Below, in pieces: positions 1 to 46,263 of a stretch of DNA of 46,263 bases. The notes under the pieces were generated by a model. That model was given only the letters and a program-made list of their open reading frames with translations, did no database searches and was not told where the DNA came from. Location of the stretch: positions 1 through 46,263 of the forward strand of contig CAITJF010000029.1 in assembly GCA_903892645.1 (NCBI GenBank), in the 5' to 3' direction. Position 1 is the stretch's first letter, and every line of letters begins with the position of its first letter. Source of the DNA: an uncultured Nitrosomonadales bacterium. Its GTDB lineage: Bacteria > Pseudomonadota > Gammaproteobacteria > Burkholderiales > Gallionellaceae. Both the position numbers and the translations under genes were made by a program.

Positions 1-37
1 TTACTCAAAATTGCACTTCATCCTAAAATTCGCCAAT

Positions 38-104
38 AGTCGTTAGTTAGCGTTGTCCGCCGTACTGATTTAACTAACGTCTAACGACTACCAGCTAACG
101 ACTG
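38..104. repeat. 67-bp palindromic repeat, copy A, downstream of gcvH
   Basis: This element starts with AGTCGTTAG and holds two inverse copies of that nonamer (CTAACGACT at 81-89 and 95-103), plus a second inverted pair, CGTTAGTTA at 41-49 and TAACTAACG at 71-79. It can therefore fold into alternative hairpins. A same-length relative lies at 519-585 on the other side of gcvH, about two thirds identical without gaps, with the ends and palindromic cores best conserved. It could act as a transcript end or mRNA stabiliser after gcvH, which is inference. I do not recognise a named family. Confidence 0.75.
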
Positions 105-109
105 TTTTT

Positions 110-499
110 TTAGTGTGCTTCGCTGTCCACCACGGATTGATACGCTGCAGCATCCATCAGCACAGCCACATCAGCCGCACTGTCTGGCTTCATTTTGAAC
201 ATCCATGCGGCATACGGGTCATTGTTGATTTTTTCCGGAGCGCTGTCCAGATCACTGTTTACTTCCACTACTACACCGCTCACCGGCGCATACACATCGG
301 CTGCGGCCTTCACCGATTCCACCACGGCGCATTCTTCACCCGCCTTCAGTTTGCGGCCAATTGCCGGGCTTTCCACGAACACCATGTCGCCCAGTAGCTC
401 CTGTGCGTGTTGTGTGATGCCCACACTGACCGTGCCATCGGTCTCGGTTTTAATCCACTCGTGGGAGGCGGTGTATTTCAGGTTTGCCGGATTGCTCAT
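110..499 (-). CDS. gcvH: glycine cleavage system H protein
   Basis: GcvH is the lipoyl carrier of the glycine cleavage system. It shuttles the aminomethyl group from glycine decarboxylase (P protein) to the T protein in the cytoplasm. The 129-residue length is normal. The lipoyl-lysine motif [10 protein letters not shown] is present with the acceptor at Lys64, and the family start (KYTASHEW) follows the initiator closely. An AGGAG ribosome binding site lies about seven bases before the ATG. The gene follows gcvT on the same strand, with a 67-bp repeat filling most of the gap, so it probably belongs to the riboswitch-controlled transcript. gcvP is not in the window and may lie beyond base 1. 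Confidence 0.97.
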
Positions 500-518
500 T
501 CAAATCTCCTAGTCATTT

Positions 519-585
519 AGTCGTTAGTTGAAGTTGTCGCTGCGTGGTTGTTAACTAGCCGCTAACGACTAGAGATTAACGACTG
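519..585. repeat. 67-bp palindromic repeat, copy B, overlapping the gcvT 3' end
   Basis: This is the second copy of the element at 38-104, in the same orientation and of equal length. It carries AGTCGTTAG at 519-527, CTAACGACT at 562-570 and TTAACGACT at 576-584. It overlaps gcvT by 17 bases, so the last GcvT codons (VVNL) and the TAG stop are read from repeat sequence. Two copies bracketing one gene suggest insertion or duplication around gcvH. Confidence 0.72.
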
Positions 586-1657
586 CCTTTCCATTTCTGG
601 CAAACGGATATTTCACCACCTTGGCTGCCAGCATTTTATCTCGAATTGCCACTTGTACCGTATCGCCGATTTGCACTTCTTTCGGCACGCGTGCCAGCGC
701 AATGGATTTTTCCAGCGTGGGAGAGAAACTGCCGCTGGTGATTTCGCCTTCGCCGTGTAAGGTGTGCACCTGCTGGTGGCCGCGCAATACGCCGCGATCC
801 AGCAACACCAATCCGGCCAGTTTGCGTGTCGGCGGGTTCGCCAGCAGCGCCGCCTTGCCGATGAAATCGCGTTCACTTTTCAAATCTACTGTCCACGCCA
901 GACCTGATTCCAGCGGGTTTACCGTTTCGTCCATGTCCTGGCCGTACAGATTCATGCCCGCTTCCAGACGCAAGGTGTCGCGCGCACCGAGGCCGATGGG
1001 TTTTACGCCAGCCTTGTTCAGTGCGTACCAGAATTCTTCCACTTTCTCTTTGGGCAGCATCACCTCAAAACCGTCTTCGCCGGTGTAACCGGTGCGCGCC
1101 ACGAAATATTCGCCGCAATCGGCAGCCTGAAAATTCTGCAAGCCCTCGGTGGCCGCCTTGGTTTGCGGCAGCACCTGCCACACCTTGGCGCGCGCGTTCG
1201 GCCCTTGCACCGCAACCATCGCCAAGTCGTCGCGCGAGGTGATGGAAAGATTCGGGGCATGCATTGCAGCTTGTTGCTTCATCCACGCAATGTCCTTGTC
1301 CGCCGTGCCTGCGTTCACCACGATGCGAAACCACTGCTCGCTCATGAAATAGATAATGAGATCGTCGATCACCCCGCCATCCGGGCGCAGCATGGCGGAA
1401 TACAGCGCCTTGCCGGGCAGCGCAATCTTGTCGGCGTTGTTCGCCAACAGATAGCGCAGGAAGGCGCGCATGCCATCGCCCTTCGCATCCACCACGCGCA
1501 TGTGGCACACGTCGAACATGCCGCAGTCGTTGCGCACCTGATGGTGCTCGTCGATCTGCGAACCGTAATTCACCGGCATGTCCCAGCCACCGAAATCAAC
1601 CATCTTTGCGCCCATGGCGCGATGGGCTGCGTTGAGCGGGGTTTGCTTAAGTGCCAT
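569..1657 (-). CDS. gcvT: glycine cleavage system T protein (aminomethyltransferase)
   Basis: GcvT transfers the methylene group from the lipoyl-bound aminomethyl intermediate on GcvH to tetrahydrofolate, releasing ammonia. The 362-residue length is typical. The N-terminus ([20 protein letters not shown], then GWDMPVNYG) and the [20 protein letters not shown] segment of the folate-binding fold are clearly recognisable. The start follows the riboswitch and terminator by about 20 bases. The final four residues and the stop codon lie in a palindromic repeat, so the extreme C-terminus may have been replaced by insertion. It heads the gcvT-gcvH unit. Confidence 0.97.
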
Positions 1658-1675
1658 ATTTGCTTTCTAAGAATG

Positions 1676-1709
1676 AAAAAGGGCGCAGCACGAATTCGTG
1701 CTGCGCCCC
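1676..1709 (-). terminator. intrinsic terminator between glycine riboswitch and gcvT
   Basis: Bases 1681-1708 are a perfect 28-nt palindrome (arms GGGCGCAGCACGAA and its complement). On the minus strand it is followed directly by TTTTT (1680-1676), a textbook rho-independent terminator. It lies just after the P1 helix of riboswitch aptamer II and before the gcvT start. This supports glycine control by transcription termination, with read-through when glycine is bound. That polarity is known for gcv switches and is inferred here. Confidence 0.88.
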
Positions 1710-2014
1710 ATCTGTCCTTGATACCTGAGAGATTACAACTTGCGTTGCGTGCCCCTTCGGTGGCTGGTTTTGGATGCTTCTATAAATTCAAAGCTCTAAG
1801 TGAGACAAGGCGCAAAAGAAATTTTAGCGCGCCGCATATGTTTTATATGTCAGCAATAAAATTTCTTGAGCAACGCCGTATCACGACGAGATTTGGATTT
1901 ATAGAGGTATCCAATCCGACGCTCTCCAGATTTGCCTGCCCCAATGGTTCTTGTGCCTGAGCGATTGCGGGTGTTGCGCCTTCGGCGGTGCTTGGTAGCA
2001 CGCTCTCCCATTGG
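1710..2014 (-). ncRNA. tandem glycine riboswitch, second aptamer interrupted
   Basis: Read on the minus strand, aptamer I (about 2014-1941) shows GGGAGAGCG, GCCGAAGGCGCAA, CTCAGGCA and a closing helix CCAATGG/CCATTGG. Aptamer II begins with CTGGAGAGCG near 1930 and resumes with ACCGAAGGGGCA, CTCTCAGGTA and AAGGACAGA, closing as ATCTG (1931-1927) with CAGAT (1714-1710). These are the conserved blocks of the gcvT glycine riboswitch. Between the GAGAG block and the CCGAAGG block of aptamer II lies a 141-bp MITE-like element (1772-1912), at the tip of the peripheral P3-type hairpin. The core blocks are intact, so function may survive. Confidence 0.9.
1772..1912 (-). mobile_element. MITE-like element, copy 1, inside the glycine riboswitch
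   Basis: This 141-bp AT-rich element has imperfect terminal inverted repeats: GGATGCTTCTATAAATTCAA on the plus strand and GGATACCTCTATAAATCCAA read from the other end. It also holds an internal perfect inverted pair, AAGAAATTTTA/TAAAATTTCTT. It has no coding capacity. Its reverse complement matches 19565-19704 over nearly the full length, roughly four fifths identical by eye with small indels. The folded RNA would be one long hairpin. No clear target duplication was seen. Confidence 0.83.
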
Positions 2015-2070
2015 TCTGAACGGCAGGTGGAACTATACCGAAGAAGGAAACAAGCGGCAAGCCACTCGAT

Positions 2071-2922
2071 CTACTGTGGATAAAACAGGAATAGCCGATA
2101 CCCGGATGGCTTGAGGTCGGTGGTGTCGAGGTTCAGTTTTACACTGAGTTCGCGGTTGGCCGCCAGGCCTTGTTTTTCATCCTCATCCTGCTTGAGATAT
2201 TCCGCCGGGCGGAAAGTGTGGCGCGCCAGCGCCTTGTCCTGCGTGTCGGTCAGGGTGAGTTCGAGATTGGGATAGGCCTGCGCGTAAGGCGCGCGGTTGT
2301 GCAAAAGGGCGTTGAGGGTAATGACATTTGACTGTGCAGGGTCGGCTTCCAGGTCGGAAGATTCGATGCTCACCAAATCTGCTTTCTGTGGCAACGGAAT
2401 GGTGCACTGTAGCAACCCGCAGTAGGAGGTGAGGACGGGCTTGAGGGCGGGCATATTTGTGGCAAGTTCGACACGGAAGAAATATGCGGCCTGCGCCAGC
2501 AGTACGACTAATAGCAGCATGCAGCCGACTGCCCACGGCCAGCGAGGGGACTTCTTGACTGGTTCGGGGAAGGTGGCACCCAGGTCATCTGCAAAGGTGA
2601 TTTGTTGCGCCAGCGTGACGGGTGCTGCAAATTCAATTTTATTTGGCCTCTCTGTGCGAGCTGGAGTTATATGGTTAAAGTCGAGTTCTTCATGCGTTGC
2701 AGGGATAGGCTCGGCTGCGGTTTCGGCGGGTGTTTGTCGGGTTTCTCCCGGTGCGATGGGCAGGTCGAGCTGGGGGCTGGGCTGGTCATCCTGCAAATGT
2801 TCTGCGGCGTTGAACACCGCCTGGCAGCGCCCGCAGCGCACCATGCCCTGATGCGCTTCAAGCTGCTCCTGGCTTACTTTAAACCGGGTGTTGCACTGGG
2901 GACATTGCGTTGAGGTACTCAT
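2071..2922 (-). CDS. zinc-ribbon (MJ0042-type) DUF3426 membrane protein
   Basis: The first 40 residues form a zinc ribbon with CPQC (Cys7, Cys10) and CGRC (Cys30, Cys33). A Pro- and Glu-rich linker follows, then one membrane helix at about residues 130-149 and a C-terminal DUF3426-type domain ending FLFYPQ. The protein is 283 residues from the chosen start. I picked the ATG at 2922 because it overlaps the prmA stop as ATGA and gives the family start STSTQCPQC; a start seven codons upstream is open but would lie within prmA. It is probably the last gene of the aroQ-accBC-prmA series. Its function is unknown; it is common after prmA in betaproteobacteria. Confidence 0.88.
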   Translation of the reverse strand: MSTSTQCPQCNTRFKVSQEQLEAHQGMVRCGRCQAVFNAAEHLQDDQPSPQLDLPIAPGETRQTPAETAAEPIPATHEELDFNHITPARTERPNKIEFAAPVTLAQQITFADDLGATFPEPVKKSPRWPWAVGCMLLLVVLLAQAAYFFRVELATNMPALKPVLTSYCGLLQCTIPLPQKADLVSIESSDLEADPAQSNVITLNALLHNRAPYAQAYPNLELTLTDTQDKALARHTFRPAEYLKQDEDEKQGLAANRELSVKLNLDTTDLKPSGYRLFLFYPQ

Positions 2923-3809
2923 CGTTTTACACCGGACAAACACGCCCAGCCATCTTCCATCACCGGCGGTTTCAGGTCAAACCATTGTGCATACACCCGC
3001 ATCACATCTTCGGCCTGCTCGCTGAGTATGCCGGACAGCACGATCTGCCCACCCTGCCGCGTTGCAACGGCAAGCAGCGGCGCGAGCACCTTGAGCGGGT
3101 TGGTGAGTATATTGGCGACGACGATGTCGGCTTGCTGTTGCGGCGCGGCATCCGGCAGGCAGAACTGCGCCGTCACCTGGTTGGCGGCTGCGTTGTCGCG
3201 GCTGGCTTGCACCGCCTGAGCGTCCACATCCACACCGGTGGCGCTAGCCGCGCCCAGTTTGAGGGCGGCGATGGCGAGGATGCCCGAGCCGCAGCCGTAA
3301 TCCAGCACGCTTTCGCCGCCTTGCAAATGCGCATCCAGCCAGCGCAAACACAGGCGGGTGGTGGGATGGCTGCCGGTGCCGAAGGCCAGGCCGGGGTCGA
3401 GCGTAATGTTGATGGCTGCAGGGTCGGATGGGGTGTGCCAAGTGGGCACGATCCACAGCCGTTGCGAAATGGGTATGGGGCTGAACTGCGCTTGAGTCAG
3501 GCGCACCCAGTCGTTGTCTTCCAGAGTGTCGGTGCGGTAAGCGGGCGGTTGCGCAAGGCCGATGGCATGTGCCGCTTCCAGCATGATGGCATCTACCGGG
3601 GCATTCTCGGCAAACAGCGCCGTGACGCGGTTATGCGGCCACAGATGCGGCGGGGGTTCGCCCGGCTCGCCGAAGATGGCCTGTTCGTCAGGAGTATCTG
3701 CATCCGCATCGTGCACGTCTACCGATAGTGCGCCGAGTTCCAGCAGGGCCTCGCTCAGGATATCCGCCTGGGATGCAGATGCGGTGACCGTCAGCGTGAG
3801 CCAGGACAT
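2919..3809 (-). CDS. prmA: ribosomal protein L11 methyltransferase
   Basis: PrmA trimethylates amino groups of ribosomal protein L11 using S-adenosylmethionine. Recognisable are the block GLAFGTGSHPTT (about residues 140-151), the SAM-binding motif LDYGCGSGIL (about 159-168) and the catalytic-loop motif VANILTNPL (about 231-239). I chose the start SWLTLTV at 3809, one base after the accC stop. The open frame reaches 21 codons further upstream into accC, but the N-terminus from 3809 fits the family. The length is 296 residues. Its stop overlaps the start of the zinc-ribbon gene (ATGA). Confidence 0.95.
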   Translation of the reverse strand: MSWLTLTVTASASQADILSEALLELGALSVDVHDADADTPDEQAIFGEPGEPPPHLWPHNRVTALFAENAPVDAIMLEAAHAIGLAQPPAYRTDTLEDNDWVRLTQAQFSPIPISQRLWIVPTWHTPSDPAAINITLDPGLAFGTGSHPTTRLCLRWLDAHLQGGESVLDYGCGSGILAIAALKLGAASATGVDVDAQAVQASRDNAAANQVTAQFCLPDAAPQQQADIVVANILTNPLKVLAPLLAVATRQGGQIVLSGILSEQAEDVMRVYAQWFDLKPPVMEDGWACLSGVKR

Positions 3810-3810
3810 A

Positions 3811-5166
3811 CTAGCTTCCCTTGGTGCGCTCGGCCAGCTTATGTTCCAGATAGTGGATGCTGGTGCCGCCATTCAGGAAGGCGGCGTCCTGCATCAGTTC
3901 CTGATGCAACGGAATATTGGTATCTATGCCTTCCACTGCCATTTCGGACAATGCAGTACGCATGCGTGCCATGGCCTGTTCGCGTGTGTCGCCGTAAGCG
4001 ATGATCTTGCCGATCATGGAATCATAATGGGGCGGCACGAAATAGTTGGCATACACGTGCGAATCGACGCGGATGCCAGGACCGCCCGGCGGGTGCCAAG
4101 TAGTAATACGGCCAGGTGAAGGTGTGAACTTATAAGGATGCTCGGCGTTGATGCGGCATTCGATGGCGTGGCCTTTGAACACGATGTCTTTTTGCCGGAG
4201 GCTGAGTTTCTCACCGGCGGCGATGTGGATCTGTTGCTGCACGATGTCGATTCCAGTAATCATCTCAGTGACCGGATGCTCCACTTGCACGCGGGTATTC
4301 ATCTCAATGAAGAAAAATTCGTCGTTCTCATACAAAAATTCGAAGGTGCCCGCGCCACGGTAGCCGATCTTGCGACAAGCTTCCGCGCAGCGTTCGCCGA
4401 TCTTGTTGCGCAAGCGCGCATTGAGCAGGGGTGCGGGTGCTTCCTCGATGATTTTCTGGTGGCGGCGCTGCATCGAGCAGTCGCGCTCACCCAGATACAC
4501 GGCGTTGCCGTAAGAATCAGCCAGCACCTGAAACTCGATGTGGCGCGGATTCTCCAGAAACTTCTCCATGTACACAATGGGATTATTAAAGGCGCTCTGT
4601 GCTTCGCTGCGCGTCATGATTACGGCGTTGAGCAGTGCAGCCTCGGTATGTACCACGCGCATACCGCGCCCGCCGCCGCCGCCCGCCGCCTTGATAATGA
4701 CCGGATAGCCGATGCTGCGCGCAATTTTGATGATTTCAGAAGGATTGTCCGGCAACGCGCCATCCACGCCGGGGACGCAAGGTACACCGGCTTTCTTCAT
4801 GGTGTTCTTGGCGGAAACCTTGTCGCCCATCAGGCGGATGGTGTCGGGACGCGGGCCGATGAACACGAAACCGCTTTTTTCCACGCGCTCGGCGAAGTCG
4901 GCATTCTCCGACAGAAAGCCGTAACCGGGGTGGATGGCTTGCGCATCGGTGACTTCCGCCGCGCTGATGATGGCCGGAATATTCAGGTAGCTTTGCGCCG
5001 AAGGTGCGGGGCCGATGCATACCGATTCATCGGCCAGCTTGACGTACTTGGCATCCGCGTCAGCCTCGGAATGGACGGCTACCGTTTTGATGCCCATCTC
5101 ACGGCAGGCGCGCTGAATACGCAGGGCGATTTCGCCGCGGTTGGCAATCAGGATTTTTTCAAACAT
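3811..5166 (-). CDS. accC: acetyl-CoA carboxylase, biotin carboxylase subunit
   Basis: AccC carboxylates the biotin on AccB with ATP and bicarbonate, the first half-reaction of fatty acid synthesis. The ATP-grasp fold is clear: [17 protein letters not shown] at the start, the glycine-rich loop [14 protein letters not shown], the Glu-rich metal site [16 protein letters not shown] and the usual C-terminal domain. From 5166 the protein has 451 residues, as expected. The frame is open for 35 more codons up to an ATG at 5271, two bases after the accB stop. That leader begins [10 protein letters not shown], oddly echoing the true start MFEKIL. No good ribosome binding site is visible at either start, so an N-terminal extension cannot be excluded. 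Confidence 0.96.
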
Positions 5167-5273
5167 GGCAATGGGTGTCGGCTTGGATGTTGCGCGCATA
5201 ATTCCGCGTTTCAACAAACCGCTGGGTGGCTTGTCGTCGCCCTGCTCGGCGCGAGGCTTCTTTTCAAACATGA

Positions 5274-5726
5274 TTAGCCGATTATAAACAGCGGTTGGCC
5301 AAACTCCACAGGCTGGCCGTTCTCTACAAGAATGGCCTTGATGATGCCTGCCTGATCGGCTTCGATTTCATTAAGCAATTTCATGGCTTCGATGATACAC
5401 AGTGTGTCGCCTACGCTCACGCTTTGACCTATCTCAACAAAGAACTTGGCGCCTGGGGAAGGGCAGCGGTAAAAGCTGCCGACCATGGGCGACTTCACCA
5501 CATGGCCTTCAGGCTCGGCAGCTTTGGCCGGTTCGGCAGGTCTGGTTGCGGTCGGTTGCAGCACAGGCGCAACTGTCTGTTGTTGCGGCACGGCATAAGC
5601 TTGCTGCGGCATGACGGCGGAAAAGCGTGTGATGCGCACACGCTCCTCGCCCTCACTGATTTCCAGTTCGGCGATACCAGAGTTTTCGACCAGCTCAATC
5701 ATAGTCTTGAGTTTGCGTAAATCCAT
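5274..5726 (-). CDS. accB: acetyl-CoA carboxylase biotin carboxyl carrier protein
   Basis: AccB carries the biotin that swings between AccC and the carboxyltransferase. The C-terminal biotinyl domain holds the [10 protein letters not shown] motif with the acceptor Lys116. The N-terminal segment ([16 protein letters not shown]) is typical, and a Pro/Ala/Gln-rich linker covers about residues 40-72. The 150-residue length is normal. An AGGAG site precedes the ATG. It starts nine bases after the aroQ stop and is followed by accC, the classic aroQ-accB-accC arrangement. Confidence 0.97.
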
Positions 5727-5735
5727 GGTGAGCTC

Positions 5736-6173
5736 CTAATTAAGGCGTTGCAGCGCGTATTGCAGCGCGAGTTCGTAACCGGTTGCGCCCAAACCGCTGA
5801 TGACACCGACGGCGAGATCGGAGAAATAAGATTCCTTGCGGAACGGTTCACGTGCAAATACATTAGAAATGTGGACTTCGATAAACGGGATAGCCACCGC
5901 CGCCAGCGCGTCGCGTAGGGCCACGCTGGTATGGGTGAATGCCGCTGGATTGATGATGATGAAATCTGTGCCGTCCTGGCGCGCCACTTGCACACGTTCC
6001 ACCAAGGCGGCTTCGGCGTTGCTCTGGAAGTATTGAAGCTCCGCGCCTCCCGCTTGGGCTAATTGCTTTAATTTCTGGTTAACTTCGTTCAACGTGACGC
6101 GACCATATACATCCGGCTCACGGCTGCCGAGCAAGTTCAGGTTTGGACCATGTAATACCAGAATATTTTTCAT
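5736..6173 (-). CDS. aroQ: type II 3-dehydroquinate dehydratase
   Basis: AroQ dehydrates 3-dehydroquinate to 3-dehydroshikimate in the shikimate pathway. The protein has the type II signature: [17 protein letters not shown], catalytic Tyr23 in DVYG, the NPAAFTHTS block, and EVHISN followed by the Arg-containing lid [11 protein letters not shown] start at the ATG at 6173, giving 145 residues. The longer frame upstream adds 30 residues unlike the family. It is adjacent to accB, as in many proteobacteria. Confidence 0.96.
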
Positions 6174-6281
6174 ATACGCATTTTGCCGCAAATTAGGGGG
6201 GATTGTCCAGATTTTAGCTGGAATTATGCTCGAGAGACTGTTTGGCGCAGGGTATAAACCCAAGCCAGCACCCTGCGCGTG

Positions 6282-6650
6282 CTAAACGCCTTGAAAAAAA
6301 TAGATTGTTAAAACGATACCCAGTAAGGCAACAGCCAGATTGGTAAAAACTCCCGGATTGACCCGGTAGCCTTCCGGGATTTCAATGGGCTTTAAGGTCT
6401 TGAGCACCTTGCGATATTGCACGGTTGAATACGCGGCAACCCCCGCACCTAGCAGGACAAAAGCCAGCCCCGTCCAGAACGAAATGCCACGCTGTAAAGG
6501 CATCTCGTGTTTAGGCAGGAGGATGGATACAAACAACCCGAAGCGCTCGATGACAAACCCGAACGCCATTAAGGCAAGGCTGGTGCGGTTCCATGCGAGT
6601 AGCGTCCGTTCGGCGGCAAAAAATACTCTTGGGTCATTGAGGTCTGACAT
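6282..6650 (-). CDS. DUF202 (YidH family) inner membrane protein
   Basis: This 122-residue protein opens with the DUF202 signature FFAAERTLLAWNRTSLALMA and contains three hydrophobic segments, at about residues 22-45, 55-78 and 98-119. Members are small inner-membrane proteins of unknown function. An AGGAG site sits just before the ATG. It lies 30 bases after dsbD on the same strand and may be co-transcribed with it. Confidence 0.9.
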   Translation of the reverse strand: MSDLNDPRVFFAAERTLLAWNRTSLALMAFGFVIERFGLFVSILLPKHEMPLQRGISFWTGLAFVLLGAGVAAYSTVQYRKVLKTLKPIEIPEGYRVNPGVFTNLAVALLGIVLTIYFFQGV

Positions 6651-6680
6651 GGCTCTCCTTCATTCAGCCGCGCCTGCTGA

Positions 6681-8567
6681 TTACAGCCCTGCGCTTTGTA
6701 GCGACTGCAAAAACTGTGTGGCATCCTGATAACCCGTCACACGAAAGTCGGCTAACTCCTTGCCTTGTGTATCGAAGAACAAAATGGCGGGCGGGCCAAA
6801 CAGCTCAAAACGCTGGAGCAGCACTTTATCCTCCTCGCTATTGGCAGTAACATCGGCCTGTAGCAGCACGGCGTTTTTCAGCCTGGCCTGCACCTTGGCA
6901 TCGGCAAAGGTGTAGCGCTCCATTTCTTTGCATGATACGCACCAGTCGGCATAGAAATCCAGCATCACTGCCTTGCCGTGCGCCTGTGCAATACGCTCAT
7001 TCAGTTCGGCTATATTTTTTACTCGTGAAAATTTTATGATCGCAGGTGTTTCCGTCTGGGTGCTGCCGATGGCTGACAACGGGCGCAGAATATCGCGTGC
7101 ACCGGAAAGCGCACCGATGAGATAGGCGCCGCCGAACAGCAGGGCGAGGATGCCGATACCCTTCCACAGCTTGTGCCAGCCTCCGGCATTGTGAGGCAGT
7201 GCATCCAGCGCGCGCAGATAAACAGCAGAAAGCACCAGCAGCGCCGCCCACAGCAACATCTGCACCCCCACCGGGATGAGTGATGAAACGATCCAGATGG
7301 CGACTGCCAGCAATAGCACACCGAAGAAGCGTTTGACCGATTCCATCCATGCCCCTGCCTTGGGCAGCAATGTCCCGGCAGAAGCGCCGATCAGCAGCAG
7401 CGGCAGGCCCATGCCCAGTGCCAGCGCGAAGAGCGCCACTCCGCCCAAGAGGGCGTCATGCGTCTGCCCGATGTACAGCAGGGCGCCCGCCAGCGGGGCG
7501 GCAACGCACGGGCCGACGATGACGGCGGATAGCGCGCCCATCACAAACACGCCACTCAGATGCCCCCCATGCAGGCGGTTACTGGTGCTGGACAATTTGC
7601 TTTGCAGAGCGGTCGGCAATTGCAGTTCGTAAAAGCCGAACATGGACAAAGACAGCAGCACGAACACTGCGGCAAAGCTGCCAAGCACCCACGGTGTTTG
7701 CAAGGCATTGGACAGCAGCGAGCCGGACAGCCCGGCGACCACGCCGACAGCGGCGTAGGTCAGCGCCATGCCAAGCACGTAAGCCAGTGACAGGATGAAG
7801 CCGTGCATATGGGTGATCTTGTGCCCACGCCCCACGATGATGCCGGACAGAATAGGCACCATAGGAAAGATACAGGGGGTAAAGGCGAGCAACAGCCCGG
7901 CGCCAAAGAAGAACGACACGATGAGCCAAAAGCTGCCCTGCTTGAATAATTTGGCAATTTGAACGTTCTCGTTCTGGACATTCGCACTGCTGGCGGCGGG
8001 TTGTGCGGTTTGTGGTGTGTTCTGCACCTGTTGCGCCACAGCCAGCATGGCGGAGTTCGTTTTTGCAGGCGGCGTGTCTTTTACTTCGGGTAGTACAATG
8101 CTGATTGATTTATTGATAGGCGGGTAGCACAGGCTTTTGTCTTTACAGCCTTGGTAACTAGCTTCCACAGTAATATTCTGCGCCGCATTGCCTGTTCTTT
8201 CCAGCGTGATTTCTGCCTGGAAAGGTTGATGGAACACCGCCATATCGCCAAAGTTGGGGTCATGTTTTACCTCTCCCTTGGGCATGGCGATATTGGTGAT
8301 CTTGGTGCCAGTGGCCTTTGCGGAACCACCCTTTATGCCAAGGCTGACCTTGTCGCGATAGAGATAATAACCGGGCGTAATCTTGAAACTGGCAAGCAGG
8401 GTGTGTGCATTGAGCACGGTGACATCCAGCCCGAATGCCTGATCCGGGGGCAGAAAAATTTCCTGTTTCGCGCCGCCAAGCAGCGGCAGGCGATCCAGAA
8501 ATCCTCCCGCGTGGGATAAGTGGGCAAGGCACAACAATAACCATATTACATGACGCATGGGTCTCAT
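6681..8567 (-). CDS. dsbD: thiol:disulfide interchange protein DsbD
   Basis: DsbD passes electrons from cytoplasmic thioredoxin across the inner membrane to periplasmic disulfide isomerases and cytochrome c maturation. All three modules are visible. There is a signal peptide and periplasmic alpha domain with Cys141/Cys147 (GCKDKSLCY). The multi-helix beta domain has Cys232 (FTPCIF) and Cys364 (VGPCVAAP). The C-terminal thioredoxin-like gamma domain has DWCVSCKEM (about Cys543/Cys546). The ATG at 8567 overlaps the cutA stop as ATGA, so I prefer it; an ATG three codons later is also possible. Length is 628 residues. It fits a cell that makes c-type cytochromes. Confidence 0.96.
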   Translation of the reverse strand: MRPMRHVIWLLLCLAHLSHAGGFLDRLPLLGGAKQEIFLPPDQAFGLDVTVLNAHTLLASFKITPGYYLYRDKVSLGIKGGSAKATGTKITNIAMPKGEVKHDPNFGDMAVFHQPFQAEITLERTGNAAQNITVEASYQGCKDKSLCYPPINKSISIVLPEVKDTPPAKTNSAMLAVAQQVQNTPQTAQPAASSANVQNENVQIAKLFKQGSFWLIVSFFFGAGLLLAFTPCIFPMVPILSGIIVGRGHKITHMHGFILSLAYVLGMALTYAAVGVVAGLSGSLLSNALQTPWVLGSFAAVFVLLSLSMFGFYELQLPTALQSKLSSTSNRLHGGHLSGVFVMGALSAVIVGPCVAAPLAGALLYIGQTHDALLGGVALFALALGMGLPLLLIGASAGTLLPKAGAWMESVKRFFGVLLLAVAIWIVSSLIPVGVQMLLWAALLVLSAVYLRALDALPHNAGGWHKLWKGIGILALLFGGAYLIGALSGARDILRPLSAIGSTQTETPAIIKFSRVKNIAELNERIAQAHGKAVMLDFYADWCVSCKEMERYTFADAKVQARLKNAVLLQADVTANSEEDKVLLQRFELFGPPAILFFDTQGKELADFRVTGYQDATQFLQSLQSAGL

Positions 8568-8893
8568 TCCTCGGTTGCTTGAGTTTCTCGCGCTACCCAT
8601 TGCAGATAGCCGGGAAAGCCCGCACTAACAGGGACAGCGATGATTTCCGGAAGTTCATAGGGGTGGTGCGCACGGATGGATGCCTCAAGGCGCGGGTAGG
8701 CGGCGCGCGTAGTCTTGGCCAGCAGCGGCACCTCGCTGGCCGTTTCAATTTTCCCTTGCCAGCGGTATACCGAGCTGCATTCTGCCAGAATATTAACGCA
8801 GGCGGCAGTACGGTTTTCGATCAGCGACTGCGCCATTCGCTGCGCACTTTCGCGATCCGGCAAATTGGTGAGTACCAGAATAATTTCGTCCAT
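8564..8893 (-). CDS. cutA: divalent cation tolerance protein CutA
   Basis: CutA1 is a small trimeric signalling-like protein linked to divalent metal tolerance. The 109-residue protein has the conserved pattern VLTNLPDRESAQRMAQSLIE, then CVNILAECSSVYRWQGKIE, and ends with the HHPYELPEIIAVPV and YLQWV blocks. It begins six bases after holA and overlaps dsbD by four bases, so it is probably translated with dsbD. Confidence 0.95.
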   Translation of the reverse strand: MDEIILVLTNLPDRESAQRMAQSLIENRTAACVNILAECSSVYRWQGKIETASEVPLLAKTTRAAYPRLEASIRAHHPYELPEIIAVPVSAGFPGYLQWVARETQATEE

Positions 8894-8899
8894 AAATAA

Positions 8900-9913
8900 T
8901 TATGCCGCTTTTGCGCGGACGCAACGCATTCCCAGTTGCAGCAATTCGTCCCACACATCGCCGCGACGCAAACCTTTCACCACCTTGTCCACATGCGCGG
9001 CCTGGCGCAGGGCGCGTTCCGCTATTGCCGGGCTGAAGCGCCGCACGGCGCGTTCCACCAGTTTCTGGCGCACGCCCCACACCCGCGCGTCACGCAACGC
9101 GGAAGCGAGGTTGCCGCTGCGCTGCATGGCGCGCAACACCTTGCCCAGCGCGCGAATGTCCTCGGTCAGCGCCCACAGGATCAGCACGGTAGCGGTGCCT
9201 TCCGCACGCAGGCCGTCGAGGATGCGCGCATAGCGCGCGGCGTCGCCTGCCAGCATAGCTTCGGACAGCTTGAATACGTCATAGCGTGCCACATCCATCA
9301 CCGCGTCCTTTACCTGTTCGAAGGAAAGATGTCCGGCAGGAAACAACAAGGCTAGCTTCTGGATTTCCTGATAAGCCGCCAGCAGATTGCCTTCTACGCG
9401 TTCGGCGAGAAAAGCCAGTGTGTCCGCGTCGGCGGACTGGCCCTGCCGCTGCAATCGGCCTGCAATCCAGGCTGGCAGCGCATTCAGCGGAATTTCCTCG
9501 GTAGCGATGACCACTCCCTGCGCCGCCAAGGCGGTAAACCATTTGCTGTCCTGGGCAGCCTTGTCCAGCTTGGGCAACGATACCAACGTGACCGTGTCGC
9601 CGTTCAGTTGCTGGCAATAATCCTGCACGGCTTGCGCACCTTCCACGCCCGGCTTGCCGGATGGAATGCGCAGCTCCACCAGCTTGCGTGTGGAGAACAG
9701 CGACAGGCTTTGTGCGCTGTTGCGCAATTCCGCCCACTTGAAACCGGGTTCGGCAGTCAGCACTTCGCGTTCGCTATAACCCGCCGCACGCGCCGCCGCA
9801 CGGATGGCATCGGCCGCTTCGATGGACAGCAGCAGCGCCTCGCCGTGGATGACATACAACTGCTTCAGCCCCGAGGCGAGATGGCGCGGCAGATCTTCGC
9901 CCAGAAGTTTCAT
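8900..9913 (-). CDS. holA: DNA polymerase III delta subunit
   Basis: HolA is the delta subunit of the clamp loader and opens the beta clamp. The 337-residue length is standard. The N-terminal block (LYVIHGEALLLSIEAADAIR) and the C-terminal helical collar region match the family. The gene lies 16 bases after lptE, the usual leuS-lptE-holA order. Confidence 0.94.
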   Translation of the reverse strand: MKLLGEDLPRHLASGLKQLYVIHGEALLLSIEAADAIRAAARAAGYSEREVLTAEPGFKWAELRNSAQSLSLFSTRKLVELRIPSGKPGVEGAQAVQDYCQQLNGDTVTLVSLPKLDKAAQDSKWFTALAAQGVVIATEEIPLNALPAWIAGRLQRQGQSADADTLAFLAERVEGNLLAAYQEIQKLALLFPAGHLSFEQVKDAVMDVARYDVFKLSEAMLAGDAARYARILDGLRAEGTATVLILWALTEDIRALGKVLRAMQRSGNLASALRDARVWGVRQKLVERAVRRFSPAIAERALRQAAHVDKVVKGLRRGDVWDELLQLGMRCVRAKAA

Positions 9914-9929
9914 AATGGAACGGTTAATT

Positions 9930-10436
9930 TCATTGTGGCGGCCTCGCGTGGCTCAGGCGACGCAATATCTGTTGCACCGCGTCACTGCGCATGTTCTGGT
10001 AGAGCAGCGCCTCTTCCTGCTCCTTGGCGAGAACCTGAGAGTCATCATAGGAAAAATCGCGCCGCATTGTGATCTCCTCCGGGGCAAGCCAGTCTTGCTG
10101 TTTCTGGTCATAGGCACGTAGCGAGATGCGATATTGCAAACGGAATTCGCGCACGCGACCTCCGCCGCTCAGGGAAAGAATCTGCCTGTCCGTCACTTCG
10201 GAAACGATATGCAGCGTCAGTTGCGCCTGGTCTGACGCATCGGCGATTTGCACACTATTTGCCTCAATGGCGCGTTTCAGTTCGGTGATGAAAGGAGCGT
10301 AGTCGTTGGCCGATTTTATATACAGCGACTGAAACGGCAGCGCGGACGCGCCCTGCCCGCGCAGGTGGAAGCCGCATGCACCCAGCAACAGGGTGAGCAT
10401 CAGCACAGGCACTATCAGGATTGCGCGCATCGGCAT
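9930..10436 (-). CDS. lptE: LPS-assembly lipoprotein LptE
   Basis: LptE is the outer-membrane lipoprotein that plugs the LptD barrel and helps insert lipopolysaccharide. The protein begins with a lipoprotein signal peptide ending in the lipobox LLGAC, followed by GFHLRGQ, the family hallmark. Length is 168 residues. It sits between leuS and holA. An alternative ATG two codons downstream would not alter the mature protein. Confidence 0.93.
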   Translation of the reverse strand: MPMRAILIVPVLMLTLLLGACGFHLRGQGASALPFQSLYIKSANDYAPFITELKRAIEANSVQIADASDQAQLTLHIVSEVTDRQILSLSGGGRVREFRLQYRISLRAYDQKQQDWLAPEEITMRRDFSYDDSQVLAKEQEEALLYQNMRSDAVQQILRRLSHARPPQ

Positions 10437-10472
10437 CTTTTTACACCATTACGTTATTCAAATACCTTGAGG

Positions 10473-13106
<2,634 letters not shown>

Positions 13107-13248
13107 TTAAGAATTCAAGTAACCAGTTATGTAGTTCAATATGCTGCCATTATAGCGGCATAATCCGGCTCAGGCAGGTCAAGCTGGCTGGCTGCGGAGT
13201 ATTCATGCCACCGTGCGTGAACCGTTAGCCCGGCGTGCATGGTTCTGC

Positions 13249-13254
13249 TAGAAT
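13249..13254 (+). promoter_or_regulatory. probable extended -10 element for prk
   Basis: TAGAAT at 13249-13254 is preceded by TG one base upstream, giving an extended -10 (TGCTAGAAT). It lies about 45 bases before the prk ATG. No good -35 was found at the standard distance. The same TAGAAT hexamer occurs before grxD, hemC and the aminotransferase gene. Confidence 0.45.
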
Positions 13255-13299
13255 CACGTAACATAAGGTAATTATTAATATTTTCAGGAGAGCTTGACC

Positions 13300-14214
13300 A
13301 TGTCCCGCAAATACCCCGTGATTGTTGTGACCGGCTCGTCCGGAGCTGGTACCACCACTGCTAAACGCGCCCTTGAAAATATTATTCGTCGCGAGTTTCA
13401 GCGTGATTGCGAGAAGTGTGATTGTGTAAATGTTGCAGTGATTGAAGGTGACAGCATGCACAGCCTGGATCGCATGGCGTTTCGTGCAGCCGTGGCTGAA
13501 GCCGCAAAAGCAGGTAAACGCTCCATCAGCCACTTCGGCCCGGAAGCAAATCACTTCGACAAAATCGAAGAAACATTCAAGACCTTTGGTGAAACCGGCA
13601 CTTGTAAACGTCGTTACTATATCCATAGTGACGAGGAAGCGAAGGAGCTGAACGCGCGTCTGGGAACCAACCTGGGGCCCGGTCAATTTACCCCGTGGGA
13701 AGATATTCCTGCCGGCTCCAACATGTTGTTTTATGAAGGCCTGCATGGCATGGTGAAGACAGGTACCGTGGATGCTGCCAGGCACGTTGACTTGAGCGTC
13801 GGCGTGGTTCCCGTCGTCAATCTGGAATGGATCCAGAAGATTCACCGTGATGGGGCAGAGCGTGGCTATTCCGCCGAGGCGACCGTGGATACTATCTTGC
13901 GCCGCATGCCGGACTACATAAACTACATCACACCGCAATTTTCACTCACTGATATCAATTTTCAGCGCGTAGCCACGGTAGACACTTCCAACCCTTTTAT
14001 CGCGCGTGACATCCCTACGGCAGACGAAAGTTTCGTGGTGATCCGCTTCCGCAACCCAAAAGGTGTGAACTTTCCTTACTTTCTGAGCATGATCCACGAC
14101 TCCTTCATGTCGCGCTCCAATACCATCGTGGTTCCCGGCGGCAAGATGAGTTTAGCGATGGAATTGATCCTCACCCCGCTCATGCACAATTTGATGGATA
14201 ACAGGAATAGGTAA
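13300..14214 (+). CDS. prk: phosphoribulokinase
   Basis: Phosphoribulokinase makes ribulose 1,5-bisphosphate from ribulose 5-phosphate and ATP, the step that commits carbon to the Calvin cycle. The P-loop GSSGAGTTT is at residues 12-20, followed by the proteobacterial CbbP pattern VAVIEGDSMHSLDR and HFGPEANHFDKIEETF. I chose the ATG at 13300 because AGGAG lies nine bases upstream; the longer frame starts at a TTG too close to that site. The length of 304 residues fits the bacterial class. No rubisco or other cbb gene is adjacent. It indicates, but does not prove, autotrophy. Confidence 0.95.
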   Translation: MSRKYPVIVVTGSSGAGTTTAKRALENIIRREFQRDCEKCDCVNVAVIEGDSMHSLDRMAFRAAVAEAAKAGKRSISHFGPEANHFDKIEETFKTFGETGTCKRRYYIHSDEEAKELNARLGTNLGPGQFTPWEDIPAGSNMLFYEGLHGMVKTGTVDAARHVDLSVGVVPVVNLEWIQKIHRDGAERGYSAEATVDTILRRMPDYINYITPQFSLTDINFQRVATVDTSNPFIARDIPTADESFVVIRFRNPKGVNFPYFLSMIHDSFMSRSNTIVVPGGKMSLAMELILTPLMHNLMDNRNR

Positions 14215-14269
14215 TTTGCTGTAAAAGCAATGATGGTTAATATGCCTCTGGGTATTACCGTTTTTGTTG

Positions 14270-14291
14270 AGGCCTGTAGTAATGCAGGCCT
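14270..14291 (+). terminator. hairpin downstream of prk
   Basis: AGGCCTG and CAGGCCT form a 7-bp GC-rich stem with an 8-base loop, 55 bases after the prk stop. The trailing tract is only TTATTC, so it is a moderate candidate for an intrinsic terminator. Confidence 0.45.
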
Positions 14292-14345
14292 TATTCATTG
14301 GAAGCTGGCATTGGGAGTTGGCTGGCTTTCGTAGCAGCGAGCCAC

Positions 14346-14351
14346 TATAAT
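14346..14351 (+). promoter_or_regulatory. probable -10 box for hemA
   Basis: A perfect TATAAT lies 38 bases before the hemA ATG in the prk-hemA gap. No convincing -35 is seen at 16-18 bases, so the full promoter is uncertain. Confidence 0.4.
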
Positions 14352-14389
14352 TCCGGCCACGCTTAAATCTTCAATGGCCCTTCGCCTTT

Positions 14390-15643
14390 ATGCAGCTATT
14401 CACCTTTGGCATTAACCATCAGACTGCACCGCTCTCGGTGCGCGAACGGTTTGCGTTCGGCGTTGATGCAATGGAACCGGCGTTGCACAATCTGGTTGAG
14501 CATGGCGCAGTCAAGGAAGCGACCATACTCTCTACTTGCAACCGCACCGAGGTGTATTGCAACACACACGAGCCTGCGCAGGCCATTAATTGGCTGGCTG
14601 GCTACCGCCAGATGGAGGCCAGTGAAATCGAGCCCTATCTCTACACCTTGCAGCGTGAGCAGGCGGTAAAACATGCGTTTCGCGTTGCCAGCGGACTGGA
14701 TTCTATGGTGCTGGGCGAGCCGCAAATCCTGGGGCAGATGAAACAGGCAGTACGTCACGCGGAGCAAGCTGGTACGCTGGGTTTCCTGTTGCACAAATTA
14801 TTCCAGCGCACCTTCTCGGTAGCCAAGGATGTGCGCACGCAGACCGAAATCGGCGCCAACCTGATTTCCATGGCTGCGGCCGCGGTAAAACTAGCCGAAC
14901 GCATTTTCCCCAGCATCGCCGACCAGCGCGTGCTGTTCATCGGTGCGGGCGAGATGATTGAACTGAATGCCGTGCACTTCGCGGCCAAATCGCCCAAGCT
15001 CATCACTGTCGCCAATCGCACCCTGGAGCGCGCCCAAGTGCTGGCGCGACGCATCAACGGCCACGCCATCACCCTGAATGAACTGCCGGAGCAACTGGCG
15101 CAGCACGACATCATCGTGACCTGCACCGCCAGCCCGCTGCCGATATTGGGCAAGGGCATGGTGGAGCGCGCGCTCAAGGTGCGCAAGCATCGCCCGCTGT
15201 TCATCGTGGATTTGGCGGTGCCGCGCGACGTGGAAGAAGAGGTTGCCGAGCTGAACGACGTGTTCCTGTACACCGTGGACGATTTATCCGAAGTGGTGCG
15301 CGATGGCCTCGATGCGCGCCAAGGCGCGGTTAAACAAGCCGAGGTTATTATCGATTCCGGTGTGGCCGAGTTCATCCACTGGATGGAATCGCGCGAAGTG
15401 GTGCCCACCATCCTTGCGTTGCGCAACCATGCAGAACGCCACCGCCGCCACGAGATCGAAAAAGCCCTGCGTCTGCTGGCAAAAGGCGAAGAAGCGGAAA
15501 AAGTGCTGGAGGCATTGAGCAACGGGTTGACCAACAAATTCCTCCACGCGCCAACTCATGCGCTGAATCAGGTGCAAGGCAGCGAACGCGAGGCATTTCT
15601 CGACATGGTGCATCGCATTTACAACCTGCACACCCCCGAATGA
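14390..15643 (+). CDS. hemA: glutamyl-tRNA reductase
   Basis: HemA reduces glutamyl-tRNA to glutamate-1-semialdehyde, the first committed step of C5-route tetrapyrrole synthesis. The catalytic cysteine is Cys50 in [10 protein letters not shown]. The block [20 protein letters not shown] and the NADPH-binding segment ([15 protein letters not shown]) are intact. Length is 417 residues, as usual. It overlaps prfA by four bases, the classic hemA-prfA-prmC operon. Haem made here would serve the cytochromes implied elsewhere in the window. Confidence 0.97.
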
Positions 15644-16722
15644 AGCCCAGCATTGCCTCCAAGCTCGCTCGGCTGGGTGAGCGTCTGGACGAGGTCGGCC
15701 GCCTGCTGAGCAGCGAAGATGCCACGCACGACATAGACAGTTACCGCAGGCTTAGCCGTGAACGCGCCGAACTTGAGCCGGTTGTAGCGCTGTACCACGC
15801 TCATCAGGCATGTGCGGCGGACATTGCCACGGCGCTGGAAATGGCGGGTGATCCCGACATGCGCGAATTTGCCGATGCCGAAGTAAAACAGGGCCGGGCA
15901 CGCCTGGAGCAGATCGAAGCGGATTTGCAAAAACAGTTGTTGCCAAAAGATCCCAACGACGAGCGCAACGTGTTTCTGGAAATCCGCGCCGGCACAGGCG
16001 GCGATGAAGCGGCGCTATTCTCCGGCGACCTGTTCCGCATGTATTCGCGTTTCGCCGAGCGCAACCGCTGGCAGGTCGAAATCATCTCCGAAAGCCCCGG
16101 CGAAAAAGGCGGCTTCAAGGAAATCATCGCGCGCATTGTGGGGCAGGGTGCATACTCGGTGCTGAAATTTGAATCCGGCGCGCACCGCGTGCAGCGCGTT
16201 CCTGCCACCGAGGCGCAGGGGCGCATCCATACCTCGGCTTGTACCGTTGCGGTGCTGCCTGAAGTGGACGATGTCAGCGATGTAGTATTGAATCCCGCCG
16301 ATCTGCGCATAGACACTTTCCGCGCCTCGGGTGCAGGCGGCCAGCATATTAACAAGACCGATTCGGCGGTGCGCATCACCCACCTTCCCACCGGTACGGT
16401 GGTGGAATGCCAGGACGGGCGCTCACAGCACAAGAACAAGGCACAGGCGATGGCCGTGCTGGCTGCGCGCATCAAGGACAAGGAAGAGCGCGAGGCGCAT
16501 GCCAAGCAGTCTGCCGCGCGCAAATCGCTGGTGGGCAGCGGCGACCGTTCCGAGCGCATCCGCACCTACAACTTCCCGCAGGGCCGCGTCACCGACCACC
16601 GCATCAATCTCACCCTGTACAAGATGGATCACATTATGGATGGCGACATCGGCGAATTGACCAACGCGCTGATGGCGGAACAGCAGACGGAGCAACTCGC
16701 GGCGCTGGCGGATGAAGGCTGA
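15640..16722 (+). CDS. prfA: peptide chain release factor 1
   Basis: RF1 reads UAA and UAG stop codons and triggers peptide release. The GGQ motif is at residues 233-235 ([18 protein letters not shown]) and the codon-recognition PxT motif appears as PAT at 188-190, which identifies RF1, not RF2. Length is 360 residues. The start overlaps the hemA stop (ATGA), and the 3' end overlaps prmC by 11 bases. PrmC methylates the GGQ glutamine of this protein. Confidence 0.97.
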
Positions 16723-17635
16723 TGCCTTGCCGCGTACGATCCAGAACACCTGCACGCAAGATGCTGCACGCCTGACGGCAGCTCTGGCGCTCGATTCCAG
16801 CGGCGCGCGCATCGAGGTGCAGTGCCTGTTGCAGGCCGTCTTGCAAGTGAATCGCGCTTACTTGCTCACTCATCCCGAACAGCACCTCAACGCCGAACAA
16901 CACGCGCGATACACGGCGTTATTCGAGCGTCGTTTGAACGGTGAACCCATTGCTTACTTGCTTGGCGAGCGCGAATTCTTCGGGCTGACGTTCAAGGTAA
17001 CGCCTGACACCCTTATTCCCCGCCCTGAAACTGAATTACTGGTTGAGCTGGCCTTGCAGCGTATTCCCTCTCCCGGCCTAACGGCCACCCTCTCCCGTTC
17101 ACGGGAGAGGGGCTGGGGGAGAGGGTGCGCATTTCGCGTGCTGGATATGGGGACGGGCAGCGGTGCGATTGCCTTGGCTATCGCTCAAGCCCGCCCCGTT
17201 GCCGAAGTGCTGGCCAGTGATGCTTCCCCTGCAGCGCTGGAAGTGGCGCGTGCGAACGCGCAGCGGCTAGGCATTGCCAATGTTGCTTTCGTACAAAGCG
17301 ACTGGTTCTCCGCACTAAATATACAACGCTTTGACCTCATCGTGTCCAATCCGCCCTATGTTGCGACGGGCGATCCTCATTTGCAGCAGGGCGATGTGCG
17401 CTTTGAACCAGCATCCGCGCTGGCTTCCGGCGACGATGGCCTGCTTGACATCCGCCGCATCGTGGCGCGCGCCCAAGCGTATTTGCAGCCCGGTGGCTGG
17501 CTGCTGCTCGAACATGGCTATACCCAAGCCGCTCAGGTGTGTGGGCTCCTGCGGCAAGCCGGATTCGGCGAAGTATTTTCGGCGCATGATCTGGCGGGGA
17601 TAAAGCGGGTCAGCGGCGGGCGCATCTTTTCTTGA
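16712..17635 (+). CDS. prmC: release factor glutamine methyltransferase
   Basis: PrmC N5-methylates the glutamine of the GGQ motif in release factors, using SAM. The N-terminal helical domain, the loop [13 protein letters not shown], the SAM motif [16 protein letters not shown] and the catalytic NPPY (in [10 protein letters not shown]) are intact. The 307-residue length exceeds the usual 270-290. The excess is explained by a 60-bp palindromic repeat read in frame (residues 119-138) just before the SAM motif. It is probably still functional, because the insertion falls in a linker between the two domains. Confidence 0.95.
17066..17125. repeat. in-frame palindromic repeat inside prmC
   Basis: The segment opens with CCCTCTCCC and closes with GGGGGAGAGGG. 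An inner hairpin, CCCTCTCCCGT/ACGGGAGAGGG, lies at 17088-17111. It is exactly 60 bp (20 codons) and keeps the prmC frame. Intergenic repeats with CCCTCTCCC/GGGAGAGGG arms are familiar from many proteobacterial genomes, so this looks like such an element captured in a coding region. Confidence 0.75.
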
Positions 17636-17660
17636 CCCGACAGGTCTGCACCGCTAGAAT
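17632..17660 (+). promoter_or_regulatory. sigma-70 promoter for grxD
   Basis: TTGACC (17632-17637), a 17-base spacer and TAGAAT (17655-17660) form a near-consensus promoter. The -35 overlaps the prmC stop codon. The -10 lies about 38 bases before the grxD ATG. Confidence 0.75.
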
Positions 17661-17698
17661 TCCCGACTTAATTACTCAACTAAGTCAGAGGCGACAAC

Positions 17699-18031
17699 AT
17701 GGACATACAAGAGCTCATCAGGCAACAGGTAACCAGCCATCCCGTGGTGTTGTATATGAAAGGGTCGCCGACCTTCCCGCAGTGCGGCTTTTCTGCCAAC
17801 GCAGTGCGCATCCTGCAAGCACTCGGAGCCAAGGAATTTTTTAGTGTGGATGTACTAACTAACCCGGAAATCCGCCAAGGCATTAAGGATTACGCCAACT
17901 GGCCGACCATTCCGCAGCTTTATATCAGCGGTGAGTTTATCGGTGGCGCGGACATCATGACGGAAATGCATCAAAGCGGGGAGTTGCAGAAACTACTCAA
18001 TGTATATAGGCAAAACGGCGAAATTATCTAG
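17699..18031 (+). CDS. grxD: monothiol glutaredoxin (Grx4 type)
   Basis: Monothiol glutaredoxins bind and transfer iron-sulfur clusters as glutathione-ligated dimers. The CGFS active site is intact with Cys29 (FPQCGFSANAV). The later blocks WPTIPQLYISGEFIGGADI and GELQKLL complete the family pattern in 110 residues. It has its own promoter and a strong terminator, so it is probably a single-gene transcript. Confidence 0.96.
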   Translation: MDIQELIRQQVTSHPVVLYMKGSPTFPQCGFSANAVRILQALGAKEFFSVDVLTNPEIRQGIKDYANWPTIPQLYISGEFIGGADIMTEMHQSGELQKLLNVYRQNGEII

Positions 18032-18136
18032 GCCGTTTGGCATATATGAATTTGTTGCATGTGGCGTTATAGTTTGCGCTGAGTGTTTGAGCTCCGGGTT
18101 GGAATTAACCCGTTCTTTTGATACTCCTCCTCTTCT

Positions 18137-18163
18137 GGGCGATCGCAAGATCGCCCATTTTTT
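18137..18163 (+). terminator. intrinsic terminator after grxD
   Basis: GGGCGATC, a GCAA tetraloop and GATCGCCC form a perfect 8-bp stem at 18137-18156, followed by ATTTTTTA. This is a strong rho-independent terminator on the plus strand. It ends at the argH stop codon, so the same hairpin also lies just after argH on the minus strand, where a T-tract is lacking. Confidence 0.88.
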
Positions 18164-19550
18164 ATCCTTGAAGATATTTGCGTGCGCGTGCGATGGCGGC
18201 TTCCACTTGTTGCGGCGCGGTGCCGCCAATGTGGTTACGGCTGGCCAGTGAGCCTTCCAGCGTGAGCACGGTGTAGACGTCGTCCGCAATGAGTAGGGAG
18301 AACTGCTGTAATTCCTCCAGCTTGAGATCACTCAAATCGCAACCGCGCTGCTCAGCAAAACGCACCGCCAGCGCCACCGCCTCGTGCGCATCGCGGAACG
18401 GCAGGCCTTTTTTCACCAGATAGTCGGCCAGGTCGGTGGCCGTGGCATACCCTTGCAAAGCCGCGCTGCGCATGGCTTCCTGCTTGACGGTGATGCCGCC
18501 CATCATATCGGCGTATATGCGCAAGGTCTGAGTCAGTGTATCCACCGTGTCGATCAGCGGCTCCTTGTCTTCCTGATTGTCCTTGTTGTATGCCAGCGGC
18601 TGGCCTTTCATCAGCGTCAGCAGCGCGACCAAGTGGCCGTTCACGCGCCCGGTCTTGCCGCGCACCAGTTCCGGCACGTCAGGATTTTTCTTCTGCGGCA
18701 TGATGGAAGAGCCGGTGCAGAAACGGTCGGCAATGTCTATGAAGCCGAAGCGCGGACTCATCCACAAGATCAACTCTTCCGACAATCGCGACAAATGCGT
18801 CATGATCAGCGCGGCGGCAGCGGTGAATTCGATGGCGAAGTCGCGATCCGATACCGCATCCAGCGAGTTCTCGCACACCCCGTCAAAATCCAGCAATTCG
18901 GCGACGTACTCACGTTTGATCGGGTAGCTGGTGCCGGCCAGCGCAGCCGCACCCAGCGGCAGGCGGTTGACCCGCTTGCGGCAATCCACAATGCGCTCCG
19001 CATCACGCTTGAGCATCTCGAAATACGCCATCAGGTGATGCGCGAAGCTCACCGGCTGCGCTACCTGCAAGTGGGTAAAACCCGGCATGATGGTATGCGT
19101 ATGATGTGATGCCAGATCAACAATGGCGGTCTGCAGCGCATGGATGAGTCCGCGCAGTTCGTCAATGGCATGGCGCAAATACAAACGCACATCGGTTGCC
19201 ACCTGGTCGTTGCGCGAGCGCCCGGTATGCAGGCGCTTGCCAGCATCTCCCACCAGCGCGGTAAGCCGCTTCTCAATGTTGAGGTGCACGTCCTCCAGGT
19301 CGAGCAACCAGACAAAGTCTCCGCTGATAATCTCGTTCTCGATCTGTGCCAGACCGCGGCTGATGTCGTTCAAATCCTGTGTGCTGATAATATTGCAGGC
19401 CGCCAGCATCTGCGCGTGGGCCAGCGAGCCCTGTATGTCAAACAGCGCCAGCCGGTTGTCGAATTCCACCGAAGCGGTATAACGCTTCACCAGTTCCGCC
19501 ACCGGCTCGTTAAAACGGCCCGACCAGGCTTGTTTGTCTTGCATCGTCAT
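18162..19550 (-). CDS. argH: argininosuccinate lyase
   Basis: ArgH splits argininosuccinate into arginine and fumarate, the last step of arginine synthesis. The fumarase/aspartase superfamily signature [11 protein letters not shown] (residues 280-290) carries the catalytic serine, and the blocks [14 protein letters not shown] and [11 protein letters not shown] are present. Length is 462 residues; an ATG two codons in is an alternative start. It is divergent from algZ, with a MITE copy between them. The argH-algZ-algR-hemC-hemD order is also known in Pseudomonas. Confidence 0.97.
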
Positions 19551-19564
19551 CGTCTCTTGTCCAG

Positions 19565-19704
19565 AATGTGCGCTATAAATCCAAATTTCGTTGCAATACT
19601 GCGTTGCTCAATAAATTTTTCGCTTACATATATAACGATATGCCGCGCTTCAAAATTTCTTTCGCGCCTTATCTCGCTTAGAACTTTGAATTTATGGAGG
19701 TGCC
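19565..19704 (+). mobile_element. MITE-like element, copy 2, between argH and algZ
   Basis: This 140-bp non-coding element matches the reverse complement of the riboswitch-borne copy (1772-1912). One end carries CTATAAATCCAAAT and the other TTTGAATTTATGGAGGTGCC, the terminal inverted repeats of the family. The outermost left bases are less well conserved. It fills almost all of the divergent argH/algZ intergenic region, so the promoters of both genes must lie in or beside it. Confidence 0.82.
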
Positions 19705-19719
19705 CTAAGGCCATTTACC

Positions 19720-20757
19720 ATGCCGAGAACCCAAAGTATAAATCAAAATCTCTTGCCCGACGCACTGCCTGATTTTTGCAGCCTTGGCGTCACCCTGCGC
19801 GTCGTGTTGCTGGTAAATGGCATGGCGTTACTGGTTGCGATTGCGCAGGCAGCATCCTGGCCGGATATTGCGCAACGTGTGCTTGCCATCTCCGCCCTAC
19901 TGCAACCAGTATTGTTGTCGAGTTTGTTGCTGCTGTTCGCGCTCAATTCCTTGCTCGCGCGGCTTGCCTACTGGCAGGGTGCTGCCGCCGTACTGCTGCT
20001 GGTAGCGATGGTTACGCTGGCGATTTACCATCTGGGCGGTGAACTGTATGCGCCGCTCATTGAGTATGGGCATTTCAACTTGTGGCGTTATGCCCTGTTG
20101 AGTGCCGCCGTCGCCGCCCTGTTGCTGGCCTATTTCCGGCTGCGCACGCAAGCGCTTTCCCCGGCACTGCATAAGGCGCGCCTGCAAGCCTTGCAGGCGC
20201 GCATCCGCCCGCACTTCCTGTTCAACAGCATCAACGCCGTACTCGGCATCGTGCGCGCCGACCCCAAGCGCGCCGAGACTGCGCTGCAAGACATGGCCGA
20301 CCTGTTCCGTATGGCGATGGCGCACGATGGTGCCTTGGTTCCTGCACGGCAGGAAGTAGCACTTGCGCGCCAGTATCTCGCATTGGAACAATTGCGCTTG
20401 GGTGAACGACTCAAGGTAAACTGGCGTACTGAAGACATGCCGGATGATGCGTTGCTGCCGCCGCTGATGTTGCAGCCGCTGCTGGAGAACGCCGTGTATC
20501 ACGGCATCGAGCCGCTAACCGAGGGCGGAGTGATAGACATCAAGCTGTATCGCAGCGGCAATGAGATGCACCTCGAAATGTATAACCCGCGCCAGAAACA
20601 GGGCAGCCACCATGTCGGCAATAAAATGGCATTGACCAATATTCGCGAGCGACTGGCCTTGCAGTTTGATCTTGAAGCGCGTTACACGGCAGAAACCGGC
20701 AAGGATTTTTACCGCGTGCATATCATGCTGCCTTATGTCCGAGAGGAAAGCCCATGA
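19720..20757 (+). CDS. algZ: LytS/AlgZ-type sensor histidine kinase
   Basis: This is a membrane sensor kinase of the FimS/AlgZ class, partner of the response regulator encoded next. The first half has four hydrophobic segments (about residues 21-44, 54-82, 88-104 and 123-140). The His_kinase motif ARIRPHFLFNSINA follows with phospho-acceptor His165, then an N-box LQPLLENAVYHGI (about 241-253). The G-box region reads GNKMALTNIRERL, lacking the second glycine of the usual GxGxGL pattern, so ATP binding may be atypical. It overlaps algR by four bases. The start lies 16 bases after the MITE copy. The signal sensed is unknown. Confidence 0.88.
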   Translation: MPRTQSINQNLLPDALPDFCSLGVTLRVVLLVNGMALLVAIAQAASWPDIAQRVLAISALLQPVLLSSLLLLFALNSLLARLAYWQGAAAVLLLVAMVTLAIYHLGGELYAPLIEYGHFNLWRYALLSAAVAALLLAYFRLRTQALSPALHKARLQALQARIRPHFLFNSINAVLGIVRADPKRAETALQDMADLFRMAMAHDGALVPARQEVALARQYLALEQLRLGERLKVNWRTEDMPDDALLPPLMLQPLLENAVYHGIEPLTEGGVIDIKLYRSGNEMHLEMYNPRQKQGSHHVGNKMALTNIRERLALQFDLEARYTAETGKDFYRVHIMLPYVREESP

Positions 20758-21512
20758 ATATTGTTGAACTTCCCCTTGCTGTATTCGTGGTGGATGACGA
20801 GCCGCCCGCACGCAACCGCATCAAGGAACTGCTCATCGATTGCGCCGAACAATTGCCGCTGGAAATTGCCGGCGAAGCAGGCAACGGACGCGAAGCGCTC
20901 GACAAGCTGGCCGAAACGCATGCCGACGTAGTGCTGATGGACATCCGCATGCCGCAGATGGACGGCATCGAGCTGGCGCAGCATCTCAACAAACTGCCCA
21001 AGCCGCCGGTGATTATTTTCACCACCGCCTACGATGCTTATGCCATCAAGGCGTTTGAACTGCACGCCATTGATTACCTGCTCAAACCCATCCGGCTGGG
21101 CCGCCTGTTCGAGGCCCTCACCCATGCGCGCACTGCCGTGCCTCTGCGCACCGAAGTGCTGCAGGAGCTCATTCCCGAACCGCGCAAACATTTATCCATC
21201 CACGAGCGCGGCAAGATTCTGCTCATCCCGATTGAAGATGCGCTCTACCTGCGCGCTGAACTGAAATACATCACCGTGCGCACGGCGGAACGCGAATACC
21301 TTATCGAAGAATCGCTCACCGCATTGGAAAAAGAATTCGCCACGCGCTTCGTACGCATCCACCGCAATTGCCTGATCGCAAAAGATGCGATTGAGGGTTT
21401 TGAGAGGGGCGGAGATGAAGGCGAGAGCGGGTGGATGGTGAAGCTGAAAGGCCTAGACGAACTGCTCGCAATCAGCCGCCGTCAGCAGCATATCGTCAAA
21501 GAGTTCAGTTAG
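20754..21512 (+). CDS. algR: LytTR-family response regulator (AlgR type)
   Basis: The receiver domain carries the acidic pair in VVDDEPPAR, phospho-acceptor Asp63 in LMDIRMP and Lys111 in LLKPI. The C-terminal half is a LytTR DNA-binding domain (EDALYLRAELKYITVRT through FVRIHRNCLI). Length is 252 residues. It is translationally coupled to the kinase gene (ATGA). By analogy with AlgR it may control surface behaviour or polysaccharide genes, which is inference. hemC follows after about 150 bases with its own promoter-like sequence. Confidence 0.92.
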   Translation: MNIVELPLAVFVVDDEPPARNRIKELLIDCAEQLPLEIAGEAGNGREALDKLAETHADVVLMDIRMPQMDGIELAQHLNKLPKPPVIIFTTAYDAYAIKAFELHAIDYLLKPIRLGRLFEALTHARTAVPLRTEVLQELIPEPRKHLSIHERGKILLIPIEDALYLRAELKYITVRTAEREYLIEESLTALEKEFATRFVRIHRNCLIAKDAIEGFERGGDEGESGWMVKLKGLDELLAISRRQQHIVKEFS

Positions 21513-21601
21513 GGAATTGTGGAGCATGGGCGGAAAGCAGATTCATCACATTCCCTCTCACTGCAACGTTACTGGCGATAACGCGTGCAACAGGCTCATG
21601 T

Positions 21602-21607
21602 TAGAAT
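21602..21607 (+). promoter_or_regulatory. probable -10 element for hemC
   Basis: TAGAAT lies 58 bases before the hemC ATG in the algR-hemC gap. The -35 region is poor, so this is a candidate only. It may start the hemCDXY transcript separately from algZR. Confidence 0.4.
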
Positions 21608-21664
21608 AAGCCGCAAACGTATCCCATAAAACGGGCTTCAGGCAACAGATATTCAGGAAAACCT

Positions 21665-22615
21665 ATGAATCAGAAAACTCAGGCGCATATCGCCCCGGCT
21701 AAACTGGTAATCGCATCGCGCGAAAGCGCGTTGGCAATGTGGCAGGCAGAACATATCCGTGATCGGCTGCGCGCACTATACCCACAAACCACAGTCAGTA
21801 TATTGGGCATGACTACACAGGGAGACCAAATCCTGAATGTCACGCTGTCCAAGATTGGCGGCAAGGGTTTGTTCGTGAAAGAACTGGAAACTGCTTTGGA
21901 AAACGGCAGCGCCGACATTGCCGTGCATTCGCTGAAGGACGTACCGATGAATTTGCCGGAAGGCTTTATCCTTGCATGCATCGGAGAACGCGAAGACCCA
22001 CGCGATGCGTTTGTTTCGAATCATCACGCCAATCTGGAAGCGTTGCCCGCAGGCAGCGTGGTGGGAACCTCCAGCCTGCGCCGCGAAAGCCAGTTGCGCG
22101 CGCGCTTTCCGCACCTGAAAATCGAACCGTTGCGCGGCAATGTGCAGACCCGTTTGCGCAAACTGGATGAAGGCCAATATGCCGCCATCATTCTGGCGGC
22201 TGCGGGCTTGAAGCGCCTGGGGTTGGGCGACCGTATCCGCAGCGTCATCTCCAGCGACGACAGCTTGCCCGCCGTGGGGCAGGGGGCACTGGGCATTGAA
22301 TGCCTGGCGAACCGTGCTGACCTGAAGGCTGTTCTGGCGCCGTTGCACCATGCCGATACCGCTGCCTGTGTGCTGGCGGAACGCGCCCTGAGCCGTGCAT
22401 TGGCGGGCAGTTGCCAAGTGCCGCTGGGCGGCTTTGCCGAAGTAATGGGCGATAAATTGCGGATGCGCGGTTTCGTCGCCAGCCCGGATGGCAAGCGCAT
22501 GGTTCGCGCCGAGCAAACTGGTAGCGTGAATAATCCCGAAGCCTTGGGCGATGCAGTGGCGCAAGACCTGCTGGCGCAAGGCGCGGGTGAGATTCTCGCT
22601 GCGCTGGCTTTGTAA
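21665..22615 (+). CDS. hemC: porphobilinogen deaminase
   Basis: HemC joins four porphobilinogens into hydroxymethylbilane. The dipyrromethane cofactor attaches at Cys250 in [12 protein letters not shown]. Other hallmarks are [35 protein letters not shown] and [12 protein letters not shown]. The protein has 316 residues. It starts the hemC-hemD-hemX-hemY cluster, a standard proteobacterial haem unit. Confidence 0.97.
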
Positions 22616-22622
22616 ATTCCTG

Positions 22623-22642
22623 GCCACGGATTAATCCGTGGC
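22623..22642. repeat. perfect 20-bp palindrome between hemC and hemD
   Basis: GCCACGGATTAATCCGTGGC is a perfect palindrome seven bases after the hemC stop. No T-tract follows, so it is unlikely to terminate fully. It could partly attenuate or protect the hemC mRNA, or be a small repeat. Confidence 0.55.
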
Positions 22643-22679
22643 TAACTCGCTTTCGTTAAAGGTGAATTCTCACTTCAGG

Positions 22680-23453
22680 ATGATTCCGACCCTTCCTCTT
22701 GCCGGACTGAACATTGTGGTAACCCGTCCGCGCGAGCAGGCGGCGCAACTGGCGCAGCACATCGAACAGGCAGGGGGCAACGCTATATTGTTTCCGTTGT
22801 TGGAGATCAGCCCGCCAGCCGACCCGCAGCCCCTGCGCGAGCTCGTCGCACACCTGAACGAATTTAACCTCGCCATTTTTATCAGCCCCAACGCGGTGCG
22901 CTACGGCATGGAGGCCATCCGTGCGGCGGGCGCATCGCTTGCCCAAATAAAAGTCGCCACGGTGGGGCAAGGCAGCGCCAAGGCGTTGCGCGATTTGGGT
23001 GCGCAGGAAATCATTGCGCCGCAGGATAGATTTGACAGCGAGGCGTTGCTGGCCTTGCCCGAATTGCAAAATGTGAAAGGCTGGCGCGTGATGATTTTTC
23101 GCGGCGACGGCGGACGCGAATTATTGGGCAACACCCTCAAGGCGCGCGGTGCAACGGTGGAATATGCCGCCTGTTACCAGCGTGCCAAGCCGCAACAGGA
23201 TGCCGGTGCATTGTTTGCCGCCGATCCACATGCCATTGCCGTCACCAGCAGCGAGGCGCTTGGTTATTTGTGGGACATGCTCGATGAGCCAGGCAGGGCG
23301 CGGCTTGCCAACATACCGCTGTTCGTGCCGCACGCCCGCATTGCCGAAGCGGCGCAACGCTTGGGTTGGCGAAATGTGATACCAACTGCGGGCGGGGATG
23401 ACGGTTTGTTCTCAGGTTTGGTAGCATGGGCAGAAAACCAGGAGCCAACATGA
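22680..23453 (+). CDS. hemD: uroporphyrinogen-III synthase
   Basis: HemD closes hydroxymethylbilane into uroporphyrinogen III. The sequence is characteristically divergent but shows LNIVVTRPREQAAQLAQHIE, the block FISPNAVRYGMEAI, ATVGQGSAKAL and AVTSSEALGYLWDML. I use the ATG at 22680, giving 257 residues. An in-frame GTG at 22638 would add 14 residues from the hairpin region and is less likely. It overlaps hemX by four bases. Confidence 0.9.
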   Translation: MIPTLPLAGLNIVVTRPREQAAQLAQHIEQAGGNAILFPLLEISPPADPQPLRELVAHLNEFNLAIFISPNAVRYGMEAIRAAGASLAQIKVATVGQGSAKALRDLGAQEIIAPQDRFDSEALLALPELQNVKGWRVMIFRGDGGRELLGNTLKARGATVEYAACYQRAKPQQDAGALFAADPHAIAVTSSEALGYLWDMLDEPGRARLANIPLFVPHARIAEAAQRLGWRNVIPTAGGDDGLFSGLVAWAENQEPT

Positions 23454-24607
23454 ACAAGCCATCACCACCTACAGAGCAAAACACTCCTGATGGAACTACT
23501 GGTAAAACTACTAGCCATTCCGCTAAGCCCCAAAATGCGGGGCAAGCGGCTGGTTACGCCGCACCTGAGGCCACAGTGGAATCCGCCGTTCCGCGCCAGA
23601 ATCCGGTGGCGAGTGTTATTTTGCGCATGAGCATCATGCAGATGACGCTGGCCGTGGTGCTGATAGTGTTCCTGTGGCAATGGTTCGATGCGCACCGCCA
23701 GATCGGCAACATGCAACAGGAGCTGGCGCGCCGCCTGACCGAGATGGAAGGCAACAACAAGGCCAGCCAGATGCTGGTTGCGCAAGGGCAGGAGGCCGTG
23801 CGCGAGCTGTCCGCCAAGGTAAGCCTGCTGGAAGCGCGTTATGCCGAGGCGCAGAACCAGCGCGCCGCACTGGAGACCCTATATCAGGAATTGTCCCGCA
23901 GCCGTGACGAAACAGCGCTGGCCGAAGTGGAGCAGATGCTGCTGATTGCCGGGCAGCAGTTACAACTCTCTGCCAATGTGAAAGCCGCGCTGATTGCCAT
24001 GCAGCAGGCCGACGAATATCTCAAGCGCATGGATCGCGTTTCACTAAACGGCTTGCGCAAGGCCATCAGCCGCGACATGGACAAGCTGCGCGTGTTGCCC
24101 AATGTGGATGTGCCGGGCATCAATCTGCGCCTCGATAATCTCATCGCTGCGGTGGATACCCTGCCGCTGGCACAGGATATCCGCATTCCACAGGAAACGA
24201 GTGCGGCCGCACCTGCTGTACCTGCCGGTTCGGGCTGGCAAAAATTTCTGCATGAAATATGGGAAGACGCCAAACACTTGGTGCGCATCGAGAACATGCA
24301 GAAGCAAGAGCTGCCCCTGCTCTCGCCCACGCAGACATTTTTCCTGCGCGAGAACCTGAAGTTGCGCTTGCTGTCTGCACGTCTTGCACTGCTGGCGCGC
24401 GACGAATCAAGCTTCAGGCATGACCTGCAGTCGGCGCATGAGTGGGTAACACGCTACTTCGACGCCAAATCCACCCAAGGCGCACTAGCTGCCGCCACTT
24501 TGCAGAGGCTGCGTGAGTCCAACATCAACATCGAGTTGCCCGACATCAGCGCCAGCCTGGAAACGGTGCGCAATTACCGCGTTTCACGCGAGAAACCGGC
24601 ACGATGA
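23450..24607 (+). CDS. hemX: HemX-like uroporphyrinogen-III C-methyltransferase family membrane protein
   Basis: This 385-residue protein has a cytoplasmic polar N-terminus, one membrane helix at about residues 55-77 (ILRMSIMQMTLAVVLIVFLW) and a coiled-coil stretch at about 78-135, followed by a helical periplasmic domain. That is the HemX architecture. Despite the family name, no SAM-methylase motif is seen. Its role in haem synthesis is unclear; it is thought to organise the pathway with HemY. The ATG at 23450 overlaps the hemD stop and follows an AGGAG site. Confidence 0.88.
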   Translation: MNKPSPPTEQNTPDGTTGKTTSHSAKPQNAGQAAGYAAPEATVESAVPRQNPVASVILRMSIMQMTLAVVLIVFLWQWFDAHRQIGNMQQELARRLTEMEGNNKASQMLVAQGQEAVRELSAKVSLLEARYAEAQNQRAALETLYQELSRSRDETALAEVEQMLLIAGQQLQLSANVKAALIAMQQADEYLKRMDRVSLNGLRKAISRDMDKLRVLPNVDVPGINLRLDNLIAAVDTLPLAQDIRIPQETSAAAPAVPAGSGWQKFLHEIWEDAKHLVRIENMQKQELPLLSPTQTFFLRENLKLRLLSARLALLARDESSFRHDLQSAHEWVTRYFDAKSTQGALAAATLQRLRESNINIELPDISASLETVRNYRVSREKPAR

Positions 24608-25782
24608 AATTCCTGCTCTGGCTGCTGGGGCTTTTCGCGCTGGCCGTGGCGCTGACGCTGGCCGCACACAATCCCGGCTACATGCTGCTGGTGTATCCGC
24701 CCTATCGCATGGAAATGTCGCTCTCGCTGTTTGTGGTGGCGCTGCTGGTGTTATTCGTGCTCGGCCATCTGGCGCTGCGGCTGCTGTTTGCCGCGTTGAA
24801 TCTGCCGGCTTATGTGCGCCAATTCCGCACCGAGCGCACCCAGGCCAAGGGGCGCTCGGCGATGATGGAAGCGCTGGGTGCGTTTTTCGAAGGGCGCTAC
24901 GCGGCGGCGGAAAAAGCGGCAGTGCGCGCGATGGAACTGGGCGAAAATTCCGGCATCAATCCCATCCTCGCGGCGCGTGCCGCACACGAGCTGCGCGAAT
25001 TTGACAAGCGCGATACTTATCTGGAGGCAGCCAAGGGCAAGACCATAGGCGAAGCCACCATGCGCCTGATGGCCACCACCAAATTTAATCTCGACCAGCA
25101 CCTGCCGCAGTCTGCGCTGGACTCGCTGAAAGCACTGCGCGAGTCTGGAGTAAAAGGCCATGTCGGTGCGCTACATCTGGAACTAAAGGCGCAGCAGCAG
25201 GCAGGCAACTGGAATGCGGTGCTGGATGTCGTCAACCAATTGGAGAAACGCGACGCGATAGACGCCACGGTCGCCACGCAGATGCGCCAGCAGGCTTGGC
25301 TGGAAAAAGTCCGTGCGCAAGATCAGGATGCCAAAGCGCTGCAAGCCGTGTGGAAAAGTATCCCCGGCGAATTCAAGCAGCGCAGCAAAATCGCCGCCGC
25401 TGCCGCGCACGCTTTTATTCAGCTAGGCGATTGCCGCAACGCACAGCAGATACTGACCGACAGCCTGAACGCGCAGTGGGATAGCGACCTGGTTACGCTA
25501 TATGGTGATTGTCTCGCGGGCGATGTGGTGGGTCAGATCGATCAGGCCGAGCGCTGGCTCAAGCAGCACACGGATGATGCCGGATTACTGCTAGCGCTGG
25601 GCAAGCTGTGTCTGCATCAAGGCTTGTGGGGCAAGGCGCAGAGCTATCTGGAAGCCAGCATCAGCGTGGCGCCCAGCCGCGCCGCCTATACCAGGCTGGG
25701 GCAATTGGCGGAGAAGTTACAGAAACCGGAGGAGGCATTCAAGTATTATCAGCAAGCAATGGAGCTGGTGAAAGCAGATTAG
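24604..25782 (+). CDS. hemY: HemY-like TPR inner-membrane protein
   Basis: HemY is an inner-membrane protein with tetratricopeptide repeats linked to haem export or late haem synthesis (not the protoporphyrinogen oxidase of Gram-positives). Two membrane helices lie at about residues 3-20 and 38-62, followed by the HemY_N pattern GRSAMMEALGAFFEGRYAAAEKAA (about 81-104) and TPR units to the C-terminus (for example WGKAQSYLEASISVAPSRAA). Length is 392 residues. It overlaps hemX by four bases and ends three bases from the convergent reductase pseudogene. Confidence 0.9.
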   Translation: MKFLLWLLGLFALAVALTLAAHNPGYMLLVYPPYRMEMSLSLFVVALLVLFVLGHLALRLLFAALNLPAYVRQFRTERTQAKGRSAMMEALGAFFEGRYAAAEKAAVRAMELGENSGINPILAARAAHELREFDKRDTYLEAAKGKTIGEATMRLMATTKFNLDQHLPQSALDSLKALRESGVKGHVGALHLELKAQQQAGNWNAVLDVVNQLEKRDAIDATVATQMRQQAWLEKVRAQDQDAKALQAVWKSIPGEFKQRSKIAAAAAHAFIQLGDCRNAQQILTDSLNAQWDSDLVTLYGDCLAGDVVGQIDQAERWLKQHTDDAGLLLALGKLCLHQGLWGKAQSYLEASISVAPSRAAYTRLGQLAEKLQKPEEAFKYYQQAMELVKAD

Positions 25783-25785
25783 TAA

Positions 25786-26754
25786 TTACGTCTTTGGTAC
25801 AGGTGTAAGCGAATCGGAAAAAAACTCCTCACCCGGCAAGCCGTGCAGGGTGGTGAAATCGCGGTATGCTGCTTCCACCATCACCGGCCCACCGCAGGCA
25901 TAAACCTGATACCCGGACAAATCGCTGTAATCCTTCATGACTGCCTGATGCACAAAACCGGTTTTGCCCTGCCAATGGTCTTCGGCAAGCGGTTCTGAAA
26001 GCACAGGGGTAAAGCGGATGCCGTGTGCTTCCCATTGTTTCACCAATTCCAGTAAGTAGAGGTCGGCCAGTTTGCGCGCGCCCCAGTAAAGATGGATGGG
26101 GCATTTCAGGCCGATGTGCTGTGCGTGCTCGATGATAGCCTTGACCGGCGCAATGCCGGTGCCGCTGGCGATGAATATGACGGGTGAAAACGCCGCCAGG
26201 GATCATGCGGATGTGCAACTGCAGGAATTCGTCGGTGCGGAGCATTGCCCAGCGAGAAGCTGTGCTGCCTGCCATCCTTCGTCAGGATGTTGATGTATTG
26301 ACCGGCAAGAAATTGCATGCGCTCGCGGGGGGGAGCTTGAGGTAAAGCTCCATCACATCCTCCGCCACCTGCTCCATTTTTTCCACGCGGCACGGCATGG
26401 TTTTCGCCAGGATATCCCTGTTCTCCAGAATATTCAGTTCGTGGGCATATTCCACTCTAGCATATCCCAGCTGATGCTCATTTCGCGGCGCTCGATGACC
26501 AGATCGGATTTGGGTTTGGCACAGCAGAACAAGGCTACGCCCGCTTCCCTTTCCGCCGCGCTTAATGCAAAGTCCAGAGATTTGCCGTGATCCACCGCGC
26601 CTTGCAGCACGTTGCCCTTGCACATACCGCAGGCCCCTTCGCGGCAACTATACGGCAGTGTGTGGCCATGCTTGAGCGCGGCGTCGAGGATGGTTTCGCC
26701 AGCTTCGGCGTGGAAGGTGTGATTGCCTGGCTGGAGTGTGATGCTGGATACCAT
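25786..26754 (-). pseudogene. broken ferredoxin-NAD(P) reductase (CDP-6-deoxyhexulose reductase-like)
   Basis: The 5' part (26754 to about 26465) encodes a plant-type 2Fe-2S ferredoxin domain with the cluster motif SCREGACGMCKG and a later C in FCCAKPKSD. The remaining homology is scattered over other frames: TMPCRVEKMEQVAEDVMELY, then QFLAGQYINILTKDGRQHSF, then DEFLQLHIRMIPGGVFT, then an NAD-binding part with IASGTGIAPVKAI and YQVYACGGPVMVEAA. At least three frame changes are needed. About 30 residues of the flavin-domain core between GGVFT and the NAD-binding start seem deleted. The intact family has about 340 residues. It is a decayed oxidoreductase unless the assembly is faulty here. Confidence 0.85.
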
Positions 26755-26804
26755 GTCGTCTTCTAATTGTGTATTAAAATAATAATTTTAACGCATAATC
26801 GGCC

Positions 26805-27731
26805 ATGAAACGAATTCTCATCACGGGCTGCGGCGACATCGCCATGCGGGTTGCGCCGCTCTTGCAAGGACATTACCGGATGTTCGGGCTGGTGCGCCGC
26901 GCGGAGCGTTTTGCGGAGTTGCGCGCGACTGGCATCATCCCTGTGCCGGGTGACCTTGATGATATGTGGAGTTTGTCCCGTATCGCTGGGCTGGCCGACA
27001 CGGTGCTGCACTTCGCTCCACCTGCGGTAGGGTCGCTGCGAAACAACGGGGTGTCCACCGGCGTCCCCCTTGCGGGGGCCTCGAATAACGGCACAGGCGA
27101 CCCTCGTACCCGCAACCTCCTTGCCGCCCTGTCGCGTAGTACACCGCCCAAGCGCCTCATCTACATCAGCACCAGCGGCGTATATGGCGATTGCAGCGGT
27201 GCTCAGGTGAGCGAAACACACCCGCGCCATCCACAGATGGCGCGCACGCAACTCCGCGTGGATGCGGAACAACAAATACGCGACTGGGCCGAGCGCAACC
27301 ATGTGAATGCCAGCACCCTGCGCGTACCCGGCATCTACGCCGCCGACCGTCTGCCGCTGGAGCGCTTGCGCCAAGGCACTCCTGTCATTGCTGCCGAGGA
27401 AGATAGTTATACCAACCTCATCCATGCCAACGATCTCGCACGCATCGTGGTAGCCGCGCTGCGCCATGGAAAACCGAACCGCGCCTATCACGCCAGTGAC
27501 GACAGCAAATTGAAAATGGGCGACTACTTCGATGCAGTGGCGGACGCCTGCGGTCTGCCACGCCCGCCCCGCCTGCCGCGCGCGGAGGTCGAGCGCGCCG
27601 TGTCGCCTATGCTGTGGTCGTTCATGAACGAATCTCGGCGGCTGACGAACGAACGAATGAAACAAGAACTGAAGGTGAGGCTGCGTTATCCGACGGTGGC
27701 GGATGCGTTGGCTTTAATCAAGGGTGCCTAA
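26805..27731 (+). CDS. NAD(P)-dependent epimerase/dehydratase-like (SDR) protein
   Basis: This is an extended short-chain dehydrogenase fold. The nucleotide-binding start is ILITGCGDIAMRVAPLL, and the catalytic region reads ISTSGVYGDCSG with the Tyr of the YxxxK type replaced in context by VYGDC. The C-terminal block TNERMKQELKVRLRYPT resembles YeeZ/YbjS-like proteins. Substrate unknown. Length is 308 residues, but residues 75-100 (starting SLRNNGVSTG) appear to come from an inserted palindromic element that kept the frame. Without it, the line would read FAPPAVG then DPRTRNLLAAL as in relatives. It is divergent from the broken reductase. Confidence 0.82.
   Translation: MKRILITGCGDIAMRVAPLLQGHYRMFGLVRRAERFAELRATGIIPVPGDLDDMWSLSRIAGLADTVLHFAPPAVGSLRNNGVSTGVPLAGASNNGTGDPRTRNLLAALSRSTPPKRLIYISTSGVYGDCSGAQVSETHPRHPQMARTQLRVDAEQQIRDWAERNHVNASTLRVPGIYAADRLPLERLRQGTPVIAAEEDSYTNLIHANDLARIVVAALRHGKPNRAYHASDDSKLKMGDYFDAVADACGLPRPPRLPRAEVERAVSPMLWSFMNESRRLTNERMKQELKVRLRYPTVADALALIKGA
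27029..27104. repeat. in-frame palindromic element in the epimerase-like gene
   Basis: An 8-bp perfect inverted repeat (AGGGTCGC at 27029-27036, GCGACCCT at 27097-27104) bounds a 76-bp segment with an inner hairpin, CCCCCTTGCGGGGG, at 27065-27078. The encoded peptide is Gly/Asn-rich and unlike the surrounding fold. The boundaries are estimated by eye. Confidence 0.6.
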
Positions 27732-27863
27732 CTTTTTGAACTTCTGGTAACGGCATGCGGCGGCCAGGCACATTCGTTTATAGCTTACCCGGAAGGGCCC
27801 ACTGGAAACAAGAATCTGCTCTAGCCAAGTGGGCAACAGGGTGAAAATGTGGAATCTGTATGA

Positions 27864-27974
27864 CTGGACTACCGGCCATGCAAAGTGCTGGAATACAGAA
27901 CACCGCATGAGATATTATTCGGGGTGGAGATACGCTACACCAAACCAACGTCGACTATTGCACTTCGAACTTGA
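27864..27974 (+). pseudogene. 3' remnant of an IS30-family transposase
   Basis: One frame reads LDYRPCKVLEYRTPHEILFG and continues to a C-terminus IALRT before a TGA. This matches the end of IS30-type transposases (NRPRKxLxYxTPxEVFF ... VALQT). The frame is closed by a stop at 27861, so only the last 36 residues survive. It lies in the roughly 280-bp non-coding stretch between the epimerase-like gene and the cytochrome gene, in which I see nothing else. Confidence 0.68.
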
Positions 27975-28012
27975 ATCCGCCGTAAAAAATCATTACCAAA
28001 TTTTGATATTCC

Positions 28013-28573
28013 ATGCCTAACCCACGCCTAAGCGCTGTTTTTGTTGCTATCTGCCTCTTGGCAATTTTCTTTAACAATGGATTTCTTCCGCTTGCGCAGG
28101 CAGTTACCATTACACCAACAATGGATTCTCCTGACATTTACGATACCACTAATCCGCTCGACCCCATTTTGGAGGAATCCCATGATGCACTCACCGGCCT
28201 TCCCCTTGATAAAAAAGGTGCTGTCGACTGGATGAACGCATTGAATAGCGGTGCCATTGTTCCGCGCGCCGGCTTAAAGGTTACGGAAAAAATGGAAATA
28301 TTGGATGCGGATATCATCATGAAAAATACAAAAGGGATGCCCTATGTCAAATTTCCGCATAGCTCACACACTCGATGGCTTGCCTGTGTCAATTGTCATG
28401 ACGAAATATTTACCTCCAAAGCGGGAGACAACCCGGTCAATATGGCCAAGATATTCCTGGGGCAATATTGCGGGGTTTGTCATGGCAAAGTAGCATTCGT
28501 TGCCACATCTTCTTGCGAACGCTGCCACAGCGTTCCCCGCGGCGGCACCGACTCCTGGTGGTACCCGTGGTAA
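28013..28573 (+). CDS. periplasmic triheme c7-type cytochrome
   Basis: The 186-residue protein has an N-terminal signal peptide (hydrophobic about residues 7-28, ending AQA) and three haem-binding motifs: CVNCH (125-129), CGVCH (153-157) and CERCH (168-172). Additional histidines in FPHSSH can serve as distal ligands. The spacing fits the c(7)-type triheme domain. The 95 residues before the haems are not recognised. It stands alone between a transposase scrap and an EAL scrap. The last residues (GGTDSWWYPW) overlap EAL-derived sequence on the other strand, so the native C-terminus may have been altered. The role is likely periplasmic electron transfer; no redox partner is adjacent. Confidence 0.87.
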   Translation: MPNPRLSAVFVAICLLAIFFNNGFLPLAQAVTITPTMDSPDIYDTTNPLDPILEESHDALTGLPLDKKGAVDWMNALNSGAIVPRAGLKVTEKMEILDADIIMKNTKGMPYVKFPHSSHTRWLACVNCHDEIFTSKAGDNPVNMAKIFLGQYCGVCHGKVAFVATSSCERCHSVPRGGTDSWWYPW

Positions 28574-28650
28574 ATAGTGCAGCCATTATTCCGGAGAAGT
28601 TGTCGTTGCTCTTCTGCCTCCTCCCCTTCAGCAATGACGCTCATTCCATT
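28558..28650 (-). pseudogene. fragment of an EAL-domain phosphodiesterase
   Basis: The minus strand encodes FNGMSVIAEGEEAEEQRQLL followed by RNNGCTIYHGYH, clearly the end of an EAL domain (family pattern GxxVIAEGVETEEQ ... GCxxxQGY). About 31 residues remain, with no catalytic centre. It overlaps the 3' end of the cytochrome gene and lies just after relA on the same strand. Confidence 0.75.
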
Positions 28651-28739
28651 AAACTCATCCGAACCGGCGAGCCAATCAGAGCTTGCTGCTGAACTTGCTA
28701 TTGGCACGATCCGGCCATTCAACAATTCAATTTTCTACA

Positions 28740-30710
28740 CTATTTCCCCGCCCACACCGCATTGAGCATCCGGTCTCGCTTGTCTTCCGGCACGCGCTGC
28801 ATGAACGCGCAGTCCTCTCTGTGGATGGTGATGCCCCGGTCGCGCGTGACATAGCCGATGATGATATCCGGTTTTTCCGGCTTGCAGCACTTGGCCAGCT
28901 TAATCATCAGGTTGTCCACGCCTTCGATCAGCACGCCCGTTGATGAGGTGTGTCGCGCGGTGGGCTTGTGGGAAACGGGTTGGGGGATGGCTGCCGGTTT
29001 CGCGGGAACTTCCTGCTGGATGGCGAGACCGACGCGGCGTGAAGTGATCTCGCCACGCCCGAGCGCGGCGAGCAGCTCTTCCAGTTTGTGGAAGCGCAAG
29101 CGCTGCGCGACTTTTTCCTGATTGACGGTGGTCACACCTAGGCGCTGCAATTCGCGTTCGAGCAACAGCCTGCCCTGCGCGATGCTGTCGTCCAGGTTCT
29201 GCGTCTTGAACCAATGCCGCACCTTGGCGCGCGCACGCGCGCTCTTCAGGTAGCCGAACTGCGGGCTTAGCCAGTCGCGGCTCGGCGCGCCCTGTTTTGC
29301 GGTGAGAATTTCCACACGCTGGCCGTTCTGCAATTTGTATTTGAGCGGGACAATATTTCCGTCCACTTTCGCGCCGCGCGTGCGGTGGCCAAGGTCGGTG
29401 TGCAGGGTGTAGGCGAAATCCACCGGTGTCGCGCCCTTGGGCAAGTCCATGACCTTGCCTTGTGGAGTGAATACGTAAACGCGATCCTGCAGCAACTCGT
29501 TCTTGAATTGCTCCTGCAGGCTGCCGCTGTTGGCCAGTTCCGCCTTCCACGCGAGAATCTGGCGCAGCCAGGCGAGCTTGTCGTCGAACCCCGCATCGGA
29601 TTTTCTGTTTTCCTTGTAGCGCCAGTGCGCGGCTATGCCGAGTTCCGAATCGTGGTGCATCTCCTGCGTGCGTATCTGCACTTCCAGCGCGAGCCGCCGC
29701 GGCCCGGTGACGGCGGTGTGCAGCGAGCAGTAGCCGTTGCCCTTGGGGTTTGCGATGTAATCATCGAACTCGCCGGCGATGGGCGGCCACAGTTCATGCA
29801 CCATGGAGAGTGCTGCATAACAATCCCGTATATTGCCAACCAGTATGCGCACGGCACGCACATCGTACAGCTCACCGAATTCGACTTGCTTGCGCTTCAT
29901 CTTGCTGATAATGCTGTGGATGTGTTTGGGGCGCCCGCTCACCTCGGCTTCGATGCCCGCCCCGGCCAGCAACTGCCTGAGCTGCACGATTACTTCCGCG
30001 ATGTAGCGCTCACGGTCTGTGCGGCGCTCATCGAGCAGCTTGGCGATCTTCTTGTAGAGCTCCGGCTCCAGATAGCGCACCGACAGGTCTTCCAGCTCCC
30101 ACTTGAGTTGCCACACGCCGAGCCGGTTCGCCAGCGGAGCGAAGATGCTTTGCGTCTCCTGCGCGATCTGTCTTTGTTGCTCTGCATTCGCGCCCGACAA
30201 GCTGCGCAAGGTTTGAGTACGCTCGGCGAGTTTGATCAGCACCACGCGGATATCTTCCACCATCGCCAGCAGCATCTTGCGCAGGCTCTCGATTTGTTGC
30301 GCAGCTTCGCCCTTGTCTTTTGCGCCGCGCACTTCGCTGAACAGACGAATTCGTTCCATCCGCGAGATGCCTTCAACCAGGGCCGTCACATTGTGGCCAA
30401 AGAGCCCGGTCAGCGCCTCGGCCCATTCCTTCAGATAGTCCGGCACGGCATGCAGCACGGTAGCCGCGATGGTTTCGTGATCCATCTGCATGCCGCTCAG
30501 AATGGATGCCGAGCCGAGCGCGTGCTGCAACAGCGGTGTGCCGGTGACTTCGGCCTGGCCGTGGTAGAGCGGCGCGGCAAATTCGCACGCCTGGCGGATC
30601 AGTGAAATTTCTGCGGGTGGGTATACGCCGGACAGCTCAGCCAGCCAGCGCTGGATATCGGCGCTGTCCTCGCCCGCGAGAGGTGGGAAATTATGCTGGA
30701 CGGAAACCAT
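28740..30710 (-). CDS. relA: RelA-type (p)ppGpp synthetase lacking the C-terminal ACT domain
   Basis: This is a long RelA/SpoT homologue. The hydrolase-like domain lacks the HD pair (LHAVPDY at 86-92), so it is probably synthetase-only, as RelA is. The synthetase domain (RPKHIHSIISKMKRKQ through NPKGNGYCSLHTAV), TGS domain (VYVFTPQGKVMDLPKGATPV) and conserved-cysteine zinc-finger domain (KLAKCC, Cys608/609, and HREDC) are present. The protein stops after LNAVWAGK at 656 residues. RelA usually has about 740 and ends with an ACT/RRM domain. Downstream bases hold only an EAL scrap, so the tail may have been lost by rearrangement. Confidence 0.92.
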   Translation of the reverse strand: MVSVQHNFPPLAGEDSADIQRWLAELSGVYPPAEISLIRQACEFAAPLYHGQAEVTGTPLLQHALGSASILSGMQMDHETIAATVLHAVPDYLKEWAEALTGLFGHNVTALVEGISRMERIRLFSEVRGAKDKGEAAQQIESLRKMLLAMVEDIRVVLIKLAERTQTLRSLSGANAEQQRQIAQETQSIFAPLANRLGVWQLKWELEDLSVRYLEPELYKKIAKLLDERRTDRERYIAEVIVQLRQLLAGAGIEAEVSGRPKHIHSIISKMKRKQVEFGELYDVRAVRILVGNIRDCYAALSMVHELWPPIAGEFDDYIANPKGNGYCSLHTAVTGPRRLALEVQIRTQEMHHDSELGIAAHWRYKENRKSDAGFDDKLAWLRQILAWKAELANSGSLQEQFKNELLQDRVYVFTPQGKVMDLPKGATPVDFAYTLHTDLGHRTRGAKVDGNIVPLKYKLQNGQRVEILTAKQGAPSRDWLSPQFGYLKSARARAKVRHWFKTQNLDDSIAQGRLLLERELQRLGVTTVNQEKVAQRLRFHKLEELLAALGRGEITSRRVGLAIQQEVPAKPAAIPQPVSHKPTARHTSSTGVLIEGVDNLMIKLAKCCKPEKPDIIIGYVTRDRGITIHREDCAFMQRVPEDKRDRMLNAVWAGK

Positions 30711-30767
30711 GTGTCACGGCAAGTGTGGCGAGAGTGATACTTGATCCGCTGCAAATTGAAATACACT

Positions 30768-30818
30768 CCGTTCGGCCTGAGCCTGTCCTGAGCAAAGTCG
30801 AAGGTTCGGCACGAACGG
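30768..30818. repeat. CCGTTCG...CGAACGG intergenic repeat
   Basis: A 51-bp element with 7-bp inverted ends (CCGTTCG, CGAACGG) contains GCCTGAGCCTGTC and AAAGTCGAAGG. It resembles the widespread proteobacterial repeat with CTGAGCxTGTCGAAGG in its core. It lies between relA and trpD; no terminator T-tract is visible. Confidence 0.7.
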
Positions 30819-30842
30819 CTTCATAACTTAGTGCGTACCGCA

Positions 30843-31862
30843 TCAATGGGTGTTGCTGACCTCAATGAGTTGCGCCAGCTTGTTCTTCGCCGCGCCACTG
30901 GCGATGACCTCCCTGGCTTTCTTTACTCCCTCTTTCAACGAGGCAGTCAACCCTGCCACATAGATCGCCGCTCCGGCGTTGAGGCACACAATGTCGCGCG
31001 CGGCACCCGCCTGGTTGTCCAGTACGGCGAGCAGCATGGCCTTCGCTTCGTCCGCGTTGCTGACCTGAATGGCGTTCAGCGGCGCGGGCGTCAGGCCGAA
31101 CTGCTCGGGCTGCACCGTGTATTCGCTGACCTTGCCGCCTTTCAGCTCGGCAATGAAGGTGGAAGTGCTGATGGAAATTTCGTCCATGCCGTCCGTGCCG
31201 TGCACCACCAGAACGTGGCGGCTGCCCAATTGCCGCAGCACCTGCGCCAGCTGGACGGTAAGGTCTTTGCGGAACACTCCGATAACCTGATTCTGCGCAC
31301 CCGCCGGATTGGTGAGCGGGCCCAGCATGTTGAACAGCGTGCGTACGCCAAGTTCGCGCCGCACCGGTGCGGCGTATTTCATCGCGCTGTGATGGTTGGG
31401 CGCAAACATGAAGCCGACGCCGATGTTGTCCACGCATTGTGCGACTTGTTCCGGCGTGAGGTTCACGTTCACACCGAGCTTCTCCAGTACGTCGGCACTG
31501 CCGCAAGTGCTGGAGACCGAGCGTCCGCCGTGCTTTGCAACACGCGCCCCAGCGGCTGCCGCCACCAGCGCGCTGGCAGTCGAGATATTGAAGGTTTGTA
31601 TCCCGTCGCCACCGGTGCCGCAGGTGTCTATCAGGTGTTCAGTGTTTTTCACGCCAACCTTGCTGGAGAGTTCGCGCATCACTTCCGCTGCTGCCGCAAT
31701 TTCTTCCACCGTCTCGCCCTTCATGCGCAGCGCGGTCAGCACCGCTGCAATCTGCGCAGTGGTGAGCTGCCCGCTCATGATGCGCTGCATCAGCTCGCGC
31801 ATTTCGGCGAACGGCAGGTCGTGGCGCTCGATCAGGTGGGTAAGGGTTTGCGAGTAGTTCAT
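30843..31862 (-). CDS. trpD: anthranilate phosphoribosyltransferase
   Basis: TrpD adds phosphoribosyl pyrophosphate to anthranilate in tryptophan synthesis. The PRPP-binding motif [14 protein letters not shown] and [18 protein letters not shown] are present, as are [20 protein letters not shown] and the acidic VHGTDGMDE. Length is 339 residues. It overlaps trpG by four bases. trpC, often next in betaproteobacteria, is absent here. Confidence 0.97.
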
Positions 31863-32431
31863 CGCGGCGACCCCTTAAGAAAATTTTTCAGCAGCGCGTG
31901 GCCGTGCTCGGTGAGGATGGACTCGGGATGGAACTGCACGCCTTCCACCGCCAGCGTCCTGTGGCGCATGCCCATGATTTCGTTGTCATCGGTCCATGCG
32001 GTGATCTCCAGGCAGTCCGGCAATGATTCACGTTCGATCACCAGCGAATGGTAGCGCGTGGCGGTAAACGGGCTGGGCAAGCCGCGAAACACGCTGGTGT
32101 TGTTGTGAAAGATGGGCGAAGTCTTGCCATGCATCAACTGCTTGGCATGTACGATGCGCCCGCCGAATGCCTGGCCGATGCTCTGGTGGCCGAGGCACAC
32201 GCCGAGAATTGGAACGCGCCCGGCAAAGCGCTTGATGGCGGGCACCGAAATACCTGCTTCGTTGGGCGTGCACGGCCCCGGCGAGATCACGATATGCCCG
32301 GGTTGCAGCGCTTCGATCTGCTCCAGCGTAATCTCATCGTTGCGATGCACCGCCACTTCCTCGCCCAGCTCGGCAAAATACTGCACCAGGTTGTAGGTGA
32401 AGGAGTCGTAGTTGTCGATCATCAGCAGCAT
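31859..32431 (-). CDS. trpG: anthranilate synthase glutamine amidotransferase subunit
   Basis: TrpG supplies ammonia from glutamine to TrpE. The class I amidotransferase features are intact: [24 protein letters not shown], nucleophile Cys in [15 protein letters not shown], and the His/Glu pair in GVQFHPES. Length is 190 residues. It may also serve folate synthesis with PabB. trpE is not next to it; about 150 bases upstream begins the eroded methylase locus. Confidence 0.96.
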
Positions 32432-33783
32432 ATTTAGCTTATCCTATTGATTGTTCAATGAGTACTATGCTGAATCATTGAATTATATCCGGTAATTTGT
32501 CCGGTTTTTTCGGTGCTTGAAAACTGCACCGACACCCGGCACCGGGAAACCTACATTATCCTCTGCGCGATGAAACCGCTCAAGGCTGGCGATTATCTCT
32601 GCGAATGTCGCCGTCCTTGATGGAATTGGTGGTAATGAAAGCAGTGAAGCCGCTTGGGCGCAGCAGACTATAAATGCGGCGAACGAAATAGGCCACCAAA
32701 TCAGATAGACCTACCGGAGCGAATTCCCATTTGATGTACTCGCAAAACGGATGACCGTAGATGCCTGTCAAATGCTGGCCTCCTTTGTAAGGCGGATTCC
32801 CCAAAATGCAGTCAAACCCACCCCGCCCGATGATCTCCGGGAATTCCAGAAACCAGTGGAAGAAACGCTTGCGCTCGGCCATCGCCCACGCCTCGGCGGT
32901 GGCCTGACCTTGCGGGCTCATTTCGCCTTTCCAGTAGCGCCGGTAGGTCTCATCGGTGACGAACTTTTGCAGGTTGTCCGCTGCCTTGGGCAGATAGAAC
33001 TGGGCGATGGGAATGGCGGCGATCTGGTTCAGGAACCATGACTCATCGCTCTGGCTGAAGGCGAGGTAGCGAGCCTTCTTGGCATCGATTTCGTCGGGGG
33101 TGTGTTCCGGCAGCGTGGCGAGATCGTGCCAGCCGCGCAGGATGTCGTCGAGCTGCTTTTGCAGGCTGGGCGAAAGCGGCAACTGGCCAGCCTCGTGATC
33201 CTTGCGCTCCTGCTTGTTGCGCTTCCTGAGTATCGTTGCGATTTCCTTGTCGTCGCCAGGCATCGTGGCGAAGGCTTCATCGGGCACGCCACGTTAGGCT
33301 TCCTCACGTCTGGCAAAACCGACGATGGCGTTGCCACATTTTATGTGGTGGTCGAGAAAGTTGAGCGGTTCGCCGGGGCTGTGGGCTTCGAGCCAGAGGG
33401 CGACCTTGCACAGTTCGACGGCGAGCGGGTTCAAGTCCACGCCGTAGATGCAGTTGCGGATCACATCGCGGATAGCGCTGCGGAAGGCCGATGGCGAAGG
33501 CTGTTCTTCGCCGGTGCGGACAATGGCGAGTTCAGTGGCGATGCGGCGGGCGGCAGCGAGCAGAATGTGGCCGGAGCCGCAGGAGATGTCGGCGACGCGC
33601 AGATCAAGCAGGGCTTTCGCGGGATCAGATTTTTTCAGCGCATCGGCAATCAGGTAGTCGAGCGAGTGCTTGATCAGCGGCTGGACGAGATCGTCCGGAG
33701 TGTAGTGGGAGCCAGTGGCTGCGCGCTGGTCGCCTTGGGCGAAGGCGAATTCGATGGTGCCTGCGGATTGGTAGTTTGTTTTT

Positions 33784-33870
33784 ACCCCATCCCCACCCCA
33801 GCCCTCCCCTTGAAAGGGAGGGAGCAATTGTCCCTTCCCCCTCAGGGGGAAGGTTAGGATGGGGGTGGGG
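33784..33870. repeat. palindromic repeat A inside the methylase
   Basis: The segment runs from ACCCCATCCCCACCCC to GGATGGGGGTGGGG with inner CCCTCCCCTTGAAAGGGAGG and CCTTCCCCCTCAGGGGGAAGG-like hairpins. It is an intergenic-type palindrome translated in frame on the minus strand as a Pro/Gly-rich stretch (LPTPILTFPLRGKG and on). Confidence 0.75.
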
Positions 33871-33894
33871 AGAAAGGGAGGAAGCGCGGGTGTT

Positions 33895-33963
33895 CGTAGG
33901 TCGGGATTTATCCCAACGGGGTTGAGTGGTGCGACGTTTTGTCGGGATGAATCCCGACCTACG
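33895..33963. repeat. palindromic repeat B inside the methylase
   Basis: CGTAGGTCGGGA at one end and its inverse GTCGGGATGAATCCCGACCTA near the other bound a 69-bp (23-codon) element. GTAGGTCGGGATTCATCCCGAC-like repeats are usually intergenic in proteobacteria. It reads in frame as GRDSSRQNVAPLNPVGINPD. Confidence 0.78.
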
Positions 33964-35278
33964 GGTAAATTCAAGAACACAGGTTGGTATTCGAGCAGGC
34001 CTTCGTAGACCGAGCCGAACTCTTCGACGTTGAGGGCGGCGTAGTTGACGCGGATGGTCTGGCTGTTTTCGGGATGCTGGTAGAGACCGAGGGCGCGCAG
34101 GCAACCGAGCAGCACGTCGTTGCCCAACGTGCAACCGTCCAGCGAGCCTATGGCCGATGGGCTGAACAGGTCGCCAGCCAGCGGGGCAAGGCCGAGCTTG
34201 TCGCCGGGGCCGTGCGCTTCGAACAGGCGAAAAGTGGCGAGCATCGCCAGCCACAGATCGTGATGGCGTTTATCGGCGAGATGGCGCTTTTCGGACAGCA
34301 GGCGCAGGCGTTCGAGACTGTAGTAGCGGCGGTAAATGTCGCGCTGTTGGCTGCTGGCCGAGGACGGGAAGACCAGATCACGCTCTTCGATGACGAGCAG
34401 GAACAGCAGCCGGTAGATCAGGCGCAGCAGGTGCTGGTAGTAGGTTTCCGGTTTCAGCTTGCCATCGGCGATGGCCTGACGCAGTTCATCGTTGGCAGGA
34501 TGCGCGAGAAAGCCGTTGGCAAAATCACGGATGGCTTGTTCCACGGCTTTGCTCAGCCCCTCGCGAATGCGGGCACCGGAGTCGAGGGAATCCTGATGGT
34601 AGCGCTCGATCAGGCTTTCCGCTGCGGCTTCGGCATTGGCGGGCAGACGCGAGACATGCAGCAGGCGATAGAGGATAGCGAAGTCGGCAAACAGGCCGTC
34701 GCCGAAAATGCGGTCGAGGTCGAATTCGAGATAGCTTAGCTTGATGAGCCGGGAGCTGTCGCGCAGCAGGCGCAGCACGCGACCGTTGGTGACGATGCCA
34801 TACAGTTCGTCGTGGAGATTGAGGTATTCCTGCACCAGGGCGTGGGCGGACATGCGCGGCGCGCCGATGTGGGTGCGCTCCGGCTTGCGATCCAGCCCGG
34901 CAGCTTCGCGCGCGCCAATGATGTGAATGGGCGTGTTGCCGCGATTGGCGACGCGGTGGGAAATGGCGTAAGTCTTGCCGTTGAGCTCAACCCCCTTGGC
35001 CTGGAATTCGAGCTGGTAGCCGAGCAGGCCAAGCAGCGGCGTGACCCATTGTTGGCGGGTTTCGGTGGTCGCGGGGGAATCTGGCCGGAGTGTTTCCAAC
35101 TTGCGCTGGAAGATGCGCCAGTAATCTTGCGCATCGGCCCATGCTCGGGCGATTTCGTCTTTTACCTTGGTGCCGGCCTCCAGGCCGAAATTGGCGGGAC
35201 GCTGGCCTGCGGCATCGTCGAGACGGTCGAGAATGTCCGGCGAGAGGATGGCGCCTTCGATGCGGATGCTGGGGTAAT

Positions 35279-35401
35279 TCATGCCGCGATCCTGTCTGAC
35301 GAGAATGACTTGGCGGGCGGTTGCGCGTGTTCGTGGCGCAATTGGCGTATTTCTGGCGCATTAAAGGGGTCGTGGAAGTTCGCCAGGGCAGTACGCATCA
35401 T
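35279..35401 (-). CDS. 40-residue ORF coupled between ATPase-like gene and methylase
   Basis: A 40-codon frame starting MMRTALANFHDPFNAPEIRQ fills the gap between the two neighbouring genes. Its ATG overlaps the stop of the upstream gene and its TGA overlaps the methylase ATG, so it is joined on both sides. The coupling suggests it was translated, as a small component or as a translational bridge. No known domain. Residues are polar, with no signal peptide or membrane helix. Confidence 0.55.
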   Translation of the reverse strand: MMRTALANFHDPFNAPEIRQLRHEHAQPPAKSFSSDRIAA

Positions 35402-36342
35402 TCGCTCTCCGATGGCGCGTTTGGCGCATTTATGGCGCGTTTATTCAACAGCCTATAGCTCGCCCCACGCCCCTTCCCTCCAAGTTCAATGAGGCCTTTC
35501 TTAACCAGCTCATTCAGATCTCGCGTAGCCGTCCGCTGGGGACAACCCACGGCTTTCTGGTAATCCGCGTTGGTAATTACATTATTTGTCTTCAGATAGA
35601 CAATAGCCTGCAACTGCCGGTCATTCAGGCCATATTCCGCCAGCACTTGATTCGTCAGCCAGTCGCGCCAGATGACGGTGGTGAATTCGCCACCACGCTG
35701 AACGAAGTCCGGTTCAGGCAGTTCGTGGGCGATGCACTCACGAATCATCATAAGCGTGCCGGTGCCGTATTTTTCGATGTAACCGGCGAGGAAGAGTGCC
35801 TCGCAAAGCCTATGGTTGCGGGCAATAGAGCCATGAGGGTGGCGCAAGCTTTCTGTTGTCAGTGGCGCCGATAGCGTGCCCGGATTCCAAACTTCGACGC
35901 GATCAGCGAAGACAGAGACCTGCACGGCTCCCGCCGAGGTGTAGTCGCGATGGGCGATGGCATTCACGATGGCTTCGCGGATAACATCGGGCGGAATTTC
36001 ATAGCGGACGGGAGCTTGACTGCTTTCGGCGCGGGTGCCCACACTGCGATTGAGTTTTGACATGACAAAGTCCACAGCCATGTCCACTTGCCCGAAAACC
36101 GTATCTTTGAAGATGCGGTAAAACGGCACTGGGCGCTGAATTTCCGTGCCATGAAAGTGCATGCATCGTATCTCGGCGCAGGGCAGAAAACGCTGTGGAT
36201 CGCGTCCGAAAAGGAGCAGTGCGGCATTGGTGGGATGACCTTCGTGGTGCAAATGCAAGTGCGTGAGAACATCCATTAGCGGTGCGTTTTCCGCCAATGG
36301 GAATTGACGCCCAACGCGAGCCTGGCGCACGAAACTTGTCAC
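35398..36342 (-). pseudogene. COG2865-type (RecG-like, ATPase_c_4) protein, N-terminally truncated
   Basis: The sequence from FVRQARVGRQFPLAENAP through LLLFGRDPQRFLP, IREAIVNAIAHRDYTSAGAV, DRVEVWNPGTL and YIEKYGTGTLMMI matches the C-terminal two thirds of COG2865 transcriptional regulator/RecG-like ATPases. A winged-helix end follows (ATRDLNELVKKGLIELGGKG). The AlbA_2 (Schlafen-like) domain that normally precedes it is missing. The homology starts right at the stop of the helicase gene, at GTG 36342 near a short direct repeat GGTGACAA. The open frame extends to 36408, but only as an alternate frame of the helicase end. About 314 residues remain. Confidence 0.8.
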
Positions 36343-36346
36343 CTTG

Positions 36347-38140
36347 TCACCTTGTCGGCTTGCCCAGAACGATACGGTAGCCCTTGTTGTCCTTGCTGAC
36401 TTGCACACCGAGCAGGTTATTCAACGCGGAGGTGACAAAATTTTCGACTGCGAGCGGGTCGCCAATGGCTTCGTCCACATCGCGCAAATCAGCCTCGATT
36501 TCCTGCGCCTTGATGGCGTTCTGGGCAAAAATGCCGCGCGAGACTTTTTCCCGCTCGGCAGCTTCTTCCAACTTGCGCGTGACGTTAGCGCGGGCAGTCG
36601 TTGCTTCGTCAAACTGGCCGAAGTCGAATTCGATCTGGTTCTTGCCGACGCGCTTCTTCTCGATGTGGCGGTTGGGGTTGAGGAGCAGCGCCTGGGTGAT
36701 GGTATCAATGATGCTCTGCGAATCTTCTGGAAATGGCACGTTGATGCCCGTGGCGCGCTTGATCTCGCGCACCTTGCGCAGAAGGACTTCGAGGACGATG
36801 CCATCAATGGGATTGTCCGCACCATAAAGCAGACAGGCTTTGACGGTGGGCGCCATTTGCCCGAAGCGATCAACACGACCTTCGCGTTGTTCCAGCCGGT
36901 TGGGGTTCCATGGAAGATCGTAATGCAATACGCCGGTGAAGTGCTCTTGCAGGTTGATGCCTTCGGAGAGGCAGTCCGTGGCCACCAGCACCCGTAGCGG
37001 CGACTTGCCCATTTCTTCAATGCGCTGCTTACGCAACTCGTCCGGCAACTCACTGGTGATGACTTGCAGATCGAGCTTGGGAAATTTTTTCTTGAGCGCG
37101 GGCGCAAGTTGTTCGCCAACATATTTTGCCGTGGCGATGTAGCGGCAGAAGACGACGGGGTTCAAGCCGCTATTCAGCCAGTCGTCGAGGATCAGTTCGG
37201 CTGAAGCCAATTTATGGTCTTGCTTGATGTTGCCTAGCTGTTCGAGTTGTTTGGCAAACTCGCGCAATTCCTGCCGCTGGCGCTGTGTCCAGGCGTTGCG
37301 TTCGACGATCTGGGTGGGCGTGTTGTCACTCTCGGCACCGGATTCGCTATCGCCGACGGGGTTTAGCTCCAGTTCGAGGGTGGCCACATCGTTGGATTCG
37401 TCGCCAGCGGGCGAGGCCAGGTTGGTGAGGCGGGTATTGAGCATCTCGATGCCCGCAGCAGGGCTGGACATGACACCCCGCAACAGGGCAAGTGCAGTCC
37501 AGTAATGTACGCGCCGGGTCTCGCCACGTTCTGGGTCAGGGGCAATCAGGCGGCGGGCGAAATCAATAATTTCCTCGAAAAATTGCTGGTAGGCGGGTGA
37601 AAGCTCGCAGGGCCACTCAAAGGCATCACGCTTTGGAAACGGCGTGTCTTCGCCCAGCCATTTCTCGACATCGCCGCGTTTGCGTTGCACAAAGTATTTT
37701 GCGAGTTCGCGCCGTTGCTGTTGAGTTGATTCCGGAATATCCAACCCCTCAAAATCTTTGCGTAACAATCCGAGCAAAGACTGAAATTCCTCGGGCTTTC
37801 CGCTGTGCGGGGTGGCTGTGAGGAGGATGAGTTGCTGCCCAGGCTTTTCTGCGATGCGGCTGATCAAGTGGTAGCGCTGCTGCTGGCTCGCCGAAGCCCC
37901 TGCCGGGCGCGCGTTGGTATGCGCCTCATCTACGATCACCAGTTCCGGGCATTGTTCGACGAACACGTCGCGCCGGGCGGACTTGATGAAGTCTATGCTG
38001 ATGACCTGATACGGGTAATAGTCGTAGACGCTGGTGTCGCCCTGAATCTGGCGATCCAGCCGCGCCTGGGTATTGGAGCGGATGATGACGGCTTCTATGT
38101 CCAGCTTGGCGCGAATCTCGGCCTGCCATTGTTCGCACAA
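36347..38140 (-). pseudogene. SNF2/DEAD-like helicase (DrmD-like), N-terminally truncated
   Basis: The remaining 597 residues include motif II (LVIVDEAHT), motif III (LLTATPHSGK) and the complete second helicase lobe with VVFCRYIATAKYVGEQL, VLVATDCLSEGINLQ and the arginine-finger motif EQREGRVDRFGQ. The family continues N-terminally through ICLPHLCEQWQ, which is still readable up to about 38164 without a start, but the Walker A motif I and everything before it are gone. The break abuts the symporter upstream region. The sequence resembles helicases found with Eco57I-like methylases in phage-defence loci such as DISARM (DrmD); that assignment is from memory. Without motif I it cannot be an ATP-driven motor. 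Confidence 0.85.
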
Positions 38141-38214
38141 ATGCGGCAGGCAGATACGCCTATGCCGCCAGAATGATTTACAATTAGCGCTGTCTTCAGA
38201 ACAATTTTGAATCC

Positions 38215-39735
38215 ATGCTGCTCTGGTTCGTCATCGCTTACTGGATCATTTCGGTGGGAATCGGCCTGTACGCCGCCCGCCACGTCCACAACACCAAAGA
38301 CTTCGCCATCGCCGGGCGGCACCTGCCGTTCTACATGGTCACGGCAACCGTATTCGCGACCTGGTTCGGTTCGGAAACGGTTCTCGGTATTCCCGCCACC
38401 TTTCTCAAGGAAGGCTTGCACGGCGTGGTGGCCGACCCTTTCGGCGCCTCCATGTGTTTAGTCCTTGTTGGGCTTTTCTTTGCGGCACCGCTTTACCGCA
38501 TGAACCTGCTGACTATCGGCGATTTCTATAAAAAGCGCTATGGCCGTAGCGTTGAAATACTGACCACTATTGCCATCGTCATCTCTTATCTCGGCTGGGT
38601 CGGCGCGCAGATCACCGCCCTCGGCCTTGTGTTCAACGTGGTGTCCGGCGGCGAGATCAGCAAGCTTGCCGGTATGTGGATTGGCTCCAGCACCATCCTG
38701 ATCTATACCTTCTTCGGCGGCATGTGGGCGGTGGCTGTCACCGATTTCATCCAGATGATTATCATTGTCATCGGCATGCTGTATATCGGCGGCGAGGTAA
38801 GCGGCATGGTGGGCGGCGTGGGCGTGGTGGTGAACCATGCAATGGAGGCCGGCAAATTTGAATTCTGGCCAACCCTCAATCTCAAGGAGATCATTGGCTT
38901 CCTTGCTGCATGGATGACCATGATGCTCGGCTCAATACCGCAGCAGGACGTGTTCCAGCGGGTGCAGTCATCGAAAACCGAGAAGATTGCCATCTGGGGA
39001 TCTGTGCTCGGCGGATGCCTGTATTTCCTGTTTGCCTTCGTGCCGATGTTCCTGGCCTATTCGGCGACGCTGATTGACCCGAAGATGGTGAGCGACCTGA
39101 TCGATACCGACCCGCAGCTGATCTTGCCCAATCTGGTGATGAAACATGCGCCGCTGTTTGCCCAAGTGATGTTCTTCGGCGCATTGCTTTCCGCCATCAA
39201 GAGCTGCGCCTCGGCAACGCTGCTGGCGCCTTCAGTGACATTCAGCGAAAACATTCTCAAGCCGATACTGGGGCATAGGCTGTCCGACCGCAAGATGCTG
39301 CATACCATGCGCGGCGTGACGGTGGCATTCACCATCCTGGTCACTCTTTACGCGATGAACTCGAAGGCCAGCATTTTCAAGATGGTCGAGAACGCTTACC
39401 AGATAACATTAGTCATGGCCTTCGTGCCGCTGGTAGCGGGCGTTTATTGGAAGCGCTCCACCACGCAAGGCGCGTTGGTGGCAATTTTCTGCGGCCTTTC
39501 GGTGTGGCTTTCCATCCTGATTTTCGGGCCGGAAGACCCCTTCGTTCCGGCGCATTTTGCCGGACTCATCGCCAGCACCATCGGCATGATAATCGGTTCT
39601 CTCCTGCCCAGCGTGGTGTCCAGGCCACTACCGCAAGAACCCGAACATGCCCAGCTTCATCATCACGCCGCAAGCCATACCGAGCATGTGGCGGAGCACC
39701 CGCACCACCATCCACCGCACCATAGCGAGCATTAG
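38215..39735 (+). CDS. sodium:solute symporter (SSS family) with His-rich tail
   Basis: A 506-residue polytopic membrane protein with about 12-13 hydrophobic helices and SSS-family features: the start WFVIAYWIISVGIGLYAARHV, DFAIAGRHLPFYMVTATVFA, and YTFFGGMWAVAVTDFIQ. Substrates of the family include sugars, amino acids, organic acids and vitamins; none can be assigned here. The C-terminal 30 residues after the last helix contain 13 histidines (HAQLHHHAASHTEHVAEH, then HHH and HH runs), a probable metal-binding tail. It begins shortly after the helicase breakpoint. Confidence 0.9.
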   Translation: MLLWFVIAYWIISVGIGLYAARHVHNTKDFAIAGRHLPFYMVTATVFATWFGSETVLGIPATFLKEGLHGVVADPFGASMCLVLVGLFFAAPLYRMNLLTIGDFYKKRYGRSVEILTTIAIVISYLGWVGAQITALGLVFNVVSGGEISKLAGMWIGSSTILIYTFFGGMWAVAVTDFIQMIIIVIGMLYIGGEVSGMVGGVGVVVNHAMEAGKFEFWPTLNLKEIIGFLAAWMTMMLGSIPQQDVFQRVQSSKTEKIAIWGSVLGGCLYFLFAFVPMFLAYSATLIDPKMVSDLIDTDPQLILPNLVMKHAPLFAQVMFFGALLSAIKSCASATLLAPSVTFSENILKPILGHRLSDRKMLHTMRGVTVAFTILVTLYAMNSKASIFKMVENAYQITLVMAFVPLVAGVYWKRSTTQGALVAIFCGLSVWLSILIFGPEDPFVPAHFAGLIASTIGMIIGSLLPSVVSRPLPQEPEHAQLHHHAASHTEHVAEHPHHHPPHHSEH

Positions 39736-39804
39736 GGAAACACAGCAGCAGTGTGGAGCTGGTGCGCCGCCTGTGCTCCAGCCAGCGCACACGGAGGGGA
39801 ATTA

Positions 39805-40101
39805 TTAATACCCGCCCTTCTCTTCTCTATTACCCCTGTCTTCTTTACCTTCCCTGCCACCCTTGCCAATCCCATGTTTGGCCTTAAGGTCCTCGCGCTC
39901 CTTTTGATGGCGTTCACGCATTGCCTTCATCTTGCCATGGCACTCATCCTCCACGGCGCGGCGCTCTTGCATATGCTTATCTTCCATGGCACGCATCTCT
40001 TTTTTGGCCTGTTCCATACGAGCCCCTTGGTCATTGTCCATGGCAAACGCGGGAATCGAAACAGCCGCAGCAAACAGAGTGGCAAAAATAATTTTGTGCA
40101 T
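39805..40101 (-). CDS. small exported charged protein of unknown function
   Basis: I use the ATG at 40101 because AGGAGAG lies just before it; the longer frame adds six residues. A signal peptide (HKIIFATLFAAAVSIPAFA) is followed by a very charged, probably helical or coiled-coil mature part rich in Lys, Glu, Met and Arg (EQAKKEMRAMEDKHMQERR), ending in a Gly/Lys/Glu-rich tail. One Cys lies in DECHGK. 98 residues. It resembles small periplasmic metal- or stress-related proteins in composition only. It is convergent with the symporter gene. Confidence 0.7.
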   Translation of the reverse strand: MHKIIFATLFAAAVSIPAFAMDNDQGARMEQAKKEMRAMEDKHMQERRAVEDECHGKMKAMRERHQKEREDLKAKHGIGKGGREGKEDRGNREEKGGY

Positions 40102-40219
40102 GATATCTCTCCTCATCAAGGTGGATAGTGAACGGCAAATTGTAGCAAAGGCTCAATCGCCCCCTTTGCGGCGTTAAAAGCTATACCTAATCGCTGAGAA
40201 AGTAAAATTACGAGCAAAA

Positions 40220-40816
40220 TTACTTGCGTTTCTTCAGCCACTTCTGTGCCAGCGCCTCCGCTTCCTCGATTTGCCTGGGAGTCATTTGCGCTTCAGTCGC
40301 CTTCAATTTCACCAGAGCGTCTGCTTCTCCCAAGGCAGCAGACAAGTTGAACCACTTGTAAGCTATTACCAAGTCCTGCGGCACAGCTTGCCCACTGGCA
40401 AACATCGATCCAAGGCTGGCCTGCGCTTTGGCATTTCCCCGCTCGGCCGCCCTGCGATACCATGACATAGCCTCCCTGTAGTCCTGTGGCGCACCCAGAC
40501 CGTAGTAGTACAAAAAGCCAAGGAAGTTTTGTGCTTCCACATTTTTCCGCTCAGCTGCCTTGCGGGTCCATGACATGGCTTTTTCGTAGTCGGGTTGGAA
40601 GCCCCGGCCTTGTACATATATTCTGCCCAGATATAACTGCGCCGCGCTATCTCCCTTGGCTGCAAGCGGCTCGAACTTGGCAAGTGCGGCTTGGTGGTCG
40701 CCTTTATTGTAAGCGGCGATCCCTTCCTGCAGACTAGCCTGCGCGCTTGCGCTGGATGCAAGAAAAAACCCCGTCAAAATTAGCCTGAATAAAACTCTCA
40801 TTGCTGTGTCGTTCAT
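40220..40816 (-). CDS. Sel1-repeat (SLR) exported protein
   Basis: A signal peptide (about residues 6-26, ending ASA) precedes Sel1-like repeats: GIAAYNKGDHQAALAKFEPL, DSAAQLYLGRIYVQGRGFQP, VEAQNFLGFLYYYGLGAPQD and AKAQASLGSMFASGQAVPQD. The C-terminus is a charged helix. 198 residues. Such alpha-solenoid proteins are periplasmic interaction scaffolds; the partner is unknown. Confidence 0.9.
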   Translation of the reverse strand: MNDTAMRVLFRLILTGFFLASSASAQASLQEGIAAYNKGDHQAALAKFEPLAAKGDSAAQLYLGRIYVQGRGFQPDYEKAMSWTRKAAERKNVEAQNFLGFLYYYGLGAPQDYREAMSWYRRAAERGNAKAQASLGSMFASGQAVPQDLVIAYKWFNLSAALGEADALVKLKATEAQMTPRQIEEAEALAQKWLKKRK

Positions 40817-40896
40817 GGACTGTCTCTTGTAAACAAAAAATTGGGGAAATTACGGTGGATATTGTTCGGTACCTGGCTCTGTATCAGAAATGGATG

Positions 40897-41763
40897 TTAT
40901 TCAATATTTTGTATCTGTTCGCGCATCTGTTCGATCAGGAGTTTCATGTCCATGGAAGCACGCGACACTTCGGCATCCACCGATTTCGAACCCAGTGTAT
41001 TAGCCTCGCGGTTTAGTTCCTGCATCAGAAAATCCAGCCGCTTGCCTACCGTTCCGCCCTGTTCCAGTATCCGTTTCATTTCCGCCAGATGTGTTTGCAG
41101 GCGCGACAGCTCTTCGTCCACGTCAATCTTGCTGGCGAACAGGGAAATTTCCTGATGCAGGCGCTCATTATCAGCGTTCTGCATCGCCTCACGCAGGCGC
41201 GTAGCCAGTTTTTCTTCGTAAGCCGCAATGGCAGCCGGGATGCGCGGCGCGACAGTGGTACACAAAGTTTCGATTTGTGCCACGCGTTGCAGCAGGAATA
41301 TCTTCAACTTGTCGCCCTCCCGCCCGCGTGCCGCCGCAAATTCACGCAATACTTGTTGCAGCAGTTCCAGCACCGTAGTGCGCAGTGCGTCGGCAGCCAA
41401 GGTAGCGCTTTCAAGCACGCCGTTCCAACGCAACACATCGGCCACGCTCAGGCTGCGCGCTTCAGGTAAAGCAGTTTGCACCTCGTCACTCCATTGCGCC
41501 AGTTGCCGTATCAGAGCCTGATTGAGCCGTGCCGGGTTTTGTTCGGATTGTCGTGCGGCAAATACGATGCGGCATTCCACCTTGCCGCGCGTCAGTTGCG
41601 TGGTGATGGCTTCGCGTAGCGCGGGTTCCAGCGTGCGCAGCTCGTCCGGCATGCGCAATTGGAGGTCGAGGTAGCGATGATTGACTGCACGGAGTTCCAG
41701 TGCAAGCGAACCGGCATCAAGTTCCGCAGTGGCTGCGGCAAAGCCGGTCATGCTGTAGATCAT
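40897..41763 (-). CDS. yicC: YicC family endoribonuclease
   Basis: The protein begins MIYSMTGFAAATAELDAG and contains LRAVNHRYLDLQLRMPDELR. It ends with GKRLDFLMQELNREANTLGS and SMDMKLLIEQMREQIQNIE, the YicC/DUF1732 signature. YicC-type proteins are RNases in E. coli and Bacillus. I start at the ATG at 41763, behind GGAGAG; the frame also has an ATG four codons upstream inside that site. 288 residues. Confidence 0.93.
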   Translation of the reverse strand: MIYSMTGFAAATAELDAGSLALELRAVNHRYLDLQLRMPDELRTLEPALREAITTQLTRGKVECRIVFAARQSEQNPARLNQALIRQLAQWSDEVQTALPEARSLSVADVLRWNGVLESATLAADALRTTVLELLQQVLREFAAARGREGDKLKIFLLQRVAQIETLCTTVAPRIPAAIAAYEEKLATRLREAMQNADNERLHQEISLFASKIDVDEELSRLQTHLAEMKRILEQGGTVGKRLDFLMQELNREANTLGSKSVDAEVSRASMDMKLLIEQMREQIQNIE

Positions 41764-41856
41764 TGTGCTCTCCAAATAAACGGGCTAAATGCTGCGCATT
41801 ATATTACGATTGGGTTTTGTTTCTGGCCATGATGATGCCTCCGGCCCTTTAAACAG

Positions 41857-42663
41857 ATGAAATTTGCCGTTTACCAGGCCAGCCGCATCGGCGGCCGCAA
41901 ATATAATCAGGATCGTGTGGCTTATGCCTACAGCGATAAGGCGCTGCTGCTAGTGCTGGTTGATGGCATGGGCGGTCACCTGCATGGCGAAACCGCGGCA
42001 CAGATTGCCATCAATATATTCATGGAAGCCTTTGCACAGGCTGCGCAACCGCGCGTCCCGGAGCCGGAGGAATTCCTGCGCGAGATCATGCGGCGTGCGC
42101 ATGAAGCCATTATTCAGTATGCTCACGCTCAGCAACTTGGCGGCAATCCGGGCACCACTTGCGTGGCGGCACTGGTGCAGGATGAACAGGTGTGCTGGGC
42201 ACATGCCGGCGATTCGCGTTGCTACCTGCTCCGCAGCGGCGAGAAGGCCGCCGTGACACACGATCACTCGGCAGTGCAACAATGGGCCGACTGGGGCATT
42301 ATCAAGCCGGAAGAAATGAAGACGCATCCCGACCGCAATAAAATCACCAACTGCCTCGGCGGCGTGGAAGATATGTTTTATGTTGAATCTGCTCCCGCCG
42401 TCCCATTGCAACCGGACGATGTGTTGTTGCTGTGCAGTGACGGGCTATGGGGGCCATTAGCCGAGGCGGAGATAGCAACTGCATTTTCCATCGCACCGCT
42501 GGCGGCGGCGCTGGATCAATTGATGGACAAGGCATTGTTGCTGGGAGGCACCCACGCCGATAACACGACAGCGGTGGTTGCACGCTGGGGCAATGCCGAA
42601 GATGAGCGACACACGTCCGCCCCGATGTGCATGGTACTCGAAGTGGAACAACCCGTTTCCTGA
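41857..42663 (+). CDS. PP2C-type serine/threonine protein phosphatase
   Basis: The PPM-family metal-binding and catalytic motifs are present: NQDRVAYAY, LVDGMGGHLHGE, WAHAGDSRCYLL, THDHSAVQQW and LLLCSDGLWG, with a final Asp in THADNTTAVVARW. 268 residues, cytoplasmic. Such phosphatases usually partner with Ser/Thr kinases or anti-anti-sigma factors, neither of which is in view. yicC is divergent. A PfkB kinase gene follows. Confidence 0.92.
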   Translation: MKFAVYQASRIGGRKYNQDRVAYAYSDKALLLVLVDGMGGHLHGETAAQIAINIFMEAFAQAAQPRVPEPEEFLREIMRRAHEAIIQYAHAQQLGGNPGTTCVAALVQDEQVCWAHAGDSRCYLLRSGEKAAVTHDHSAVQQWADWGIIKPEEMKTHPDRNKITNCLGGVEDMFYVESAPAVPLQPDDVLLLCSDGLWGPLAEAEIATAFSIAPLAAALDQLMDKALLLGGTHADNTTAVVARWGNAEDERHTSAPMCMVLEVEQPVS

Positions 42664-42757
42664 GCACCTCTTCTCCCTTGGCAGTAGCAGGTTGTACAAC
42701 AAATAACTGCTAGTCGGGTGATACAATTCGCGCCTTTAAATCCAGCCGAGGTTTGCG

Positions 42758-43696
42758 ATGCATACCCTGATTTGTGGTTCCATGGCCTATGACACCATCA
42801 TGGTGTTTCAGGATCAATTCAAGAAGCACATCCTGCCCGAAAAAATCCACATTCTGAACGTGGCATTTCTGGTGCCGGAGATGCGCCGCGAGTTCGGCGG
42901 TTGCGCGGGCAACATCGCTTACAACCTGAAGCTGCTCGGCACGCAGCCATTGATCATGGCGACAGTGGGCGATGATTTTGGCCCTTATGCCATGCGTCTG
43001 GAAAAGCTTGGTTTGTTACAACGACACATTCGCTATGTGCCGGATAGTTTCACCGGGCAGGCGTTCATCACCACCGATCTTGACGATAACCAGATCACCG
43101 CCTTCCATCCCGGCGCGATGAGCTTCTCCGAGCAAAATCATGTCGGCGACGCAAAGGACATCAGCCTCGGCATCGTCTCGCCGGATGGCCGCGAGGGTAT
43201 GTTACAACACGCGCGTGAATTCCACGAGGCGGGCATCCCCTGGGTGTTCGATCCGGGCCAGGGTATGCCGATGTTTAGCGGCGAGGAATTGCTGAACTTT
43301 GTCGAGCAGGCCGACTATGTGACGGTGAATGACTATGAAGCGCAACTGTTGCAGGACAAAACCGGTAAAAAGATTGAGGAGCTCGCCAAATCTACGCGCG
43401 CTTTCATCATCACGCGCGGCGGCGAAGGCTCGACCATCTACGCCGATGGCAAAGAAATCATCATCCCCTGCGCCAAACCCACTGCACTGCTCGACCCCAC
43501 CGGTTGCGGCGATGCCTATCGCGCCGGTCTGCTGCACGGCATCCAGCAAGGATGGGATTGGGAGAACACCGGACGCCTGGCCTCTCTGCTCGGCACACTC
43601 AAGATCGCCAGTCGCGGCGGGCAGAACCACGTACCGACTCGCGATGAACTGAATGCACTGTTTCAACATCACTTCGGTTATACCATCAGCCTGTAA
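42758..43696 (+). CDS. PfkB-family carbohydrate/adenosine kinase
   Basis: A ribokinase-fold sugar or nucleoside kinase. The N-terminal glycine motif is FGGCAGNIAYNL (46-57) and the C-terminal signature is LDPTGCGDAYRAGLL, with catalytic Asp252 and the anion hole GCGD. The overall pattern resembles bacterial adenosine kinases, but substrate cannot be fixed from motifs. 312 residues. A TACAAT (-10-like) lies at 42722-42727. It is convergent with apaH, with a palindromic repeat between. Confidence 0.9.
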   Translation: MHTLICGSMAYDTIMVFQDQFKKHILPEKIHILNVAFLVPEMRREFGGCAGNIAYNLKLLGTQPLIMATVGDDFGPYAMRLEKLGLLQRHIRYVPDSFTGQAFITTDLDDNQITAFHPGAMSFSEQNHVGDAKDISLGIVSPDGREGMLQHAREFHEAGIPWVFDPGQGMPMFSGEELLNFVEQADYVTVNDYEAQLLQDKTGKKIEELAKSTRAFIITRGGEGSTIYADGKEIIIPCAKPTALLDPTGCGDAYRAGLLHGIQQGWDWENTGRLASLLGTLKIASRGGQNHVPTRDELNALFQHHFGYTISL

Positions 43697-43703
43697 TGGT
43701 TGC

Positions 43704-43729
43704 GTCATTCCCGCCTGTACGGGAATGAC
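43704..43729. repeat. GTCATTCCCG palindromic repeat between kinase gene and apaH
   Basis: GTCATTCCCG, a six-base loop and CGGGAATGAC form a perfect 10-bp stem. This GTCATTCCC/GGGAATGAC type is a common dispersed bacterial repeat. Lying between two convergent genes, it may also serve as a bidirectional transcript end, although no T-tract follows. Confidence 0.72.
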
Positions 43730-43792
43730 GATGATTTCCGAATACAACTCATGGAAGCCAAACTCCTCACACACATCTCCTGCCACACCTGA

Positions 43793-44614
43793 TCACCAAT
43801 TCTTCGCCACCGGGTTCTTGCAGGTCACTTGAAAAAGTTGGCGGTCTTCCAGCCGAATCGCAGATAGCGGCCCACCCCACAGGCAGCCGGTATCCAGCGC
43901 AAGGATGCGTTGCTCCACTTTCATACCTAGCGCCGACCAGTGGCCGCATATCACGGTCGCATCGGCGCTGGCGCGGCCCGGCACATTGAACCACGCCCAG
44001 TAGCCTTCCGGAATGTCTTTTTCCTCACCCTTGAACTTGAATTCCATCTCGCCCTGCACGGTACAGATGCGCATACGCGTGAAGGCATTGGTGATAACGC
44101 GCAGGCGCTTGTGGCCGGTGAGGTCGTCCTGCCAATGGTTGGGGCGGTTGCCGTACATGCGCACGAAAAAATCATGGTAGTGATTGCCGCGCAATGCGGC
44201 CTCGACTTCATGCGCAAGCCGCTGTGCCTGTGCCACCGTCCAGCTTGGCAACAAGCCCGCGTGCACCAGCACCCAATCGCCCTCCACGTGCATCAGGCGC
44301 TGGTTGCGCAGCCAAATCAGCAGTTCATCGCAATCGGGAGCGGATAAAATTTCATGCAGCGTGTCGCTGCGGTGCGGCTCGGTCACACCCTCAGCCACTG
44401 CAAGCAGGTGCAGGTCATGGTTGCCCAGTACGGTGATGGCGGCGCCCCCCAGCGATTTCACCAGGCGCAACACACCCAATGAATCCGGCCCGCGATTGAC
44501 CAAGTCACCCACCAGCCAGAGTTGGTCCGCAGCCGGATCAAAGCACATCCGTTCCAGCAATTGCTGAAACTCGGTGCAGCATCCTTGTATGTCGCCTACG
44601 GCGTAGGTTGCCAT
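43793..44614 (-). CDS. apaH: symmetrical bis(5'-nucleosyl)-tetraphosphatase
   Basis: ApaH cleaves diadenosine tetraphosphate (and related RNA caps) to two ADP. The metallophosphatase motifs are VGDIQGC (6-12), GDLVNRGPDS (36-45) and GNHDLHLL (64 on). The C-terminal block CGHWSALGM and LALDTGCLWGGPLSAIRLED are typical. I chose the ATG at 44614 (ATYAVGDIQG); the frame extends nine codons further without family support. 273 residues. Confidence 0.95.
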   Translation of the reverse strand: MATYAVGDIQGCCTEFQQLLERMCFDPAADQLWLVGDLVNRGPDSLGVLRLVKSLGGAAITVLGNHDLHLLAVAEGVTEPHRSDTLHEILSAPDCDELLIWLRNQRLMHVEGDWVLVHAGLLPSWTVAQAQRLAHEVEAALRGNHYHDFFVRMYGNRPNHWQDDLTGHKRLRVITNAFTRMRICTVQGEMEFKFKGEEKDIPEGYWAWFNVPGRASADATVICGHWSALGMKVEQRILALDTGCLWGGPLSAIRLEDRQLFQVTCKNPVAKNW

Positions 44615-44628
44615 GTCTGAACACCTGT

Positions 44629-44634
44629 TAGAAT
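44629..44634 (+). promoter_or_regulatory. probable extended -10 for the aminotransferase gene
   Basis: TGTTAGAAT (TAGAAT at 44629-44634) lies 35 bases before the start codon in the 55-base apaH/aminotransferase divergent gap. TTGCCA at 44608-44613 is a plausible -35, but the spacer is only 15 bases. Confidence 0.45.
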
Positions 44635-44669
44635 AGCGCAAGAGCGTAACAGATTTTTGCTACAAGAAA

Positions 44670-45803
44670 ATGAAACCGATTCCATTCAACAAGCCGTTCA
44701 TCATTGGCCGCGAATTGTCCTACATCGCGGATGCCGTGGCGCAAGGTCATCTTTCCGGGGACGGTAGCTACACCAAATTATGCCATCGCTGGTTTGAGGA
44801 AAAACTGGGCGTTCGCCGCGCGTTGCTTAGCCACTCCTGCACCGCTGCGCTGGAAATGGCCGCCATCCTGTGCGACATCCAACCTGGTGACGAGGTCATC
44901 CTGCCTTCCTATACCTTCGTGTCTACCGCTAATGCCTTTGCGCTACGCGGCGGAGTGCCAGTGTTTGTGGATATCCGCCCGGACACGCTGAACATCGACG
45001 AGGGGCTGATCGAGGCGGCAATCACCTCCAAGACTCGTGCCATTGCTCCAGTACATTACGCGGGAGTACCGTGCGAGATGGATGTCATTATGGACATCGC
45101 GCAGCGGCACCGTTTGCTGGTGGTGGAGGATGCCGCACAGGCGCTGCTTTCCACCTATAAGGGACGCGCACTGGGCAGCATCGGACATTTCGGCTGCCTG
45201 AGTTTTCACGAGACCAAGAATATCATCAGCGGTGAAGGTGGCGCGCTGCTGATAAATGACGAACGCTTCGTCAAACGTGCGGAAATCATCCGCGAAAAAG
45301 GCACCAACCGCAGCCAGTTTTTTCGTGGCGAAGTGGATAAATATACCTGGGTGGACATCGGCTCTTCCTACCTACCGAGCGAACTAGTCAGCGCTTTTCT
45401 CTATGCACAACTGGAGCATGCCGACAAGATCACCGCAAAACGCTGCCATATCTGCACCGCCTACGCCTCGCAACTGGCACCGTTACAACTGTCTGGCAAG
45501 CTGCATCTACCCACATTCGACAGCGATAGCAACGGGCACATGTTCTATATCATCCTCGACAGCTTGGCCACGCGCACACGGCTGATCGCGCACCTCAAGG
45601 CGCAGGACATCCTTCCGGTATTCCATTATGTGCCGCTGCATTCCTCTCCCGCCGGACGCAAATATGGCCGTATCGGCAGCACAATGGCAGTGACAGACGA
45701 CCTGAGCGAACGCCTGTTGCGCCTGCCGCTCCACTACGAAATGAGCAATGAAGATATCGTGCGGATAAGTACGGCAATTCACGATTTCTTTATCCACAGC
45801 TAA
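44670..45803 (+). CDS. rffA: dTDP-4-amino-4,6-dideoxygalactose transaminase (WecE/RffA)
   Basis: A PLP-dependent sugar aminotransferase of the DegT/DnrJ/EryC1 family that converts dTDP-4-keto-6-deoxyglucose to the 4-amino sugar used in surface glycans. It follows E. coli WecE closely: SHSCTAALEMAAILCDIQPG, SYTFVSTANAFALRGG, VVEDAAQALLSTYKGRALG, the PLP lysine Lys183 in SFHETKN, and REKGTNRSQFFRGEVDKYTW. 377 residues. No other nucleotide-sugar gene is adjacent. A scrap of an O-acyltransferase follows directly. Confidence 0.94.
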   Translation: MKPIPFNKPFIIGRELSYIADAVAQGHLSGDGSYTKLCHRWFEEKLGVRRALLSHSCTAALEMAAILCDIQPGDEVILPSYTFVSTANAFALRGGVPVFVDIRPDTLNIDEGLIEAAITSKTRAIAPVHYAGVPCEMDVIMDIAQRHRLLVVEDAAQALLSTYKGRALGSIGHFGCLSFHETKNIISGEGGALLINDERFVKRAEIIREKGTNRSQFFRGEVDKYTWVDIGSSYLPSELVSAFLYAQLEHADKITAKRCHICTAYASQLAPLQLSGKLHLPTFDSDSNGHMFYIILDSLATRTRLIAHLKAQDILPVFHYVPLHSSPAGRKYGRIGSTMAVTDDLSERLLRLPLHYEMSNEDIVRISTAIHDFFIHS

Positions 45804-45908
45804 ATGCCGTTCAACCACTGCGCTTTCATCTTTCTGTACTTGCCGATTGTGCTGTATAGCGCCGACGCAACGCTGAGTAAAATTCACAAGAATACAGCTT
45901 GGCGGTAA
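45804..45908 (+). pseudogene. N-terminal scrap of an MBOAT (AlgI-like) O-acyltransferase
   Basis: Directly after the aminotransferase TAA, an ATG opens a 34-codon frame MPFNHCAFIFLYLPIVLY. It matches the first residues of AlgI-type membrane O-acyltransferases (MxFNSxxFIFLFLPxVL). Homology ends after about 20 residues and the frame stops at 45906-45908. It is a leftover of a larger gene or a chance short frame. Confidence 0.5.
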
Positions 45909-45952
45909 AGAACATTGCCTATCGCGCCACGGCGAGGTCTGACACAACCATG

Positions 45953-46263
45953 TTACCCCTGACTGCCAACGATGATGCCAAGGATAATAAGCAATATGCC
46001 GGCGATTTTCAGCGGGGTGATCGGTTCGTGGAAAAATAAACCGCTCGCCATCAGCACCAGCACGAAAGCCAGGCTCATAAACGGATAAGCATGGCTGAGT
46101 TGCAGCTTGGTCATCGCTGCCATCCAGAATACCGATGCAAGGAGAGCTGCCGCAAAGGCACTGATTATCCAGGGATTGAGCAGCAGGCCAAACAGGAAGA
46201 CAATTTTGTCCGGCAATGCTTCAGGCAACGCCCCAGCCTTGAGCACCTGCCACTTGATGGCAA
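45953..46263 (-). CDS. EamA/DMT-family transporter, 5' end outside the window
   Basis: The C-terminal half of a small drug/metabolite transporter: three hydrophobic helices (about NPWIISAFAAALLASVFWMA, AYPFMSLAFVLVLMASGLFF and LKIAGILLIILGIIVGSQG) and the EamA-like HEPITPLKIAGILLI. The frame stays open past the last base, with AIKWQVLKAG just before the first internal GTG, so this is partial. ArnE/EmrE-like members flip lipid-linked amino sugars; its closeness to a 4-amino-sugar transaminase makes that attractive but unproven. Confidence 0.8.
   Translation of the reverse strand, partial: AIKWQVLKAGALPEALPDKIVFLFGLLLNPWIISAFAAALLASVFWMAAMTKLQLSHAYPFMSLAFVLVLMASGLFFHEPITPLKIAGILLIILGIIVGSQG

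Follow-up and report, generated by a model that had tools for sequence, protein, structure and literature searches.

A MITE-like element in the P2 loop of aptamer II of a gcvT tandem glycine riboswitch, and recurrent repeat insertions in the same aptamer among the Gallionellaceae

The leader of gcvT in a member of the Gallionellaceae, a family of mostly iron-oxidising Betaproteobacteria, contains a tandem glycine riboswitch whose second aptamer is interrupted by a 141-bp MITE-like element. Our explanation of the locus, which we regard as quite probably correct as a whole, is that the element inserted into the apical loop of P2 in aptamer II and that its transcript would fold back into a long, self-contained hairpin prolonging P2, leaving P1, the glycine pocket (P3a and the junctions), the leader-linker helix and the terminator undisturbed. 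In a switch that still works in this manner, glycine bound to the two docked aptamers would stabilise P1 of aptamer II and release gcvT from its terminator, which would make it an ON switch. The tips of P2 and P3b in aptamer II would moreover tolerate palindromic repeats throughout the family, and unrelated repeats would on this account recur there.

The window analyzed, a stretch of 46,263 nucleotides, is contig C29 of a draft genome of 2.68 Mb in 268 contigs. An earlier reading made from the letters alone (the sequence-only reading) had described two glycine aptamers and a terminator before gcvT on the minus strand, and all of these were found with the Rfam model RF00504, the open reading frames and an inverted repeat (Table 1). 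The interval it had given, 1710-2014, does contain the insertion site, but the whole leader is slightly larger, at about 2045-1676. The closest relatives of gcvT are those of Gallionella, Sideroxydans and other Gallionellaceae (94-75% protein identity), and they have the same leader. The TATAGT motif of the putative promoter is also present in leaders of several relatives, and the leader strand CCTGCC has its probable partner in GGCAGG at 1940-1935, a complementarity read from the sequence; leader and linker were inspected at ten loci. The expression platform is an intrinsic terminator between aptamer II and the directly downstream gcvT, and its 5' arm starts with a GGGG tract. A sequence scan of the leader found no promoter or terminator supplied by the insert.

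Table 1. Features of the gcvT leader and operon in the window (model R1 and the sequence profile are described in the text).
Feature	Position	Strand	Evidence
Sigma-70-like promoter TTGCCG-17-TATAGT, directly 5' of aptamer I	2032..2060	-	Consensus scan, 9/12 matches
Leader strand CCTGCC of the probable leader-linker helix (P0/kink-turn)	2022..2027	-	Complementarity read from the sequence
Glycine aptamer I	1935..2020	-	Rfam RF00504, 63.9 bits, E 4.4e-11, cut-off 32
CCC in the aptamer I P3 loop, likely pseudoknot partner of GGGG 1709-1706	1969..1971	-	CCC in 79/79 readable leaders
Aptamer II, 5' part (P1 5' strand 1931-1927, GGAGAG, P2 5' strand GTCGG 1920-1916)	1913..1937	-	Model R1 20.9 bits, E 1.3e-5; profile 14.2 bits
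Inserted MITE-like element, 141 bp	1772..1912	-	About 12 genome copies, terminal inverted repeats
Aptamer II, 3' part (P2 3' strand CCAGC 1767-1763, P3a, P3b, P1 3' strand CAGAT 1714-1710)	1706..1771	-	Model R1 60.2 bits, E 1.4e-16; profile 61.7 bits
Intrinsic terminator, 13-bp stem and T tail	1680..1709	-	Terminator scan; perfect 14-bp inverted repeat
gcvT (aminomethyltransferase), regulated gene	569..1657	-	362-aa ORF, relatives at 94-75% identity
gcvH, same operon, 3' of gcvT	110..499	-	129-aa ORF, named from its sequence

With the insert in place, RF00504 matched aptamer II at 1795-1702 with 28.4 bits, under the cut-off of 32, and this match takes bases of the element as its 5' strand. The score falls below the cut-off because the true 5' strand lies past the insert, and the sub-threshold aptamer is read as an interrupted member of RF00504 with a shortfall as expected from an insert in P2. 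A covariance model (R1; 99.3% of cells paired) was built from 44 insert-free relatives, whose alignment displays covariation in P2 and P3b. It matched both sides of 1772-1912, with 60.2 bits at 1793-1706 and 20.9 bits at 1937-1910, and the inverted-repeat element thus splits aptamer II as had been proposed. After deletion of 1772-1912 by script, aptamer II was matched unbroken, over profile positions 1-88 of 88 and with 81.9 bits, by a profile made from this alignment (a sequence profile rather than a covariance model), compared with 61.7 and 14.2 bits for the two pieces into which the profile is split by the insert. The sequence-only reading had named two outcomes that would speak against it, an aptamer II that is not recovered once the insert is removed and relatives that share the 141 bases as part of the aptamer; aptamer II is recovered in the profile match, and the 141 bases are not shared by the relatives. 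Its proposed entry point, the tip of a peripheral hairpin, could be refined: it is the apical loop of P2, a stem of GTCGG...CCAGC in which four pairs form out of five and a C-A mismatch is left. The P2 arm measures 26 nt without the insert, and nearly all insert-free relatives have arms of 22-25 nt, among which the P2 types GTCGG/CCGAC and GTTGGATTAACCAAC are both present.

The element ends in imperfect terminal inverted repeats (TIRs), GGATGCTTCTATAAATTC at one end and GGATACCTCTATAAATCC at the other, and its inverted-repeat arms at 1770-1806 and 1878-1914 (37 nt) are 78% complementary. About 12 diverged copies of the 141 bases are found in the genome, the best at 84% identity, and a copy 84% identical to the window's element lies within the window itself at about 19571-19702. 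The TIR pattern GCCTCTAAAAATYC had 19, 17 and 50 matches in three genomes of the genus, whereas the reversed control pattern had 0, 1 and 0 (19 against 0 for the genome of the window). Matches often occur as facing pairs; of 41 candidate pairs, 13 have a full length of 141 bp, more than any other length. Six copies lie between exact 4-bp direct repeats, where 0.9 would be expected, a signal at the level of the family from which we conclude that it probably transposes with a 4-bp target duplication; none is visible at the window copy. TIR pairs in the three draft genomes lie about 90-320 bp apart, all of MITE size, and no pair of transposase size, as a partner transposon would have, was found among them. 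Being short, multi-copy and without coding capacity, with TIRs, a modal length of 141 bp and probable family-level duplications, the element merits the label MITE-like that it had been given.

The four genomes of the genus display four states of this locus: the window element in P2, a P2 element into which another element has inserted (G001), a different element in P3b (G002, locus L105), and an empty site with the loop GCTGTTTTACGCAGC (G003, locus L060). The empty site that the sequence-only reading had suggested looking for in close relatives was thus found within the genus. A misjoin of repeats would be another way to arrive at an interrupted aptamer, given a draft of 268 contigs and the fact that repeats often break assemblies. 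However, both flanks belong to one unique locus in all relatives, and a misjoin would be needed twice at one point. In addition, the same loop carries an insert in Ferriphaselus sp. R-1 (L076), whose record bears no MAG label. An assembly artefact is accordingly extremely improbable.

To place the insertion in the family, 79 leaders with both aptamers readable were compared (the window and 78 others). Two loci were left out and serve as natural controls: L112, with a decayed tandem glycine riboswitch, and L129, where the riboswitch 5' of gcvT has been lost in full. Inserts of at least 40 nt were found in aptamer II of 25/79 leaders, at the tip of P2 in 18 and of P3b in nine (L063 and L064 have both), and the P3b hairpin is about 30 nt longer in two more (L098 and L102). 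By sequence the inserts fall into family a (the window, P2), b (three, P3b), c (ten, P2), d (five, P2) and e (six, P3b), plus two singletons in P2, of which the one in L086 resembles a remnant of d with a nested element. At least six insert types are therefore present, most of them shown to be multi-copy: when five host genomes were searched for c, e, d and b jointly, each had 10-42 matches, and these families are therefore dispersed repeats. A few species have an insert downstream of the terminator, with a greater distance to the ATG.

Several related observations were made along the way. In L043 (about 250-440), and also in L064 and L086, a AACCAGCGACTTGG..CTAGT element lies nested in element d, which in turn occupies P2 of aptamer II, and a copy related to this nested element is present in the window near 23555. 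Family c palindromic spacers of the TTAGTCGTTAGTT type occur in the window at 29-105, 3' of gcvH (matched by search), and at about 515-580, between gcvT and gcvH (read from the sequence); the latter copy is present again in many relatives.

Parsimony on the gcvT tree gives 17 changes in P2 and nine in P3b, each a gain or a loss. The notion that every insert is an independent gain was dropped, since the family e inserts of five species have flanks that are alike; some of these are probably shared gains, later lost in places. Because of the e flanks and of an insert shared by descent between L120 and L124, gains are fewer than parsimony changes, and the distinct combinations of family, arm and flank set a lower bound of about eight. 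Beyond the Gallionellaceae, family b also occupies P3b of aptamer II at L025 in G028, from another family of the order, where the aptamer match 352939-353181 encloses the b core 353005-353087. A scan of 56 further genomes of the class, with strict filters that may lose long inserts, found no insert of MITE size and no aptamer span above 148 nt. The element had been called unusual for a riboswitch, which holds against other families but not within the Gallionellaceae, where roughly a third of the species have one.

The earlier reading had left three outcomes for the switch: that it stays intact, that tandem cooperativity is abolished or that gcvT becomes constitutive. A disabled aptamer II, with gcvT under aptamer I alone or unregulated in the window strain, would fit the drop of its RF00504 score to 28.4 bits, the delay that a 141-nt hairpin imposes on completion of the aptamer, and the occurrence of riboswitch loss in the family at L129 and L112. 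Where loss occurs, however, it resembles decay of both aptamers, unlike an insert, and insert-bearing aptamers as a group have not decayed: their aptamer II core differs from the consensus on average at 0.39 of 57 positions, compared with 1.04 without inserts and 14 of 57 in the decayed L112. In the window aptamer II the P1 and P3 helices and the core residues are conserved and 1/57 core positions differs, a value that would be uninformative for the window insertion if that insertion were very recent. Together with the full-length match after removal, it agrees with the proposal that the core was kept while one arm was enlarged. Pairing is likewise retained in the insert-bearing loci. In 19 enlarged P2 arms, those with the 18 inserts and a further one of 42 nt, 4.53 of the five pairs at the base of P2 are retained; shuffling the 3' strands between these arms gives 4.02 (p 0.0002, by a statistic that ignores kinship). 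L120 and L124, which inherited one insert, are 56/57 identical in the core and 107/117 in the insert arm. Because the cores are undecayed, P2 pairing is kept and an insert has been inherited, the outcome in which the switch is left intact is favoured of the three, and we consider a disabled aptamer unlikely.

Folding of the RNA, which had been suggested as a check, agrees with this outcome. The insert is predicted to form a single long hairpin on top of P2, and the cost of imposing the native fold is 5.2 kcal/mol with the insert, 5.3 once the arm is capped and 4.0 in the relative with the empty site. Without constraint, the minimum fold lies about 5 kcal/mol below the native one, and a gap of about 4 is present in the empty relative as well. 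A glycine response with an enlarged arm has a precedent in the N. gonorrhoeae gcvT riboswitch, whose aptamer 2 has a 73-nt P3 (PMC13104608). The known dimer contacts are those of P3 with P1 of the two aptamers (PMC7357161), and the P2 and P3b tips used by the Gallionellaceae inserts are not among them. Most likely, then, the switch remains functional and would bind glycine, P2 being lengthened by a hairpin that folds on itself.

The frequency of inserts in one family, the repeated turnover in both arms and the result of the class-wide scan, with its strict filters, could also be taken to mean that the inserts are useful, a long aptamer II hairpin changing co-transcriptional timing or stabilising the arm and being kept by selection. 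However, the inserts are unrelated in sequence, one family occurs in both orientations, and many close relatives have no insert at all. Since tolerance combined with abundant repeats accounts for the same facts, we think a benefit quite unlikely.

Tolerance alone is not a full explanation, because each repeat family keeps to one arm: c, d and the window family are confined to P2 and the other two, e and b, to P3b (p 2e-6, taking the 26 changes as independent). Each family might therefore actively target one hairpin tip, a reading compatible with the explanation given above. Cores of family b elsewhere in genomes do sit on their own site-specific stems (score 9.17 compared with 4.18 for mismatched partners, n=18). 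On the other hand, the sequences that flank a, c, d and e elsewhere do not form inverted repeats. Several of the b stems are similar to a small set of recurrent terminal repeats and may be part of the element, and the similar e flanks in five riboswitches suggest common ancestry with losses and thus fewer events. Targeting as a general rule was rejected, flank complementarity being negative for a, c, d and e and positive only for b; for the nested element f it is only suggestive (p 0.065). Active targeting by each family is for these reasons rather unlikely, and tolerance is the safer reading of the insert pattern. As a separate observation, the copies of family b in L165-L190 have a conserved core of about 115 nt with long inverted repeats on either side that differ between sites, and this element may seek hairpin tips or exchange its ends. 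A further idea, that the aptamer II hairpins are recurrent landing sites for arm-specific repeat families whose long arms tune the switch without breaking it, also seems improbable. Were it true, mobile elements would have repeatedly reshaped a riboswitch with its function kept.

Tolerance, in contrast, would not extend to aptamer I, in which none of the 79 readable leaders has an insert of at least 40 nt or of MITE size. Its P3 arm is 24 nt in 79/79, and its P2 arm, which varies by up to about 40 nt, reaches at most 62 nt. That maximum, the largest aptamer I change seen, is found in L130 and arose through a near-tandem duplication (CCAGTATCTTTGCAAAGAC / CCAGTATTCTTGCAAAGAC); an apparent P2 of 194 in L132 is explained by a first block that has diverged, P2 itself being normal. 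Every readable leader also keeps a G tract just 3' of P1 of aptamer II; in the window this tract begins the 5' arm of the terminator. A pseudoknot joining a poly-C in the P3b loop to a poly-G after aptamer 2 is reported for 66% of riboswitches of this kind (Torgerson et al. 2020, cited in PMC13104608). If it forms here, the P3 tip of aptamer I is occupied and the P3b tip of aptamer II is free. Such pairing of the P3 loop of aptamer I with the G tract that begins the terminator is the likely reason for the asymmetry. It would cover P3 of aptamer I; for P2 of aptamer I no like reason is at hand.

The inserts amount to a natural experiment performed many times over, in which 40-150 nt were added to single arms of a dimeric riboswitch, and its outcome maps the tips that can be extended (P2 and P3b of aptamer II) and one that is fixed (the P3 arm of aptamer I). 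They also provide a concrete example of mobile repeats turned into part of a regulatory RNA. For annotation they carry a warning, as insert-bearing aptamers sink below Rfam cut-offs and then resemble single-aptamer switches.

Precedents exist for parts of this picture. Short repeats are found in arms of cyanobacterial RNase P RNA. Our literature search, outside which most subscription journals lay, found no report of an insertion sequence or MITE in a riboswitch aptamer, nor of recurrent mobile repeats in the arms of one aptamer; long variable riboswitch insertions as such have been known since 2007. The window element resembles prokaryotic MITEs (reviewed in PMC10969869) in being short, multi-copy and noncoding, with TIRs and, at family level, a probable 4-bp target site duplication, and departs from the norm in that no parent transposase was found and the window copy has no visible duplication. 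The pneumococcal BOX element, like the window element, is a small repeat in a riboswitch leader with regulation apparently kept (PMC3049150), but it lies between two trp T-box riboswitches and not within an aptamer. The host RNA itself is like other RF00504 tandem glycine riboswitches, with two aptamers, invariant core blocks, a leader-linker helix, a terminator, gcvT on the 3' side and the elements of the poly-C/poly-G pseudoknot; unlike the norm, its aptamer II P2 arm has grown from about 24 to 167 nt through a mobile repeat. The N. gonorrhoeae gcvT switch is similar in its enlarged aptamer 2 arm and differs in that the extension is in P3 rather than P2 and the switch is translational (PMC13104608). 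A parallel in form is offered by the variable insertions that Barrick and Breaker described in riboswitches (2007, PMC2258182): these are stem-loops, long and nonconserved, which occupy specific sites and leave the core undisturbed. The inserts described here differ in being dispersed mobile repeats, present in about one third of a family and with empty sites in sister species.
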